The notes: generated by a model not told the origin, from the sequence alone. A DNA stretch of 64,000 bases from Thermomicrobium sp. CFH 73360 (GCF_023806465.1 NZ_JAMSLS010000007.1:62001-126000), one strand, 5' to 3'; numbered from the stretch's first letter, positions 1 through 64,000 are shown. Numbers and translations are program-made.

Positions 1-1545
1 GAAGTTCCCATATTCGTAGCCTGGCGCCTGATTCGCCGTCGACCACCCAAACTCGGTCAGCCAGACCTGCTTGGCCGCGTCGCCATTCTCGATCATCACC
101 TGCCGCAACTGCTCAGCTCGGCGGAAATAGAAGCTGGGATGATCAAGCCATCCTGGTCCCGGTCCAGGCCGCTCCGGCCAGAGCGCGTCCGGCGGATTCA
201 GTGTTCCGCCTGGATGCGTTGCGAGGTGATCAAAATACTGCTTAATCTCGCCATTCTTGTAAGCATACGCTTGTCGGAGATACTCGACGTCATCGATCGC
301 AATGGAAGGATCCATCACGCCTGTCGGTGTGAGTCCTCCGAATAAGACGATCGCCTTGGGATCACCCCGCTTCACTCCCTGATAGCCCGCCTTGAGGAGT
401 GCAACGTAGCGTCCCACATCGACATGCCCACCAGTCTCGTACGCCAGGTTCTGCTCGTTCCAGATTTCCCAAGCCTGAACTTTCCCGGCATAACGCCGAG
501 CCAGGAACTCCATGAGCTTACCGAATGGCGCTGGATCGGCCGGAATGCCTCCGTTTGGGTCAGCCCAGGTCGGCGCTTTGACCACGCTCACAACCACCTT
601 GATCCCGTTCTTGCTCGTTGTATCGAGGATCCGATCCAACGCATGTGTATCGTACCGCCCTGGCCGAGGTTCAATGTCACGCCAGATCGCCTGGATACGT
701 ACCCAGGAGAATCCCGCGCCCTTCACCAGATCCATCGTCCGCTGGTTAAACCCATCCCCGTCGTTATCACCCCGCCAGGCGATATTGAATCCGTACCCGA
801 CATGCGGACCGTATTGTCTCTTCCGGATTGGGTCATACGGCGGTAGCCCGGAATCCTGCCGGGCAAGCGCCTCCGGCGGAGCTCCACGTGCCTGCAGGTA
901 CTCGCGGCCGAGCAGCCCCAAGAGGACCTCGTACGGCGTTCCCCTATTCTCCGGATGGTACTCGAACCGCGCCCGCTCGAAGTACTGGACCGCATAGACC
1001 TTTCCATCACCCGCTGGGGGCGCTGGATTCGGTTCAGAAAACTCCTCAGAGAGGGGCAACCCAAACACACGCCAGCCTCCAAACCGGTCCCAATAGTTCT
1101 TGAATCCATAGGCCAGCGAGTGTTGCGTCTCGGGGAAATATCTTCGCTCGCGGGTGTCCGGGAACCAGGCTATGGGCCGAAACGGCTCCTCATTCTCTCG
1201 GCCACTCACGCGCCAGGCACCAACCCGGACGAGCTGCACTTCGTCTTCGGTCCCCGCCTTCTCCGGGTGATACTCGAACACCGCCCGTTCGAAGTACTGC
1301 CTCCAGAATCCGTCCTGCTGGAACACGCCGGTGATCGGATAGCCGAAAATGAAGAGACCACCATTCGTCTCCCAAAAACGTCGGAACGGCCCCTGCACCC
1401 AGAATCCTGTTTCGGGAAAGTACCGCGGCATCTCGAGGTCCGCCGGCGCGCTCGGCGCTGCTGCTCGTGCGACATTGGAAGTTGTTCCCATCGGCAGCAA
1501 GCTGAACACGAGCCAGCCGACAACAAGAAGTCGCAGAAACTTCAC
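1..1545 (-). CDS. Secreted glycoside hydrolase (cellulase-like TIM barrel) with two N-terminal LGFP-like modules, 3' end outside window
   Basis: The frame stays open from a GTG at 1545 to the window edge (515 codons, no stop). The GTG follows an AGGGGGT ribosome site, and residues 1-30 form a signal peptide. Two copies of a module (about 40-110 and 134-216) carry the patterns YFPET, FGyP and QYFERA.FEYHPE. From about 245 a TIM-barrel hydrolase follows, with AWEIWNEQN (likely acid/base Glu364) and WLTEFGW (likely nucleophile Glu498), as in clan GH-A families such as GH5 or GH39. The barrel closely matches the lipoprotein at 11769-12974, which lacks the modules. It is probably exported and acts on polysaccharide; the substrate is unknown. 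The C-terminus lies beyond base 1. Confidence 0.85.
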   Translation of the reverse strand, partial: MKFLRLLVVGWLVFSLLPMGTTSNVARAAAPSAPADLEMPRYFPETGFWVQGPFRRFWETNGGLFIFGYPITGVFQQDGFWRQYFERAVFEYHPEKAGTEDEVQLVRVGAWRVSGRENEEPFRPIAWFPDTRERRYFPETQHSLAYGFKNYWDRFGGWRVFGLPLSEEFSEPNPAPPAGDGKVYAVQYFERARFEYHPENRGTPYEVLLGLLGREYLQARGAPPEALARQDSGLPPYDPIRKRQYGPHVGYGFNIAWRGDNDGDGFNQRTMDLVKGAGFSWVRIQAIWRDIEPRPGRYDTHALDRILDTTSKNGIKVVVSVVKAPTWADPNGGIPADPAPFGKLMEFLARRYAGKVQAWEIWNEQNLAYETGGHVDVGRYVALLKAGYQGVKRGDPKAIVLFGGLTPTGVMDPSIAIDDVEYLRQAYAYKNGEIKQYFDHLATHPGGTLNPPDALWPERPGPGPGWLDHPSFYFRRAEQLRQVMIENGDAAKQVWLTEFGWSTANQAPGYEYGNF

Positions 1546-1804
1546 CGGACCCCCTTCCCTTGGCCCGCACACCACACGGCGGTAGCGCGCTCATCGCCCC
1601 CGCGCCAATCGACCAGACAGGAGAGCGGTCTCCCTGGTCAACCGCTCCCCTCCATCCTCGATTGTCCTCATCCTAGCATCCGGCCACAGTTGGGCACACC
1701 TACCGATCATCCCCCTTCGGTAGCGCTTCACGGCTTGCTACTGACAAAACTGACCATCTCGTCCCAATCTCCAAAGTAGCGCCAGCCCAGTCGGAGAAGT
1801 TCCT

Positions 1805-2257
1805 TCACGGCACCAGTACCAGTCGGACGTCGCCGAGCTCAATCACATCACCATACCGTAAGCCGGTCGGCGCAGTCACGGGTCGTCCGTTCACTCGCGT
1901 GCCGTTTGTACTCTTTAGATCAGTGATCCACCAGCGACCATGTTCCCAGGTGAGCTGTGCGTGCTCGGTCGAGACGAATGCATCATCCAACCGGATCGTA
2001 CAGGACGGATGCCGCCCAATGACCGTCACCGGGTCGAGCGGGAGCCGTGTCCCCGGCCGCAGTCCACTGGCACCAGGCGACTGCACAATCAGGTGACCCG
2101 GGGGACCGCCCGCTTCACCTGTCGTCCCCGCTATCGCGGCAAGTTCCCGGATGGTGATACGGGCAATCAGGAAAATAAAAAAGTAGAGGAGGAATGCGAA
2201 AACGAGACGCAAGAGGAGGACAAACCACTCGAACGGAAGTTGAATCAGCCACTCCAT
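1805..2257 (-). CDS. Membrane-anchored FHA-domain protein
   Basis: 150 residues from the ATG at 2257. The frame is open further upstream to 2323, but that start would lie inside the preceding gene. One strongly hydrophobic helix (about residues 10-35) is followed by a linker and a C-terminal FHA domain with VIGRHPSC, STEHAQL and LKSTNGTRVNG, the usual phosphothreonine-binding loops. The gene starts 10 bases after the upstream FhaA-like gene, so the two are probably co-transcribed. FHA domains read phosphothreonine marks from Ser/Thr kinases; no kinase gene is present in this window. Likely role: signalling at the membrane, possibly in cell-wall synthesis as for FhaB of Actinobacteria. That role is inference. 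Confidence 0.85.
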   Translation of the reverse strand: MEWLIQLPFEWFVLLLRLVFAFLLYFFIFLIARITIRELAAIAGTTGEAGGPPGHLIVQSPGASGLRPGTRLPLDPVTVIGRHPSCTIRLDDAFVSTEHAQLTWEHGRWWITDLKSTNGTRVNGRPVTAPTGLRYGDVIELGDVRLVLVP

Positions 2258-2267
2258 CGGCGTCGAC

Positions 2268-3014
2268 TCAAGCTCCTGCTGTCGTGAACTCGAGCGCGAC
2301 TGTACCGAGCGTGAGCCGGTCACCGTTGGAGAGCGGGGCTCGCTCCACCGCTCGGCCGTTCACCAGCGTTCCGTTGGTTGAGCCCTGATCGATCACCTCG
2401 AAATGTCCTTCGACAAACTCTATCCGCGCATGCCGCCGTGACACGTCCAACACTTCCAGCACAATATCGTTGTCCAGCGCACGTCCGATCGTGGTGACCT
2501 TCTTTCGAATCAGGAATGTCTGGCCAGCCAGCGGCCCTTCGAGGACACGCAAGAATGCCCGCGGCACGTTACCGGTATCATGCAGGACCCGATACACCTC
2601 AGTCCGCTGCCAAACTTGTCGGCTCGCAAACTCGTCGTACGGTAATGGAGCGATCTGCGCCTCCACTTGGACCTGGCGCCGCGGCACTGATGGATCACCA
2701 ATCAGTCGCACGCGGACTTGATCCACGAACCCGTAGTCACGCTCCTCCGCGACATCGAGGAGCCACTCCTCGAGCTGGAGCGAGAGCGAGTCAGCGAAGT
2801 CTGCAAATTGAACAAAGTCTTCGGGATGCAACCGCACAAGGTAATCGTTGGGCACAATTGGGCCTTCAGGTGTTGCCAGCTGTTGCGAATCCATCGCGCG
2901 CTCAAGTCGCCGGGCGATCTCGGCCGGCTGCACCGTTGTCCGAAAAATGCGACCAACCGCTCCCTCCATCAACCGCTCGACGAAGTCCTCAAATCGTTGC
3001 AGTTTGCCCAACAT
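2268..3014 (-). CDS. FhaA-like protein (DUF3662 plus FHA domain)
   Basis: 248 residues. The N-terminal part (about 1-120) begins MLGKLQRFEDFVERLMEG and contains P.EIARRLERAM, typical of the DUF3662/FhaA_N domain. A C-terminal FHA domain (about 155-245) carries TTIGRALDNDIVL, SRRHARIE and DQGSTNGTLVNG. In Actinobacteria FhaA is tied to the kinase PknB and to peptidoglycan synthesis. Here it precedes a second FHA gene with a 10-base gap, which supports a paired function. The upstream neighbour on the same strand is a MoeA-like gene 39 bases away, an unusual partner that may only share a transcript. Confidence 0.88.
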   Translation of the reverse strand: MLGKLQRFEDFVERLMEGAVGRIFRTTVQPAEIARRLERAMDSQQLATPEGPIVPNDYLVRLHPEDFVQFADFADSLSLQLEEWLLDVAEERDYGFVDQVRVRLIGDPSVPRRQVQVEAQIAPLPYDEFASRQVWQRTEVYRVLHDTGNVPRAFLRVLEGPLAGQTFLIRKKVTTIGRALDNDIVLEVLDVSRRHARIEFVEGHFEVIDQGSTNGTLVNGRAVERAPLSNGDRLTLGTVALEFTTAGA

Positions 3015-3053
3015 TTCGCAGCCTCGTCGCTCCTTCGCGAGTATACGCCTCGT

Positions 3054-4085
3054 TCAGCCTGAGCTCTCCTCTTGACGTCGCCACGCGTGAGGCACCCGCG
3101 CCTGCTGCGTATCAGCAAGGAGACCGCCGTGTGCCAGTTGCGCAAAGAGCGCACGATCCAGGCGCTCGTCTGCCAGTGCATAAGGGAGCGCAAGGTCGAA
3201 GACCGAAATGCGCCCATACATTTCGCAGCTTGCCAAACCGAATACCGGCAGCGTATCAAGATAGGCAACCCAAAACATCGTCCCTGGATCCACTGGTGCT
3301 CCACGCACCGTCATCCGAGCTCCCAGCCGACGGAGCGCCCGCAGGAACGGATCATCCGGATCGAGCATGATCGAGCCGGCGGTCAGGACAAACTCCGTCC
3401 CGGTCTGCCGCCATGCGGTGATCCGCTCGGCGATCGTTGTAGGTTCGTCATGTGCCAGGCGTTCAAATCGCTCGAGTACTGCCCCAAGGCGCTGGAGCTT
3501 TTCACTGAGTGCACGCACCGCGACATCGACTGCAGCTGGACGGACGCGCTCACCTGCGAGTAACGCCACACGCCGCCGCCGGAACGGTGCCACTCGGACA
3601 ACTGGCTGGTTTTCCAAGACCGCGAGTGCGCGTCCCAGCGCCCGCTCGGGCACAAAGAGCGCCGGTGCTTTCGCGATCGCGATGACCTCTCCGACATCGG
3701 CGACTCGTCCGTCCAAAACGGTTGCAACAAGCGCACGCCCGGTCCGTACCAGTCGCTCCAGTCGCCGTGTATCGACGCGGACAAGCCCGAGCTGCGCAGC
3801 CCGGACGTTCACTTGCCCCTGATGCGGTGCATCCAAAATCGTTCCCGGACCGGCGATCCTTTCAGCAATACGCTGTGAAGCCACATGCTGCTCGAGTTCA
3901 CCCTCGTCTGGAGCCGCGATTGGCAAACGCGTACCCTCTGGAAAGACTCGCTGGTCCAGAACTTCCGTGAGCGGAACTCCGCGCCGGAACTGTTGACGCC
4001 CGTCCGCCTGGACAACGACGTCACGCCGGAGCACCGCTCCTTCCGGAATCGGATGGTCCCCTATGCGATACCATGTGCGGCGCAT
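3054..4085 (-). CDS. Molybdopterin-binding protein related to MoeA
   Basis: 343 residues. The C-terminal half has the look of a MoCF-type molybdopterin-binding domain: FVLTAGSIMLDPDDP, then MTVRGAPVDPGTMFWVAYLDTLPVFGLASC, which matches the MoeA-like pattern of a substrate loop followed by a P-G-P-like turn. The N-terminal half lacks the full MoeA domain I/II layout, so it may not be the molybdenum insertase itself. In related genomes such short MoeA-like proteins accompany molybdenum hydroxylases. The hydroxylase genes at 48-51.8 kb in this window could be clients, but they are 44 kb away, so this is only suggestive. The start ATG follows GAGAGGGG. Confidence 0.65.
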   Translation of the reverse strand: MRRTWYRIGDHPIPEGAVLRRDVVVQADGRQQFRRGVPLTEVLDQRVFPEGTRLPIAAPDEGELEQHVASQRIAERIAGPGTILDAPHQGQVNVRAAQLGLVRVDTRRLERLVRTGRALVATVLDGRVADVGEVIAIAKAPALFVPERALGRALAVLENQPVVRVAPFRRRRVALLAGERVRPAAVDVAVRALSEKLQRLGAVLERFERLAHDEPTTIAERITAWRQTGTEFVLTAGSIMLDPDDPFLRALRRLGARMTVRGAPVDPGTMFWVAYLDTLPVFGLASCEMYGRISVFDLALPYALADERLDRALFAQLAHGGLLADTQQARVPHAWRRQEESSG

Positions 4086-4205
4086 CAGTACGACCCCTCT
4101 CGCACATCACAAGAGCAAGCATAGCTGATTCCTCAACCGGTACACTCAGCAGCGCACGCGACGGGATCCCTGTCGCTCCAAGACCGCAGCGAAGGGAAAG
4201 CTTCC

Positions 4206-4901
4206 ATGACGACGACGTTCGGCCACCGCCGCCCGATGTTGTCGCCGTCGATCTTGAACGCCGACTTCGCGCGGCTCGGCGAGATCGTCCGAGAGCTCGA
4301 GGAAGCCGGGGCGGACGCGATCCATCTCGACGTGATGGACGGCCGGTTCGTTCCGAATATCAGCTTTGGGCTCCCTGTTGTCACGGCTCTCCGGCAGGTG
4401 ACGACGCTACCACTCGACGTGCATCTGATGATCGTCGAGCCTGAGCGCTACCTTGCTGCCTTCGCCGAGGCTGGAGCCACGGCGATTACCGTCCACGTGG
4501 AAGCAAGCATCCATCTCCACCGCACCGTGCACATGATCCACGAACTGGGTGTGCTCGCTGGGGTCGCCTTGAATCCGGCAACTCCTCTGGCAGCCATCGA
4601 GGAGATTCTCCCGTTCGTGGATTTGGTCCTCGTGATGACGGTCGATCCCGGCTTCGGTGGCCAATCACTCATCCCTGCCGTCCTCCGCAAGCTCGAAAGA
4701 CTCCGCCGGATAGTCGACGAAGCCGGGTTACACTGCCTGCTGTCGGTCGATGGCGGTGTCAAACTCTCCAACATCGAAGCGGTCGTTCGTGCTGGTGCTG
4801 ACGTTGTGGTGACCGGCTCTGCCCTGTTTCAGAGCGATCAAACACCTGGCCAGGAACTCCAGCGTTTCCGCGACGCACTGCAACAAGCGTTGTCTGGCTA
4901 A
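4206..4901 (+). CDS. rpe: Ribulose-phosphate 3-epimerase
   Basis: 231 residues, full length for the family. It has the Rpe signature blocks LSPSILNADFARLG (active-site Ser and Asn), DAIHLDVMDGRFVPN (metal-binding His and catalytic Asp), VHLMI, the loop VMTVDPGFGGQ and the C-terminal VDGGV with GADVVVTGSALF. It interconverts D-ribulose 5-phosphate and D-xylulose 5-phosphate in the pentose phosphate pathway, in the cytoplasm. It stands alone on the plus strand, divergent from the MoeA-like gene. About eight residues lie ahead of the conserved core. Confidence 0.96.
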   Translation: MTTTFGHRRPMLSPSILNADFARLGEIVRELEEAGADAIHLDVMDGRFVPNISFGLPVVTALRQVTTLPLDVHLMIVEPERYLAAFAEAGATAITVHVEASIHLHRTVHMIHELGVLAGVALNPATPLAAIEEILPFVDLVLVMTVDPGFGGQSLIPAVLRKLERLRRIVDEAGLHCLLSVDGGVKLSNIEAVVRAGADVVVTGSALFQSDQTPGQELQRFRDALQQALSG

Positions 4902-5229
4902 CGGTTGGGTTGGTTCGTACAGACTGTTCATCCGAGTGATGATGAGCAGGACGGATTGTTCGGCTCACCAACGTACCAGTAGCCAAGTTGGAACAACAGG
5001 GCATCGACCGTCACTGATTAGGAATGGTTTGCCAGCAAGCAAAGCACCAAGGAGGGTCCGCTTGGGTAGCGCGTTGGATCAGAGGACCTCACGCGGGTAA
5101 CGAGTCAGCGAGGAAGCGAAGAAGCACTCGTCGCCCGCTCTCTCACCGAGGACTTGTCGTCCAAAGCAGTGACGTGCTATACTGTCCCCTGCTGGTGGAA
5201 CAACCACCAGTAGCAGCAACGAATCACGT
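4902..5229 (+). other. Gene-free stretch carrying the tRNA-Arg promoter
   Basis: I see no credible reading frame here. The only recognisable signal is the promoter at 5154-5183 ahead of the tRNA genes. Confidence 0.5.
5154..5183 (+). promoter_or_regulatory. Sigma-70-type promoter for tRNA-Arg
   Basis: TTGTCG at 5154-5159 and TATACT at 5178-5183, 18 bases apart, about 46 bases before the tRNA. Both hexamers are close to consensus. Confidence 0.6.
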
Positions 5230-5302
5230 GCGCCCGTAGCTCAGTGGATAGAGCGTTAGGTTGCGGACCTAAAGGTCGGGGGTTCGAGTCCCTCCGGGCG
5301 TA
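5230..5302 (+). tRNA. tRNA-Arg (anticodon GCG)
   Basis: A complete cloverleaf. The acceptor GCGCCCG pairs with CGGGCGT at the 3' end (one G-T), the D arm is GCTC/GAGC, the anticodon loop TTGCGGA gives GCG (codon CGC), and the T loop is TTCGAGT. The discriminator base is A and CCA is not encoded. Confidence 0.95.
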
Positions 5303-5340
5303 CCGATATCGGTTCTTCGTCTCTGCACCTTCTACCACGC

Positions 5341-5428
5341 CGAGGGGTGTCCGAGTGGTTGAAGGTGCCGCTCTCGAAAAGCGGTAGGCGTGACGAGCGC
5401 CTCGTGGGTTCGAATCCCACCCCCTCGG
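5341..5428 (+). tRNA. tRNA-Ser (anticodon CGA)
   Basis: A class II tRNA with a long variable arm. The acceptor CGAGGGG pairs with CCCCTCG, the D arm begins TCCGAGTGG, the anticodon loop CTCGAAA gives CGA (codon TCG), the T stem is GTGGG/CCCAC and the discriminator is G. It lies 38 bases after tRNA-Arg and is probably on the same transcript. Confidence 0.95.
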
Positions 5429-5449
5429 CCCGCAGTACTTGGCTTACTC

Positions 5450-5485
5450 GCGGACCACTGTGGTGGGTCCGCTCGTTCTTTTTTC
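5450..5485 (+). terminator. Rho-independent terminator after the tRNA pair
   Basis: The stem GCGGACC (5450-5456) pairs with GGTCCGC (5466-5472). A T-rich tract at 5476-5484 follows. It closes the tRNA-Arg/tRNA-Ser transcript. Confidence 0.8.
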
Positions 5486-5965
5486 ACCCCTCTCCGTCAC
5501 CTTGAGTACCCACGGGCCAAAATCGGCTCCGGCCACCGGTTTCTCAGGCGCTCCCGAATCCGTGCGAGCCAGTGCACTGCTCACACCGACAGGGCAACGC
5601 GCAGGCTGCCCAGCCCCGGCTCAACAGAAGAGCTCTCCTGCGCCAGGACCGCTCGCTACGACTTTGCTTCCACAATGCCTCGAGTGACCGCATGTTCCTG
5701 CGTTTCCGTCTCCACCGAGTAGCTCACCTTGGGAAACGAGACCGTGGCTGCCCTCGCAGCAGCGACTCTTCTCACGGGCACCCGCCGTGACCATCATCCG
5801 GCTTCTCTTCTTCCAGGGAAAGGTACAGGAGAGCTGTACGCGCCACACGTGCGATGTCTTGAAACTGCACCGACCGAAGCCGGACAGCCCGCTAAGGCGC
5901 CGAAGCATTCTGCACCACCTCGTTTTCTTGATCACTGAGTAGCTGGCAGAGGGCCGCGCTCCCTT
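5486..5965. other. Gene-free stretch
   Basis: No reading frame here has a recognisable protein or a good ribosome site. It lies between the tRNA terminator and the convergent lipoprotein gene, and I see nothing further in it. Confidence 0.5.
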
Positions 5966-7153
5966 TCAGAGACTGCAGGCGTCAGCGTCGGGATTCGGAT
6001 CACACGGATCCCACGGATCGGTGCCAAGGTAATATTCGGCACCGTCCTCTATTCCGTCCCAATCGGTGTCGACGAGGGTCGGATCACTGCCGTATTGCCA
6101 GATCTCGAATCCGTCGAGCAGGCCGTCGCCATCAGTGTCAGGATTGTGTGGGTCGGAGCCGAAACTGAGTTCCTCATCGTCCACGAAGCCGTCACCATCA
6201 CTGTCTACACTCCCTTGCGGTGGTGAGGGGGCCCGACTATCGCTGGAAACTGGCAACACTTCAAAGGTCACTTCGTGGTACACAACGCTATGGTTGCCTG
6301 CATCGACCCAGCGCACCCTCCAGGTTCCTACCAGCGCCGCCGTTCCACCATACTCGCAGAGGTCGAACTGCGTCTGTGTTGCGCGGTCCGCCTCGACAGT
6401 AATCGGCCCCAACTCCGCAACATCGTCGGCCGGATTGATCACCTGCACGATCATCCGCCAGCTCTGTCCCGGCCGCCCGGTCGAATTGCGAATCCCCACC
6501 TCGACAACATTTCGCGCACCCGTGAAGCAATCCTGTGGCTGGATCGGCTGACTTGGCCAGGACGCAGCCCAAGCGGGCGGCACTGGCGCCGGCGTGGGTC
6601 GTTGCGCAGGCGCGGTTGGCGAACCAACTGGCGTCGCCTGCTGTTCCGCAAGCGGCGTCGACTCCGGGCGAGATGTGCTGGCAGCACGCCACCGTTGCAC
6701 GTCTTGCGTGGTGACGGTCAGAGTGGCCTCGGCCACGACACGACGTTGGGAAGCTTCCATCCAACGCACCCGCCAGGTTCCCGCCTGGAGTCGTTCCCCT
6801 GCGACACGCGGTAGGTTCACTGGTGCCGGCAACCACTGTTGCTCCTGAGCCTGATAGCGTCCGATCTCGATTTCTTCACCGTTCGGATCGATCAAAACGA
6901 GCACAAATTCCTGGGTTGGACCGCCCCACCACAGTCCAACCACGACGACACCCGACTGGGAAAGTTGCGCACTTGCCTGTGCCATCGATGCGCCCACACT
7001 GGAGGTGGCGGTCACGGTTCCCTCATTCGTCATTGTCCGCGTTGCCTCATCACTCCTGGCACTGTCATTGCCGCGTGCAACGCACCCAACCACGATGAGT
7101 GCTGGGAGAAGGAGCAACAGCCAAAGTACCCGCTTGGCCGATCGCCGCCACAT
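5966..7153 (-). CDS. Lipoprotein with C-terminal thrombospondin type 3-like calcium-binding repeats
   Basis: 395 residues, start ATG at 7153 directly after AGGAGGCT. A signal peptide ends in the lipobox VVGC (Cys24), so the protein is probably anchored on the outer face of the membrane. Two similar middle segments (about 60-150 and 210-300) share the pattern GTWRVRW, perhaps paired beta-sandwich domains, joined by a Pro/Thr-rich linker. Residues about 315-390 hold acidic repeats of the form DSDGDGFVDDEE, DTDGDGLLDGFE and DTDWDGIEDGAE, the Ca2+-binding thrombospondin type 3 pattern. The specific function is unknown. Confidence 0.85.
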   Translation of the reverse strand: MWRRSAKRVLWLLLLLPALIVVGCVARGNDSARSDEATRTMTNEGTVTATSSVGASMAQASAQLSQSGVVVVGLWWGGPTQEFVLVLIDPNGEEIEIGRYQAQEQQWLPAPVNLPRVAGERLQAGTWRVRWMEASQRRVVAEATLTVTTQDVQRWRAASTSRPESTPLAEQQATPVGSPTAPAQRPTPAPVPPAWAASWPSQPIQPQDCFTGARNVVEVGIRNSTGRPGQSWRMIVQVINPADDVAELGPITVEADRATQTQFDLCEYGGTAALVGTWRVRWVDAGNHSVVYHEVTFEVLPVSSDSRAPSPPQGSVDSDGDGFVDDEELSFGSDPHNPDTDGDGLLDGFEIWQYGSDPTLVDTDWDGIEDGAEYYLGTDPWDPCDPNPDADACSL

Positions 7154-7840
7154 AGCCTCCTATCCCGCCCTTCGCAACGCAGGTGGTGGATTAACCAGCC
7201 GTAGCGTAAAAACTGACCGATACGGCTGTCAAGCGCTTGTCCGATGCGAGGAATGCGCTCCGTCAGCGGAGACAGGCATCCCAGCCGCCCCTCTCGTGCA
7301 ATACCAGTCCAGAAAAGCCTGAGCACCTTGCAAGGTGGTCTTCACTCGTCTGGCGACCAAGCGTACTCTGTTCCGGACCCACCGTATCTCTGTCAGGTAG
7401 GTATCGCTCAAACGGGTTCCAAACTCTCCCGGACAGATTCAGGGGACAAACGTGGCCAAAAGCTCGTTGTCATCCCGCAGCATTTTCGCTGTCGGGACCA
7501 GCTTCGCACCCGATACCTTCATCGAAGCAACCTCTCGCGTCCACAGTCGGTGACACCACGAAACAGAGTTTCCAGGTGGAAGCCCTTGATACGAACAACC
7601 TTTGCCCATCTGTGCTTCTTGAGCAACTTGGTTGTTGCTCTCGTCCAGTCGCTCGCACCGAGTGTCCAGACGAGCGTTTGACCAACCGCTGCCGTCCCTT
7701 TTCGCCGGAGCAGTCTTACATCAGTGTCAGGCCGACTGTGGTTGTCATAGGAGAGCTAGCGAGCGGCGTGCTTCACGTTGCCGGGGAGTCGCTTCTCCGA
7801 GTAGACTCTGTTAGTGGCGCACATCGCCAAGGACTCGCAC
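7154..7840. other. Gene-free stretch between lipoprotein and tRNA-Ser
   Basis: About 690 bases. Overlapping open frames exist on both strands, but none has a plausible ribosome site together with protein-like composition. No repeat, tRNA or other known RNA was recognised. It contains the promoter regions of the two divergent neighbours by position only. Confidence 0.45.
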
Positions 7841-7927
7841 GGAAGGGTCGCATAGTGGTCGAGTGCGCACGGCTGGAAACCGTGTGGGGGCGGAAGCCCC
7901 TCGTGGGTTCGAATCCCACCCCTTCCG
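7841..7927 (+). tRNA. tRNA-Ser (anticodon GGA)
   Basis: A class II tRNA. The acceptor GGAAGGG pairs with CCCTTCC, the anticodon loop CTGGAAA gives GGA (codons TCC/TCT), a long variable arm of GC pairs follows, the T stem is GTGGG/CCCAC with loop TTCGAAT, and the discriminator is G. It is convergent with proS. Confidence 0.95.
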
Positions 7928-8005
7928 CCGAACGACTTTCCTGATAGAGACGGCATGGGCCAGGATAATCCGGCCCGCCATAGTCTTTTGGAGCGATGCA
8001 CCGCC

Positions 8006-9460
8006 TCAGTAAGCTCGCGCCCAGATGACTTGGTAGCGCCCCAAAGCTCCGCACACGAGGCACGGCTCGTACTCTGTCGGCTGCTCGAACGGGATGCAAC
8101 GGATCGTCGCCTTGGTCTCCGCCTTCACCCGCGCTTCACACTCGGCGCTCCCGCACCAGAAGGCGCGATTGAATCCAGCATTACTCGCCACACGCTCTTT
8201 GAGCCGTTCGTAGTCCCGCACATCTTCGGTATGGCGCTCCAGCATTTCGCGTGCTGCGCGGTAGAGACTTGCCTGAACTGCATCCAGTTCCCGTTGCACC
8301 GCATCGACAACGTTCGCCACCGGCACCGTCTGTCTCTGCCCGAGCACATCGCGCCGAACCAGCGTGACCTGATCATTGGCCACATCGCGTGGCCCGATCT
8401 CGAGGCGGATCGGCACGCCTTTGAGGTCCCAGTCGTTGAACTTCCAACCGGGCGTCTTGTCGTCACGCAAATCCGCATGGACACGCACGGCTCGCTGGAG
8501 CGTCGTCCGCACTCGCTCGACCGCTTCCTCGACCTGCCGGCGCTCCTCGTCCTTCCGCCAGATCGGCACGATGACGACTTGGATCGGAGCGACACGCGGC
8601 GGGAGCTTGAGCCCACGATCATCCCCGTGCACCATCACCATCGCACCGATCGTGCGGTGGGAGAGCCCCCAGCTGGTATTGAAGGCAAATCGGCGCTTTC
8701 CCTCACGATCCAAGAACGTGATCTCAAAGACTCTCCCAAAGTGGTCACCGAGATTGTGCGAGGTCGCTGACTGCAACGCCCAGTGCTTGCCACCCATCAT
8801 GGCCTCGATGGTGTAGGTGCGCAGTGCCCCGGCGAATTTCTCCGACTCGGTCTTCTGTCCCGGAATCACCGGGATCGCAAGCTCAGTCTCTACAAAGTCC
8901 CGGTAGACCTCGAGCATAAGCCGTGCACGCTCCTCCGCCTCTTCGAGCGTTGCGTGCACGGTATGCCCTTCCTGCCAAAGGAATTCGAGTGTCCGCAAAA
9001 ATGCCCGTGGGCGCTCCTCCCAGCGAACGACGCTGCACCATTGGTTAATCAGAATGGGAAGATCGCGATACGACTGCACCCAGCGTGCGAACATGGGGCA
9101 GATGATCGACTCGGAGGTTGGCCGTACCGCCAACGGCTCTTCCAGTTCCTTGTCGCCCCCCTTTGTGACCCACGCAACCTCCGGCGCGAAGCCCTGGATG
9201 TGCTGGGCCTCACGCTCGAGATAACTCTTCGGGATGAAAAGCGGGAAATACGCGTTCTGGACACCGGTTGCTTTGATCCGCCGGTCGAGCTCCGCCTGCA
9301 TGTTTTCCCAAAGCGCAAAGCCGTACGGGCGGATGACCCGTGTGCCGCGCACTGGGGACTCGTCCGCGAGCTCAGCCTTCTGAATCACCTCGACGTACCA
9401 GCGGTCGAAATCATCTTCCTGCTCGATGAGTTCCTCAACGTATTTCCGCTCCGTCGTCAT
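8006..9460 (-). CDS. proS: Prolyl-tRNA synthetase, archaeal/eukaryotic type
   Basis: 484 residues from the ATG at 9460, which follows GGGAGAA. The open frame runs further upstream to 9697, but that stretch overlaps pfkA and is not conserved-looking. Class II synthetase motifs are visible: FIPKSYLEREAQHIQGF, the motif 2 block RWEERPRAFLRTLEFLWQEGHT and the motif 3 block GLSHRTIGAMVMVHGDD. There is no bacterial editing insertion. The C-terminal zinc-binding tail (CGSAECEA ... CLVCGALG) is typical of the archaeal-type enzyme. It charges tRNA-Pro. The archaeal-type form is known from scattered bacteria including Deinococcus-Thermus and Chloroflexi. Confidence 0.96.
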   Translation of the reverse strand: MTTERKYVEELIEQEDDFDRWYVEVIQKAELADESPVRGTRVIRPYGFALWENMQAELDRRIKATGVQNAYFPLFIPKSYLEREAQHIQGFAPEVAWVTKGGDKELEEPLAVRPTSESIICPMFARWVQSYRDLPILINQWCSVVRWEERPRAFLRTLEFLWQEGHTVHATLEEAEERARLMLEVYRDFVETELAIPVIPGQKTESEKFAGALRTYTIEAMMGGKHWALQSATSHNLGDHFGRVFEITFLDREGKRRFAFNTSWGLSHRTIGAMVMVHGDDRGLKLPPRVAPIQVVIVPIWRKDEERRQVEEAVERVRTTLQRAVRVHADLRDDKTPGWKFNDWDLKGVPIRLEIGPRDVANDQVTLVRRDVLGQRQTVPVANVVDAVQRELDAVQASLYRAAREMLERHTEDVRDYERLKERVASNAGFNRAFWCGSAECEARVKAETKATIRCIPFEQPTEYEPCLVCGALGRYQVIWARAY

Positions 9461-9611
9461 CGTTCGTTCTCCCTCGCGCGGGAACCACACCGCACAGTCC
9501 TGCACCGCACTCGCGTAGAATGCGCTGGGGCTTCGTCGGGGCACACCGTCTCGGCCTCGACGCAGAGTATACCTATGCGTTGGCGAGACGCGGGCGCGCA
9601 GGGAGCGCACC

Positions 9612-10748
9612 ATGACCACGAGAATCCGTCGTATCGGAGTACTCACTGGCGGCGGCGATGCACCAGGGCTGAATGCAGCCATCCGTGCCGTGGTCAAGAC
9701 AGCGATTCTCCGCTATGGGTGGCAGGTTGTCGGCTTTGCTGACGGTTACGAGGGCGCAATCCTCGGCCGCGCACGCGAGCTCGGCCTTGATGACGTACGA
9801 GGGCTCCTCGTGCGCGGTGGCACGATCCTCGGCGCCTCCAACCGTGCTAACCCTTTCCACTTTCAGCATCCCGAACTTGGTGACGCCGAGCCACGTGACC
9901 ACAGCAGAACGCTCCTCGCCACACTCGAGCAGTGGAACATCGACGCCCTCGTGGTCATCGGCGGTGAAGGAAGCCTCACGATTGCCTATCGACTGCACGA
10001 GCTCGGGCTCCGCGTCGTCGGAGTACCCAAAACGATCGACAACGATGTGCGCGGCACCACCGCAACCATTGGATTTGACACCGCAGTCTGCACAGCTACG
10101 GAAGCCATCGATCGGCTTCATACCACGGCCGAGAGTCACCACCGTGTCATGCTTGTCGAACTCATGGGGCGCGATGCCGGCTGGATCGCGCTCCACGCCG
10201 GTGTCGCGGGTGGTGCAGATGTCATCCTGCTGCCGGAGCTCCCCTTTTCCCCAGAACGGATTGTCGCCGTTGTCGAAGCGAGACGGAAGCGTGGACGCCA
10301 CTTCACGATCGTCGCTGTCGCGGAAGGAGCCAAACCGATTGGTGGCGAAGCTGTCTACGAGCGGCTCGGCCCGCTCCCCTATCAGCGCAAGTACGGCGGT
10401 CTTTCCGTCGTCCTACAACAGCAGCTGAGCACCCTCCTCCCCACGGAAGTGCGCGCAGTTGTCCTTGGTCACCTGCAACGCGGCGGCACTCCGACACCTC
10501 GTGACCGCACACTTGCCACTGCACTCGGCGCTGCCGCGGTCGAGACCCTCGCTCTCGGTGACCACGGAGTGATGGTGGCCGTCCGAGGACACCCAAGTGG
10601 TCAGGCAACCTGGGGCATCGTCCGCGTACCGTTGGCTGAAGTCGCCCGCGGTCCACGCCTGGTCCCGCTCAACCATCCACTGCTGGCTACAGCGCGCGAT
10701 ATCGGGATCAGCTTCGCTCAGCCGGACGAGGAGCAGGCGCATGGCTGA
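9612..10748 (+). CDS. pfkA: 6-phosphofructokinase, group III type
   Basis: 378 residues. The N-terminal phosphate-binding loop is GVLTGGGDAPGLNAAI. GGEGS (117-121) keeps the glycine equivalent to E. coli Gly104, found in ATP-type enzymes, but has Glu where the magnesium Asp usually sits. PKTIDND (139-145) has Lys where E. coli has Gly124. This Gly104/Lys124 combination marks the group III enzymes of Actinobacteria and relatives, so phosphoryl donor use (ATP, or in some members PPi) cannot be settled from sequence. VELMGRDAGWIALHAG is the sugar-phosphate site. The stop overlaps the start of the next gene (ATGGCTGA), so the two are translationally coupled. Confidence 0.95.
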   Translation: MTTRIRRIGVLTGGGDAPGLNAAIRAVVKTAILRYGWQVVGFADGYEGAILGRARELGLDDVRGLLVRGGTILGASNRANPFHFQHPELGDAEPRDHSRTLLATLEQWNIDALVVIGGEGSLTIAYRLHELGLRVVGVPKTIDNDVRGTTATIGFDTAVCTATEAIDRLHTTAESHHRVMLVELMGRDAGWIALHAGVAGGADVILLPELPFSPERIVAVVEARRKRGRHFTIVAVAEGAKPIGGEAVYERLGPLPYQRKYGGLSVVLQQQLSTLLPTEVRAVVLGHLQRGGTPTPRDRTLATALGAAAVETLALGDHGVMVAVRGHPSGQATWGIVRVPLAEVARGPRLVPLNHPLLATARDIGISFAQPDEEQAHG

Positions 10749-11772
10749 AGCTTCACTCCCTGTTGGCAAGCTACCAGCAGAGCTCCTCGCCGTCTTTCTT
10801 GGGCGCTTACCCCGCGATCCAAGTGTCGTCGTTGGTCCTGGCATTGGCCGCGACGCAGCGGTGGTACGGGCCGGCAGCGAGCTCCTCGTCCTCAAAAGTG
10901 ACCCGATTACCTTCGCAACCGATGCCATCGGGTGGTACGCACTGAACGTCAATGCCAACGACGTGGCCTGCCTTGGGGCAACACCCCGCTGGTTCCTGGC
11001 GAGTGTTCTGCTCCCGGACGGTGCAACACCGTCACTTGCCCAGCGTGTCCTGGACGACCTTGCACGCGCCGCCCAGCACCTTGGGGTGGCACTTGTTGGT
11101 GGGCATACGGAGATCACTGCTGGTCTCGACCGCCCCATTGTCGCTGGGACGATGATCGGTCTTTTGAGCGAGAATCAATTGCTCACCCCAGAGCGTGCGC
11201 AATCAGGTGATGCCGTCCTCCTGGTGCGGGGGATTGCGATTGAGGGGACGGCGCTTCTCGCCCGTGAGTGTGCGGAAACGCTGCGCCAGATCCTTGACCC
11301 GGAGTTCATCTCCCGTTGCCAGCGCTTCTTGTATGAACCGGGCATCAGCGTCGTCGCTGCTGCCCAGTTGCTCCAGCGGACACTCGGTCCGGCCCTGCGA
11401 TACCTGCATGACCCAACCGAGGGTGGGCTGGCCACCGGATTGCATGAGGTTGCCATCGCCTGCGGCACCGGCCTGGTTGTCGAAGAGCGTGCCATCTTCG
11501 TCTACCCAGAGACCCAGACGCTCTGCACTGCGCTCGGCCTCGATCCCTTCGGCCTCATCGCCTCTGGCGCACTTCTCGCAGTCGTCTCACCAGAAAGCAG
11601 CACGCTTGCTCTGGAGACCCTCCGCCAGGCTGGTATCCCCGCGACGCAGCTTGGTTGGCTCGACCCCGATCCCTCGCGCCGCGTTCTTCTCAGCGCCAAG
11701 GGCGAACGCCCGCTTCCTACATTTGCCGTCGATGAAGTGGCTCGTCTCTTCGCGAGCGGCGGTTGTTCCTAG
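10741..11772 (+). CDS. HypE-like AIR synthase-related protein
   Basis: 343 residues from the ATG at 10741, inside the last codons of pfkA. It has the AIRS/HypE fold pattern: DAAVVRAGSELLVLKSDPITFA (ATP/Mg region), NVNANDVACLGATPRWFL, GGHTEITAG and, in the C-terminal half, LHDPTEGGLATGLHEVA. True HypE ends in a conserved C-terminal cysteine (PRIC); this protein ends GGCS, and no hydrogenase or other hyp gene is nearby. It is therefore more likely a stand-alone AIR-synthase-related enzyme of unknown substrate. Coupling to pfkA hints at a role in sugar-phosphate metabolism, but that is inference. Confidence 0.8.
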   Translation: MAEASLPVGKLPAELLAVFLGRLPRDPSVVVGPGIGRDAAVVRAGSELLVLKSDPITFATDAIGWYALNVNANDVACLGATPRWFLASVLLPDGATPSLAQRVLDDLARAAQHLGVALVGGHTEITAGLDRPIVAGTMIGLLSENQLLTPERAQSGDAVLLVRGIAIEGTALLARECAETLRQILDPEFISRCQRFLYEPGISVVAAAQLLQRTLGPALRYLHDPTEGGLATGLHEVAIACGTGLVVEERAIFVYPETQTLCTALGLDPFGLIASGALLAVVSPESSTLALETLRQAGIPATQLGWLDPDPSRRVLLSAKGERPLPTFAVDEVARLFASGGCS

Positions 11773-12974
11773 GGCTCCTTCGGCATCGCCTGGAGCGCAC
11801 GATACGCTGGACGCGGCGACCAGTCCGCATTCAAGACTGACCAAGGTCCCTTCTCGTCCTCGGGATCGACGATCGTCGAGAAGTTCAGGTTCCAGACAAA
11901 CATGCCGGTCACCCAAGGCCAGCGTGTCCGTGCGATCTCAAAGGCGCGCACAAGATATTCCGCCTGCTGCTCCTCGCTCACGTACTGGCCGTACTCGTAG
12001 CCCGGCGCTGGATTTGCCGTCGTCCACCCAAACTCGGTAATCCAGATCGGCCGCGTATCGCCGTGCCGCTCCATCACTGCCCGCAGCTGCTCGACGCGCC
12101 GGAAGTAAAAGCTCGGGTGGTCCCGCCACCCTGGACCGGGGCCCGGATTGTCTGGCCAAAGCGTGTCTGGCGGGTTGAGCGTCGCGTTGGCGTGCGCACC
12201 GAGCACATCAAAGTAGCGCGTGCAGGCTCCACCTTCGAACGCATAAAACGCTTCGAGGTAGGCAACGTCGTCCATGGCGATGTTCGGATCGTTGACACCA
12301 GTTGGCGTAAGCCCCCCGAACACAACGAGTGCATCGGGATCCCCTGCCTTGACTCCCTCGTATCCTGCACGCAGCAGGGCACAGTACGGTTCGACCCGCA
12401 CTGGACCGTGGAGCTCGTGCGCCAGGTTTTGTTCGTTCCAAATCTCCCAGGCGTGAATCCGGCCACGATAGCGTGAGGCTAAGCGGTACATCGCCTCACG
12501 GAACGTCGCCGGATCTTTCACAATCCCCCCTGCAGGATCGCGGGCCCACTCCGGTGCAGCAACCACTGAGGCGAGGATGGAGAGTCCAGCATCTTCGTAC
12601 ACCGGCAGCACCCGATCCAAAGGCCGAAAGTCCCACTCACCCGGCCGCGGCTCAAGCGACTCCCAGCGCACCTGGAATCGGATCCACCGAAATCCCGCCT
12701 GCCGTACCATGTCGGCTGTTCTCTGGTTGAAAGCGGCACCATCCTCATCCCCTCGCCAGGCAACGTTGAAACCAAAGACGAACGTCTCAGCCCCAGAGAC
12801 TGCTCCCGAGGGCGTGCTCATTACCGCCGGTTCCTGGGGAGCCTGAGACGGCGCACTGTGGCCTGAACGCATCTCCCGCACCGCGGTTGGCGTCGGGTAA
12901 ATGACAGGCCCGCGGCAGGCGATGACCCAACTGATCACCGCAAGAAGAAGCCCCACCCACTTGAGCCTGTGCAC
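11769..12974 (-). CDS. Lipoprotein glycoside hydrolase (clan GH-A TIM barrel)
   Basis: 401 residues. The signal peptide ends in lipobox VIAC (Cys20), followed by a Pro/Ser-rich linker to about residue 60 and a TIM barrel. The barrel has AWEIWNEQN (acid/base Glu181) and WITEFGWTTAN (nucleophile Glu314), with WIRFQVRWESLEPRPG and GGLTPTGVNDP shared almost word for word with the truncated gene at 1-1545. It lacks that paralogue's N-terminal modules. It lies 28 bases downstream of the LacI gene on the same strand, so it is probably its target and co-transcribed. The stop overlaps the end of the HypE-like gene tail to tail. Confidence 0.85.
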   Translation of the reverse strand: MHRLKWVGLLLAVISWVIACRGPVIYPTPTAVREMRSGHSAPSQAPQEPAVMSTPSGAVSGAETFVFGFNVAWRGDEDGAAFNQRTADMVRQAGFRWIRFQVRWESLEPRPGEWDFRPLDRVLPVYEDAGLSILASVVAAPEWARDPAGGIVKDPATFREAMYRLASRYRGRIHAWEIWNEQNLAHELHGPVRVEPYCALLRAGYEGVKAGDPDALVVFGGLTPTGVNDPNIAMDDVAYLEAFYAFEGGACTRYFDVLGAHANATLNPPDTLWPDNPGPGPGWRDHPSFYFRRVEQLRAVMERHGDTRPIWITEFGWTTANPAPGYEYGQYVSEEQQAEYLVRAFEIARTRWPWVTGMFVWNLNFSTIVDPEDEKGPWSVLNADWSPRPAYRALQAMPKEP

Positions 12975-13002
12975 TCCACCCCCTCACCATTGCTCTGAGA
13001 TC

Positions 13003-14061
13003 TTACTCGCCGACGCTTCCCGCACCAGGTTCTGTCCCTTGCGCGCCGCAAGACCGGCGCACCATAAGGTTCGGTGTTACCCACCCGACCGCCACCTCGT
13101 TGGGTGCTAGCCGTCCGCTGAAAGAGTCCAAAAGAAGCTGCGCCGCCTGGCGTCCGATCGCCCGTCTCGGACAGTGAACGGTCGTCAAACCCAAGAGTTC
13201 GGCGATCTCACTCTCGTGGTAGCCGACTCCCGCGAGATCCCTGGGTACGTCAAGCCCCAACTGCCGTACAGCACGTAACACGCTTCCGGCGTGTGTCTCA
13301 CGCCCGACAACGATCGCGGTCGGTGGAACGGGTAACTGCATTAAGGAGTGCAATCCCGTGATACCACCCTCGACCCTGAATGGGGTCACGCGTTCATATT
13401 CCGCTCTTCGCTCAGGGCCAAGTTCCTGGAGTGCTTGTCGATCGCCCAGTAGTCGCCGACTTCTCTGTTTGTCAGCAAAGGGATCGCCAGGTCGATCGAT
13501 CGCGGCCATCCTTCGGTGGCCCGAGCGGGCCACATGCGTTACCGCCAAACGCGCCCCTTCTACATGATCGACCACAATCAGCGACAGCGGGACTGCCGGA
13601 TCGCCATCGGCGACGACTGCCGACCAACGCTCGCGTTCCAGTCGAGCGAGCCTGAGCGGTCTCACAACCAGGGAGGCAAGGAGGACCCCGTCGACCAGAT
13701 CGCGTCGTACCGATGCGATGGTTCGAGATCCGTCCGCGGGACGCTCGAGCGTGCGCAGAATAAAGGCGTCGTTTGTCTCCAGGAGAGCCTCTTCGATGCC
13801 ACACAAAATTTGCACAGAGAAGCAGCGTGTCCAGAGCGGGAGAACAACGAGCAATGCATCTGTCCGGCGCCGCAAGAGTGCCCGCGCGGCTCGCAGCGGC
13901 TCATCGCCAAGCTCCGCCATCACGGCATGCACCCACTCGCGTGTCGCTGCCGCCACTGCCGGATCCCCGTTAGGCAGTCGCGAAACGGTCGCGACTCCCA
14001 CATCTGCCAGGCCGGCCACGTCGCGGATAGTCACCTGACTCGAGCCGCTACGCTTTGCCAT
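13003..14061 (-). CDS. LacI-family transcriptional regulator
   Basis: 352 residues. An N-terminal helix-turn-helix VTIRDVAGLADVGVATVSRL (about 10-30) has the LacI pattern, though the usual N-G-K after VSR is altered to L-P-N-G. A periplasmic-binding-protein-like sugar domain follows, with VDGVLLASL, DHVEGARLAVTHVARSGHRRMAAI and a C-terminal AVGWVTPNLMVRRSC. It probably senses a sugar and controls the downstream glycoside hydrolase lipoprotein. A palindromic AAACGTTT lies 30 bases upstream of its start and suggests autoregulation. Confidence 0.92.
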   Translation of the reverse strand: MAKRSGSSQVTIRDVAGLADVGVATVSRLPNGDPAVAAATREWVHAVMAELGDEPLRAARALLRRRTDALLVVLPLWTRCFSVQILCGIEEALLETNDAFILRTLERPADGSRTIASVRRDLVDGVLLASLVVRPLRLARLERERWSAVVADGDPAVPLSLIVVDHVEGARLAVTHVARSGHRRMAAIDRPGDPFADKQRSRRLLGDRQALQELGPERRAEYERVTPFRVEGGITGLHSLMQLPVPPTAIVVGRETHAGSVLRAVRQLGLDVPRDLAGVGYHESEIAELLGLTTVHCPRRAIGRQAAQLLLDSFSGRLAPNEVAVGWVTPNLMVRRSCGAQGTEPGAGSVGE

Positions 14062-14089
14062 GACCGGCTCCTGGTATCAGGAAACTTCC

Positions 14090-14099
14090 GAAACGTTTT
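14090..14099. promoter_or_regulatory. Possible LacI-family operator
   Basis: GAAACGTTTT contains the perfect palindrome AAACGTTT at 14091-14098, with the central CG typical of LacI-family operators. It sits between the LacI gene and the divergent DUF3090 gene, four bases ahead of the -35 box of the plus-strand promoter. Confidence 0.5.
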
Positions 14100-14101
14100 A
14101 C

Positions 14102-14130
14102 TTGACGAAGTCCGCCCCGACGTGTATAGT
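14102..14130 (+). promoter_or_regulatory. Sigma-70-type promoter toward the DUF3090 gene
   Basis: TTGACG (14102-14107), a 17-base spacer, TATAGT (14125-14130). Near-consensus, with the LacI-type palindrome just upstream. Confidence 0.65.
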
Positions 14131-14287
14131 GGAAGGGGTTCTGCTCGTCAAGCGTGGCGAGTTGAACCAGTTGATCTGTTGCAAACGTCCTCCCTCCCCT
14201 GCCACACCCATCCCCCACCTCACCGTGCGGGCGTCGGCCGGAGCCGGCGCCCGCTAGTGTATCCTCATAGTAAGGATCGGCCGTACG

Positions 14288-14818
14288 GTGGAGTCGATGA
14301 TGGTTGGAAGACACGAATACCAGGAGCTCACTGTCCTCGAAGCGGAAGCAATCGGCGAACCTGGCCAGCGTCGCTTCCGCTTGATTGCCGGAGTAGGCCT
14401 CGACCTCGTCTCGCTGTGGATGGAGAAGGAGCAACTTCAAGCCCTCGGCCTCGCAATCGAGCAACTTCTCGAACAGCTTCGGCTCGCTGGGTACGTGCAG
14501 TCTCGCATCCCCGAACGCCCAGCCGCACGTACGGCACCCCTGCCGCCCGATATCCCGGAATACGTCGTCGGCAAGATGGCGATTGGATACGATGAGGAGC
14601 GTCAGCGGATCGCGATCTTCGCCCATGACCTCGAGCAGGATGAAGACGAGGACCCGATCTTCGCTGGTCGCGCCACACTTCCCGCCGCCAAGGCGCTCGC
14701 CCATCAGATCGCCCGCGTCATCGCAGCCGGACGCCCGCGCTGTCCCCGCTGCGGGGCCGTCATCGGTCCCGAGGGGCATGTCTGCCCGCACGATAATGGA
14801 CATTTACCGCTCGAGTGA
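14288..14818 (+). CDS. DUF3090 family protein with C-terminal zinc-binding motif
   Basis: 176 residues. I recognise the family pattern G..RRFRL.AG.....SLWMEKEQL.AL, EYVVGKMAIGYDEER and a cysteine/histidine cluster at the end (CPRCGAVIGPEGHVCPHDNGH) that should bind one zinc. DUF3090 proteins are conserved in Actinobacteria and some Chloroflexi; their biochemical role is not established to my knowledge. The start is ambiguous: GTG at 14288 has AAGGA ten bases upstream, and ATG codons at 14297 and 14300 follow GGAG more closely. It is transcribed from the promoter at 14102-14130, divergent from LacI. Confidence 0.82.
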   Translation: MESMMVGRHEYQELTVLEAEAIGEPGQRRFRLIAGVGLDLVSLWMEKEQLQALGLAIEQLLEQLRLAGYVQSRIPERPAARTAPLPPDIPEYVVGKMAIGYDEERQRIAIFAHDLEQDEDEDPIFAGRATLPAAKALAHQIARVIAAGRPRCPRCGAVIGPEGHVCPHDNGHLPLE

Positions 14819-14821
14819 CCA

Positions 14822-16417
14822 TCACCACCCGAGCGCACACCCTTCCGCTCGCGGATCCGAGCCGCCGCGCAGCACCCCGTCGTCACCGATCACAATCAGG
14901 TGCGCGTGCCCCATCAGCGACGACCACCGCTCCGTGACCGCAATCCGGTGTCCACGCCGTCTCAAATCTTCCGCTACCCGCTCCGCGAGCGGCGGTTCCA
15001 CATACACGGTCTCACCCGCTTCCCCCGGCTCGCGTCGTGAGACCCAGCGCGCTGCTTCCACCGCTTCCTGCGGCTCAAAGCCGAAGTCGACGATTCCGGT
15101 GACCAGCTGGAGGTGGATGACCGGCTGACTGTGCCCGCCCATTGTCCCGAACACTACCCAGGGTCGCCCCTCACGGAGCAGCATCGCGGGGATCAAGGTG
15201 TGGAGTGGCCGCTTGCGCGGGGCCAGCACATTGGGTGAGTGTTCGTCCAACACGAAGCAGGCCCCACGGTTCTGCAACACAATTCCGCCAGCAACCAAGC
15301 CGCTGCCAAATGAGTTATAGAGGCTCTGGATCAACGAGACTGCACGTCCCTCACGGTCAACCACGCAGAGGTAGATTGTGTCTGTGTCCCAGCTCGGAGC
15401 TGGCGGAATTGCTGCCCGCTCGGGATTGATCCGTGCCCGGAGCTCCGCCGCGTAGGACTTCTCGAGTAACCGGCTGACCGGGACATCGACAAACGCTGGA
15501 TCCCCGAGATACCGGTCGCGATCCGCAAAAGCGAGCTTCTTGGCCTCCAGGAAGAGATGCACCAGTCGCGGGTTTCCCCAGCCCAACTCGCTCACCGGGA
15601 AGCCTTCGACCATATTCAGGAGCTCTAATGCCGTCACACCTTGCGTGTTCGGTGGGAGTTCGACCACCTCCACCTCCCGGTACCGGGTCCGAAGAGGCTC
15701 GACCCAGTCGGACCGGTGCGCGGCCAAATCATCCAGTGCCATCACGCCACCGGCGGCACGGAGCGTCGCCACGATCTGCTCTGCGATCCGCCCGCGGTAA
15801 AACGCGTCCGGACCTTCTGCCGCGAGCAGTTGCAGGCTGGCTGCAAGTTCCGGCTGGCGAAGTACCTCTCCCGCAGCGGGAGGGTGTCCGTTCGGCAAGA
15901 ACTGGCGCGCCGCAGCCTCCTGTCGGCGGAATATTTCTGCCTCCGCTGCGATCGCCCGAGCGACCTGAGGACTCACTGGAAACCCGCGCTCTGCGTAAGC
16001 GATCGCTGGCTCAAGAAGTTCCCCAAGCGAACGCGTACCGCAGCGTTCAAGCACGGTTGCCCAGGCATCGACCGCACCCGGTACCGTGACGCCCCACGGT
16101 CCTTTTGGTGGGATCTCATGGTAGCCACGGGCCCGGAGCTCCTCCGCCGAGATGCCCGCCGGCGCCCGACCGCTCCCATTGAGCGCCAGCAGCCTGCTTT
16201 CGCGTGGTTCCCAGATGAGGAAGAAGGCATCACCACCCACCGAGCACATATGCGGATAGACGACCGTCAAGACAGCGTTCGCCGCGACCGCCGCGTCCAC
16301 GGCATTCCCACCCTGCTGAAGGACACGCACACCGGTGAGTGTCGCCAAATAATGCGGCGTGGCGACCATCCCCTCGGTCGCGAGTGTCGTCGGTCGCCCG
16401 GTCACAACCTGTGCCAT
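14822..16417 (-). CDS. ggt: Gamma-glutamyltransferase family protein
   Basis: 531 residues from the ATG at 16417, which follows AGGAGG. It has the family blocks GMVATPHYLATLTGVRVLQQGGNAVDAAVA at the N-terminus (seen at about 16-46), a presumed autoprocessing site with Thr347 in DTIYLCVVD, the oxyanion region LYNSFGSGLVAGG and GTMGGHSQPVIH. Processing before the Thr gives the two subunits. There is no obvious signal peptide, so it may be cytoplasmic, unlike the periplasmic E. coli enzyme. It hydrolyses or transfers gamma-glutamyl groups, typically from glutathione; in related organisms the substrate may differ. Divergent from RNase Z. Confidence 0.9.
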   Translation of the reverse strand: MAQVVTGRPTTLATEGMVATPHYLATLTGVRVLQQGGNAVDAAVAANAVLTVVYPHMCSVGGDAFFLIWEPRESRLLALNGSGRAPAGISAEELRARGYHEIPPKGPWGVTVPGAVDAWATVLERCGTRSLGELLEPAIAYAERGFPVSPQVARAIAAEAEIFRRQEAAARQFLPNGHPPAAGEVLRQPELAASLQLLAAEGPDAFYRGRIAEQIVATLRAAGGVMALDDLAAHRSDWVEPLRTRYREVEVVELPPNTQGVTALELLNMVEGFPVSELGWGNPRLVHLFLEAKKLAFADRDRYLGDPAFVDVPVSRLLEKSYAAELRARINPERAAIPPAPSWDTDTIYLCVVDREGRAVSLIQSLYNSFGSGLVAGGIVLQNRGACFVLDEHSPNVLAPRKRPLHTLIPAMLLREGRPWVVFGTMGGHSQPVIHLQLVTGIVDFGFEPQEAVEAARWVSRREPGEAGETVYVEPPLAERVAEDLRRRGHRIAVTERWSSLMGHAHLIVIGDDGVLRGGSDPRAEGCALGW

Positions 16418-16533
16418 CACCGACCTCCTGATCGTGGTCTCCCATCCCAGTGAGCATCGTAGCATGCAGGGAAGTACCGCCCAACGTGGTACGATTCGCC
16501 ACCGGCGTGCATGGTGGCACGGAGTGCTTGGGC

Positions 16534-17445
16534 GTGATCGACGTCTGCCTGCTCGGTACCGGAGGCATGATGCCGTTGCCAGAGCGCTGGCTCTCAGCGC
16601 TCCTGATACGCTCCGAGGGTCACACGGTCCTCATCGACTGCGGCGAAGGGACCCAGATCTCCTGGCGCTACACCGGCTGGAGCTTCCGGGATCTTGACAC
16701 CATTCTGCTCACTCACCTCCACGCCGACCACGTCGCAGGACTCCCTGGCGTCTTGTTCTCCCTCGCCTTCGCCGAGCGCGAGGAAACGGTGCGCGTCATC
16801 GGCCCACAGGGAACGAGACGCATCGTCGCCGCGCTGCGCACCATCGTCCCTGCACTTCCATTTTCGGTCGAAGTCCTCGAACTCCCCGGTTCAGCTGAAC
16901 TCAACCTGCCGGGAGGACTCCATCTTCGCGCCCTCCCCGTCGCCCATCGCGTTCCTTGCCTGGCCTACACCCTCCACCGGCCGCGCGGACGCCGCTTCGA
17001 CCCGGAGCGAGCGCGTGCGCTCGGTGTCCCCGTTCTGTATTGGAGACGCCTCCAGCACGGCGAATCCGTCGAGATCGATGGCCGCCTGATCACACCCGAC
17101 GATGTCCTTGGTCCACCGCGCCGCGGCATTACCGTCGCCTTCGTGACAGACACCCGTCCGACGCCGGAGCTCCCACCCTTCGTCCACGATGCCGACCTCC
17201 TCATCTGCGAGGGCATGTATGGCGATCCGGAAATGCTTCCGCGTGCCGTCGAGCGCGGCCACATGCTGTTTCACGAGGCCGCTGAGCTCGCCCGTGCAGC
17301 GCAGGTGGAGCGACTCTGGTTGACCCACTTCAGCCCCTCACTCACTGACCCCGAGACCTGGCTCCCGACGGCCCGCACCATCTTTCCGGCGACTGAGATC
17401 GGCCCGGTGCACCGTACCGTGACGCTACGGTATCGAGACGAGTGA
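16534..17445 (+). CDS. rnz: Ribonuclease Z family MBL-fold nuclease
   Basis: 303 residues from GTG at 16534 with GGAG nine bases upstream; an open frame starts earlier at 16450 but lacks conserved residues. The zinc motif HLHADH is at 61-66, preceded by [19 protein letters not shown] as in RNase [15 protein letters not shown] and the Asp of FVTDTRPT supply further ligands, and LTHFSP is the C-terminal His site. It matures tRNA 3' ends by endonucleolytic cleavage, which fits with tRNA genes in this window that lack an encoded CCA. Confidence 0.93.
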
Positions 17446-18015
17446 CTCGGACGTGCCTGGCCCCCAGGGAGACACCGCTCTCGAGCTCACCACCTTGGCA
17501 GAGGTCGGCTGACGTTGTGGCAGCGCACTGGAGCCCCCTTCGTGGTGGAGCATCGGCTTCTCTGCTGTGTGCCGTTCCAGACACGAAGGCCGCCAATGGA
17601 GCGCCACAGGTGCGCCTCGCTGATCACAGCGGCACGACACGGTGGTGCCAGACTCCATGCTTCCCGGCTTCTCTGGCAATCGAGGGCACGGCACCGTCAT
17701 CACCGTGCCAGCACTCCCGAAGGGGCACCGCACATCACCGAGGCGCTCGCGAGGGGCCTCTCTCCCCATCGTGCCCTCGGTGTCATCGCAATCACCGGGA
17801 CAGGTCCGCAGCTGACCAGACAACACCTTCTTGCGCTCTTCGTCGCGGAGTGAGAAGATAGCACTCACGAACAGCTGTCTGCACCGTTGCGCGCGCTGGA
17901 GAGGCTCTCTCCGCTCATGGTTGGGCAGCGAGACATTTCGCAGTGCTGCTATCCCCGGCCGCCTCCACCTCTGTCAGTTCGGGTATCTCGTGACGCTCGT
18001 CGAGGAGGTGGGGAG
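17446..18015. other. Gene-free stretch
   Basis: About 570 bases with overlapping spurious frames on both strands and no recognisable product. The ribosome site AGGAGG at 18003-18008 belongs to the next gene. No repeat or structured RNA recognised. Confidence 0.45.
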
Positions 18016-18450
18016 ATGGTGTTTGTCGGGACGCGTCGAGCTTTCATCGCTGCCACGGTGTCGTTTGTGCTCCTTGCGTGCCAGCGCCGCCCAGGGGAAT
18101 CCGTAACAACTGTCAACGTGGAACTTGGGGACTATTACATAAAACCGGATAAGAGCGAGGTCCCGGCCGGGAAAGTCCGGTTTGTCGCCAAGAACGTTGG
18201 GCAGTTGGAGCACGAGCTGATTGTGCTAAAGACCGAGCTCGCCGCCGATCAGCTGCCCTACAACGAAAAGGAGCAGACGGCGGAAGAGGAACAGGCTGGC
18301 CAAGTACTCGGTGAGATCGAGCCGGACGAACTGCCCCCAGGCAAAAGTGCCGAAATGACACTCGACCTCACCGCCGGGCATTATGTCTTGCTCTGTAACC
18401 TCCCTCAGCACTACAAGAACGGCATGTACATCGACTTCCGCGTTCGCTGA
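18016..18450 (+). CDS. Sulfocyanin/plastocyanin-like blue copper lipoprotein
   Basis: 144 residues from the ATG at 18016 after AGGAGG. The signal peptide ends in lipobox LLAC (Cys22). The single cupredoxin domain has a complete type 1 copper site by pattern: His66 in GQLEHEL, then Cys127, His132 and Met137 in the C-terminal loop LLCNLPQHYKNGM. It is a small electron carrier on the outer membrane face, presumably shuttling electrons in respiration. No oxidase subunit is adjacent; a cytochrome c lipoprotein lies at 37.4 kb. Monocistronic by position. Confidence 0.88.
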   Translation: MVFVGTRRAFIAATVSFVLLACQRRPGESVTTVNVELGDYYIKPDKSEVPAGKVRFVAKNVGQLEHELIVLKTELAADQLPYNEKEQTAEEEQAGQVLGEIEPDELPPGKSAEMTLDLTAGHYVLLCNLPQHYKNGMYIDFRVR

Positions 18451-19163
18451 GACAATCGACCTGTCAGAATCCGATCAAAAGGGCGGAGGGCTGGCGAGTT
18501 AATCACTGGGGGACCAGCAGGGTCTCATGGCGGTCCCCCTCTCCCTTCTACTCCGCGCCACGGAGCGACCATTCATGCAGGTGGCGTCACACGAAAGTCC
18601 ACTTGCCGTCCGAAAAAGGACGCGTGAGCTTGAAAGCAGATCCCGAGGACAGTGAACCCAACCGGGATCTGCAGGATCGACCTTGCCACGACGAACGCAA
18701 GCACGGGTTCGGGGGATGAGATGCAACACGAGGCAAGCCATTCCGAAGAGGAAGCCGATTGATCACGTCTGCTGCCTGCTTTGCAACGTCACACAACGAG
18801 CGGCACACCAGAGATCCTTGCCACATGCGCTTCTGCTGGAGATTTCAACGACAGCGCAACCGCCGAGGTCTTGCGGTCATTGGCGTGCTTTCTTCTCTTC
18901 AGGGTACACGTGTTGACGTTCTCGCGCCCCGTCGTTATCGCTCCGCGTCGGCTGATCTTCGTTCCGTCCACCGCTGCCCCACGGGAAGAGCGCCGCAACG
19001 TTCCCACATGTTCTCCTGGCCAAGAGAGGTTCCGCCACTGTGCGCCAGCGCCGTAAGCAGGTCCCCGCGAGCGACAACGACCGACCACCAAGAGTGAAAA
19101 GTGGCCCCCCCTTGTCAGAGTACCTCCAATGCGAACGGAGCCCACACACGGCACCCGCGCCGG
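18451..19163. other. Gene-free stretch with a GC hairpin near its start
   Basis: About 710 bases with no credible coding frame. The only structure noted is the hairpin at 18508-18539 just after the cupredoxin gene. Confidence 0.45.
18508..18539 (+). terminator. Possible terminator after the cupredoxin gene
   Basis: GGGGGACC (18508-18515) pairs perfectly with GGTCCCCC (18532-18539) around a 16-base loop. The following TCTCCCTTCT is pyrimidine-rich but not a real U-run, so termination efficiency is uncertain. Confidence 0.4.
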
Positions 19164-19532
19164 TCAATTCACCTGTCCACGCGCAAGCTGATAGAGCAGT
19201 GGATCATTGCGGAAGGCGTCAGACAGCACCTCAAGCCGGGCAATCTCTTCACCGACCCGGAGCTCTCGCCCGAGCACATCGGTCACCAGCACCTCGACAG
19301 CGGTGAAGACCTCGTTGGCAGTTGGAGATACGTCCGGTGGAAGGATTGCCATAATCCGCTCCAGCCGACCGGTCAAGCGCTCACGCAGCCGTTGGTGCTC
19401 AGCCACCGGCACTTCCATCTCGAGCAGGAGTTCGATCTCATAGAGCGCGCAGATGAGCGGCGTCAACCGCTCGAGCAGCGTCAGCGCCGCGGGGGAAAGG
19501 ACCGGTCCCAGCACGTCACGGTAGGTCGTCAT
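19164..19532 (-). CDS. Small all-helical hypothetical protein
   Basis: 122 residues from the ATG at 19532, which follows GGGGGAGGGACAG. The frame extends upstream to 19859, but that part is rich in Cys and Arg and looks non-coding. The sequence is Leu/Glu-rich with predicted long helices (LERLTPLICALYEIELLLEM, LRERLTGRLERIMAILP), and no cysteine cluster or signal peptide. I do not recognise the family. It lies 350 bases downstream of the helicase of the defence-type cluster on the same strand, so it could be an accessory member or unrelated. Confidence 0.6.
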   Translation of the reverse strand: MTTYRDVLGPVLSPAALTLLERLTPLICALYEIELLLEMEVPVAEHQRLRERLTGRLERIMAILPPDVSPTANEVFTAVEVLVTDVLGRELRVGEEIARLEVLSDAFRNDPLLYQLARGQVN

Positions 19533-19884
19533 AGACTGTCCCTCCCCCAGAATACGACTTGGTGACTGACATGCCGCGGTAGGGCAAGACGCCGTTCCCC
19601 TCCAAGAACGGTCGTCTGGGCGGGAGTACCGCTTGGCCAGCAACAGGACGCGTGATTCGCACGATGTGAACCGGTTTTCCACTCTGCCTGGCCAAGGTTG
19701 CCCCGACCCCACACCGCTCACGCGGCCGCAGCAACGCCGTCCGTCCGCTGTGAGCATGACATCAGTATCGCAGAGCTGACGAACCACCGTGTGGTCGTCC
19801 AACGCAGCAGCGCGTGTTCGGCGAGCACGCCGACACATGTCACGCGGTGCCTGAGCCAAAACTTAGGCATCACCCAGCCCCGTT
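19533..19884. other. Gene-free stretch between small hypothetical gene and helicase
   Basis: About 350 bases. No recognisable gene or signal apart from the ribosome site of the downstream small gene. Confidence 0.4.
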
Positions 19885-22800
19885 TCACCTCGCCACACGC
19901 CCCGCACCGCTGTCTGTCGAGGCCAGAGCGGTAAGTTGGCTCACGAGCTCCTGGGCAACCTGCGTCAGGTAACCAAGTCGCCCGTCTAGCTGCTCGCGTG
20001 ATCGTTGCCGGAGCGAGGGCACGAGCTCGCGAACGGCGCGTGCATCCTCTCCGTCGATCCGGACCAGCCGGAGGAGTGGCGCCCACGGATACCCTCGCTT
20101 CGCCAAGTCCTGAATCATTGCACCACGCCCAAGGGCCGACTCGATCGCCGCCGCCTCCCGCAGAACCGCACGCGCTTGGGCTTCCAGTGCACTTCGGTGC
20201 ACAGACCACAACTGCGCCTCGCGTGCCGCCTCACGCTCACGCTCAGCCGCACAGCGCGCAGCAAAGTCCTGTTCCGCCACGCGGACGGCAGTCTCTGTCC
20301 ACGCCCCTGAGGCCGTCACCGCCTCACGAAATTCGCGCAGTGACGTGATCGGCACCGCTCGGTCACCGTCCAGCCAGTAATAGCCAACCCGCCCCGTTTC
20401 GTCCGTCAGCCGCAGGAGATGCGGTGGGAGTTCGCCAAGAGCACGCTCCAAGAGTGTCTCGAGCACCTTAAGACCGTACGTGAGAAACCGCAACTCCTCT
20501 CGACGCTCCTCGTAGGTGCGACGGTCCAGCGTGACGGTCACCCGCCCCGCATCGTCGAAGACGCGGTACACCCGTTCCATCCGCGGGTGACGGCGGAAGA
20601 CATCGGCAACGGCTGGGAGTTCGAACAACGTTTGCTCAAGCTCAGAGAGCGTGACCGGTGGTGACCATCCTGTCACTTGGGAGGTTGCCGCGTCCGGTTC
20701 GAGCAATGTCCGCAGGAGGTCCTGCTCCTCGCGATGCGCGAGTTCCCGCTCGAGCTCCTCCAGGAGGTGCCTCAACTCCCGACGACGCTCGGCCTCCGGT
20801 GCGACCGCGAGCCGCCGAATGTCTTCGCTGACCCGTGTCAGGATCGGCTGCAGTTCGCCAACCACATTGCGGAACCAATCGATCCGCTCCCCCAAGCGCA
20901 GGTAGATCTCTGCTTCGACCGTATCGTCATAGAGCAGGTGCACGATCCGCACCACGGGATGGCGTTGACCGATCCGATCAAAGCGACCAATCCGCTGTTC
21001 GACCCGCATTGGATTCCAGGGCAAGTCGTAGTTCACCAGGACGCCACAGGTCTGCAGGTTCAGACCCTCGCTCGCCGCGTCGGTGCAGAGCAGTAGCCGC
21101 ACGCGTCGTCCCTCACGGAACAACCCCGCTAGCTCCGACCGACTGATTGGCTCCCACCTGCCGTCTCGCCAGACCTCGCCCCCACGACCGGAATAGCAAG
21201 CAACCTGACTTCCGTAGATCGGCACCAAGTGCTCACGGAGATCAAGAAGCGTATCGTAGTACTCCGTGAAGACGGCGACCGTCTCTGATTCGGCAAAGAG
21301 GCGCTCCAGCAACTGCCGCAGGTGCTGACGCTTGGAGTCACCGCGAAGATTTTGGAGATCTCCGAGGAAACTGCGCAGGTAACGGATCTCTTCCTCCGTC
21401 GCCCAGCGATCAATATCACTGAGCCGTTCCTGGAGATCACGGTCGAGTTCCTCGTCAGACACGTCTTCTTCCGTCAGACCAATATCGGTACTGCGCCTCT
21501 CCAGGAACGCCAACCGTCGCTCCAGACTGAGTCGCACCGCCGCGAAGCTCGAGGTGAGCCGACGCCGGTAGATCGTCATCACAAAGCCCAGTCCAGGCCG
21601 TTCAGCCTCGTACCGTGCGTAGAACTCCGTGACGTATTCCTCTATCCGGTCATACAGTGCACGCTCCGGATCAGTGAGCGTGACCCACTGCACCGCAGGA
21701 TCGCGTTCAGCGAGCGGTTCGCTGAGCAGCCCACTTTCGCGGTACCGGCGGAGCAATGACCGGGTGTGACGGAGCATCAGTCGGCGAACGGGTGTATACC
21801 GGCGCAACGCAAGCCGCAGTGCAGCCTTCGACTCGGCATCAAGTGTCCGCGGCGGGTCACTGGCTCCGTCCGTCGTCAACAGTCGCGCGATCTGCTTCCA
21901 ACGGGCCAACCCCAAACGTTCTCGCGTGCCTGCGACGAACTCATCATCGAGGCCACCACGTACCGCGAGCTCCTCGCGAGCGAGCTGAAGAAGGAATGTC
22001 CAGTCCGGCTCCTCCCCGTCGGTACGGCGGAATTGCTCGAAGTAGCGCACAAAGTCTTCAGGACTCGCCCCCCACCGACCCGGGAGGCCGAGGAGTGAGA
22101 GGAGTTCCCAGAGCTCGCTTGGGTGCAATTGCATCGGCGTGGCTGTGAGCAGCCAGAGCCCACGTGTCCGCATGCTCAGCTCGCGTAACAAAGACAGCAA
22201 GCGGTTCGGATGCCCATCGGCGTCCCGCCGTGCGTGGTGCGCCTCGTCGACCAGCACCAAGTCCCACGGCTGGGCCTGGAGAAGCTTCTCCGCCCAATCG
22301 CGTCGCTTGGCAAGGTGGCTCGAGAGCAACAGCAGCGGTTGCGTCTCCAGGAGCTCCGTCAGCTCAATAGGAAAACTGCCTCCCTCGGCGGACCAGAGCC
22401 TCCCCGCATCGTAGCGCGGAACAGCGAGTCCTGCCTTGTCCAGGAGCTCCTCCTGCCATTGCCGAACCAGTCCTCCCGGCACGAGCAACAAGACCCGCTG
22501 CACACGCCCGCCGAGCAGGAGCTCGCGTAAGGCCAGTGCTGCTTCAATCGTCTTCCCCAATCCCACCTCGTCGGCGAGCAGGAATCGCTCGGGATACTTC
22601 TCGACCAATCGCTCGACAACGCGTCGTTGGTGTGGCCACGGCACAACCGGCGCTGTGGCGAGTCCGACCCAACGGGCACCGACGACGCGCGGTAGGTCAA
22701 GCAAGAAGCGCGCAATCGCCCCATTGGCGTCGGGTCCTGCCTGGTAGATCGCAGATTCCTCGCGCACTTCCGGCACAGGCACTACGACCCGTTCCAGCGG

Positions 22801-23523
22801 GTCGTAGAGCGGGGGCTCATCAGTTCGGTACTGCAGCAGGTGCTGGCGCACGGCATCCGGCAAGGGAAGCGTCCGCCAGCGCTGTTCCTCCCCCTGCCAG
22901 AGTCGCTCGAACTGCTGCGCAATACCCTCAAGGTACCGACGGGACTCATCCCAGGAAAAGTAGACAGCGAGCGCTTCGTAATTCTGTACCCACCCCGCAG
23001 CAGTCTCGTTGACACTCCCTTCAAACGCAACTTGGTCACCGGTGGCGTCGGTAAACAGACCGTATTTCACGTGGAAGTACGGCGCCGCAGCCTCTGCTGC
23101 CAGTGGTTGTCCACGTGGCCCCAACGGTAACACGACACGGATCTCGAGTCGTTGCTCAGCCGCGAGCCACGCCAGGGCTGCGAGTCGCTCCCGCTCCAAG
23201 AGTTCCTCAACTGTGGCCAACCCCTGCAAGAGCCGCTGCTCGACGACCGCGCTGAGGGCCTCCCCGTAAAGAATTGCTTCTACATCTTCCGGGCTGAGCG
23301 CCGCGCCGACCAACAAGCGCATGCGACCGCCGTTGGCAACCAGCCGCGCTACTCCGGCGGCCGCCACGGCAAGCGCCGAACTGGAAAAGAATCCGGTCGC
23401 TCGGTCATAGCGCACACTCCGCTCAAGCGCCGGCAAGTAGAAGCGGTGGAGCCGATCATCACCCTCGCCATACCGAGGGGCGAAGGGATAACTGCGTAGG
23501 TCTGGAGCGCCCGCTACCTGCAT
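19885..23523 (-). CDS. PLD-nuclease/SNF2-type helicase fusion, defence-associated
   Basis: 1212 residues. The N-terminal phospholipase D-like domain (about 20-210) has HVK at 151-153 and GSVN at 169-172, an HKD-type nuclease half-site. A superfamily 2 helicase follows: LADEVGLGKTIEAAL (Walker A 321-325), VLVDEAHH (426-430), LLTATPMQ (459-465), then the C-terminal lobe with AVFTEYYDTLLDLR, LLCTDAASEGLNLQ and RVEQRIGRFDRIGQ. The last 300 residues are charged and helical. This architecture is that of DISARM DrmD-like and BREX-associated helicases. It probably remodels or degrades foreign DNA with the upstream methylase and ATPase. A 757-base gap separates it from the methylase. Confidence 0.9.
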   Translation of the reverse strand: MQVAGAPDLRSYPFAPRYGEGDDRLHRFYLPALERSVRYDRATGFFSSSALAVAAAGVARLVANGGRMRLLVGAALSPEDVEAILYGEALSAVVEQRLLQGLATVEELLERERLAALAWLAAEQRLEIRVVLPLGPRGQPLAAEAAAPYFHVKYGLFTDATGDQVAFEGSVNETAAGWVQNYEALAVYFSWDESRRYLEGIAQQFERLWQGEEQRWRTLPLPDAVRQHLLQYRTDEPPLYDPLERVVVPVPEVREESAIYQAGPDANGAIARFLLDLPRVVGARWVGLATAPVVPWPHQRRVVERLVEKYPERFLLADEVGLGKTIEAALALRELLLGGRVQRVLLLVPGGLVRQWQEELLDKAGLAVPRYDAGRLWSAEGGSFPIELTELLETQPLLLLSSHLAKRRDWAEKLLQAQPWDLVLVDEAHHARRDADGHPNRLLSLLRELSMRTRGLWLLTATPMQLHPSELWELLSLLGLPGRWGASPEDFVRYFEQFRRTDGEEPDWTFLLQLAREELAVRGGLDDEFVAGTRERLGLARWKQIARLLTTDGASDPPRTLDAESKAALRLALRRYTPVRRLMLRHTRSLLRRYRESGLLSEPLAERDPAVQWVTLTDPERALYDRIEEYVTEFYARYEAERPGLGFVMTIYRRRLTSSFAAVRLSLERRLAFLERRSTDIGLTEEDVSDEELDRDLQERLSDIDRWATEEEIRYLRSFLGDLQNLRGDSKRQHLRQLLERLFAESETVAVFTEYYDTLLDLREHLVPIYGSQVACYSGRGGEVWRDGRWEPISRSELAGLFREGRRVRLLLCTDAASEGLNLQTCGVLVNYDLPWNPMRVEQRIGRFDRIGQRHPVVRIVHLLYDDTVEAEIYLRLGERIDWFRNVVGELQPILTRVSEDIRRLAVAPEAERRRELRHLLEELERELAHREEQDLLRTLLEPDAATSQVTGWSPPVTLSELEQTLFELPAVADVFRRHPRMERVYRVFDDAGRVTVTLDRRTYEERREELRFLTYGLKVLETLLERALGELPPHLLRLTDETGRVGYYWLDGDRAVPITSLREFREAVTASGAWTETAVRVAEQDFAARCAAEREREAAREAQLWSVHRSALEAQARAVLREAAAIESALGRGAMIQDLAKRGYPWAPLLRLVRIDGEDARAVRELVPSLRQRSREQLDGRLGYLTQVAQELVSQLTALASTDSGAGRVAR

Positions 23524-24280
23524 GCCTGCCGCGCCTCTCCCTCACCGACAACACAGCAGAAGCGTCATCCGGCACCATCCCGGTGCGCTGAGTCCCCTCA
23601 CGGCGCAAGCGAGCGAACCCTCACGAGCGGGAAGTCCCGCATGGACCGCGGGGCGGAAGCCAGTGATCCAACCGTGCCCGTGACTCTTCCCCACCACGCT
23701 TCCAGGAGAGCGAGGGACGACCGAACATCCCGGCTCAGCCAGTCGCGCTGCCTTACCGCGCAGAGTGACCGCGAATACTTTGCCACGGCGCACGAGGTCT
23801 GCTCCACCCGTTCCAAAGGCTAGTCACGCCTGATGCCGTGGCGCCGACCCCCTGCACGCAGCAACCTGAGCCGCCATCCCCTGCTCAGCAACTCTCATCC
23901 GACACGAGCCACGCACCAACCTCCTGCAGCAGGTAACGGCCCCAAGGACGGGCGGACGCCGACATCGCGCTCGACGACTGCAATCCCGTCTGGGCAAACG
24001 ACTCGCCCTTGCCAGAATATCCCGTGCCGGAACCTTGACTGCGTCCATTCGTACCAGGGGCGAGCGGGTCGACCTCACGTCGCACTACCGCCCCGGCAGC
24101 GGTTGCGGAGCAGCCCGGAGGCCGAGCCGGAGCCGCCTCCCCGTTGGGGTGTACGCGCTGCCGCCGCGTGGACGAGCTGCTCCTGGCCCGACAGATCCAG
24201 TCCCTCCAGCGCTGTGTTCCCGATACCGGCGCATCATGAAAGCCTCGGCTGCCTCAGCCGCACTGACTCGGCCGAGGGAC
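23524..24280. other. Gene-free gap inside the defence-type cluster
   Basis: 757 bases between methylase stop and helicase start. Several short frames on both strands overlap one another and none resembles a known protein. A GC-rich inverted repeat (CCTCGGC ... GCCGAGG) lies around 24239-24277 just after the methylase stop, possibly a terminator without a U-run. It may hold a lost or unrecognised small gene. Confidence 0.4.
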
Positions 24281-27241
24281 TTACTCGGCGCTGTCCTCAT
24301 CGTCCTCCGCGTCTGCTCCATCCTCGCCCAGCACCAGCCGCGCCTGGCCATACACGTGCTTTTGTTCCGGCTCTTGCGGCGGTGCGATATCCGGGTAGCA
24401 GTAGGCGCGCAGGGCCTCCAGCCACTCCGCTTCGGGAAGTTGCAGACGACCGTCCCGGCCGCGCTGCCGCGGGATCGCCTCCAGCAGCGCGGCAACGTAG
24501 GCCCGGAAGGCATTGTCCCGCCGCAGCCCGACGCGCTCCAGGTAACGCTCCGCCGCCCCCACACCGTCCTCTTCAGTCAGGACAAGCGCCATGTGCAGTC
24601 CGTCCACAAGGCGTGTCGGCGTCCCGTCAACCGTCACCGCCTTGCGCTGCCACCGTTCCTTGGGGGTAAGGAGCTTGACTGCATCGTTGGCCCTCTGGGC
24701 CAGACGCGCGCCCGACAGAATCTCGCGCTCCAGCTCCACACCGGTGGCTAGCGCCAACTTGCGGGCCTCGTCGAATGGGAACTCCCGTGCCTTGAGCATC
24801 TCCCAGCTCATCAAGTACCAGTCGCTGATCGGATCAAACTGCATCCGCTGCCCATGCAGGAGCCGCTCACGGACCAGCCCAAGCACCTCTTCCCGCGCCG
24901 CATCGAGCGCCGCCTCGGCACGGAGCGGGATAGGTCGCCCCTGCGCGTCGGCCTGACTCGTCAACACGGGCCAGCGCGCCGAGATGACGCTGAGCGCCGT
25001 CCCATAGGTCGCCAGCACCAGATCGATTCCGTGCAACCCCCACGCTGCCAGCTCTTGGGCACGGGACCGGACCCGCTGCCGCAGGAGCGGCTTGATCTCG
25101 TCCCACCAGACAGCCCCTTCACCTGATGGGCGCTTGCGGCAACTCAGCAGGATCGTCGAACGCGCAGCGTTCTTCTTGGCCTGGTGCAAACTGTGCTCTG
25201 ACTCAGTGTGGACTGGCCAGGACGCAGTCACTTGGAAGCCCGCGTCGATCAGCGCCTGCGCCAGCGCGTCCCAGGCGTCGACTCTCTTGTGGGTGAACAT
25301 GACCGTCAGAACGCCGTCTGAGCGCAGGACGCGGGCACACTCTTGGAAGATGGCGGTCATTTTGCGCTCGTAGTCCCGCCGTGCCAAATCCTGTGCCTGG
25401 CCGCGCCGACCCAGTGCAGCGAACCGTGCCGGGTTGGCCACCGCCTCGCTATCCTTCTCGGTCAGCGGGGCAGAGAACCAGTCCGGGTAGAGGTGCCCCA
25501 CGGTGCGCTTGAGCCAGACATAGAAGAAATCAGAAAGCTCTGCGTACTGGACGTTGTCGTAGTAGGGCGGGTCGATGCAGACCAGGTGGACCGAGCCGTC
25601 CGGGAGATGGCGAAGATTCCGGGCATCGCCCTGGGTGATGCGCAGACGCTCGACCGGGGACTGACCCTGGCGCTGCCAGAGTGGCAGCCGGGCTGGCTGG
25701 GTCAGCTGGGCGATCCCACGGTAGGCATCGACCACCTGGTTGATCGCCCAGTCAAGCCCCTTACCCGCCGCCACCACCGCCATCTCGGCATAGCTCCACT
25801 TCATGCTGAAGTCATGGCGGTCAAAGGTATTGGCAATGGTACTGTGCCGCGAGTGCCAACACGACAATCGTGAGTTGTAGTTGGCCAGCTTATCCACCGC
25901 CAACGCCAAGTAGGTCAGGACGGCCCGGGCGCGGTCGGCCGGCAATGCGGCGAACAACTCCGACTCCAACGCCCGTAACGCCTCGACCGTCGTCCCGAGC
26001 GCGAGCAACTGTCGTGGGTTGAACAGATCCCGCCAGCGGGTCATGCCGTAGCGGAGCGGTTCAGCAGTCTTATTGCCGAGCGGGATCTCCTCATCCGGCA
26101 GCACGTCGCGGGCCAGCCAGATGGGAAGGCGGCGGGCCAGCTCGGCCTCGGCGGCCGCCGCCGCAGCAAGGTCAGCTTCAGTCGGCGGACGGAAGTCGAT
26201 ACCCCGCGCCGTCTTGACAACGACGGCATAGAGTTGCTGGCCCATGCGACCGGCCTGCGCCTCCCGCTTGATGTAGTCCCCGTCGACCACCTGCCCGGTC
26301 CAGGGAGAGACGGCGTCGCCGCGGCGGATGGTCCCCTGCTCCGCGACGCGGTCGGCCTCCGCACCGCGCACGATCTCGAAACGACACTCCGGCCAGTCAG
26401 GCTGGCAAAGGAGCCGCACCGCGACATGGGCACGGTTGTCTCGCTGGAGCCACCAGTTCGGGGAGAGAGGAATCGGCTTCCCGGTCTGGGGACAGGCGAC
26501 GGTACGGGCCCAGAGGTAGGCATGGACGAGACCGTTCGACTCGCGGGGGTAGATGACTTCGAGTGGTGGCTCCAACCGCCCGATAAGACGAGCGCTCCAC
26601 TGCAGAATCTCTTCGGCCAGAGTTTCACCAAAACGGGCTGGGTAATCAAGCGTAGCGCACAGGATAACAGCGGCAACCGGATTGAGCTCGTTCGCATGCA
26701 CCGTTAGCCCGATCCGCAATGATTCGAGGGGTATAGAGCCACCACCTGCTGTAGGGTCAAGCACCGTAACAAGGTCACTTTCCCAGTGATCTGCAAGCAA
26801 CTGCACCAGAGCAGCCAGCTCCTCTTCAAGCGGCGAGAACATGAACGCGCGCTTGTAACCGAATGCCCCGTACGCGAGCCGCTCACCGCGGGCGTCGGCC
26901 TCGGCAATCCTGGCGCGGGCAGCGACCGGATCGCCATGGATCCCCAAGAGCCAGCGGAACCAGCTGTGGTAGGCCTCGCGAGTGGGAAAGCGCTGCCGCA
27001 GCGGCTCTGGCCAATCCGGCCGCCAGGCTGGTAAGAGACTCGCCAGCACCGCCGCCCGACTGACCACCAACGGCCGCCGCGCCCACCAGACGTGGAGAAA
27101 ATAGAGGGGCGGCAAAGCACTGCTCGCCGACCGCTCGCGCTGCGCCTCGATGCCCAACTCCTGGATTGGCAGCCACTCCTCGATTAAGAGAGGCCCTGTC
27201 TGCACCCTCGTCGTCGCCCCTGCTTCCTCACCGTGCCTCAT
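24281..27241 (-). CDS. DUF1156 adenine-specific DNA methylase (COG1743 type)
   Basis: 986 residues. The N-terminal DUF1156 region has LIEEWLPIQELGIEAQRERS followed by HVWWARRPLVVSRA. The SAM-binding motif I equivalent is LDPTAGGGSIP (161-171), and the catalytic motif IV is DPPYYD (557-562) in a segment VCIDPPYYDNVQYAELSDFF, typical of N6-adenine methylases. CWHSRHSTIANTFDRHDFSMKW is also a family hallmark. It should methylate host DNA as self-marking, like PglX in BREX. The start overlaps the upstream gene's stop by 14 bases, so it is coupled to the tryptophan-rich protein. The protein ends in an acidic tail. Confidence 0.92.
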   Translation of the reverse strand: MRHGEEAGATTRVQTGPLLIEEWLPIQELGIEAQRERSASSALPPLYFLHVWWARRPLVVSRAAVLASLLPAWRPDWPEPLRQRFPTREAYHSWFRWLLGIHGDPVAARARIAEADARGERLAYGAFGYKRAFMFSPLEEELAALVQLLADHWESDLVTVLDPTAGGGSIPLESLRIGLTVHANELNPVAAVILCATLDYPARFGETLAEEILQWSARLIGRLEPPLEVIYPRESNGLVHAYLWARTVACPQTGKPIPLSPNWWLQRDNRAHVAVRLLCQPDWPECRFEIVRGAEADRVAEQGTIRRGDAVSPWTGQVVDGDYIKREAQAGRMGQQLYAVVVKTARGIDFRPPTEADLAAAAAAEAELARRLPIWLARDVLPDEEIPLGNKTAEPLRYGMTRWRDLFNPRQLLALGTTVEALRALESELFAALPADRARAVLTYLALAVDKLANYNSRLSCWHSRHSTIANTFDRHDFSMKWSYAEMAVVAAGKGLDWAINQVVDAYRGIAQLTQPARLPLWQRQGQSPVERLRITQGDARNLRHLPDGSVHLVCIDPPYYDNVQYAELSDFFYVWLKRTVGHLYPDWFSAPLTEKDSEAVANPARFAALGRRGQAQDLARRDYERKMTAIFQECARVLRSDGVLTVMFTHKRVDAWDALAQALIDAGFQVTASWPVHTESEHSLHQAKKNAARSTILLSCRKRPSGEGAVWWDEIKPLLRQRVRSRAQELAAWGLHGIDLVLATYGTALSVISARWPVLTSQADAQGRPIPLRAEAALDAAREEVLGLVRERLLHGQRMQFDPISDWYLMSWEMLKAREFPFDEARKLALATGVELEREILSGARLAQRANDAVKLLTPKERWQRKAVTVDGTPTRLVDGLHMALVLTEEDGVGAAERYLERVGLRRDNAFRAYVAALLEAIPRQRGRDGRLQLPEAEWLEALRAYCYPDIAPPQEPEQKHVYGQARLVLGEDGADAEDDEDSAE

Positions 27242-28112
27242 GGCGCGTCCCTTTCTTATCCTGACGCGGAAGCTCCTCTGCCGCTACTGCCCGGCAGCAC
27301 TCGGTGCGGCTGTGTCTTCCAGTTCCGCTGCGCTTCCCCGTGGCCACCGTGCCCGATGCGCGGGCTGCGCGCGGAGAGCCGCTCGCACCCGCCCGCGGTC
27401 GATACTGCACCACTGTTCCTCGATCATCGACCCAGGAGCGAGCAGCCAGGCCGCTATGGGGTTGCCCCCACCAGAGTGCCCAGCCCCCGATCGACGGCCG
27501 TGTCAGCCGATAAACACCATCACGGTAGCCAGCCCACCATAACCAGCGCGGTAAGGCCGCTGGCACGGCAACCGGCTCGTCCACGGCCAATTCCCCGACC
27601 AGTGGGATCTCCTCCGCACGGCCATCCTTCCTCTGCAGACGCGCCAGCGGCCCGTCCGGCCCCGGCACAACACTCAGAAAGACACCCTGCGCCTGCTGCC
27701 TACCCGTGAGCCGGATCGCACGTCTGGCTGCCTTCGCCAACGATGCCGAGTCGAGGACAGCAACCAGCGGGCCGGAGGCAAACAAGAGCTCTGCAGCCGC
27801 TTCTGGACAGGGTCGCACCGCGGCCCGCCACCAGAACGGGAGAGAGGGGGAAAGAACGCCGCCGAGCATCAGGCTCGCCGGGCGGCGACGCCTACCGAAA
27901 AGACGCGCGAGCAGTGGCGGTCGTACCCGCTCAAGGATGAACGCCATCCCCCACGGTCTGAGGTTCCGGAAGCACCCTTCCGGCCAGGGGCCGTCACCCG
28001 GCCACCACACCGCGAGATGACGCCGGCCCACCCAGACGCCATGCTCACCCCACGGAGACGGACCGGGTGCCACCAGCACGACATCGTTGCGCAGGAGCGG
28101 CAACTTGAGCAT
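27228..28112 (-). CDS. Tryptophan-rich protein of unknown function in the defence-type cluster
   Basis: 294 residues. I do not recognise a family. About 15 tryptophans are spread along the first 240 residues (HLAVWWPGDGPWP, RWLWWAGYRDGVYRL, GGWALWWGQP), and the last 50 residues are basic and low in complexity. There is no signal peptide or clear membrane helix. It starts 23 bases after the zinc-ribbon gene and its end overlaps the methylase start, so it is embedded in the operon and probably part of the system. A structural or nucleic-acid-binding role is possible but unsupported. Confidence 0.75.
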   Translation of the reverse strand: MLKLPLLRNDVVLVAPGPSPWGEHGVWVGRRHLAVWWPGDGPWPEGCFRNLRPWGMAFILERVRPPLLARLFGRRRRPASLMLGGVLSPSLPFWWRAAVRPCPEAAAELLFASGPLVAVLDSASLAKAARRAIRLTGRQQAQGVFLSVVPGPDGPLARLQRKDGRAEEIPLVGELAVDEPVAVPAALPRWLWWAGYRDGVYRLTRPSIGGWALWWGQPHSGLAARSWVDDRGTVVQYRPRAGASGSPRAARASGTVATGKRSGTGRHSRTECCRAVAAEELPRQDKKGTRHEAR

Positions 28113-28135
28113 CCGGCGCGCTCCCTTCGGTTCCT

Positions 28136-28660
28136 CTAAGGCCCCTCCTCGGTGTCCGGCGCGGTCGGATCGATCCCAGTTGACAACTGATCGCCACGGT
28201 CCGCAACCTGCGGCAGCTTCTTCTTTGCCGAGCCGTGCCCCCGGTGCTGTGTCAGCGGCTCCTCACAATGCCGCACCACAGTCCCATGCTCATCCTCGAT
28301 ATGCTCAAAGTACCAGTCGTTCTCCCGGTCAATGATCCGATGGATTCTGTGCCACTCCCCGGTCTTCTGGAAGCAACTCTCTCCAGATCGAACCTCACGA
28401 TACGGCTTGTCCCGGCCTGGCTTCCACTGCATCAGGACCACCCGCGCCTTCAGATCCAGCGTCACGCTGTCCGAGACAGAGATCTGCTGATGCCCCGAGC
28501 CGCACTCGGGACACGCACTGTGGGCTGGAGAAAGAGGCGCGCCGCAGTTCATGCATCGTATCGTTGGCTGAGGACCATCCTGAGAGGAGTGGTCTTGTGC
28601 ACTCATTGGCATCGAGCTCTCCGGAGAGTCCGTCCCTGAGTCCGCGTCCAACCCTCTCAC
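28136..28660 (-). CDS. Small zinc-ribbon protein in the defence-type cluster
   Basis: 174 residues. A zinc ribbon CMNCG ... CPECG (Cys36, 39, 50, 53) is followed by a conserved-looking core with GESCFQKTGEWHRIHRIIDR, DWYFEHIEDEHGTVVRHCEE and PLTQHRGHGSAKKK. I recall similar cores in short proteins from mobile or defence regions, but have no functional name for them. The C-terminal 25 residues are low in complexity. The start is uncertain because Met18 and Met20 are alternatives. It begins 12 bases after the preceding stop, consistent with one transcript. Confidence 0.75.
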   Translation of the reverse strand: MRGLDADSGTDSPESSMPMSAQDHSSQDGPQPTIRCMNCGAPLSPAHSACPECGSGHQQISVSDSVTLDLKARVVLMQWKPGRDKPYREVRSGESCFQKTGEWHRIHRIIDRENDWYFEHIEDEHGTVVRHCEEPLTQHRGHGSAKKKLPQVADRGDQLSTGIDPTAPDTEEGP

Positions 28661-28672
28661 GCTGCGCTGCTC

Positions 28673-29116
28673 TCACTCGCCGGCCAGCAGGATCCGTAGT
28701 GCGCGGCGTCCGCGGCGCGCGCGACCTGGCCTGGTGCATTGGGCGTACCAGTAGTACGTCTCCTCATCCGCCAGCTGCCGCACCCCTTCAATCAGCCGCA
28801 CCATCCGCTCTACCCGACGCAGAGGCCGCAGTGTCAGGAAGAGCACACCGAAGCGCGCTCCCAGTGCATCGGGCAGTTGCACCCGTCCGTTGCGCTCCAG
28901 TTCCTGCACCTCAGCCCGACCGAGCCAGTACCGGAGATCGTTCTCGGCAACGGTCAGCGCTCGGCCAGAGAGGGATCCCACCCGCTGACGCTTGAGCCGC
29001 CGACGGGCACGCCCGTCCGCCGCCCGCTGCTCCACCTGCCATAAGACCACCTCGCGCCTCGTTGCTCGTTGTCGCACGGTGAGCTCAAACCAGCGTCCCG
29101 TACAGTTCCCCGTCAT
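28673..29116 (-). CDS. Small basic protein (DUF7680-like) in the defence-type cluster
   Basis: 147 residues starting 5 bases after the DUF499 stop. It is Arg-rich. Its C-terminal half (FGVLFLTLRPLRRVERMVRLIEGV then EETYYWYAQC ... RRALRILLAGE) resembles, from memory, short proteins placed beside DUF499 and DUF1156 genes and now labelled DUF7680; this needs a profile search. The position between the ATPase and the rest of the operon argues for a structural or regulatory part of the complex. Confidence 0.7.
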   Translation of the reverse strand: MTGNCTGRWFELTVRQRATRREVVLWQVEQRAADGRARRRLKRQRVGSLSGRALTVAENDLRYWLGRAEVQELERNGRVQLPDALGARFGVLFLTLRPLRRVERMVRLIEGVRQLADEETYYWYAQCTRPGRARRGRRALRILLAGE

Positions 29117-29121
29117 GTGGT

Positions 29122-32100
29122 TTACTCCCGATACCCTTGCGCCGTGAGCAGCACTTTCCCTAACGCGGCAGCCAGTTCGCCTTCACCACACCGGACCAGC
29201 TGCTGGGTTTCCACAACGGTGAGTTGTTCATAGCGAAGCTGGAAGCGGGCAGACAGGTGCCGAGCGTCGGAGAGTGGTGCTTCGAAGAGGCTCCGATAGC
29301 GCAGGTATTGCTCAGGCGGACCAGTGAAGGTCAGGTCAAGCTCACCACCCTGCCCGAGTGTGGCCGTCAAGGACGCTTCAAGCTTCGGCTCTAGTTGCCC
29401 CAAGGAACGGAGCTGATCGACCCAGAGCCCAAAGGCCCGCACCTCACTCGCCTCCGCGGTCTCAAGGTGCAGCGTGAGATTCGCGAGGAGCGTCAACTGC
29501 CGATCACGAATCTCATCCAGGAGACCCACAAAGACTTGACCGACAGTGCCTTCACGCTTGATCCATTCCTCGATTTGCTGCTCCGGTCGTGGCCGAACTT
29601 CTTCAGCACAGCGACACTGCTCTGTCGGCTCGCCACAGACAGGACAGTACTGGGTAACCACTGGGGCGGGACTTTTCCCGGGACGGACGACGGGGAGACC
29701 AGCCCGTTCCGCCGCTTCTGGGGTATAGACGAACGTATCATCCGCCAGCCGGATGCTGGGTTCTCGGCCAGAATGTGCATCGTACGCTTCCCTCGCGGCC
29801 GCATCATAATAGACCCAGACGTCAGCCCGGATTCCCAATCGGATGATCTCGCGCAGCGCATTTGCCGCGTCCGCGAGGATGGGCAGACCAGTGTAGCGAG
29901 CGAAGGCGCGTCGCAGCTCAACGGTGGAAAGGTACTCCTGCTTCCCAAACGCACGCTGCTGCACCAAGGCAGGAGCGGGAAGGCCTTTGCCAGCCTCGGC
30001 GTGCCGAATTTTCTCGAGTTCTCGTAATCGCTCCTCAATAACCGTGGTCTGGTTCTTTTCGACCGTCCCTTGATCGCGGATGGGCAGCATCTCCCGTTGG
30101 AGCGGTACGCTGTTAATCGCCGCATCCCCCTGCGGGTAATACAGAAAGCGGTAAGCACGCAGGATCGCTATCCGTAGTTGGAGCTCCTCGTCGCCCCTTC
30201 GTGTCTTCAACTCTTGCTGTTTCTGTTCGCTAAGTAACGGGTCTCGCCTCGCGAGCAGCCGGTCCAATGCGAGCACCGTTCGCGCCCGTTCCACAGCCGT
30301 GCCAACAGCTCCTCCATCCGCCACAAGGAAGACCACGTTGTTACGGTAGGTACGGAAGCTGTTCTGTCCCGCCTGTTCGAACAGCCGCCGCACGAGCTCC
30401 GGCACTGTCTCTTCGTCTGCCGTCGTCGTTACCGCATCGAAGTGAAGGATCACCAGTCTCGGTTGGTCGGCGTCATCCGGGAGCTCGGCCGGGTCGCTCG
30501 GAAAGAACTCCGGCTTAAGCACGCTCGGCTTGAAGATCGCCTCAATCCGTTGGCAGATGAACTCTTTTGCCTGCGTGACAGGAACACGCGCTCGCTCTTC
30601 GTCAATGATCTTCTGGAGCTGCGGCTCAGTGGCAAACCAATATCGATGATGCCCCTCGTCCGTGGCCAAGAACCAGCACTGCCGCCGCAGTTCGTCGAGC
30701 ACGCGGGCAAGCGTGTCGGGTTGGTCATTAGGACGCAGCGTTGCAGCAAGAAGCGAGGGCGGGTCGATCCCGACGACGCCGGCGCTCGCCAAGGAGTGCA
30801 GGAAGATCGTGGTCGCCAGACGTTGGGCTGGACGCAAGTCGCCATATGCCAAATCAATCGCCTCGGCGTGGGACGGTGCCTTGGGATCACGGGAAGCGAT
30901 ATCCGCTTCCGCAACCTGCTTGAAAGCCGGCCGATCCAGGCGGTTGGTCAAGTCTTCCAAGATGTCCGGATCACCCAGATCGACGTCAGCCGGATGGATC
31001 AGCCACAGATGTGGTGGCTTCCGGTTCCAGAGGCGCCGCACCACGCGCGCCAGAAGTCGCAGGGCACCACGAGTCCGCTGAAAGTTCGGGATCGAACCGA
31101 CCCGGGTATCTAGGACCTGGACAAGCTCCGGATGGAAGGGATAACTGCGCGCAATGCGCTCGGCATACTCCGCCATCGTGACCGCTGGCGGCAACGACAC
31201 CTTTTGCCCATCCCATCGACGCAAGGCCTCGAGATAGGCCTGCGCCACCTCCTCGGCCGCTCTCTGGTCAACGTATTCGAAAAGACGATGGACCACGATA
31301 GCGGGGATCTCTTCCGGCTCGGCCGGGGTCAACAACCGCGCACTTCGGGCAATCACCGAAAGCGCTTCACGGAGCCGTTCGGTCCCTTCGGCAAAGGCAT
31401 CGGTCGAGGACGCCATGGTGAGCACGACTAAGACATTCCGCCGTGCTGCCGCAAACTCGAGCAATGCATGCAAGAAAGCGATCGTCTGGTCGGCCAGCGT
31501 CCCCTTCCCGGTTGCAGTTGGGACTGCCTCGGCCACGACGACATAGCGTGCCAGCTCATCCAGAAGGATGAGGACCGGTCGCTCACCAAACAATTGCTCA
31601 AGCGTCGCTCGACCTGGCGCTGCCTTCGTGCGGTGGTCAGACTCCTCCACCAGGCGATACGCTTTTGGGCCTCCAAGCTGGTAAGCAAGTTCTCCCCAGA
31701 GCGTATACGTCGTCACCTCGGGATGTGGCACCCCCTGGGTGGGATCAAGATCGGTGCCCACGACCGCAGCCACGCTGACCGAACCGCGTTCTGGCAACGG
31801 CATCTCACCGACAACCCGGGCTGCCGCTCGCTCACCACGCGCGGCATGGTAGAGGGCAATAAGCGCGTGCGTCTTCCCGCCACCGAACGGCGTCTCAAGG
31901 AGGAGGACGCCATTGGCAGATGGATCGCTCCCGGTCAGGCGACCGAGTGCCTCGCGCAAAAAGGTTCGTAGCTGCATCGTTGGATACGTCTGGCTGAAGA
32001 AACGTTCCGGGTCTTGGTACACCGGTTCGGCCGTCCCCAGAACCACGCTTGCCAGACTCGCGGCAAACAAGTCGTCACGGAGCTCGCCGCTGAGCACTTC

Positions 32101-32136
32101 CGGCCGTGGGACACAGGCCTCAAAGATCGTTCGCAT
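29122..32136 (-). CDS. DUF499 AAA-type ATPase (BrxC/PglY-related), defence-associated
   Basis: 1004 residues from the ATG at 32136 after GGGAG; the open frame continues upstream to 32274 without conserved features. Walker A is ETPFGGGKTH (81-90) and Walker B is PVLILLDELARYV (187-199), both hallmark DUF499 sequences. A large helical middle follows, and near residue 855 a Cys cluster CPVCGEPTEQCRC may bind zinc. DUF499 ATPases are related to BREX BrxC/PglY and are linked to phage defence. This is the first gene of the minus-strand cluster. Its role is probably ATP-driven assembly or DNA sensing with the methylase and helicase. Confidence 0.92.
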   Translation of the reverse strand: MRTIFEACVPRPEVLSGELRDDLFAASLASVVLGTAEPVYQDPERFFSQTYPTMQLRTFLREALGRLTGSDPSANGVLLLETPFGGGKTHALIALYHAARGERAAARVVGEMPLPERGSVSVAAVVGTDLDPTQGVPHPEVTTYTLWGELAYQLGGPKAYRLVEESDHRTKAAPGRATLEQLFGERPVLILLDELARYVVVAEAVPTATGKGTLADQTIAFLHALLEFAAARRNVLVVLTMASSTDAFAEGTERLREALSVIARSARLLTPAEPEEIPAIVVHRLFEYVDQRAAEEVAQAYLEALRRWDGQKVSLPPAVTMAEYAERIARSYPFHPELVQVLDTRVGSIPNFQRTRGALRLLARVVRRLWNRKPPHLWLIHPADVDLGDPDILEDLTNRLDRPAFKQVAEADIASRDPKAPSHAEAIDLAYGDLRPAQRLATTIFLHSLASAGVVGIDPPSLLAATLRPNDQPDTLARVLDELRRQCWFLATDEGHHRYWFATEPQLQKIIDEERARVPVTQAKEFICQRIEAIFKPSVLKPEFFPSDPAELPDDADQPRLVILHFDAVTTTADEETVPELVRRLFEQAGQNSFRTYRNNVVFLVADGGAVGTAVERARTVLALDRLLARRDPLLSEQKQQELKTRRGDEELQLRIAILRAYRFLYYPQGDAAINSVPLQREMLPIRDQGTVEKNQTTVIEERLRELEKIRHAEAGKGLPAPALVQQRAFGKQEYLSTVELRRAFARYTGLPILADAANALREIIRLGIRADVWVYYDAAAREAYDAHSGREPSIRLADDTFVYTPEAAERAGLPVVRPGKSPAPVVTQYCPVCGEPTEQCRCAEEVRPRPEQQIEEWIKREGTVGQVFVGLLDEIRDRQLTLLANLTLHLETAEASEVRAFGLWVDQLRSLGQLEPKLEASLTATLGQGGELDLTFTGPPEQYLRYRSLFEAPLSDARHLSARFQLRYEQLTVVETQQLVRCGEGELAAALGKVLLTAQGYRE

Positions 32137-32643
32137 CGCACTCCCACTCCCGCCTTGTCGACCATCGCTTCCCACCGCCACTGACCACTGAGTCCGCGGC
32201 CAGCATGGAGTTCGCCACGAGAGCACCGAGCTTGGTAAAGACAGCATATACGACGACCAGGCCATCGAGCACAAGGACGCCCCACTGCCGTCCTTGAGTC
32301 GTTCCCGGTCGCACGATTGAGCCGCTCAGGATCTTTTCCGAACCAAGGCGCACAGGCTCGGTGCGTCTCAACGCGGTGCGAGTTCGCCCGCGCCGCACTC
32401 CCTCTCCCACACGCTCGGCCCAAGACACCAGTTGGAGGAGCCCCTTGCTGACCGGGTGACCAGCAGCCTGCGCCGAGTGATCACACGCAGCGCACGGCCG
32501 CAGGAGCTTTGAACAACCCCACTCTTTCATTCCCATCTGCACCCGAGAGAACTCCCGGTCAAAGCAGTCCTCCTCGTGTTCTCCTGACCACCTTCGCGCA
32601 GAACCGCTCCGGCTCCACTGTGATCCATTCTTCGCTGCAGACC
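32137..32643. other. Gene-free stretch upstream of the DUF499 operon
   Basis: About 507 bases. Overlapping frames on both strands lack recognisable products. A weak minus-strand promoter candidate is at 32245-32274. Nothing else seen. Confidence 0.4.
32245..32274 (-). promoter_or_regulatory. Weak promoter candidate for the DUF499 operon
   Basis: On the minus strand TTGTGC (32274-32269), an 18-base spacer, TATATG (32250-32245), about 109 bases upstream of the DUF499 start. Only a partial match to consensus. Confidence 0.3.
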
Positions 32644-33957
32644 TCAGGGAGTCAGGCGGAAGAACGTCGTGACATACCGGTCAGCCAGGAACGGGTCATC
32701 ATACATCAGAAGACCTGCTGCATCCGACGAGAGTACCTCCCAACAGACGTTGCCGCGGATTGTTCCGCCGGTAAATACCTCGCGGTCGCTAATTTCGTCC
32801 GGGATCACTCCACAGCTGTGCTCGAACGTGCTGTAGGAGACGTTCGCCGGACCGACCGCACGCAGGCGGAAGCTCCCGTCAAAGCGCGCCGAGCCCTGAC
32901 CGCGATACGTCGCTTCGACCGTTGCGATGAAGAACTGATGTCCTGCAGCCGGCGGTTCGTTGAACATATTCTCGCGCAGGACGAGCTCCGTGGCGTTCGG
33001 GATCACCCCGACGACGCGCACCTCCCAGTTGCCGTAGAGAATCGCCGACTCTCCACGCGGAATTGGGTTGTTGCGGCTCCCCCGATCGGGCGCAAGTTCG
33101 TAGCGCCAGCGATAGTAGTGCTGCCCCACATTCCCCGCCTCCACTTGCCATCCGGGGGGATTATCGGGCGTGTAGGTCAGAACCCGCCGCTCGAACACTT
33201 GAACGAGGACCTGCTTTGGCTGACCACCCACCCGGACCGTCGTCCAATAGGCTTCGGTGATCGGGAAACCCGTTGCGTAGAAGGGATTGGGGAAAAGCGG
33301 CCCCTCGCGGAAGAGCCCGTACTCCGCGATCAGCCCGCGGCTGTTCATGAACGCCCAGAACGGTGAGGCGACCGTGTGTTGGGTCTCCGGGACCAGAACC
33401 GCAGCAGTCACCCGATAGCGAGCCAACGCGGGATCCTGTCCAACTGAGCCGTTCCGATCGATGGTGGCCGTGATGACCTGTCCAGTCGGAACGGGAGGAG
33501 CGCTCAGGAGGGCACTGAAGCTTGCGTAGGTCGGCGCATCTGGATCGTCTGGATCACCAGCCACCGGGATCTGGGCCGGGCCGTAGTCTTGGAATGTGTT
33601 GTCCCCATATTGCCGCCGTCCAGTGACCAGTTCCTTGGCCAAGAGCCCATTCGTGACCCGCCATGGCGAGTCGTACGGCTCATGCTCGTTCAGCTCCATC
33701 CGCGTCTTGTCAAAGTACTGGACGGAGCGTGCCCCATCTTCGGCCTCCACATAGCGCTCCCAGAGCGCCGGAGTGAACGGTCCTGGCCCCCACATCCAGG
33801 TCCGCGCTGCTCGTCCGGCCTGCACCGGGAGATCAGTGCGTTCCCACGTCTTCCGGAACTCGTAGTGCCCAAACTCCACCTGCTGCGCCTGCACCGGCGC
33901 GATCCCTTGGACAGCAACAGCAAGAAGCATCGCGAGGAACAGCGAGAGTCGCCGCAT
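32644..33957 (-). CDS. Secreted protein with LGFP-like modules and a C-terminal DUF4352-like domain
   Basis: 437 residues, start ATG at 33957 after GGGGGTG. A cleavable signal peptide (about 1-24, ending VQAQ) is followed by two divergent copies of the module also found at 1-1545 and 57288-59036: SVQYFDKTRMELN near 80-110 and TGFPITEAYW...VLVQVFERRVLTY near 225-270. Residues about 300-437 form a beta-rich domain with LRENMFNEPPAAGHQFFIATVEATY and SARFDGSFRLRAVG, resembling DUF4352/telomere-repeat-binding-like extracellular domains. Function unknown; possibly cell-surface. Monocistronic and convergent with nothing close by. Confidence 0.8.
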   Translation of the reverse strand: MRRLSLFLAMLLAVAVQGIAPVQAQQVEFGHYEFRKTWERTDLPVQAGRAARTWMWGPGPFTPALWERYVEAEDGARSVQYFDKTRMELNEHEPYDSPWRVTNGLLAKELVTGRRQYGDNTFQDYGPAQIPVAGDPDDPDAPTYASFSALLSAPPVPTGQVITATIDRNGSVGQDPALARYRVTAAVLVPETQHTVASPFWAFMNSRGLIAEYGLFREGPLFPNPFYATGFPITEAYWTTVRVGGQPKQVLVQVFERRVLTYTPDNPPGWQVEAGNVGQHYYRWRYELAPDRGSRNNPIPRGESAILYGNWEVRVVGVIPNATELVLRENMFNEPPAAGHQFFIATVEATYRGQGSARFDGSFRLRAVGPANVSYSTFEHSCGVIPDEISDREVFTGGTIRGNVCWEVLSSDAAGLLMYDDPFLADRYVTTFFRLTP

Positions 33958-34249
33958 TGCTACACCCCCTTAGTGAATCTCCCGTCCCTACTTTGAGCAC
34001 GGCACGGGAATAGAGGTGTTCCCACGTCGACGGCAGCTCCCGGACAGTGCCACCGACCCACGATCGCCCGATCACGGGAGCGGACCAACGGTTTGCAACC
34101 AACCATCGCTTGGAAGGAGCCAGGGCGTCTCAATGCTCAGCGCCGCTGCCACTTGGTGGAACGTGCTCGTGGGAAGGGGCAATCTCGCGTGACGCTGCGC
34201 CCCACTCCGGCACCGAAGCCAGACGAGGCCTCAAACCCACGTGCTTCGC
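33958..34249. other. Intergenic region upstream of the riboswitch
   Basis: About 290 bases between the divergent secreted-protein gene and the promoter at 34250. No gene or repeat seen. Confidence 0.4.
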
Positions 34250-34278
34250 TTGACAACACTCACCGCTTTTGCTACCGT
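34250..34278 (+). promoter_or_regulatory. Promoter for the TPP-riboswitch operon
   Basis: TTGACA (34250-34255, perfect -35) with TACCGT (34273-34278) after a 17-base spacer. The expected start of RNA lies about 15 bases before the riboswitch. Confidence 0.6.
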
Positions 34279-34300
34279 CCCGTCCGAGAAAAGAGGAGAC

Positions 34301-34399
34301 GGCCGCGGGAGCTCGGGGAGCCGGGCTGAGAGGGTGGCCCAACCATCTGCCACCGACCGTGGAACCTGACCTGGGTAATGCCAGCGGAGGGAAGGCCGG
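34301..34399 (+). promoter_or_regulatory. TPP riboswitch (THI element)
   Basis: The conserved blocks are present in order: GGGAGC then GGGCTGAGAG (CTGAGA at 34326-34331), GACCGTGGAACCTGACC (ACCTGA at 34364-34369) and GGGTAATGCCAGCGGAGGGA (34373-34392). The outer helix is formed by GGCC at 34301-34304 and GGCC at 34394-34397. It binds thiamine pyrophosphate and represses the downstream transporter genes when thiamine is sufficient. Confidence 0.95.
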
Positions 34400-34493
34400 T
34401 GTGCTCACCGCCACTCTTACCCTGTCTGATCTCACCTCCCTTTCGCTTCACCAACTGAACCGGGGTGCCTGTCCGCCCTCCACGCAGAACCTC

Positions 34494-34535
34494 TCCTCCT
34501 GGCGAGACGCACATCAGCGACGCGCGGCAGGAGGA
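34494..34535 (+). promoter_or_regulatory. RBS-masking hairpin downstream of the TPP riboswitch
   Basis: TCCTCCTG (34494-34501) is the exact complement of CAGGAGGA (34528-34535), which contains the Shine-Dalgarno sequence of the transporter ATPase gene starting at 34541. It suggests control of translation start rather than transcription termination; no terminator is visible between aptamer and gene. Confidence 0.65.
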
Positions 34536-34540
34536 CGCCG

Positions 34541-35344
34541 GTGACGAGTGGTCCTCTCCCCTGGCGGGTCGAGCTCCGCCACGTCACCAAGACCTTCTAC
34601 CGCGGGCGGCAGGCACTCACCGTGCTCGGACCACTCGATCTCCGCGTTTCCGACCGGGAATTCGTTGGTCTCGTCGGCCCCTCGGGATGCGGCAAAAGCA
34701 CGCTGCTCAACGTGATCGCCGGCATCGAGCAACCGACCAGCGGCGAGGTCTGGCTCGACGGCGAACCCGCACCGGAGCGACTCGGTCGCGTCGCTTACAT
34801 GCATCAGCGCGATCTCCTTCTCCCCTGGCGGACCGTCCTTGACAACGCCATCTTGCCGCTGGAACTCCGCGGCATACCCCGTCGGGAAGCGGCGGCACGT
34901 GCCCGTCCTTGGCTTGAGCGTTTTGGACTCGCGGAGTTCACACGCGCCTACCCCGCACAGCTCTCAGGCGGCATGCGTCAGCGCGTCGCCTTTTTGCGCA
35001 CGCTCCTGGCTGACCGACCGCTCATCCTCTTGGATGAACCGTTCGGTGCACTCGACGCGCTCACGCGGGCAAGTCTGCAGGAGTGGCTCCTCACCCTCTG
35101 GGAAGAGTTGGATCGCACAGTGATCCTCGTCACCCACGACGTCGAGGAGGCGCTCTTCCTGAGTGATCGCGTGCTGGTACTCAGTCCACGCCCCGGCAGG
35201 ATCGTGCGCGAAATCATGGTCGATCTCCCGCGTCCACGTCCCTATGAGATCGTCACCGACCCTCGTTTCGTGCGACTCAAGGCCGAGATCCTGGCCGAGC
35301 TTCGAGCCCGCTCCACCCTGGAGGTACCGCTCGATGGCACGTGA
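34541..35344 (+). CDS. ABC transporter ATP-binding protein, thiamine-precursor type (ThiZ-like)
   Basis: 267 residues, GTG start with AGGAGG upstream. Walker A is GPSGCGKSTLL, the Q-loop is in YMHQRDLLLPWRT, the signature motif is LSGGMRQRV, Walker B is LILLDEPFGALD and the switch His is in LVTHDVEEALFLSD. It belongs to the nitrate/sulfonate/taurine-type (NMT1-coupled) ATPases. Control by a TPP riboswitch and the NMT1-type binding protein two genes on point to uptake of a thiamine pyrimidine precursor such as HMP or formylaminopyrimidine. The stop overlaps the permease start by 11 bases. Confidence 0.9.
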   Translation: MTSGPLPWRVELRHVTKTFYRGRQALTVLGPLDLRVSDREFVGLVGPSGCGKSTLLNVIAGIEQPTSGEVWLDGEPAPERLGRVAYMHQRDLLLPWRTVLDNAILPLELRGIPRREAAARARPWLERFGLAEFTRAYPAQLSGGMRQRVAFLRTLLADRPLILLDEPFGALDALTRASLQEWLLTLWEELDRTVILVTHDVEEALFLSDRVLVLSPRPGRIVREIMVDLPRPRPYEIVTDPRFVRLKAEILAELRARSTLEVPLDGT

Positions 35345-36110
35345 CCGCTTGCTTGCTCGTGACCGCATCGTACCCCTCCTCATCCTCGCCGCAGTGCTGT
35401 TGGTTTGGGAACTTGCCATCCCCGTCTTGCAGGTACCACGCTGGGTCCTTCCCCCGCCGAGTGCAGTGGTGCAAGCGCTGATCCGCGATCAGCGACTCCT
35501 CCTGCACCACCTCACAGTGACTCTGGAGGAGGTCGGGTTGGGACTCGCCTTCTCTGTGCTGCTCGCCATCGTGCTCGCCATCGGCATTGTCAGCTCCCGA
35601 CTCGTCGAACGCTCGGTCTACCCATTCGTCATCGCCTCGCAGGCCGTGCCGATCGTCGCACTTGCGCCGATCCTCCTCATTTGGTTCGGCTACGGCCTCA
35701 CTCCCAAGGTGATCGTGGTAGTTCTGGTCTGCTTTTTCCCGATTGCCGTGAACTTGGTGGATGGGTTACGTGGCGTCGATCCGGAATTTGTCGATCTCGT
35801 GCGGAGTTTTGGAGGGACATCCTGGCAGACGCTCCGCGTGGTCCGCATTCCGGGCGCACTACCGGCTTTCTTTTCCGGTCTCCGCGTCGCCGCAGCGGTC
35901 AGTGTCATTGGCGCCTTGATCGGTGAATGGGTCGGCTCATCGGCAGGACTCGGCTATTTGATGATTCGTGCTGCCTCGCAGTTTTACACCGATCGCGTTT
36001 TTGCGGCTGTGCTCGTGAGCGCTGTCGTCAGCATCGGTCTTTTCGGGTTCGTGAGTGTGGTTGAGCGCTTCGCGCTTCCCTGGCGCAGGCCAGCGAGAAC
36101 GGAAACGTGA
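35334..36110 (+). CDS. ABC transporter permease, thiamine-precursor type (ThiX-like)
   Basis: 258 residues from the ATG at 35334, inside the end of the ATPase gene; the longer open frame from 35163 is out of the coding context. There are about six membrane helices. The coupling-loop motif is around DLVRSFGGTSWQTLRVVRIPGALPAFFSGLR (the EAA loop), as in the BPD_transp_1 permeases of the SsuC/TauC class. It forms the channel of the transporter together with the ATPase. Fifteen bases separate it from the binding-protein operon member. Confidence 0.92.
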   Translation: MARDRLLARDRIVPLLILAAVLLVWELAIPVLQVPRWVLPPPSAVVQALIRDQRLLLHHLTVTLEEVGLGLAFSVLLAIVLAIGIVSSRLVERSVYPFVIASQAVPIVALAPILLIWFGYGLTPKVIVVVLVCFFPIAVNLVDGLRGVDPEFVDLVRSFGGTSWQTLRVVRIPGALPAFFSGLRVAAAVSVIGALIGEWVGSSAGLGYLMIRAASQFYTDRVFAAVLVSAVVSIGLFGFVSVVERFALPWRRPARTET

Positions 36111-36131
36111 GAAGGAGAGGAGGAATTGAGG

Positions 36132-37196
36132 ATGGTTCCCGCGCAAACGATGACGCGGCGAGCCTTCCTTGGACTCGCCGGTCTTGCTTTCATCGGCGCT
36201 TGCCGCCAAGCACCTTCGCCAACTGCGGCGCCGGCATCACCGACCGCCAGCGGAACGTCTCCGGGTGCGACCACGCCAGTCACCACCCCGCGCGAAGCCG
36301 TCAGCGTCGCACTGGATTGGTACCCGTGGTCGAACCATACTGGGCTTCTCATGGCACGCGAACGCGGGCATTTCCATGACGTCGGACTGGATGTGACATT
36401 GCAAGTTCCAGCGAACCCGGAGGACGTATTGAAGTTGGTCGCCACGGGCAGAAACACGTTCGGTATTAGCTATCAGACGGACGTGCTCCTAGCACGAGCC
36501 GAAGGGATCCCGGTCGTCTCGATCGCCGCGTTGGTGCAACATCCTCTCAATTCCGTTATGGCACTCGAAGGGAGTGGGATCAGTCGCCCTCGCGATCTCG
36601 CCGGGAAAAAGGTTGGGTATCCTGGGTTGCCCAGCGACGAGGCCTTACTCGCAACCATGCTCGAATTTGACGGCGCACGATTAGACGACGTCACACTCGT
36701 CAATGTCGGCTTCGAGCTCGTCCGCGCCCTTCTCAGTCGGCACGTTGATGCGGTCATCGGAGCCTATTGGGTACACGAGTCGATCCTCATCGAGCAGCAA
36801 GGAGAACGGCCGGTTATTCTGCGTGTTGAGCAGTGGGGTGTCCCAGACTTCTACGAACTCGTGATGGTCACAAGCGAGCAGGAACTGCGGGACCACGCGG
36901 AGCGCGTGCAGCGCTTTGTCCGCGCGATGATCCGTGGATACCAGGACGCGCAGGCGGACCTCGTCGCCGCGGTGGACCTCCTCGTCCGGGAGTACCCCGA
37001 TACCAACCGCCCGTTAGAAGAAGAAGGGATCCGGCGGCTTGCCCCGCTCTGGACAGAGGGGGTTCCAATCTTCGGCTGGCAGGAAGCGAAGCGCTGGACC
37101 GACTATGCGGCTTGGATGCAGCAGCGCGGCCTGCTGAGCGCCGAGGTCGACCCCAATGCAGCGTTCACCAATCGCTTCGTGGAAGCGGCACGATGA
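36132..37196 (+). CDS. NMT1/THI5-like substrate-binding lipoprotein (ThiY-like)
   Basis: 354 residues from the ATG at 36132; AGAGGAGG at 36116-36123 is eight bases ahead, which rules out the TTG at 36126 as too close. The lipobox is FIGAC, followed by a Pro/Ala/Thr linker. The mature domain begins VALDWYPWSNHTGLLMARERGHF, the NMT1/THI5 pattern (LDW.PN..H.G...A...G.F), and continues with the two-lobed binding-protein fold. It captures the pyrimidine ligand outside the cell. Substrate assignment rests on family plus the upstream TPP riboswitch. Confidence 0.9.
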   Translation: MVPAQTMTRRAFLGLAGLAFIGACRQAPSPTAAPASPTASGTSPGATTPVTTPREAVSVALDWYPWSNHTGLLMARERGHFHDVGLDVTLQVPANPEDVLKLVATGRNTFGISYQTDVLLARAEGIPVVSIAALVQHPLNSVMALEGSGISRPRDLAGKKVGYPGLPSDEALLATMLEFDGARLDDVTLVNVGFELVRALLSRHVDAVIGAYWVHESILIEQQGERPVILRVEQWGVPDFYELVMVTSEQELRDHAERVQRFVRAMIRGYQDAQADLVAAVDLLVREYPDTNRPLEEEGIRRLAPLWTEGVPIFGWQEAKRWTDYAAWMQQRGLLSAEVDPNAAFTNRFVEAAR

Positions 37197-37367
37197 GTCC
37201 CGCGGGCTACCTGCCCATTGGGCAACACACTCACCGCTGGCGCAGTTTTTGACCGTCGGTGCTCGCTCCTCCGGCTTGGTGCCGGCCCAAGATCCCCAGT
37301 GCGCACACTCGGCTAGACGGCTCGTCAGCACAATCTGCATCGTTCCGTCTCATCCAAGCCGTCGGCA

Positions 37368-37399
37368 GGGCTGGGGCCGAGCCGAGCCGGCCCAGCCCC
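37368..37399. terminator. GC-rich hairpin between convergent genes
   Basis: GGCTGGG (37369-37375) pairs with CCCAGCC (37391-37397). It lies between the ThiY-like gene and the convergent cytochrome gene and could end both transcripts, but it lacks a U-run on either strand. Confidence 0.4.
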
Positions 37400-37423
37400 A
37401 GCAACTGCAGGGAACGGGTCGGA

Positions 37424-37834
37424 TTACTGCAAACTCTTGATGTACTCCACGAGCGCGGAGAGGTTCTCCTCCTTCTGGAGCTCGGGGAGATACGGTTGGA
37501 TGAAATTGGCCATCGAACCCTTGGGATACCCTGCGACGATTTTCGCATCAGGGTTCAGGATCGACTCGCGGAGGTACGCGTCGTCCCTTGTCACCGTCGA
37601 GCCATCGTCCAGCTTGACTTGCTTCCCGTAGATCCCATTGAGTGCCGGGCCAATTCCCGCTTGGCCGGTCGTACTGTGGCAGGTGTTGCAGGCGTACTTA
37701 CCGAAGAGTTCCTTCCCTCGCTGGGCAAGCTCTGCATTCACATTCGGCGGCGCTGCCTTTTGCTCCTCTTGCCGACAGGCAGCGAAAGCACCGAGAGAGA
37801 CCACGACGAGAAGGACCAGCAGAACACGCGACAC
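37424..37834 (-). CDS. Class I cytochrome c lipoprotein
   Basis: 136 residues from GTG at 37834 with GGAGGG just upstream; an earlier start at 37897 is less likely because it precedes the signal peptide by 21 odd residues. The signal peptide ends FAAC (Cys20). A single haem site CNTCH (49-53) is followed by GIGPALNGIYGKQV and the axial Met108 in KGSMANF, a mono-haem class I cytochrome like those in cytochrome oxidase subunits. It is an electron carrier on the outer face of the membrane. Its neighbour on the same strand is a His-rich small protein. Confidence 0.9.
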   Translation of the reverse strand: MSRVLLVLLVVVSLGAFAACRQEEQKAAPPNVNAELAQRGKELFGKYACNTCHSTTGQAGIGPALNGIYGKQVKLDDGSTVTRDDAYLRESILNPDAKIVAGYPKGSMANFIQPYLPELQKEENLSALVEYIKSLQ

Positions 37835-37925
37835 GACCCTCTCCCTCCGAACGCAACCCTCAACGTGACGTGGAGCACCTCTGTGCCCCTCGATCACCGA
37901 CCCTCATGGCACAACAAAACGTGTC

Positions 37926-38321
37926 TCACACGAGACCACGCGGTGGCGGTGGATCAGGAGAATCGCTCCTTCCCTCCGCCCAGCTGACGCACCACGGATG
38001 CGGGGAGAGAGCACAAAATTCAGCGAGTTCGCGGTGTGCTGAATCAATGCACGCTACCAGTGCCTGAGCCGAGACGCGTTCGTCTCCAGCTGTCAGAGCG
38101 ACCTCGTCATCCGGCGAGACGTCGCGACCAGACACCACGTCGACAGCATGATGATGGTGGTGGGGATCGAATCCCCACGCAGAATGCGTGTGAGGTGTCT
38201 CGGCACCGCACTGACAAACGATGACCGGCTGTGTCACACCGAGAAGGGCGCCGAGAAGTAGGCCGCTTGCCAACAGACGAAGTACTCTGTGGATAACCAC
38301 ACCCCAGCGAGGCATCGACAA
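37926..38321 (-). CDS. Small His-rich membrane or secreted protein
   Basis: 131 residues at most; Met3 is an alternative start. A hydrophobic segment at about 12-35 (VLRLLASGLLLGALLGVTQPVIV) is followed directly by CQCGAETPHTHSAWGFDPHHHHH, a Cys/His cluster well suited to binding copper or zinc. The C-terminus is Pro-rich. I do not recognise the family. It precedes the cytochrome c gene on the same strand by about 90 bases, so a role in metal handling for a respiratory protein is conceivable. Small size and lack of homologues in memory keep confidence moderate. Confidence 0.55.
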   Translation of the reverse strand: MSMPRWGVVIHRVLRLLASGLLLGALLGVTQPVIVCQCGAETPHTHSAWGFDPHHHHHAVDVVSGRDVSPDDEVALTAGDERVSAQALVACIDSAHRELAEFCALSPHPWCVSWAEGRSDSPDPPPPRGLV

Positions 38322-38337
38322 CCCAGCCTCACATTTA

Positions 38338-38352
38338 CTATCTAGAGGATAG
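38338..38352. promoter_or_regulatory. Inverted repeat upstream of the His-rich gene
   Basis: CTATC-TAGAG-GATAG, a 5-bp inverted repeat around TAGAG, 16 bases upstream of the His-rich gene's start. Possibly a repressor site; no regulator is evident nearby. Confidence 0.3.
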
Positions 38353-38996
38353 CGATCGTGGTGCAGTTGTCCATCGGGATTTCTTTGGCATTCTCCTCAT
38401 CCACCGTGCGGCAAACAGTCACCGCTCATCTCCGGCACACGGGGCTGCGGCGAAGACCCCTTGGACCGACCGCATCGTCCGAGAGAAGGCCACACAGCAC
38501 TGGCTAAGGAGAGGTCAAAGAGGGCGCTATAGATGCACGTTGCACGACCGGACCAAAAGAGTGTGATCCACCACAGCTCCTCGACAGCACGCAATACCGT
38601 CAGCTCACCGGGACGGACGTGTGCCGCTTCTTGACGAGCTCGGGACCGCCACGGACGCGATACCGTCAGCTCACCGGGACGGACTCTCGGCAAGCCGCCA
38701 CGCTCACCGCGCTCTCTCGTGCCGGCGAGAAAGCAATCTCAAGCGATGTGAGATCGTGGCTCGGTCATCTCCTGGCATCCGCTCCTCTTCTATCGAGAGA
38801 ATCTCGACGTGTCTCTCTGTGCAACTGACACCCGAGCCTCGCCGATCGTCGTAGAGCGAGCTCGTTGTCATGTTGACTGCTCACGCTTGTGCTCGGACAG
38901 TCTGTCGATTTCTCAGCGAAACTGCCGAGCCCGTGATGCCGAACTACGTCGAGCGCGAACAAGGAGCAATGATGAGCACACACCCCGCGCCATCGC
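38353..38996. other. Gene-free stretch with a two-copy direct repeat
   Basis: About 640 bases. No credible gene. The notable content is the repeat pair at 38589-38684. Confidence 0.45.
38589..38684. repeat. Two-copy 30-bp direct repeat, 66-bp period (CRISPR-like)
   Basis: Copies at 38589-38618 and 38655-38684 differ at one position (ACGCA/ACGCG at the 5' end) and share the core CCGTCAGCTCACCGGGACGG, itself with inverted ends CCGTC/GACGG. The 36-bp unique segment between them gives a CRISPR-like spacing. No further copy was found at the expected flanking positions. Confidence 0.6.
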
Positions 38997-39920
38997 TCAC
39001 CCCAGAGCGAGCATCGCCTCGAGCGCCCGGCGGGCCGGCTGCGCAATCTCTTCCGGCACGGTGATAACATGCTTGAAGTCACGCAGCGACTCGTAGACTT
39101 TCTCGAGTGTCACACGCTTCATGTACTGGCACACCGCATCCTCCCGCACCGGGATGAACCGCTTGCCAGGTGCCTTCTTGTATAGCCGGTGCAGGATCCC
39201 GACCTCGGTTGCCACCACGAACTCCTGCGCCGGCGCCTGGGCGGCGTAGCGAACCATCCCCTCGGTCGAAAGCAACTTGGCATCTGGCCGCAGGAAGATA
39301 CAGGTTGAGCTACAACCGCACTCAGGATGGATGAGAAATTCAGCATCTGGATGTGCTGCCAGCTGGGCTTCAAGATCCTCGCTCCGAATCCCCGCATGCA
39401 CATGGCACTCGCCCAGCCACACATGCAGTTTTCGCCCGGTCAGCCGTTCGACATGTGCGCCGAGAAACATATCGGGGATGAAGAAGATGGGTCGGTCTGC
39501 CGGCAGGCTCGCCACGACCTCGACCGCGTTGGCGCTCGTGCAGCAGATATCAGCCAGCGCCTTGACGGCCGCGCTAGTATTGACGTAGGCCACGACAATC
39601 CCATCCGGGTGCTGCTCGCGCCAGGCACGGACATCCTCGGGAGTGATCGTCTCGGCCAACGAGCATCCTGCCTCCAAGTCTGGCAAGAGCACCGTCTTCT
39701 CCGGGTTTAAGATGGCGGCAGTCTCAGCCATAAAGTGCACGCCACAAAAGACGATGACGCGCGCATCGGTCCGTGTTGCTTCACGCGAGAGCCCCAACGA
39801 GTCGCCAACGAAGTCAGCGATATCTTGCACTTCCGGCCGCTGATAGCTGTGGGCCAGGATGACTGCCTGACGTTCTTGCTTCAGGCGCAGGATTTCCTGG
39901 ACAAGTTCCTGTTGCTCCAT
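38997..39920 (-). CDS. nadA: Quinolinate synthase
   Basis: 307 residues from the ATG at 39920, with GGAGG about 11 bases upstream; an ATG at 39938 inside the nadC end is an alternative. It has the NadA blocks ILAHSYQRPEVQDIADFVGDSL, VFCGVHFMAETA, NTSAAVKALADICCTSANA and HPECGCSSTC, supplying the cysteines for the [4Fe-4S] cluster, and STEGMVRYA. It condenses iminoaspartate with dihydroxyacetone phosphate to quinolinate for NAD synthesis. It is directly downstream of nadC on the minus strand, ends nearly touching; nadB is not in the window. Confidence 0.97.
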   Translation of the reverse strand: MEQQELVQEILRLKQERQAVILAHSYQRPEVQDIADFVGDSLGLSREATRTDARVIVFCGVHFMAETAAILNPEKTVLLPDLEAGCSLAETITPEDVRAWREQHPDGIVVAYVNTSAAVKALADICCTSANAVEVVASLPADRPIFFIPDMFLGAHVERLTGRKLHVWLGECHVHAGIRSEDLEAQLAAHPDAEFLIHPECGCSSTCIFLRPDAKLLSTEGMVRYAAQAPAQEFVVATEVGILHRLYKKAPGKRFIPVREDAVCQYMKRVTLEKVYESLRDFKHVITVPEEIAQPARRALEAMLALG

Positions 39921-39928
39921 ACCTGTCG

Positions 39929-40798
39929 CTACCTCCATGACCGTGACTGGATCGAAACGATCTCCAAGCTGAAGTCCAAAGCCCGCGCTGAGTGCGTGAG
40001 CGCACCAACCGAAATCGCGTCCACCCCCGTCTCCGCGATAGCTCGTACCCGCTCGAGGGTGACACCGCCTGAGGCCTCAATCTTGGCACGTCCGGCGACC
40101 CGCCGGACCGCCTCCCGCATCGTGTCCAGATCCATGTTGTCGAGCAGGATCCAATCAGCACCAGCCGCGAGCGCCTCTTCGACTTCTTCCAGCGTGGTGA
40201 CCTCCACCTCGATGACCAGCGGATGCGGGGCCGCAGCCTTGGCTCGTCGTACCGCCTCGGTCACGCTACCGGCAGCGCGGATGTGGTTGTCCTTGATCAG
40301 GATCCCATCAAAGAGCCCAAAGCGATGATTCCGACCGCCACCGACACGGACTGCGTATTTCTCGAGGACGCGCATGCCCGGCGTCGTCTTTCTGGTATCG
40401 AGAATGGCCACGCCAGTTCCTTCGACCGCCTCCACAAAGGCACGAGTCAGCGTCGCGATTCCTGACAGGCGCTGCAGAAGATTCAGCGCCAAACGCTCCG
40501 CACTCAGGATGCTGCTCAGCCGCCCGGTGAGCCGCGCCACTGTCTGGCCGGGCACAATTCGAGAACCTTCAGCAGCACAGGTCTCCCAAGACAGAGTGGT
40601 ATCGAGTTCCTGAAAGACCGTCATTGCCACCGGCAGGCCACAGAGAACACCTGACTCCCGCACAACGATCTCGGCAACACCAAACGTACCGGGGTCCACG
40701 ACGAGCAACGTGGTGATGTCCCCGTGACCGATGTCCTCTACCAGCCAACTGCGAATCTGCTCGCGTAGGGTCATTCTGGGTAACGTGGTCTCACCCAT
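39929..40798 (-). CDS. nadC: Nicotinate-nucleotide pyrophosphorylase (carboxylating)
   Basis: 289 residues from the ATG at 40798; a GTG at 40819 would add seven residues, and start choice is uncertain. It has the QPRTase patterns WLVEDIGHGDITT, SAERLALNLLQRLSGIAT, LDTRKTTPGMRVLEKYAVRVGGGRNHRFGL (phosphoribosyl and quinolinate site, seen at about 129-158), KDNHI and IEASGGVT. It converts quinolinate and PRPP to nicotinate mononucleotide. First gene of the nadC-nadA pair. Confidence 0.96.
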   Translation of the reverse strand: MGETTLPRMTLREQIRSWLVEDIGHGDITTLLVVDPGTFGVAEIVVRESGVLCGLPVAMTVFQELDTTLSWETCAAEGSRIVPGQTVARLTGRLSSILSAERLALNLLQRLSGIATLTRAFVEAVEGTGVAILDTRKTTPGMRVLEKYAVRVGGGRNHRFGLFDGILIKDNHIRAAGSVTEAVRRAKAAAPHPLVIEVEVTTLEEVEEALAAGADWILLDNMDLDTMREAVRRVAGRAKIEASGGVTLERVRAIAETGVDAISVGALTHSARALDFSLEIVSIQSRSWR

Positions 40799-40819
40799 TC
40801 TCGTACACCCATCAAGCAC

Positions 40820-41272
40820 AAGATCTCAGGAGTGCCACTCAGCGGTGGTAGCAACAGCTGATGCGAGTCTCGCAAGCCGAGACGCTCTCGGATCAAGCCC
40901 CATGACACGCTCTCATGCGGACGAACACGGGGAGCAGTGTCCGGGCGTACGGTGTCTCTCGCGGCGCCGCAACACCGTTGCCGCTCCGTTTGATCAAGTG
41001 TACCGAGACGCGGCGACTGAGTGGACTCCGAACCCGCTCACCACGTGGGGCATCCTCAAAACCAGTGTCTCGACTACTTGCAATTGCAAGGGCTTCTCGG
41101 TAGGGGAGTCCCGGGGCATGCTCAAACCCAGTGTCGCGACTACCCACCCTCCTCCGCGACCAACCGTACAACCCGGTTGACCAGTAACGGAGCAAACACG
41201 TTGTCGACATCTGCAGAACGATCTTCTTTTATCTCGCCTGGCAACGGCGGATCGGTTCTCAGGGTGCCACGC
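40820..41272. other. Gene-free stretch with a CRISPR-like repeat pair
   Basis: About 450 bases. A spurious minus-strand frame (40893-41210) simply translates the repeat pair at 41047-41143. No gene supported. Confidence 0.45.
41047..41143. repeat. Two-copy 31-bp imperfect direct repeat, 66-bp period (CRISPR-like)
   Basis: Copies at 41047-41077 and 41113-41143 start GGGGCAT and end CGACTAC, with three mismatches. The intervening 35 bases are unique. Period and lengths match a degenerate two-repeat CRISPR. The sequence differs from the repeats at 38.6 and 44.5 kb. No cas gene is in the window. Confidence 0.6.
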
Positions 41273-42529
41273 TCACCGCGCAGCCTTGCGTCCCTGAGAG
41301 ATTCCGTAAAAGGCTCCAATGAGAACACTGCTGAAGACACCAGCGAGAACAAGGACTGTGAGCGAGCGGACGGTAAGGTCGCTGCCTTGGCTTCGGAGCT
41401 GCTGAAGCAACAGGGTTAACCCGGATACCCAGAGCAGCGCGAGTGCCACGGCCATGAGCACGAGGGGTCGCAGCGACTGCCAGCCATCCCTCCATGACCA
41501 CCGCACGTTTTGCCCTAGCCGAAAAGCGCTGCGGAGACGCTCGCGCTCATATATCCACCAGCCCGTTGCCAAGACGACCAACGCGTACAATCCTCCCAAA
41601 AGACCCAAAACTCCTGCGACTGCACCGCTTTCTGTCTCCAGCTGGTATGTGGTGAGAGTAGCGAGCAGGGTAGTCACAGCGGCCACGACGATGAGGCGCA
41701 ACGCTGCCGCACGATTAGGAAACTGCTCAACGGAAGCCAGGGAAGTCGCTGCTATCCTCAAGGCTTCCTCAACCTCCCTGGTCAGCGGTATCCATTCAGC
41801 GGTACTCATCTGTGCTCCCAAAAGCTCAGCCAGTGCCCCGAAAAACTTCTGCGCGCGGTGTTGCCAAAGAAGCGTAACCAGTCGCGACCCACGTTGCACG
41901 GATCGCAGTGCCACGCAGCCGAGGCCGGCTGCTTCAGCACACCCAGGGATGATAGCGACTGCCCCCTCGATGGACACTCGTTCTTCTCTTCGCTCAATGA
42001 GCGGCCACAGAGCGACCAGGGCAGGACCAACTTCACAATAGGACACACCGAGGCGATCCCACTCGCGGCGCAGCTGTTCGAGCGCCGTGTTCTGGTCATC
42101 TACCACCAGACACCGAGCAGCAACCAATTGGACAGCCTGAGGCCGACCGCGGCGAGTAAGAAACCAAACCGGAACGAGGAGCACGCCCGTCGCCGCGACG
42201 ATGACCCAGAGGAAGAACCAGAAAAAGATGAGATCAACCAGGCGATCCTGTGTTGGGGGCCTCGATCCCACTAAGCCCGCCACCAAGAACCAGAGTGTCA
42301 AAGCGGCCAGCAGATGAAGCCACGCGAAAAGTGACCACATCGCCACACGCCGTGTTCGCGACGAAAAAAGGGACAGAAGTGACAGCGGTGGTAGCCAGGC
42401 CAGGAAAATGGCCAGGGCAGAGTACTCCGACGGAGCGCTCGCCGAGTCTCGGGAATGTTTCTTCCCTGTATCCCGCTGCGGCCAACGCGACATCATACCT
42501 TCGGTGGACAGCAGCGCTGGCACGGTCAC
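41273..42529 (-). CDS. Multi-spanning membrane protein of unknown function
   Basis: Up to 418 residues from GTG at 42529; ATGs at residues 12-13 are alternatives. Two hydrophobic segments lie near 70-90 and 100-122, a soluble middle domain (about 130-265) follows with VVDDQNTALEQLRREWDRLGVSYCEV and VEQFPNRAAALRLI, and three more membrane helices lie at about 278-300, 305-325 and 350-410. I do not recognise the family and see no transporter signature. It stands alone in a gene-poor stretch. The composition and hydrophobic pattern make it a real gene despite lack of identity. Confidence 0.7.
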   Translation of the reverse strand: MTVPALLSTEGMMSRWPQRDTGKKHSRDSASAPSEYSALAIFLAWLPPLSLLSLFSSRTRRVAMWSLFAWLHLLAALTLWFLVAGLVGSRPPTQDRLVDLIFFWFFLWVIVAATGVLLVPVWFLTRRGRPQAVQLVAARCLVVDDQNTALEQLRREWDRLGVSYCEVGPALVALWPLIERREERVSIEGAVAIIPGCAEAAGLGCVALRSVQRGSRLVTLLWQHRAQKFFGALAELLGAQMSTAEWIPLTREVEEALRIAATSLASVEQFPNRAAALRLIVVAAVTTLLATLTTYQLETESGAVAGVLGLLGGLYALVVLATGWWIYERERLRSAFRLGQNVRWSWRDGWQSLRPLVLMAVALALLWVSGLTLLLQQLRSQGSDLTVRSLTVLVLAGVFSSVLIGAFYGISQGRKAAR

Positions 42530-43545
42530 AAACGATACAGCGCGAGTATATGTCGCTGCGTTTCCGGTGTCTCCTCACCGTCGAAGCTTTCGCTTCACAT
42601 TCAGACGTGTACGCGCAGCCGGAAAGACGACGGTGCCGGACAAGACGTGACACCATACCGTTTGGCTCTCTTCCCGGAGAGATGGCCACTTTGTGAAGGA
42701 GATACTCCATCACGACATCGGGTGAGGAGTTACCATGGATATTCTGCTCATTCAGCTCTGCTCGAGCATGCTGCCCACCTGTCGTGATTTGCCGATGATT
42801 GCGTCCGCAGTCATCCACCCACAAGACGCTGCTGCTCAATCAGCCTGGCCAGGTTACATGGCACGACGCTCAGGTCAACCAAGGGGCGAGCGAACGAGCG
42901 GCTCGTGCCGCGACAGCCACTGCAAACGCTCCTTCGTTGGTCAGTTCGGGACTTTTCCCTATTCCGGACCGGCCTCCAGGTTTGCAACCGACAAGTCTCA
43001 CCACCGTAGTCCCACGCACCCGCTTCTCCATGCTGCAGCAGGGGCTCGGAGAGGCGCACGGTCCACGGAGTCCAGCCCCAGACCGGTCAGCACGATCTTC
43101 AAACATCCACGACGGTGACGCTTCATCATGACGTCTCCGCCACCACCGCGGCGAAGTTCGGAGCAGCCCTGGAAATAGTGGTCAGGCAAGTGTCGTCAAC
43201 GGCAAAGTTTCGGTATGGATCCTCAGGAAGTCCTCAGGCGCGGTATCATGATGCCCCCTCACCGAAGAGGACAACCGAATTGCAATCGGTGACAGGCTGT
43301 TCACGAACGGCGACCATCTTGGTTGCCCGCTCTTGAGCTCGCTTCTCCACATTCCACAAATGGAGAGGAACCACAAATGGCCTTATTGTTATCTCCGGAA
43401 TTCACACGGCTACTCTATGCTCCCATGCCCTCTGCTTGCACACCCGACTGCACCTCATAGTCACACAACCTGTCCAGAAGTCTGAGTCGATCGAATTTCT
43501 GCAGGCCGCACACACAGCTAGCGGCAACAAAGCCATTGAAGCCAT
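42530..43545. other. Long gene-poor stretch
   Basis: About 1 kb. A plus-strand frame from the ATG at 42735 has an AGGAG upstream, but its Cys/Arg/Ser/Pro-rich translation does not look like a protein. Minus-strand frames near 42811-43189 are short and mutually overlapping. It may contain decayed genes; none can be named. Confidence 0.4.
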
Positions 43546-44306
43546 CTACCTGGCTTCAACGAGCACAAAGGCAAGATCGAGTGTCACACGCTGTGTATTG
43601 AGATTGTGCAATTCAATCGCACCGCAGTATCCGCCTATAGTGCCAGTAGGGACACTGTTCAGTTGGTTCCAAACACCTTGCTGACCACTCTTCTCAGCAC
43701 CAACCCAGCGCCGCTCGGACTCAACATGGTCCAGCTGGACGTCGCAATGGCAGTAGCACAGGCGGGAAGTGTAGCCACGAGCGCAAGCGCACTGAAGACG
43801 TCGCTGTCCCTTGGTGCAATAGTGAGTTGCATGCACCCGTTTGCACGCACTGCCACATTTGTGACGTCACTTGGCACTTGCGCCGACGGCGGCACCGCAA
43901 CCAGGCAATCAAGAGTGAGCGGTGTCATGCTCACCTCCAACGGCGCTGAGGCAGCCGGTGTCACCCTGGTACCTGGTGATGCTGCTGGAGTCACTGCGGG
44001 TGGCATCGTGATCGACGTCATTGCTCCGCCCCTCGAAGCTGACTGCGTCGTTGCAACTGGCATGGCCATCGTCGACGGCGGAGTCCTGGCCACAACCGGA
44101 GCTGCAGACCGTGTCATCACAGCACTTGGGTAAGGCCCTGGCGTCGCTGAGCGTGGTGTTGCACTTCGCAGGATGGACGGCGCCAGACAGTCGCCGATGA
44201 TCAGCTCGAGGAGCACGAGCGCAACGGCACTCGACCAGCTGTACTGTGCTCCGCTCCCCAACGCGCTCCCTCTTGCCGCCGTGATACCCCCGCTTCGAAC
44301 ACACAA
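43546..44306 (-). pseudogene. Probable frameshifted gene for a secreted protein
   Basis: One minus-strand frame (44306 to 43659, 215 codons) has a hydrophobic N-terminus (AVALVLLELIIGDCLAPS), a long Thr/Pro/Ala linker and VRANGCMQLTIAP. A second frame (43836 to 43546) carries a convincing C-terminal end, with GYCGAIELHNLNTQ then RVTLDLAFVLVEAR. Neither alone looks complete, so a frameshift between about 43660 and 43780 (or a sequencing error) is likely. A plus-strand frame over the same bases (43606-44133) is an alternative but looks like an antisense shadow. Confidence 0.35.
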
Positions 44307-44625
44307 GGAATCGTGGAAAGACGTACCGCGAGCCGGGCGAGACGCGTACCTCAGGGCAGAATCCTGGATACGACTCGCGTGCCCGGCCTGGCCTCTGCCT
44401 TACCCTGAGATTGGAGATGCGACGTCACAAGGGTACGGTGGCCTGTCCCTCCCTTTTGCATGTCGCTCAAGACTGTTTGGGGACATCCGAAGGCAAACTT
44501 CCACCTGATTCGGACGCGGAGGGACCAAAGGTGGAATAGCGCTCAAGCTAGTTGCCGATCGTCCGAGCTCAATCCGTACGCGGAGGGACCACAACCTGCC
44601 GAAAGCCCGAGGAGGGGAAGACTGG
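44307..44625. other. Gene-free stretch with a short repeat pair
   Basis: About 320 bases. It holds the repeat at 44507-44591 and an 8-bp inverted repeat TTCCACCT (44499-44506)/AGGTGGAA (44529-44536). No gene seen. Confidence 0.4.
44507..44591. repeat. Two-copy short direct repeat, 64-bp period (degenerate CRISPR-like)
   Basis: ACGCGGAGGGACCA occurs at 44514-44527 and again at 44578-44591, each preceded by a related ATTCGG/ATCCGT. On the minus strand the better copy reads GTTGTGGTCCCTCCGC then GTACGGATTGAGC, reminiscent of CRISPR repeats that begin GTTG and end ATTGAAAC. Only two copies, one decayed. Confidence 0.4.
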
Positions 44626-44697
44626 AGCCGGTGGTCGGATTCGAACCGACGACCTGCTGTTTACGAAACAGCTGCTCTACCGCTGAGCTACACCGGC
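44626..44697 (-). tRNA. tRNA-Thr (anticodon CGT)
   Basis: On the minus strand the acceptor GCCGGTG pairs with CACCGGC, D arm GCTC/GAGC, anticodon stem GCTGT/ACAGC with loop TTCGTAA giving CGT (codon ACG), T loop TTCGAAT and discriminator T. CCA is not encoded. Confidence 0.93.
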
Positions 44698-44703
44698 CTT
44701 GAG

Positions 44704-44776
44704 AGCCCACGCCGGGACTCGAACCCGGGACCTCAATCTTACCAAGATTGTGCTCTGCCTCCTGAGCTACGTGGGC
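44704..44776 (-). tRNA. tRNA-Thr (anticodon GGT)
   Basis: On the minus strand the acceptor GCCCACG pairs with CGTGGGC, anticodon stem CAATC/GATTG with loop TTGGTAA giving GGT (codons ACC/ACT), T loop TTCGAGT and discriminator T. It is six bases upstream of tRNA-Thr(CGT), so the two are co-transcribed. Confidence 0.93.
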
Positions 44777-45141
44777 CCAGGCTTAACACTACCCGTCAGT
44801 ATAGCCAGTTCCTGTGACTGGTGCAAGACGTGTGCCCGCGTAGACCGGCCCGAGTCGTCTCGCGCTGGTCTTTCCGTATCGTCGACACTACACCCCCCGA
44901 ACGCGCACTTCCCCGCCACTGCAGTTGTCCCCAACACCAGTCGATTAGGATTCCTACCCGCCTCACCTCAGCGAGCCTTAGGCACGTTTATTGGGCAGCC
45001 GCTCACCGGCTCCTCTTATCACTCCGTCGTGTGCCATCCTCATCTCAGGAGAAGCGACTGCCGCGCATCGGCAGCATGCAGACCAGTGCTTGCCTACTCC
45101 ACCCGAGAAGCGTCAGGGTGACGGTCTGCAGCACCCTGAGC
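44777..45141. other. Gene-free stretch upstream of the tRNA-Thr pair
   Basis: About 365 bases. No convincing gene. It should contain the minus-strand tRNA promoter, but I could not identify one with confidence. Confidence 0.4.
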
Positions 45142-46131
45142 TCAACATGAGATTCCGAGCACCGCCGCTCCCCGCACGCGTCCCGTGCGGAGATCCTCGA
45201 GTGCTTGATTTGCGTCCGACAAAGGATACAGCTGTACTTGGGTCCGTATGGGGACTTGCGGAGCCAGCTGGAGGAACTCTTCGCCGTCCTGCCGTGTCAA
45301 GTTGGCGACCGATCGGACGACGCGCTCTTCCCAGAGCAGCGCGTACGGGAACGACGGGATATTGCTCATGTGGATCCCGGCGCAGACGACCACGCCACCC
45401 TTCTCCACTGCCCGCAGCGCTTGCGGAACCAACGCCCCGACTGGCGCGAAGATCAGGGCAGCCTCAAGCGGCTCAGGTGGGAATTCGTCAGATCCGCCAG
45501 CCCACACAGCACCAAGAGAGCGAGCAAACGCTTGTCCCTCCACATCACCCGGGCGCGTAAAGGCATACACGGCGCGCCCTTGCCACACTGCGACTTGCGT
45601 CAGGATATGAGCCGCTGCACCAAAGCCGTAAAAGCCAAGTCGGCGTGCCCCCGCAGCGAAGCGCAGCGCGCGGTAGCCGATCAGTCCAGCACAGAGAAGG
45701 GGTGCCGCTTGCTCATCAGGATAGCCATCCGGAATTGGGAAACAATAGCGCTCGTCGGCGACTGCGTACTCAGCATAGCCCCCGTCGAGTGTGTAGCCGG
45801 TGAAGCGGGCGCGATCACACAGGTTCTCGCGCCCGCTCTGACAAAATCGACACTCTCCGCACGTCCACCCAAGCCACGGAACACCAACGCGCTGCCCAAT
45901 CTGGTAGCACTCGGCACCGGGCCCCTTCTGAACCACTTCCCCAACGATTTGGTGTCCAAGGATTAACGGGAGCTTCGGGTTCGGCAGTTCTCCATCCACA
46001 ATGTGCAGATCAGTACGGCAGACTCCACAAGCACGAACACGGAGGAGCACCTGCCCCGGACCAGGCTCGGGAATGGGAAGCTGGCGCAGAACAAGCGGTT
46101 GTCCTGGCCGTTCCAGGATCATTGCCCGCAC
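45142..46131 (-). CDS. Zinc-dependent alcohol dehydrogenase
   Basis: 329 residues. Catalytic zinc ligands are in RACGVCRTDLHIVDG (Cys) and LGHQIVGEVV (His; the usual GHE is GHQ here). The structural zinc lobe CGECRFCQSGRENLC supplies four cysteines. The Rossmann fold is GFYGFGAAAHILTQVA, with a GFGAAA rather than the common GxGxxG. It oxidises or reduces an alcohol/aldehyde with NAD(P). It starts two bases after the stop of the cyclase-family gene upstream, so the two share a transcript and probably a pathway. The physiological substrate is unknown. Confidence 0.92.
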   Translation of the reverse strand: MRAMILERPGQPLVLRQLPIPEPGPGQVLLRVRACGVCRTDLHIVDGELPNPKLPLILGHQIVGEVVQKGPGAECYQIGQRVGVPWLGWTCGECRFCQSGRENLCDRARFTGYTLDGGYAEYAVADERYCFPIPDGYPDEQAAPLLCAGLIGYRALRFAAGARRLGFYGFGAAAHILTQVAVWQGRAVYAFTRPGDVEGQAFARSLGAVWAGGSDEFPPEPLEAALIFAPVGALVPQALRAVEKGGVVVCAGIHMSNIPSFPYALLWEERVVRSVANLTRQDGEEFLQLAPQVPIRTQVQLYPLSDANQALEDLRTGRVRGAAVLGISC

Positions 46132-46133
46132 GG

Positions 46134-46955
46134 CTACAACTCATCCTCCGGCACAAAGGCTACAAAGCGGCAGAACGCGGCCTCGCCGCCTTTAAACCGC
46201 CATGGGAAACAGCCCACCATGACGCGTCGATCCAGCACCTTGTCGATTTCACCCCCCGCGTTCTCAATGTGAATGACACCATGGGGGAAAAGGTGAAAGT
46301 GCATCACTTGGTAGTCTCGGTCCGGCAAAAGTTCGTCGATCCGTTTCCCATGTTTTGCTTCAAGCTCCGGTATCAGATCTGCGCGGATTTTCCGAATCAC
46401 TGTGTTGAACGGGTGATCTGCCGATGCACAGTCAACAGCCAGCCAAGCGATCTTGCGCTGGAGCACCCACTCTGCAAAAGCACGCGTTGGGCCCGGATGT
46501 TTGATGAAATATCGTGTCTCGTCTGGCTGCCGGAGTGCAGGGTCAGTGGCCCAGTCACTCGGGTAATAATGGTGATACCCTGTATGGATCACCAAAATGT
46601 CACCCGGTTGAATGGTGATTCCGGTGTCTTGCTCCCACCGTTCAAAGTGTTCCGGCCCGTAAACGTCGTAGTCACCAATGCCGTAGCGTGTCAGATCGAC
46701 GATACACGCCCACCCCACCAGCTTACTCAGGGGGATTGAGGCGATGTCCTCACCACCAGTAATAAAGTGCAGCGGGGCGTCCAGGTGGGTCCCCACGTGC
46801 AGGGTCGAGGAGATCCACTGCCCACCAGCTCGCTCGAACGCCACCCGCTTGATCCACTTGACTGTCGGGCCCTCGTAAAGGGCAAAACCCGGCGTGTGAA
46901 TATCCCAGTCTTGAGAGAGATCCAACACACGGCAGCGCGCGAGATCAACCACCAT
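46134..46955 (-). CDS. Cyclase-family (PF04199) metal hydrolase, copy A
   Basis: 273 residues. The family metal motif HVGTHLDAPLHF (HxGTHxDxPxHF) is at about 54-65, with downstream GDILVIHTGYHHYY and VDCASADHPFN. PF04199 enzymes include kynurenine formamidase and isatin hydrolase; they open cyclic amides or hydrolyse formamides using Mn or Zn. It is paralogous to the gene at 47083-47874 (shared C-terminal PWRFKGGEAAFCR.VAFV). Coupled to the downstream alcohol dehydrogenase. Its placement next to a molybdenum hydroxylase suggests ring opening of an oxidised heterocycle; this is inference. Confidence 0.9.
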   Translation of the reverse strand: MVVDLARCRVLDLSQDWDIHTPGFALYEGPTVKWIKRVAFERAGGQWISSTLHVGTHLDAPLHFITGGEDIASIPLSKLVGWACIVDLTRYGIGDYDVYGPEHFERWEQDTGITIQPGDILVIHTGYHHYYPSDWATDPALRQPDETRYFIKHPGPTRAFAEWVLQRKIAWLAVDCASADHPFNTVIRKIRADLIPELEAKHGKRIDELLPDRDYQVMHFHLFPHGVIHIENAGGEIDKVLDRRVMVGCFPWRFKGGEAAFCRFVAFVPEDEL

Positions 46956-46987
46956 CAGTCTGACGTCCTTTCCCCGATTTCACTTTC

Positions 46988-47011
46988 GGGAACGGTTGGC
47001 AAACCGTTCCC
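46988..47011. repeat. Perfect 10-bp inverted repeat between the two cyclase-family genes
   Basis: GGGAACGGTT (46988-46997) and AACCGTTCCC (47002-47011) around GGCA. It lies 33 bases upstream of cyclase copy A. There is no U-run on the minus strand, so an operator or an mRNA-stabilising hairpin is as likely as a terminator. Confidence 0.6.
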
Positions 47012-47082
47012 ATGGTCCTCCCGCCTCCAGGGCGACACCGCTGTTGGGGAAGGAAAAGCTTTAGGCGGGAGCCCCGCTGCTC

Positions 47083-47874
47083 TCACTCTTCAACAAAGGC
47101 AACGGCACGACAGAACGCTGCCTCACCACCCTTAAACAACCAGGGGAAAACGCCAAGCGTCAGTCGGCGGTTATGGAGCTCCTTCCGCCCTATCTCTCCA
47201 CCAAGATTCTCGACATGAATGCAGTCATGCGGGAAGAGCGCATTGTGTGTCAACTGGTAGTGTTCCTCGGGAAAGAGCTCGTTGAGCTTCTCGCCAAACT
47301 TCTGCTCGCAGATCGCACGCACGCGCTTCCACTGCTCAAGACCACCACGCCCGAGGAACCGACCAATCGGCAGATTCATTGGGTGATCGGTTGAGACCAT
47401 ATCCACACCCCAAATTTTGATCTTCTTCGCAATCAGCCAGTCGACGATCGAGGGGTGCGGGCCAGGATGGCGGAGCAAGTACTTTTCTTCGTCCGGCTGC
47501 TCACCGAACTGGGCATACCGGTGCCAGCCAGTGTGGATGAACAGAATATCGCCCTCGTGGACTTCTACCCGCTCCTCAATCATCTCCGGCGTGAAGATAT
47601 CGAGTTCGTCGAGCACATCCGAGAGATCGACGATGACCCCCGGACCGTAGAGCCACTCGAGAGGGATCTGATCGATCGTCTTACCGCCCGTGATGAAATG
47701 CCGCGGCGCGTCAAGGTGCGTCCCCATGTGGTTTGAGGTCATGATGTACTGGGCGTTGACCCCATGCTCCGCCTTGCGCTTGATGTACTTCACCTCGAAC
47801 GGCGGATAGAACGGCCAGAATGAGACCTCCTGATTGAGCGGCTGCGAGAGGTCGTAGAGTTTCACGGTACCCAT
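47083..47874 (-). CDS. Cyclase-family (PF04199) metal hydrolase, copy B
   Basis: 263 residues, start ATG at 47874 after GGGAGGAG. The metal motif HMGTHLDAPRHF is at about 49-60, with GDILFIHTGWHRYA and VDMVSTDHPMN. It is clearly related to copy A, but only partly similar outside the motifs, so the two may act on successive or different intermediates. It lies 136 bases downstream of the molybdenum hydroxylase large subunit on the same strand. Confidence 0.9.
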   Translation of the reverse strand: MGTVKLYDLSQPLNQEVSFWPFYPPFEVKYIKRKAEHGVNAQYIMTSNHMGTHLDAPRHFITGGKTIDQIPLEWLYGPGVIVDLSDVLDELDIFTPEMIEERVEVHEGDILFIHTGWHRYAQFGEQPDEEKYLLRHPGPHPSIVDWLIAKKIKIWGVDMVSTDHPMNLPIGRFLGRGGLEQWKRVRAICEQKFGEKLNELFPEEHYQLTHNALFPHDCIHVENLGGEIGRKELHNRRLTLGVFPWLFKGGEAAFCRAVAFVEE

Positions 47875-48010
47875 CGCACTCCTCCCTTCCCCTTCATCAA
47901 AACCGGTTCTGAATCCTCCACAAGCGATAGCTCATCCAGGCTGAAGCAAACCCGCCGACATGACGACTGGGAGGGTCCCGATCAGCGCACGGGATCTCTT
48001 GCCCCTGCCG

Positions 48011-50383
48011 TCACGATGACTCGGGATGCGTCATCCGCCAGAGCTGGTCAGGATCGAGCGGCATCCGGGTGATCCGCACGCCGAACGGTCGCAGCGCGTC
48101 TTCGACCGCCGCGGCCACGACCGCGGGCATCGGGATGGCCCCTGCCTCACCAACCCCTTTCACCCCAAGTGGATTGAGGGGCGACGGCGTTTCTTGATGC
48201 GCAATTTCCATCCGCGGGATCTCCATTGCCGTTGGCATGAGAAAGTCCATGAAGCTCGCATTGAGCAGTTGTCCGTTATCGTCGTAGTGAAGCTTCTCGT
48301 AGAAAGCACCTCCGATCCCCTGGGCGATCCCACCGTGCACCTGCCCCTCGACGACCATCGGGTTGATCATCTTCCCGCAGTCGTGCACGACCCAGAGCTT
48401 TCTGATGTGGAGCTGACCCGTCTCGATGTCGACCTCGACGAGCATACCCACCGCTCCACTCGCCCAGGTCGCGTGTGGTGGCGAGTAGTACTCCGTCGCT
48501 TCGAGAGACGGTTGCTTTCCTGGCGGAAGTGTCGGTCCCGTCCAAGGGCGTGGTCGCACAACCAAATCTCCGGCATAGGCATACCGCAACGGATTCGCAA
48601 GCTGTGCAAGCTGTGCCCAGGTAAAGCCCCGCTCCGGCGCACCCCGAACGTAGACTCGTCCATCTTCGACCACAAGGTCCTCTACCGCAACCTCCAGCTC
48701 CTCGGCAGCAAGTTGCAACCCCTGTTCGCGGACCTTGCGCGCTGCAAGGGCTACCGCACTCCCGCAGACCACAGCGCTGCGGCTCGCGTAGGTGCCTGAA
48801 CCGAACTGGAAGTGCGCAGTGTCCCCTTCGAACACCTGTACCGATCCGACCGGCACCTGGAGCTCCTCGGCGACGATTTGCGCAAGGACTGTCTTATGCG
48901 CCTGCCCCTGCTGCGGCATACCGGTCGCCACATATACCTGACCCGTCGGTTCAACGCGGACCGTGGCGCCTTCGTAAGGGCCGATCCCGGTGCCCTCAAC
49001 ATAGCACGCAATTCCAACGCCCACGAAGCGGCCTTCCGCCCGCAGGCGCGGCAGCTCCTCACGCACCAGCCGGTCATAATCCATTTGCTGCAGTAAGAGA
49101 TCAAGCATGCCCGGGTAATTACCACTGTCGTAGCGAGTCGGCGCCCCGTCTTGGAAGATCAGGCCGACATCGTACGGAAACTCGTGCGGTTGGATGAAGT
49201 TGCGTCGCCGTACCTCTGCGCGATCCAGCCCCAGTTCGTCAGCCACGCGATCCAAAAGGCGTTCCATCACAAAGGCAGCATGGGGGCGCCCAGCACCGCG
49301 ATAAGGACTCACTGGCACGGTGTTGGAATACACAGCGCGGAACTCGACGTGATAGTTGGGTACCTTGTACGGACCAGGGAGTTGGCACGCCGTGATGATG
49401 GGGACGATGATCCCATATGGCGTGTAGGCCCCTGCGTCGTGCAGGAAGCGGTCGCGAATCCCGAGGATGCGCCCCTCGGCGTCCACCGCGATCTCCGCGT
49501 CGTGGATTTGTAGACGCTCGTGATTGGTACCCACGAAGTGTTCCAAGCGGTCCTCAGTCCACTTGATCGGGCGCCGCAAGGTGAGTGCAGCGTAGGGGAC
49601 CAGCACTTCTTCTGGATACACCATGATCTTGCAGCCAAAGCCGCCCCCGACGTCCGGCGCAATCACCCGCACCTGCGTCGGTGCGAGTCCAAAGAGTGCT
49701 GCCAGTGCATTGCGGATCACGATCGGCGCCTGGGTCGTGTCCCAGACTTCGAGCACACCCTCCACGTCATTCCACACGGCAACGATGGCCCGGGTCTCGA
49801 TCGGCATCCCAGCACTGCGCTCGATGATGAGTCGCTCTCGGAAAACATGCGCCGCACGGGAAAAGGCACCCTCTGGATCGCCGACAATGCCGACGTAGTG
49901 CGCCGCAACGTTGGTTCCGAGTTCCTCGTGGACAAGCGGTGCACCAGGCTGGACGGCACGCTCGATGTCCACGACCGGCGGAAGCTCCTCCCATTCCACC
50001 ACGATCGCCTCCACCGCGTCCTCGGCAAGGTAGCGACTCTCCGCGATCACCATCGCCACCGGCTCGCCGACGTGATTCACCTCGTCCTTGGCCAATGCAT
50101 AGCGTGTGTATGGATGGGTGAGATCCGGATGTGGGATCAGCAACGGCATGCGCCGCTGGCACGGCCCGATGTCCGCATACGTCCAGACCGTGACCACACC
50201 TGGCATCTCGCGCGCGGCACTGACATCAATTGACCGGATCCGCGCATGCGCAAGCGGGCTACGCAGGAACGCCACGTGGAGCTGTCCAGGAAGGTCGATA
50301 TCGTCCGTGTATCGTCCACGACCAGTGAGCAGCCGCGGGTCTTCCGCACGCTTGATCGGTTCTCCAAAGATTCGGGTCGGCAT
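48011..50383 (-). CDS. Molybdenum hydroxylase large subunit, xanthine dehydrogenase/CoxL family
   Basis: 790 residues, ATG after AGGAGGC. It begins GEPIKRAEDPRLLTGRGRYTDD, typical of the family, and binds molybdopterin cytosine dinucleotide through DVGGGFGCK (244-252), MPQQGQAHKT and the C-terminal GVKGVGEAGAIP with the catalytic Glu. The active-site loop is PYRGAGR (360-366), not the AYRCSFR of true CO dehydrogenase, so it is a form II-like hydroxylase, probably of an N-heterocycle or aldehyde. It forms a complex with the small (FeS) and medium (FAD) subunits encoded just upstream. Confidence 0.95.
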   Translation of the reverse strand: MPTRIFGEPIKRAEDPRLLTGRGRYTDDIDLPGQLHVAFLRSPLAHARIRSIDVSAAREMPGVVTVWTYADIGPCQRRMPLLIPHPDLTHPYTRYALAKDEVNHVGEPVAMVIAESRYLAEDAVEAIVVEWEELPPVVDIERAVQPGAPLVHEELGTNVAAHYVGIVGDPEGAFSRAAHVFRERLIIERSAGMPIETRAIVAVWNDVEGVLEVWDTTQAPIVIRNALAALFGLAPTQVRVIAPDVGGGFGCKIMVYPEEVLVPYAALTLRRPIKWTEDRLEHFVGTNHERLQIHDAEIAVDAEGRILGIRDRFLHDAGAYTPYGIIVPIITACQLPGPYKVPNYHVEFRAVYSNTVPVSPYRGAGRPHAAFVMERLLDRVADELGLDRAEVRRRNFIQPHEFPYDVGLIFQDGAPTRYDSGNYPGMLDLLLQQMDYDRLVREELPRLRAEGRFVGVGIACYVEGTGIGPYEGATVRVEPTGQVYVATGMPQQGQAHKTVLAQIVAEELQVPVGSVQVFEGDTAHFQFGSGTYASRSAVVCGSAVALAARKVREQGLQLAAEELEVAVEDLVVEDGRVYVRGAPERGFTWAQLAQLANPLRYAYAGDLVVRPRPWTGPTLPPGKQPSLEATEYYSPPHATWASGAVGMLVEVDIETGQLHIRKLWVVHDCGKMINPMVVEGQVHGGIAQGIGGAFYEKLHYDDNGQLLNASFMDFLMPTAMEIPRMEIAHQETPSPLNPLGVKGVGEAGAIPMPAVVAAAVEDALRPFGVRITRMPLDPDQLWRMTHPESS

Positions 50384-50400
50384 GGGAAAGCCTCCTACCC

Positions 50401-50895
50401 TTACGATTGTCGCATGAGCTGTGCCGCAGAGAGTGCCGCTTCAACGATATTCTGGTAGCCGGTGCAACGGCACAGATTCCCAGAGATCGCCTCACGAATC
50501 TCCTCTTCGGTCGGATTGGGATGTTCGGCAAGGAAAGCTTTGAGGACCATAAGCATCCCCGGCGTGCAGTATCCACACTGCAGACCATGTTTTTCCCAGA
50601 ATGCGAGCTGCAGCGGATGGAGCTCCGACTCGCTTGGCGCGAGCCCCTCCACTGTCTCAATCGCATGCCCGTCCGCTTGCACGGCCAGGAAGAGGCAACT
50701 GCGTACCGGCTCTCCATCAAACAGGACGGTGCAGGCACCACAGACCCCATGTTCACAACCGACATGGGTCCCGGTCAAACCAAGTTCGTGGCGCAAGAAG
50801 TCCGACAACAGCAAACGCGCTTCAACCTCACGTTCATACGGGACACCATTCACCACCACTCGGATCACCCGACGTTCTGTTCCCACGGCTGTCAT
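50401..50895 (-). CDS. Molybdenum hydroxylase small [2Fe-2S] subunit
   Basis: 164 residues. Plant-type ferredoxin cysteines are at 47, 52, 55 and 67 ([13 protein letters not shown] ... SC), and the second cluster uses Cys107, 110, 142 and 144 (CGYCTPGM ... CRCTGYQ). It passes electrons from the molybdenum centre to FAD. Its start overlaps the stop of the medium subunit by four bases (ATGA), and its stop is 17 bases before the large subunit. The M-S-L gene order is that of cox-type operons. Confidence 0.96.
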
Positions 50896-51776
50896 TGTCG
50901 CGCTCCCTCCCGCGCGCGCTCCGCCGCCAGGGCCAGGGCCCGCTCTGCTAACACACCAGCCACGTATCGCCGGTACTCTGCCGAAGCGTGGATATCGCCA
51001 GCTGGATCGATCTCACCACGCACCGTTGCCGCTGCCGCTCGCCAAGTCTCTGCAGCCACCGGCTGACCACGCAGTGCAGCCTCAGCAAGACGAGCTCGTA
51101 CCGGCCGTCCACCAACACCGATAAAGCTCAAACGTGCCTCGGTGACCGTCGTGAAATCCTCCGCAAGGCTGACGACTGCTCCCACTCCAACCAGCGCATA
51201 GTCGCCATGCCGGCGCGCAACTTCCAGCCACGCGGTACCAGTGCGCGACGGAAGCGATGGAAATCGCACTTCCGTCACGAGCTCATCGGGCTCGGCAGCC
51301 GTCGTTAACAGATCGATAAAGAAGTCCTCCGCTGGCACGAGGCGTTGCCCGCGCCGGCTCGTGAGCTGAACCGTTCCATCGAGTGCCATCAACACTCCGG
51401 GGAGCTCGGCAGCTGGATCCGCATGCGCGACGCTGCCACCGACCGTTCCTCGCGTCCGGATCGGAAGATGCCCCACCCAGCGAATCGCCTCGGCTAAGAG
51501 CGGTGTGTGTTCGGCAACGAGCGGCGACCGTTCCACAGCACGATGCCGTGTCATCGCCCGCACCACGAGCGCACCGTTGTCGAGCTCAATCCCGGACAGC
51601 TCGTGCAGTCCGTTCAGATCAATGAGAAGGCTCGGCCGTGCCAGGCGCATGTTCAACATCGGGATCAAGCTCTGGCCACCGGCGAGCGGTTTGGCTTCGT
51701 CAGCCATTTCAGCCAGAACCGCCAAGGCCTCCTCCAAACTGTGTGGCGCGTAGTACCGAAAGCGCGGTGGCTTCAT
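50892..51776 (-). CDS. Molybdenum hydroxylase medium FAD-binding subunit
   Basis: 294 residues, ATG after GGAGGG. The FAD-binding motif [23 protein letters not shown] and the second motif [19 protein letters not shown] are those of CoxM/XdhB. It begins [19 protein letters not shown], normal for the family. First gene of the M-S-L operon; only 94 bases separate its start from the divergent DUF2877 gene, so the two sides of the island probably share control elements there. Confidence 0.95.
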
Positions 51777-51870
51777 CGCGCATACCCTCCACTCACGCCC
51801 TCATCGTAACCCAATCGGTGCCGCTCCAAACCAGCGCTGTACACTCTCCAGTGATAGGGAGAACCCTGCA

Positions 51871-52761
51871 GTGCTGCTGCAAGTCGATCTGGTTGCGAGT
51901 CCTATCTCGCCCCTGATGAAAGGTACACCGCAGACATTCAGAGTCGCGGCCACCTATCCGCGGGCAGCGTATCTCACCGACACTGCTCACTGGATATCCT
52001 TGGTTGTCCCCGGCGCCTCGCTGCCCCCTGACGGTATTCGAATTGCGACCCCCATAGACCTTCGAGTTCTTTTCAGCCACGTCGATGAAATCCGCATCGG
52101 GAATGGTGCATTGGCGTTCCCGGACGAAAGACGGCTGTCGATCTCCCCGCGATGTCGCCACTGGAACCCGAAACCCCGCCTCACTCGTTCTTGCAGGCAG
52201 GAGCTCCACGCAGCCGCTTGCCAAATGGTTGAGGATCTGCTCGTCACACTCCCACAGGAAGACCCGAGTGTTGGACTCGTCCTCCACTCTGCTCTGTCGA
52301 TTTTCGATGAACTCACCCGTGCCCTGGCCAACGGTCACCAGAGCGAAGTCATCACTCACACACGCCACCTCGCGGGACTCGGGCCGGGCCTCACACCTCT
52401 CGGTGATGATCTTCTTCTCGGCTGTTCCCTGGCCTTGACCATATTGGCACAAGAGCCAGCTCCGGACCATGACTGGCTGGCACTTCGCGGGCTGCTGGCA
52501 CGCATTGCCGCTCCAGCGACAACCGCCCGGAGCGCGGCCTGGCTCCGTCAGGCGGGGAATGGCGAATTTGCCCGCGAACTCGCAGCCTTGGCACACGCGT
52601 TGTGCGCAGCCAACGCCCGCCTCATCGGCCGGCTGCTTAAGCGTATTCTGACAATCGGTTCGTCGTCTGGTTGGGCAACCGCGTACGGGGTGAGCCGGGC
52701 ACTCTGTCTGCTCCTTGATCACAAAGGCGGACGGCCGCTTTGGCACCGCGGGGCTGGCTGA
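51871..52761 (+). CDS. DUF2877 protein (AllH/YlbF-like subunit of oxamate carbamoyltransferase)
   Basis: 296 residues from GTG at 51871 with GGGAG nine bases upstream. The DUF2877 signature GLGPGLTPLGDDLLLG is near 170-186, with a C-terminal ALAHALCAANARLIGRLLKRIL region. In E. coli the homologue YlbF (AllH) joins FdrA (AllF) and YlbE (AllG) to make carbamoyl phosphate from oxalurate at the end of anaerobic allantoin use. The other two homologues and a carbamate kinase follow at 53.2-57.1 kb. A long minus-strand frame over the same bases is an antisense shadow. Confidence 0.88.
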   Translation: MLLQVDLVASPISPLMKGTPQTFRVAATYPRAAYLTDTAHWISLVVPGASLPPDGIRIATPIDLRVLFSHVDEIRIGNGALAFPDERRLSISPRCRHWNPKPRLTRSCRQELHAAACQMVEDLLVTLPQEDPSVGLVLHSALSIFDELTRALANGHQSEVITHTRHLAGLGPGLTPLGDDLLLGCSLALTILAQEPAPDHDWLALRGLLARIAAPATTARSAAWLRQAGNGEFARELAALAHALCAANARLIGRLLKRILTIGSSSGWATAYGVSRALCLLLDHKGGRPLWHRGAG

Positions 52762-52944
52762 GCGGCTGGCGAACACGTTCAGACCGCGGTAAATCAGCGC
52801 CCCCGAACGGCCTCCCGGGAAACCGCGTACCACGTCGCCCCCACAATGGAGAAGCAGCAGATTGCGGAAAAAGCAAAACTCCATGCCACCGACTCCTCGC
52901 CGATGGCGTTAACCACCACGCACAACGTCACTTGCCGAAAAAGC

Positions 52945-52962
52945 CGAGAGGAGCTCCTCTCG
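52945..52962. promoter_or_regulatory. 18-bp perfect palindrome, candidate operator
   Basis: CGAGAGGAGCTCCTCTCG ends eight bases before the -35 box of the fdrA promoter. The position suits an activator or repressor site. No regulator gene is adjacent. Confidence 0.55.
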
Positions 52963-52970
52963 AGCTCCTC

Positions 52971-52999
52971 TTGCCCTCGGACGACGGCAGGAGTATAGT
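52971..52999 (+). promoter_or_regulatory. Promoter of the fdrA operon
   Basis: TTGCCC (52971-52976), a 17-base spacer, TATAGT (52994-52999). It predicts a leader RNA of about 170 bases before fdrA. Confidence 0.65.
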
Positions 53000-53055
53000 C
53001 TGAATCGGTTGAGGCTGTCAACGCGGCCGAGGAAAGCGCATCAATTGAGGGGAGC

Positions 53056-53149
53056 GGACCTCTAGTCCTTTCAGCAACACAAGCCAGAGGTCGTCTGATT
53101 CACGGCCAGCCCTGTGGACCTAGCCCCGGGTTGGCCGGGTCGCTTTTTT
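53056..53149 (+). promoter_or_regulatory. Structured leader with candidate attenuator before fdrA
   Basis: An upstream helix is GACCTCT (53057-53063)/AGAGGTC (53086-53092). Then two mutually exclusive hairpins are possible: CGGCCAGCCC (53103-53112)/GGGTTGGCCG (53128-53137), ten pairs with one G-T, or GACC (53117-53120)/GGTC (53138-53141) with inner GCC/GGC, which ends directly before GC and six T residues (53144-53149). The second is a plausible terminator and the first its antiterminator. It does not match a riboswitch class I can recall. Confidence 0.55.
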
Positions 53150-53175
53150 CTCGGATCGGCATAAGGGGGGCCAAG

Positions 53176-54720
53176 ATGGTCGTACGCGTTCACGTTGAAC
53201 CCAACGCGTATTTCGACTCCGTCGCGCTCATGGCTGTGGCGGCGGCGGTTAATCGGGAGCCAGGTGTAGAGCTTGCCGCCCTTCTCATGGGGACAAGTCC
53301 AAACCTCGAACTCCTTCGCGACTCAGGCATGTGGGATGCATGTCTCGAAGAGGTATCCCCCAACGACCTTGTGATTGCGGTTCGAGCCAGCGACGAGGTG
53401 ACGGCGACTGCAGCCATCGAACAGGTACTGCAACGACTCCGCGCGACCACTCCGGTTCGTCAACCCGTGGACACAAGCGCCGTTCCGAGAACGCTACGGA
53501 GTGCGCTCCGCGCCGCTCCGCAGGCTCGCATCGTCGCCATTTCTGTCCCGGGGCCCTATGCCCCGATTGAGGCAGAGGAAGCGCTCCGCTCCGGCCGGCA
53601 CGTGTTCCTTTTCAGTGATAACGTCCCGCTCAGCGAAGAGGTGCGACTCAAGCGTTTGGCACAGGACCTTGGCCTTCTGCTGATGGGCCCTGACTGTGGC
53701 ACGGCCTTTATCAGTGGTCTCGGCCTTGGCTTTATGAACGCCGTACGCCGTGGACCCATTGGGATCGTCGCTGCGGCTGGTACTGGACTGCAGCAAGTCG
53801 CCAGCCTCGTCGACTGGTTTGGTAGCGGCATCAGTCACGGGATCGGCACCGGCGGGCGAGACCTTGACGAACACGTTGGTGGAGTGACGATGCTCGCTGG
53901 TATCGACGCACTGGCAGCTGATTCGGCAACCGAGGTGCTGATCCTCGTTTCTAAACCCCCCGCTCCACAGGTCGCCCAACGCGTTCTCCAACATGCCGCA
54001 CAGTGCGGGAAACCAGTGGTCGTCTGCTTCGTCGGGCGACCACCCGAACCGATCGAGAACGTCCGAATAGCTGGGAATCTCACCGAAGCCGCGCGGCTCG
54101 CAGTCCACCTAGCGACTGGGCGTCCGCTCGAGGACTTGGAGCTCCCGGGGCACGACGAACTCGCAGCTCGTCTGGCAGCCCAGCGTGCGGCACTTAGGCC
54201 AGGGCAGCGGTTTCTCCGTGGTCTTTACAGCGGCGGGACGCTCTGCGACGAGGCGATGCAGATCCTGGCACCCCGCATTGGTGATATCCGCTCCAACGTG
54301 CCACTCCGTGCGGATCTCCGGCTTACTGATCCGCACCGAAGCCAGGAGCACACCTTCGTCGATCTTGGATCGGACGAGTTCACGGTTGGGCGCCCACATC
54401 CCATGATTGATCAGACCATTCGGATAGAACGGTTGTTGCGCGAGGCAACCGATCCCACTGTGGCAGGGATCGTGCTTGACGTCGTCCTGGGCTACGGAGC
54501 TGCCGCAGATCCAGCAGCGGACCTCGCTCCGGCGATCCAGGAAGCACGGCGCAGTGCAGAACGCGAGGGACGATCACTCCCCGTTATCGTCGCGCTCGTG
54601 GGCACACGCAGCGATCCCCAGGACTATGAGCGTCAACGCCGTGCTCTCGAAGCTGCGGGCGCAATTGTCGTCCCCAGCAATGCCTGGGCCGCGGAACTCG
54701 CCGCGCAACTCGTCGCGTAA
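53176..54720 (+). CDS. fdrA: FdrA family protein (AllF-like subunit of oxamate carbamoyltransferase)
   Basis: 514 residues from the ATG at 53176 after GGGGGG; an earlier frame start at 53131 falls in the leader. It resembles succinyl-CoA synthetase alpha/acyl-CoA synthetase folds: ISVPGPYAPIEAEEALRSGRHVFLFSDNVPL, LLLMGPDCGTAFISGLGLGF and TGLQQVASLVDWFGSGISHGIGTGGRDL are FdrA hallmarks, as is GIVLDVVLGYGAAADPA late in the protein. In E. coli it is one of three subunits of oxamate carbamoyltransferase. It is followed by DUF1116 and carbamate kinase at spacings of 21 bases and an overlap, so the three are one operon. Confidence 0.92.
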   Translation: MVVRVHVEPNAYFDSVALMAVAAAVNREPGVELAALLMGTSPNLELLRDSGMWDACLEEVSPNDLVIAVRASDEVTATAAIEQVLQRLRATTPVRQPVDTSAVPRTLRSALRAAPQARIVAISVPGPYAPIEAEEALRSGRHVFLFSDNVPLSEEVRLKRLAQDLGLLLMGPDCGTAFISGLGLGFMNAVRRGPIGIVAAAGTGLQQVASLVDWFGSGISHGIGTGGRDLDEHVGGVTMLAGIDALAADSATEVLILVSKPPAPQVAQRVLQHAAQCGKPVVVCFVGRPPEPIENVRIAGNLTEAARLAVHLATGRPLEDLELPGHDELAARLAAQRAALRPGQRFLRGLYSGGTLCDEAMQILAPRIGDIRSNVPLRADLRLTDPHRSQEHTFVDLGSDEFTVGRPHPMIDQTIRIERLLREATDPTVAGIVLDVVLGYGAAADPAADLAPAIQEARRSAEREGRSLPVIVALVGTRSDPQDYERQRRALEAAGAIVVPSNAWAAELAAQLVA

Positions 54721-54741
54721 ACGCAGGGAAGGAATGGCAAG

Positions 54742-56193
54742 ATGAGTGACAAGATTCGTGAGTTACTGGAAAACACCCCGGAGGTCGTCAATGTCGGCTT
54801 GGAGCTTTTCGCCCGCGCCATGCGCGAGCAGGGGGGTCATGTCCATTCGGTCGAATGGAAGCCCCCGCTCGTCGAACCAAACAAGCAGGCACTTGCGTTG
54901 TTTAACGATCCGACCATCGCGGCTGCAAACCAGGAGGCAGTAACTCGCATGATGCGCGCCCAGCCGGTCATCATCGGGGTTGCCCGGGCGCGGGATGTCA
55001 TTCCCGGAATGAGTGATCGCACGTTCCTGCACGCCGGCCCGCCCATCGACTGGCAGCATGCCTCAGGGCCGCTGCGCGGCGCGCTCATCGGCGCCATGCT
55101 CTTCGAAGAGTTCGCCAACACCCCTGAAGAGGCAGTCCGCAAGCTTGAGTCGGGCTTCGTGGAACTCGCACCGAACCATGAACACAATGCGGTCGGCCCG
55201 ATGGCCGGTGTGATTTCGCCATCAATGCCGGTGTACATCGCGGTCAACGCCGCTGGCGAGAATCGCGCCTACACCAACTTTAATGAGGGCATTGGCAAAG
55301 TGATGCGGATGGGCGCCTACGCCCCCGAGGTAATTGACCGACTGCGGTGGATGAGCCGCGTCCTGGCGCCTCTGATCGGCCAGGCTTTGCAGCGGAGCGG
55401 CGGTATCGATCTCCGCAACATTATCGCCCAAGCCCTCCAGATGGGAGACGAGTGCCACAACCGCAACAAGGCCGCCACCTCGCTGTTCTATCGTGAGATT
55501 GCTCCCTATCTCGTCGAGTGCGATGCTCCAGCCAGTAATATCGCTGCTGTGCTTCGCTTCATTCACTCCAACGATCACTTTTTTGTGAATCTTGCAATGG
55601 TCGCCGCCAAGGTGATGGCGGATGCGGCGCACGGTATTCCGGGCAGCTCGCTCGTCACCACCCTCTCGCGGAACGGCACGGAGTTCGGCATCCGCATCTC
55701 CGGCTTGGGTGATCGCTGGTTTATCGGTCCGGCGAATGTCCCGCGCGGACTCTACTTCCCCGGATTCGGCCCAGACGACGCGAATCCCGACATCGGTGAC
55801 AGTGCAATTACCGAGACCGCTGGCTTTGGGGGGTTCGCGCTGGCCGGTGCTCCAGCAATTGTCCAATTTATTGGTGGAACACCAGCTGACGCAGTGCGAG
55901 CGACGCTCGAGATGTACGAGATCACTGTCGCCGAGCATGAGGTTTTCCGAATCCCTTCGCTCGACTTCCGGGGCACCCCTGTGGGAATCGACCTCCGCGC
56001 GGTCATCCGCAGCGGCATTCTTCCGGTGATCGATACGGGTATCGCCCATCGCGAGCCGGGCATCGGCCAAGTCGGTGCCGGGATTGTACGGCCACCGGTT
56101 CGTTGCTTCACGGAGGCCTACCGCACATTCGAACAGCAGTACCTCGTCCAGCGCGGTGCCCTGCCGACATCTCAAACGAGGAGGACCATATGA
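54742..56193 (+). CDS. DUF1116 protein (AllG/YlbE-like subunit of oxamate carbamoyltransferase)
   Basis: 483 residues, ATG after GGAAGGAA. DUF1116 patterns include FNDPTIAAANQEAVTRM, GPPIDWQHASGPLRGALIGAM, PNHEHNAVGPMAGVISPSMPV, DECHNRNKAATSLF and IHSNDHFFVNLAMVAAKVM. It belongs with FdrA and DUF2877 in the E. coli AllFGH complex that phosphorolyses oxalurate to oxamate and carbamoyl phosphate. The last codons overlap the carbamate kinase start (ATATGA). Confidence 0.93.
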   Translation: MSDKIRELLENTPEVVNVGLELFARAMREQGGHVHSVEWKPPLVEPNKQALALFNDPTIAAANQEAVTRMMRAQPVIIGVARARDVIPGMSDRTFLHAGPPIDWQHASGPLRGALIGAMLFEEFANTPEEAVRKLESGFVELAPNHEHNAVGPMAGVISPSMPVYIAVNAAGENRAYTNFNEGIGKVMRMGAYAPEVIDRLRWMSRVLAPLIGQALQRSGGIDLRNIIAQALQMGDECHNRNKAATSLFYREIAPYLVECDAPASNIAAVLRFIHSNDHFFVNLAMVAAKVMADAAHGIPGSSLVTTLSRNGTEFGIRISGLGDRWFIGPANVPRGLYFPGFGPDDANPDIGDSAITETAGFGGFALAGAPAIVQFIGGTPADAVRATLEMYEITVAEHEVFRIPSLDFRGTPVGIDLRAVIRSGILPVIDTGIAHREPGIGQVGAGIVRPPVRCFTEAYRTFEQQYLVQRGALPTSQTRRTI

Positions 56194-57137
56194 GACGTGT
56201 TGTTGTCGCCCTCGGCGGGAACGCCATCATTCAGGCGGGTCAGCGCGGCACGGCCGAAGAGCAACAAGCGAACGTTGATCTCACGTGCCGCCAGCTTGCC
56301 GAGTTGGTTCTCGCGGGATACGAACTGATCATCACGCACGGCAACGGACCGCAAGTTGGCAATCTGCTCGTCAAAAACGAACTCGCTCGAGATGTGGTCC
56401 CGCCGGTTCCGTTGCACTGGTGTGTCGCGCAGACTCAGGCGACAATCGGCTTCATGATCCAACAAGCGCTCGGGGCCGAGCTTCGACAGCGTGGAGTCGA
56501 ACGAGTCGTGGCCACGCTCGTGACCCGGACCGAAGTGAGTCCGGACGACCCCGCTTGGCAGGATCCAACGAAGCCGATCGGCCTCTACTACCCTGAGGAA
56601 CGAGCGCGAGAGATCATGGCTCAAACCGGGCAGGTGTGGAAGCCCCAGGGAACGCGGGGCTGGCGGCGCGTAGTTCCTTCTCCTGACCCGATTGCCATCG
56701 TCGATCGACCAGCGATCGAACTCTTCATTGCGGCCGGCGCCATTGTTGTCGCTTCCGGCGGCGGGGGTATTCCCGTCGTTCGACGACCCGACGGGCGTTA
56801 CGACGGCGTCGAGGCCGTTATTGACAAAGATCTCGCTGCTGCACTACTCGCTCATGAACTCGGAGCAGACGCGCTCCTGATTCTTACTGACGTCCCCCAC
56901 GTCATGCTGAACTACGGCACGCCAAGCGCGAGCCCGCTTGAACAGGTCACCGCCAGTGAACTTCGGCGCTATCAAGCCGAGGGGCACTTCGCTTCCGGCT
57001 CCATGGGACCGAAAGTCGAAGCGGCAATCCGTTTTGTCAGCCGTGGTGTGGGTCGTCGGGCAATCATTGCCGCGCTTGATCATGCTCGGGACGCCCTGGA
57101 AGGCCGCTGCGGCACGCACGTTCTCCCGGACCCATGA
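56190..57137 (+). CDS. arcC: Carbamate kinase
   Basis: 315 residues from the ATG at 56190 with GAGGAGG upstream; an open frame from 56103 lies in DUF1116. Amino-acid kinase motifs are VVALGGNAI at the start, LIITHGNGPQVGNLL, VVASGGGGIPVV and AVIDKDLAAALLA, plus FASGSMGPKVEAA. It transfers phosphate from carbamoyl phosphate to ADP, giving ATP, CO2 and NH3. Coupled to the FdrA-DUF1116 genes, it supplies the energy-yielding last step, as AllK does in E. coli. Confidence 0.96.
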   Translation: MRRVVVALGGNAIIQAGQRGTAEEQQANVDLTCRQLAELVLAGYELIITHGNGPQVGNLLVKNELARDVVPPVPLHWCVAQTQATIGFMIQQALGAELRQRGVERVVATLVTRTEVSPDDPAWQDPTKPIGLYYPEERAREIMAQTGQVWKPQGTRGWRRVVPSPDPIAIVDRPAIELFIAAGAIVVASGGGGIPVVRRPDGRYDGVEAVIDKDLAAALLAHELGADALLILTDVPHVMLNYGTPSASPLEQVTASELRRYQAEGHFASGSMGPKVEAAIRFVSRGVGRRAIIAALDHARDALEGRCGTHVLPDP

Positions 57138-57287
57138 TCACATGGAACACCGCTTGCCTTGCCCTTCGATCTTTCGGACTGCTCTGGGTACCGATTGGCC
57201 AGGGAACTAGGGTACTCTTCGGCTAGTTCTTCTGTGCTCTTGTACACCATCCTGAGAGACCGAACACTCTGGGCAGGGGGTGATCGC

Positions 57288-59036
57288 TTGGGACTCACAC
57301 GCACACCCATCCTGCGGTCGCTTCAGCCGCCAGAACGCCTCAAAACGACTGATTCAGCGAAGCGTCCCGGCACTCAACGAACGGTCTCTTGCTGGTTCGA
57401 TGTGCAGGGCTTTCGCGCTGTGCTTGCCCTCGCGGTGTTTGCCTTTGCTGTCGCGACGCTGAACGTCTCCTGGTACGCTGGTTCCGACGCTATGACCAAC
57501 CCCGTGCTCCTGGGCACCTACCAACCGGTCACAGATCTGGCCACTGATGGGCGATTCGTCGCTCTTATCATCGACGAGCGAAATCGCTCGACGCTGCGAC
57601 TTCGCTCTCTCCTGGATGGACAAGAGATCACGCTTGCTACGACGGATGGAGAGCTGCATCAGGTTGCTCTGGTCCCCGATCTCGTCGTCTGGCAAGAACG
57701 CCCGTGTCCGAATTGTCTCGGCCGCGTGGTGGCATATCGAATTTCGACAGGGAAACAGGTTCTTCTGGCCAATTCTGCCGACGAGCAACTCCCGCGCGCC
57801 TGGGGACACTGGGTCGCTTGGAATTCACGAAACGGCAATGATCGACTTTTCGTCGCCAATGTGGCGACTTCCATGATGGATGTCAGCGTCACCTACGTCG
57901 CACCACCCGGCCATCACCTGAGTGATCTCCAGCTTTCCGCCGGACGACTCGTCTGGCGGGAAACGACTGAGGATGGTCGCTGGGTCATTCGAATGCAGCA
58001 TGTCGCGGGATCTGATTCCCCCAGAACCCTGCTAGAGGGAACAGGCGAACCACCAGTACTCCACATCACCGAGGGGAGATTGCTCATCATCGACGACTCA
58101 TTGCGAGTGGCCGCTCTTGATCAATCCACTGGAAACTTGACGATCGGCACATCCCCGTCAAGTCGCGAGCTCGTGACGTCGGATGACCGCTATACATTCT
58201 GGGTTGGGCCTTCACCGTCGGAGATGGGAATCGAGGCAGTAATCGGCTTCGATCTCGTCACAGCCAGCCGTTTCGTCGCGCTTCCAAATGCCAGCGGAAT
58301 TCTCACGCTCGCCTCTGGCGGTGGCTGGCTCCTCTGGCTACAACGCACCGCAGAAGATCGTGTAATACTGTGGGGGGCACCGATTTCGGATCTCTTACCT
58401 TCTGCGCGGCGTGCCGCACCGGAAGCTGAAGATCCACGCTGGCGCTATTTCCCTGAGACAGGTCATTACCTCGCCAACGGCTTCCGTGCATTCTGGGAAC
58501 GTTTCGGTGGGATCGAGTCGTTTGGCTATCCTCTCTCTGAAGAGTTCGAGGAATTCGATCCAACATCAGGAAACTTCCGTACTGTCCAATATTTCGAGCG
58601 TGCTCGCTTCTCCTGGCAACCGGGTTCCCCTGCAGCGATTGACGGAGTCGTTTTCGATCGTATTGGTGTCGAACTCGCTGAAGTGACCGATTTTCTCTCC
58701 TCGCGAGCGTTCCGCCCGGTTTCAGGAACGCTGGGCGGCATGACAGGTGGTAACTGCCGGTACTTTGAGGAGACTGCACACCGGATCTGTGACGCCTTTC
58801 TCGATCTTTGGCTCCGCCACGGGTTTCGCACGAGCGTCACGGAGCCCAGCGAGATGTCAGCGCTCCGCCGATTTGGACTTCCCATTAGCGAACCCTTCAT
58901 GACCCCGGATGGGACGATTGTGCAGTACTTCGAGCGTGCTCGCTTCGAGTACCGAGCATCCAGTGATTCTGCAGCAGCCTTCGCATTCGGGCGCATCGGA
59001 GCGGAACTGCTCGCCAGGCGCGGCTGGATGCCTTGA
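57288..59036 (+). CDS. Secreted propeller-like protein with two C-terminal LGFP-like modules
   Basis: 582 residues from TTG at 57288, chosen because GGGGGTGATC (57276-57285) is an almost perfect Shine-Dalgarno match seven bases ahead; the frame is open from 57159. A membrane/signal segment lies at about 42-62 (FRAVLALAVFAFAVATLNVSW). The middle (about 75-375) has repeated VVWQERP, WVAWNSRNG, LVWRET and LLWLQR strands suggesting a beta-propeller. Two modules end it: YFPETGHY ... FGYPLSEEFEEF ... VQYFERARF and YFEETAHR ... FGLPISEPF ... VQYFERARFEY. Function unknown; likely surface-exposed. Confidence 0.82.
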   Translation: MGLTRTPILRSLQPPERLKTTDSAKRPGTQRTVSCWFDVQGFRAVLALAVFAFAVATLNVSWYAGSDAMTNPVLLGTYQPVTDLATDGRFVALIIDERNRSTLRLRSLLDGQEITLATTDGELHQVALVPDLVVWQERPCPNCLGRVVAYRISTGKQVLLANSADEQLPRAWGHWVAWNSRNGNDRLFVANVATSMMDVSVTYVAPPGHHLSDLQLSAGRLVWRETTEDGRWVIRMQHVAGSDSPRTLLEGTGEPPVLHITEGRLLIIDDSLRVAALDQSTGNLTIGTSPSSRELVTSDDRYTFWVGPSPSEMGIEAVIGFDLVTASRFVALPNASGILTLASGGGWLLWLQRTAEDRVILWGAPISDLLPSARRAAPEAEDPRWRYFPETGHYLANGFRAFWERFGGIESFGYPLSEEFEEFDPTSGNFRTVQYFERARFSWQPGSPAAIDGVVFDRIGVELAEVTDFLSSRAFRPVSGTLGGMTGGNCRYFEETAHRICDAFLDLWLRHGFRTSVTEPSEMSALRRFGLPISEPFMTPDGTIVQYFERARFEYRASSDSAAAFAFGRIGAELLARRGWMP

Positions 59037-59257
59037 TACCTTTTACGGGAATACCGCCGGGTGGGTTTCCACTTGTTCAATCGCCTACTTCGCCGCTCCT
59101 CGTGAGCTACTAACTCATTGTACGTACGATCAAACGAGGCCGTTCCCTTTTGGCCGCAGCACACGACCGACAATGCATGGGCAAGGCCTCATGACACCAC
59201 GCTCAGGAATCAGTATGCTGGAAAGCGTCGACTGGCCCCAGGGGAGGGAGCACAACG

Positions 59258-60022
59258 ATGGTCTTCCAGGACCCGTACTTTCACGCTTTGCGTCGTCGAC
59301 TGGAGGCGACTCCATACGAAACGTTCCGACGGCAGTTCACGGAACGACTGCATGCGGCTGTCGCTCCCAAACCGCGCCCTCCTCATCTGTCAGCCGAAGA
59401 GATCGAAGAACGCGAGCGGTGGCTGTACAAGGAAGGGCTCGATCTCTACCTCCCAGTGCTCCGCATTATCCTGCGTGCTCTCCGGCGGGAGATTGAGACT
59501 GGCTTGATCACACAGGGTGAACTTGATCCGGAGGAACTCGCCTTTGCGACGTATCAGCGCGCGCTCGAAGAACTTCGCCTCCTGCCCCAGTTGCCGCGCG
59601 ACCGCCTTGCCTGGTTGCGGCACCTTGCGCGCGATACGGTGCACCGCGCTGCACTGGCCCAGCACAGTTTGCACCACCATCCTATCCCGGCTGCGAGCTC
59701 GGTTACCGCGCTGCCTCCGGTCCCGCAACCCACCATCGCGCGGCTGGAATCAGCACTCGCCGATCCTGATCTTCCCCTTCCGGACGACGTGATCGACGAT
59801 CCTGAAGCACGCCGTGTGTTGGATCACTTCCTCGATCGTTTACCAGAACGATGGCGCGAGATTTACCTTCTCGCGGCACTGGATCGCTGGAGCGATGACG
59901 AGATTGCTGCTATCACTGGGCTTCTTCCGGATGAAGTTCGGGCGATTGTCCACGCGACAGTTCGGTTTCTCCGCGCCTGGATCGAGGAAATCGCGACAGA
60001 AGCTGCCGAATCGAAGGAGTGA
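59258..60022 (+). CDS. Sigma-70-like factor (region 4-containing)
   Basis: 254 residues, ATG with GGGAGG upstream. The C-terminal part (about 190-245) fits sigma region 4: VLDHFLDRLPERWREIYLLAAL followed by the helix-turn-helix WSDDEIAAITGLLPDEVRAIVHATVRFLR. The central part (about 85-140) with ELAFATYQRALEEL and LRHLARDTVHRA could be a divergent region 2. It is longer than most ECF factors and has no anti-sigma gene nearby. It overlaps DNA polymerase X by a coupled arrangement, with the polX ribosome site inside its last codons. Target promoters are unknown. Confidence 0.75.
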   Translation: MVFQDPYFHALRRRLEATPYETFRRQFTERLHAAVAPKPRPPHLSAEEIEERERWLYKEGLDLYLPVLRIILRALRREIETGLITQGELDPEELAFATYQRALEELRLLPQLPRDRLAWLRHLARDTVHRAALAQHSLHHHPIPAASSVTALPPVPQPTIARLESALADPDLPLPDDVIDDPEARRVLDHFLDRLPERWREIYLLAALDRWSDDEIAAITGLLPDEVRAIVHATVRFLRAWIEEIATEAAESKE

Positions 60023-60027
60023 CAGTG

Positions 60028-61770
60028 ATGCGGCGCAATGAAGAGGTCGCTCTTCTCTTGGACAACATCGCTGAACTCCTGATGCTCAAGAACGAAAATC
60101 CGTACCGTATCCGCGCCTATACAACCGCTGCCCAAAACATCCGTGCTCTGGACGTCGACATCGAGGAGTTAGCCAGACAAGGTAGACTGGACGAAATTCC
60201 TGGTGTCGGCAAAGCACTTGCTGCGAAGATCGAGGAGTATCTGCAAACGGGAAAACTGCAATATTACGAGGAATTGAAACGAGAAGTCCCTATTCAGGCC
60301 GTCGATCTTTTGGAAGTGCCGGGAATTGGTCCGGCCCGCGCGTACCTTCTGTACGAGAAGCTAGGCATCACAACGATCCAGGAATTGCTCCAAGCCGCAC
60401 AAGAACACAAGCTCCGCGACTTACCTGGCTTCGGCGAGAAGCTCGAAGAGCGGATCGCGCGTGAGGCAGCACGCTTGATGCAGCGAACCAAGCGGCTCCT
60501 GCTCGGCATCGCCTTACCAGTCGCCGAAGACGTCGTTGCTGCACTGCGTGGAATACCGGCCGTGAAAGCGATCGACCCCGCCGGAAGCCTGCGCCGGATG
60601 AAAGAAACGATTGGCGATATCGATATCCTCGTAGGGACGGACGACCCAGAAGCAGTCGTCGATGCGTTCATCCATCTTCCTATCGTCAAGGAAGTATTGG
60701 CGGTCGGGCCGACGCGTCCTTCTATCCTCACCCGCGAGGATCTGCAGGTCGATCTCCGCGTCGTGGCTCCAGACGAATACGGTTCGGCACTCCTCTACTT
60801 CACTGGCTCCAAGGAACACAACATCGCTCTACGCACCTATGTACAGGAACGCGGTTGGAAGCTTTCTGAATATGGACTCTTCGATGAGAATGGAACACGC
60901 CTGGCCAGCCGTACCGAAGAGGAAATTTACCGCCTACTCGATATGGACTGGATTCCTCCAGAACTTCGTGAAAACCGCGGGGAGATCCAAGCAGCTCGGG
61001 AGCATCGCTTGCCGAAACTTGTCGAGCAACAGGAGATTCGCGGTGACCTTCATGCACATACTGATTGGAGCGACGGCCACGACTCACTCGAGCGGATGGT
61101 GCAGGCTGCCATAGCACGCGGATACGAATATCTCGTCATCTCTGATCACTCACCGTCACTGACCGTTGCACGCGGCCTCACCGTCGAGCGCCTGCGAGCA
61201 CAGCGAGAACTGATCCGCCAGTTGAATGAGTGTGTGGCTCCCTTCCGCATCCTTCAGGGCGCCGAAGTCAATATCCAGTCTGATGGGACACTCGATTATC
61301 CTGATGAGGTCCTGGCTGAACTTGACGTTGTCATCGTCTCGGTCCACAGCGCGTTCGATATGCCCATCGAGCGCATGACCGAACGGGTGATCCGCGCTCT
61401 TGCGAACCCACATGTTGATATTCTCGGTCACCCTACAGGACGCCTTCTAAACTCCCGCCTTCCCTATGAGATCGATCTTGATGCTGTGCTCGATGCTGCA
61501 GCTGAGTATGGCGTGGCCATCGAGATCAATGGTCAACCCGACCGCCTGGACCTTCCTGACGTCTGGGTACAACGCGCAATAAACCGCGGCATCCTGATCG
61601 CCTGCACCAGCGACGCGCACTCGACTCGGCAGCTCGACAACATGAGATGGTCCATCGCAATGGCTCGCCGTGGATGGGCTGAATCGCGTCACGTGCTCAA
61701 CACCAGATCACTTCCGGACCTCCTAACCTGGCTTTCACGTCAGAGAAACCATCCCCGAAAGCAGGACTGA
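60028..61770 (+). CDS. polX: DNA polymerase X with PHP domain
   Basis: 580 residues from the ATG at 60028, eight bases after AAGGAG; GTG codons at 60019 and 60025 are too close to it. N-terminal helix-hairpin-helix motifs are IPGVGKALAAKI and VPGIGPARAYLL. Catalytic carboxylates are Asp197 and Asp199 in GDIDILVG, and Asp242 in VDLRVV. The C-terminal PHP domain starts GDLHAHTDWSDGHD (His342, His344) and contains VISDHSPSL, GAEVNIQ and TSDAHST, giving Mn-dependent 3'-5' exonuclease. It fills short gaps in base-excision repair. Full length for bacterial PolX. Confidence 0.96.
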   Translation: MRRNEEVALLLDNIAELLMLKNENPYRIRAYTTAAQNIRALDVDIEELARQGRLDEIPGVGKALAAKIEEYLQTGKLQYYEELKREVPIQAVDLLEVPGIGPARAYLLYEKLGITTIQELLQAAQEHKLRDLPGFGEKLEERIAREAARLMQRTKRLLLGIALPVAEDVVAALRGIPAVKAIDPAGSLRRMKETIGDIDILVGTDDPEAVVDAFIHLPIVKEVLAVGPTRPSILTREDLQVDLRVVAPDEYGSALLYFTGSKEHNIALRTYVQERGWKLSEYGLFDENGTRLASRTEEEIYRLLDMDWIPPELRENRGEIQAAREHRLPKLVEQQEIRGDLHAHTDWSDGHDSLERMVQAAIARGYEYLVISDHSPSLTVARGLTVERLRAQRELIRQLNECVAPFRILQGAEVNIQSDGTLDYPDEVLAELDVVIVSVHSAFDMPIERMTERVIRALANPHVDILGHPTGRLLNSRLPYEIDLDAVLDAAAEYGVAIEINGQPDRLDLPDVWVQRAINRGILIACTSDAHSTRQLDNMRWSIAMARRGWAESRHVLNTRSLPDLLTWLSRQRNHPRKQD

Positions 61771-62036
61771 CACGGGTATGCACCTACCGTGTACCGCGGA
61801 GCAAGCGCACTCCACGGTCCTCGGCGGTACACGTACAGCCACAGTGCACACCGCCAGTGGAACCAGTGGCCAAGATCCCTGAAGTGGGCCAGCGCATCGA
61901 TCGAAGTCTTACCCGACCTACCGTACCACGGTGCAACGAACACGATGATGTCGCCACACGGCCGCTTGGCGATCGCCATTGGTGTCTCCATCACTGGAGA
62001 GGCCGAAGTTGGTCGCTCGCCCGTTCCCTCGTATGG

Positions 62037-63254
62037 TCAGCCCACTACTTGCTGGTGGAGTTGGTGAGCGCGCCTCACATCGAGCACGAAGAAGGCCAGA
62101 AGGGCTAGGAGTTGGGAAATGCCGACCGTCGCGATGACGCCAAGAGAGGCATAGCGCTGGTACACGGCACCGAGCAGAATACCTCCGACCAGCCAAGAAA
62201 GACCAAAGATTGTGTTGAAGACGCCATAGGCCAAACCACGCGATTCGGGTTCCGAGAGCTCACCGACAGCTGCTCGCATCGTGGTCTCGACAAGTCCCAT
62301 TGCGACGCCCCAGAGAAGCACCCCGAGAACTATGGCTAGGAGAGTCGTCTGGAATGCTCCGAAGGCAGCCAGTGCGGCGCAGATCGGCACCGCGATGAGT
62401 GTGAGCAGGCCATGACGGTCGTACATCCATCCCGCAAGGAGCGCAATCGCACCGTCGATCCCCATCGCGAGGGCATAGAGGAGTGGGATCACTGCCGCAG
62501 GCACCAGGCCCGTTCGTTCCACGTGGTAGGACAACACGGCAAAGTGTGCAAACCCGAGCATAACCATCCCACTAAAAATGCTGTAGCGCCAGAAGGCACC
62601 AGTAAGTCGACCCCGTTGCCGTTGGTCTGTCGCTGTCGCCCTCGGCTGAAAGCGCTCGAGGCGCTCTGGATGTGGTTCCCAGCGCCAAGAGAAGAAAAGG
62701 AGGACAATCACGGCTATTGCGGGAAGTGTGAGCAGCGCAAATCCCAGTCGATACCCGCTAACACCATCGATCGTGAGCGCGACCGCGAAGAGCAGTGGCC
62801 CCACGAGTGCGCCCACTTGATCCAAGGCCTCGTGGATCCCAAATCCCATCCCACGCCCGATCTGGCTCGCGGCATGGGACACAATTGCGTCCCGCGATGG
62901 AGTCCGTAACGCCTTGCCGAGCCGCTCCAGGACGATCAGGAAAGCTGCGAGCTCCCACCGATGCGTCAACGCGAGCAGCGGTAAGACACCAACGAGCGCA
63001 TAGCCCACGATCGTCAGGAGCCAATACGAACGAAGACGATCCGCAATGTAGCCGGCGACGGTACGGAGCGCATAACCCAGGAAGTCGCCGAGTCCCGCGA
63101 CGAGTCCGACGAGCGTTGCACTGGCGCCGAGTAAGGCAAGGTATGGGCCAGTGACGCCACGGACTCCCTCGTAGGTGATGTCGCCAAAGAGGCTTACGAG
63201 ACCGAGCAAGAGGATCAACCGAAATGCGCGTGTCCGCCGTTCAGCTATCTCCAT
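62037..63254 (-). CDS. Major facilitator superfamily transporter
   Basis: 405 residues from the ATG at 63254; the open frame to 63296 adds residues without a ribosome site. Twelve hydrophobic segments are evident. The loop 2-3 motif is GYIADRLRSYW and the family-like RLGKALRTPSRDAIVSHA and GFGIHEALDQVGALVGPLL match MFS permeases of the arabinose/multidrug-efflux type (cation/drug exporters). No neighbour reveals the substrate. Convergent with PolX across a 266-base gap with no features. Confidence 0.88.
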   Translation of the reverse strand: MEIAERRTRAFRLILLLGLVSLFGDITYEGVRGVTGPYLALLGASATLVGLVAGLGDFLGYALRTVAGYIADRLRSYWLLTIVGYALVGVLPLLALTHRWELAAFLIVLERLGKALRTPSRDAIVSHAASQIGRGMGFGIHEALDQVGALVGPLLFAVALTIDGVSGYRLGFALLTLPAIAVIVLLFFSWRWEPHPERLERFQPRATATDQRQRGRLTGAFWRYSIFSGMVMLGFAHFAVLSYHVERTGLVPAAVIPLLYALAMGIDGAIALLAGWMYDRHGLLTLIAVPICAALAAFGAFQTTLLAIVLGVLLWGVAMGLVETTMRAAVGELSEPESRGLAYGVFNTIFGLSWLVGGILLGAVYQRYASLGVIATVGISQLLALLAFFVLDVRRAHQLHQQVVG

Positions 63255-63320
63255 GACAGTCGCCCCTTTCCCCGCGACACCTGGGCACCGGGGCATCGGT
63301 ATAGCACTCAGCGGAGCAAT

Positions 63321-64000
63321 TCACAACCCACTCGCGAAGGGACGGTGTGATCGGAAATACCGGACATACCCGTCAACCGTCATCCGGTAGCTCCCCGATG
63401 CTAAGTGATAGGCGGGCAACGGTACACCCCCGCCACTGACGAGTTGGAGCTCCTCGTCGGTAAGCGCTTGCAGACGCTCGGCAACAAGCGCTGGCTCAGC
63501 GCCGAGCTCCAACTGCGCGCCAATCCAACCCGCCCACAGGAAAAGGCGAGCAAGCAGATCGTCAAAGTGCCAGTCCGGGTCGTCCACCGCGCCGAAGTGA
63601 CCGAGACAGAGCCGAGTCGGACGCAACGCACGGAGACGCTCGATACTGTGTCGCCACAGGCCGAGGTCGATATCAGGGGGTGGCGTCGGTGGGAAGACGA
63701 AACGAAGTCCACCAATCCGGATGCCCGCGACATCGCCGGCGAAGAGCAATCCAGTCGCAGGATCGAGGTACGCGTGGTGGTGTGAGGCGTGACCCGGGGT
63801 CGACAGAGCGAGGAGCAGTCGTCCATCCCCCAAATCAATCCGCTCCCCGTCTTCGATGACGACGACGCGATCCTTCGGGCACGGCCGCACCTCTCCCCAG
63901 AGCTGCCCCATCAAATCCCCATAGATCCGAGAAGCACTCGCCCAGAGTCGACTCGGATCGATCAAATGGGGAGCTCCAACCGGATGAACGAAGACACGCG
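63321..64000 (-). CDS. Metallo-beta-lactamase-fold hydrolase, 5' end outside window
   Basis: The frame is open from the stop at 63321 through 64000; RVFVHPVGAPHLIDPSRLW precedes the first internal TTG at 63965, so the gene continues beyond the edge. Visible are ALSTPGHASHHHAYLDPATGLLFAGDVAGI (metal His and Asp of the MBL fold) and LCLGHFGAVDD with the last His. The HxHxDH motif would lie in the missing part. The C-terminal region (WHFDDLLARLFLWAGWIG) is helical. It is a glyoxalase II-type or related hydrolase of unknown substrate. It lies 66 bases upstream of the MFS gene on the same strand. Confidence 0.85.
   Translation of the reverse strand, partial: RVFVHPVGAPHLIDPSRLWASASRIYGDLMGQLWGEVRPCPKDRVVVIEDGERIDLGDGRLLLALSTPGHASHHHAYLDPATGLLFAGDVAGIRIGGLRFVFPPTPPPDIDLGLWRHSIERLRALRPTRLCLGHFGAVDDPDWHFDDLLARLFLWAGWIGAQLELGAEPALVAERLQALTDEELQLVSGGGVPLPAYHLASGSYRMTVDGYVRYFRSHRPFASGL

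Follow-up and report, generated by a model that had tools for sequence, protein, structure and literature searches.

We describe here an operon of six genes, at positions 19885 to 32136 on the minus strand of a 64,000-nucleotide stretch of Thermomicrobium sp. CFH 73360 DNA (the window), that is probably a restriction-modification-like antiviral system centred on a DUF499 ATPase, in which a methylase would mark self, DUF499 together with the small protein DUF7680 would scan DNA and an HKD-SNF2 fusion would cut it. This is not a new kind of system: the operon is of the DUF499-centred, BREX-related (BR) kind without PglZ, a kind already known and defined by Rakesh and Krishnan 2026 (PMC12839542). 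Within the literature that we searched, what appears to be undescribed is the branch of that kind to which the operon belongs, a lineage marked by DUF7680.

In transcription order the genes encode a DUF499 AAA+/ORC-like ATPase related to HmaC and BrxC (29122..32136), the DUF7680 protein (28673..29116), a zinc-ribbon protein with a CxxC...CxxC pattern and weak zinc-ribbon matches (28136..28660), a Trp-rich protein (27228..28112), a DUF1156 DNA methyltransferase (24281..27241) and, beyond a gap of 757 bases (23524..24280), a fusion of an HKD(PLD) nuclease with an SNF2/RapA-like helicase (19885..23523). The spacing given in the initial annotation—gaps of 5, 12 and 23 bases, an overlap of 14 and the long gap—follows from these coordinates, and its start for the DUF499 gene, an ATG at 32136, is right: a longer frame with a TTG start reaches 32274, but for most homologues the alignment begins only near residue 44-52 of it. 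The long gap holds no supported gene, judging by the table of gaps and by an alignment with the closest relative, whose own gap is 738 bases and largely unlike in sequence (439 of 757 positions identical, with many alignment gaps and no sign of a conserved gene, which rules out a hidden one); in many relatives the interval is only 1-20 bases. Given such a gap, the helicase is possibly under its own promoter.

The surroundings are of a housekeeping type (gamma-glutamyltranspeptidase, RNase Z, an NMT1-type ABC transporter and NadA), and the operon is no compositional island, the GC3 of its genes (0.67-0.78) overlapping that of flank genes (0.64-0.75). No 14-mer shared between the operon borders was found. 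Just upstream of the operon, window positions 32644-33957 encode a protein of 437 residues without a family match, which is 95% identical in HRbin28 and has similar stretches elsewhere in Thermomicrobium genomes.

Scans against Pfam, PADLOC and NCBIfam models agreed on the three large proteins and placed them in the families first claimed for them. The ATPase matches PF04465 (E 1.2e-40) and the PADLOC models HmaC (E 1e-108) and DUF499 (E 3e-64), and it carries the Walker A motif GGGKTH; the methylase matches PF06634 (E 2.1e-16) and HmaB (E 1e-85), with motif I as DPTAGGGS and motif IV as DPPYYD. The helicase matches SNF2 (E 2.1e-16) and Helicase_C (E 5.6e-15), contains DEAH and bears an N-terminal HKD domain, whose HxK...GSxN motif is intact and whose PLDc_2 match (E 2.7e-5) falls just below the family cut-off; PLD was the sole nuclease domain in the Pfam scan of this protein, which found no C-terminal REase domain. 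Among solved structures, RapA is nearest to the helicase (E 1e-38), and no relative was found for the ATPase or the methylase. We predict that the ATPase scans DNA and drives assembly, that the methylase is an N6-adenine self-marking enzyme and that the HKD-SNF2 fusion is the restriction effector.

How does such a set of genes sit among the systems already described? BR systems have a tripartite core in one locus, a DUF499 ATPase, a DUF1156 methylase and an SNF2 helicase, and the window has all three. In Type-1 BR, which is Hma, the helicase ends in a C-terminal REase (PMC12839542, PMC8565338); Type-2 BR has an HKD-helicase and DUF3780, and Type-3 BR has PglZ and iSTAND (PMC12839542). The proposal of a self-contained cassette holds for its restriction-like composition, with no PglZ and no nearby DrmB, but the kind had already been described (as BR, PMC12839542, with one subtype as Hma, PMC8565338). 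The further proposal, of a mechanism unlike that of classical BREX, probably overstates the distance, since the literature describes BR systems as relatives of BREX type 3 that carry an HKD or PD-(D/E)XK nuclease in the place of PglZ.

Several known systems can be set aside. BREX type 3 and Type-3 BR have, according to the literature, a related ATPase, methylase and helicase, and DISARM has a DrmD-like SNF2 helicase core in common with the window; however, no pglZ or drmA/B gene lies near the operon, the operon itself is without DrmA and DrmB, and the whole genome assembly gave 0 matches to PglZ and likewise no BrxC/D-type gene. With no PglZ genome-wide and no DrmB nearby, full BREX, Type-3 BR and DISARM are ruled out. 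MZB (DUF1998) domains, a DrmB-like signal, occur only on other contigs, where three matches in frames of 1539-1693 residues (G000:C23:229625, C2:40492 and C35:120690) possibly represent helicases of the YprA family from different defence systems. PbeABCD (PMC6459918, PMC10853773) likewise fuses HKD to an SF2 helicase, and the PbeA model matches residues 12-431 of the window helicase, but PbeABCD has a CxC ABC ATPase and DndE where the operon has DUF499 and a methylase; neither of the former was matched among the operon proteins in Pfam or PADLOC, and the type of ATPase rules this system out.

Hma is closer, sharing the DUF499 ATPase and the DUF1156 methylase. Its genes, however, run in the order helicase-methylase-ATPase with no fourth core gene, DUF7680 is absent from Hma systems, and the one Hma-type locus scanned (L144) has a C-terminal NOV_C domain on the helicase that the window helicase is without. 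That locus scores 998-1547 bits on the Hma models, on which the window scores 218-363. Gene order, the HKD fusion and the trees described below rule out Hma proper.

The initial annotation had listed two small proteins, and two genes are indeed present, but they differ in standing: one is a core component, PF24728 DUF7680 (E 9e-32), and the other, the zinc-ribbon protein, is accessory cargo. A profile built from ten DUF7680 proteins led to 55 loci in named genomes, and 36 plasmid records match one DUF7680 protein by tblastn; none was found in phage records. The bacterial hosts span Thermomicrobiota, Chloroflexota, Bacillota, Actinomycetota, Cyanobacteriota, Planctomycetota, Gemmatimonadota, Bryobacterales and several proteobacterial lines, and the archaeal hosts are haloarchaea and Asgard archaea. 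Where the contig leaves room, DUF7680 is preceded by DUF499 in 57 of 61 loci and followed by the DUF1156 methylase in 51 of 57, and the PLD(HKD)-SNF2 helicase, the last gene, was found in 34 of 41, the misses being partly contig ends or broken genes. The gene order is conserved in many genomes: the bare four genes stand contiguously on Rhodococcus, Sinorhizobium and Aminobacter plasmids, and similar loci occur in Haloplanus and Picosynechococcus PCC 7002. In most loci the DUF499 and DUF7680 frames overlap by 4 bases, which suggests translational coupling. Pairwise distances of the four core proteins correlate at r 0.76-0.94 in a mirror-tree comparison, of which a part is expected from shared host descent; the permutation maximum, for the one protein pair tested, was 0.35.

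DUF7680 is no rarer than DUF3780 in a Chloroflexota-type sample, where they exceed the cut-off in 11 and 7 of 301 genomes, and in plasmid records (36 versus 20, with one query each). We regard it as a core component and the signature of its lineage, with a predicted role as reader or adaptor. Two Asgard MAGs (L071 and L076) each hold two divergent DUF7680 proteins, encoded on opposite strands and adjoining or near a DUF499 gene, and a third (L077) holds such a pair without a detected DUF499; these pairs are possibly heterodimers or duplicated readers.

What might DUF7680 be? It occupies the slot between ATPase and methylase that DUF3780 occupies in Type-2 BR systems, standalone DUF3780 being present in 98% of published Type-2 loci. 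An ASCH domain precedes it in 16 of 20 long DUF7680 proteins, and ASCH fusions are reported for some DUF3780 proteins too (PMC12839542). AF2 models of the two (pLDDT 90 for DUF7680 and 81 for DUF3780) share the element order E-E-E-H-E-H-H-H-H, that is, three strands, a long helix, a strand and four helices, which agrees with the published description of DUF3780 (four strands, five helices); no PDB fold match was found for either model. Their profiles align collinearly and end to end over 144 columns with a score of 26.2, which none of 400 shuffles equalled (maxima 20.4 in 200 column shuffles and 21.0 in 200 block shuffles). The similarity is weak in hhalign (P 0.0024), whose probability of only 12% leaves homology short of proof; we infer that DUF7680 is a divergent homologue of DUF3780, probably a remote one, and its functional counterpart.

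One may then ask whether the operon is simply a Type-2 BR system, in which DUF7680 is a fast-evolving DUF3780 and its separate clade an effect of sampling rather than a lineage of its own. Gene order, the HKD-SNF2 effector, the presence of a small protein between the ATPase and methylase genes, its predicted topology and the ASCH fusions are all alike, and DUF7680 proteins found through their structure may already be part of the published Type-2 set; even so, we think this reading unlikely. Taking NCBIfam NF042961-NF042964 as the Type-2 reference models and DUF3780-linked loci as Type-2 (that of a Thermomicrobium roseum plasmid, L189, is an example), we find the window DUF7680 matched by no NCBIfam, PADLOC or Pfam DUF3780 model. 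The ATPase, methylase and helicase reach 266 of 1200, 264 of 1000 and 384 of 1100 bits on NF042962, NF042963 and NF042964, or between roughly a fifth and a third of what the equivalog cut-offs demand, whereas L091, a system of the same class that has DUF3780, clears the cut-off on two of the four models and falls less short of it on the others. The window ATPase and methylase score higher on the Hma models than on the Type-2 ones. Methylase identity averages 23% to the DUF3780 type, below the 29% to Hma-like methylases; the helicase is slightly closer to the DUF3780 type (29%) than to the Hma-like one (26%). DUF7680 systems mostly have DPPYYD and FGGGKTH, as do Hma-like ones, whereas DUF3780 systems mostly have DPPYAD and MGGGKTH. 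Helicases run to about 1050-1260 residues in DUF7680 systems versus 900-980 in Type-2 BR, and a cargo slot, discussed below, is frequent in the former, unlike the latter.

The trees also argue against a plain Type-2 assignment. Those of DUF499, methylase and helicase fall into the same three groups—DUF7680, DUF3780 and Hma-like, the last drawn from one phylum sample—with all trees unrooted, so that they give no branching order. In the DUF499 tree (IQ-TREE) supports are 100/99 for the Hma-like group, 100/100 for the DUF3780 group and 98/96 for 20 of 21 DUF7680 rows, the remaining, divergent row (L208) standing beside but outside its group; support is 95 (SH-aLRT) in the methylase tree and 88 in the helicase tree. 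A locus with a marginal DUF7680 match (L022) groups elsewhere.

The type of nuclease follows these groups. Scored by motif counting (HxK and GSxN within the first 360 helicase residues), HKD is present in 29 of 33 helicases with DUF7680 and in 15 of 15 with DUF3780 (44 of 48 together), and it is absent from all 31 Hma-like ones, which were chosen by DUF499 regardless of helicase within one phylum sample. The four DUF7680 loci without a scored motif are L025 and L067 (over-long ORF calls), L064 (a chance match far from an operon) and the Asgard locus L071. In the material examined, then, the HKD effector and DUF7680 or DUF3780 travel together. A bolder reading, on which we are evenly divided, is that DUF7680 defines an unrecognised fourth BR lineage across bacteria and archaea, including Asgard MAGs; that DUF7680 and DUF3780 would serve as adaptors dedicated to HKD-type effectors, accompanying every fused HKD nuclease and missing from systems with an Hma-type nuclease; and that the gap after DUF7680 would be a slot exchanging accessory effectors while the four core genes co-evolve. 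DUF7680 is named in none of the papers searched; the supplementary tables of PMC12839542 may already count some of these loci under another type.

As for the slot, the DUF7680 and methylase genes overlap by a few bases at one extreme and lie 6.8 kb apart at the other. At other loci the slot contains an OLD-type ATPase-TOPRIM, a BrxC/D-like ATPase with a DEAD helicase, GmrSD, Mrr, or genes for Schlafen/AlbA, HipA, PIN and Phd; the Thermomicrobia frequently have a Trp-rich gene, a zinc-ribbon gene or both there, as optional, exchangeable accessory cargo. Relatives of the zinc-ribbon protein occur in the same slot of L032 and L038 and, more weakly, of L025 and L231. The C-terminal half of this protein (IHRIIDREND..EHIED..G.VV....PLTQH.GHGSAK) is strongly conserved.

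The Trp-rich protein, first taken for an orphan, turns out to have relatives in five other Thermomicrobiaceae DUF7680 loci; four of these are 51-67% identical to it and the fifth, in G182, about 43-45%, and so far it is a cargo specific to Thermomicrobiaceae. Codon positions of its gene differ from those of L226 by 0.27/0.21/0.55, and this excess at third positions, together with the identity to the four copies, indicates a gene under selection; with relatives in five other slots, a spurious frame is ruled out. The copy in L228 is frameshifted, and two others end earlier. At another site of G126, the closest relative, short zinc-ribbon-like and Trp-rich-like stretches lie close together (L230, G126:C1:110000-129000).

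How might the cassette work? The DUF1156 methylase would mark adenines in the cell's own DNA at a specific motif, and the DUF499 ATPase, with tightly coupled DUF7680, would scan DNA and judge whether it carries the mark. If invading DNA is unmarked, the complex would recruit or license the SNF2 translocase, whose fused HKD domain would cut. The zinc-ribbon and Trp-rich proteins would be optional additions, other members carrying further defence or toxin-antitoxin genes in the slot. Methylation, sensing, cleavage and an antiviral effect are inferred from gene composition and the model in the literature, and phage defence is the likely function of the operon.

The logic could also be reversed, as in Type IV-like, modification-dependent systems, with DUF7680 or ASCH reading modified viral bases, the HKD-helicase cutting modified DNA and the methylase in another role. 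SauUSI is modification-dependent. It is a PLD nuclease-helicase acting as an ATP-dependent endonuclease (PMC7913695), and the ASCH fusions speak for such a reading, since ASCH/PUA domains are considered to read modified bases (PMC12839542); but retention of the methylase in 51 of the 57 loci with room, and its co-variation with the other proteins, suggest self-marking, and we judge this reversal improbable. Improbable too, in our estimate, is a main role in blocking plasmids or other mobile elements, or in stabilising the cassette's own element, rather than in phage defence: the cassette does occur on plasmids, some of them conjugative, and some slots hold toxin-antitoxin genes, but chromosomal sites occur too, and related systems are reported as anti-phage (HmaA, PMC12839542; NCBIfam names).

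Within its genome the restriction-modification-like cassette is present in one copy, DUF499 occurring once, and no DUF3780 was found there. In the closest relative, G126, the operon occupies the same site, where the flanking DNA is 90% identical and the operon proteins are 74-84% identical. In G174 this flank and the operon are on one contig but apart, at 397 kb and 1702 kb respectively, which means that the location of the cassette varies within the genus. Another contig of G174 carries a DUF3780-type system (L094, C6:628000-647900) in which the genes for the DUF499 ATPase, the methylase and the helicase are all broken into several frames; the same genome holds an apparently intact DUF7680-type ATPase and methylase. 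Fourteen viral-classed IMG/VR contigs (L192-L205) have DUF3780, most with DUF499, methylase and HKD-helicase as well, and are possibly prophages or other mobile elements. The Sulfolobus viruses STSV1 (AJ783769) and STSV2 (JQ287645) encode DUF1156-like methylases 27-28% identical to that of the window, candidate orphan counter-defence enzymes that would shield viral DNA if such systems read methylation, which fits a viral response.

Two things have kept the DUF7680 cassette out of sight: its signature gene carries the label 'hypothetical', and the existing defence models derive from the DUF3780 and Hma branches. With DUF7680 named, this widespread and probably antiviral cassette can be found; it also offers a testable rule, one small partner per nuclease type, for how BREX-like systems may couple the sensing of self and non-self to different nucleases.
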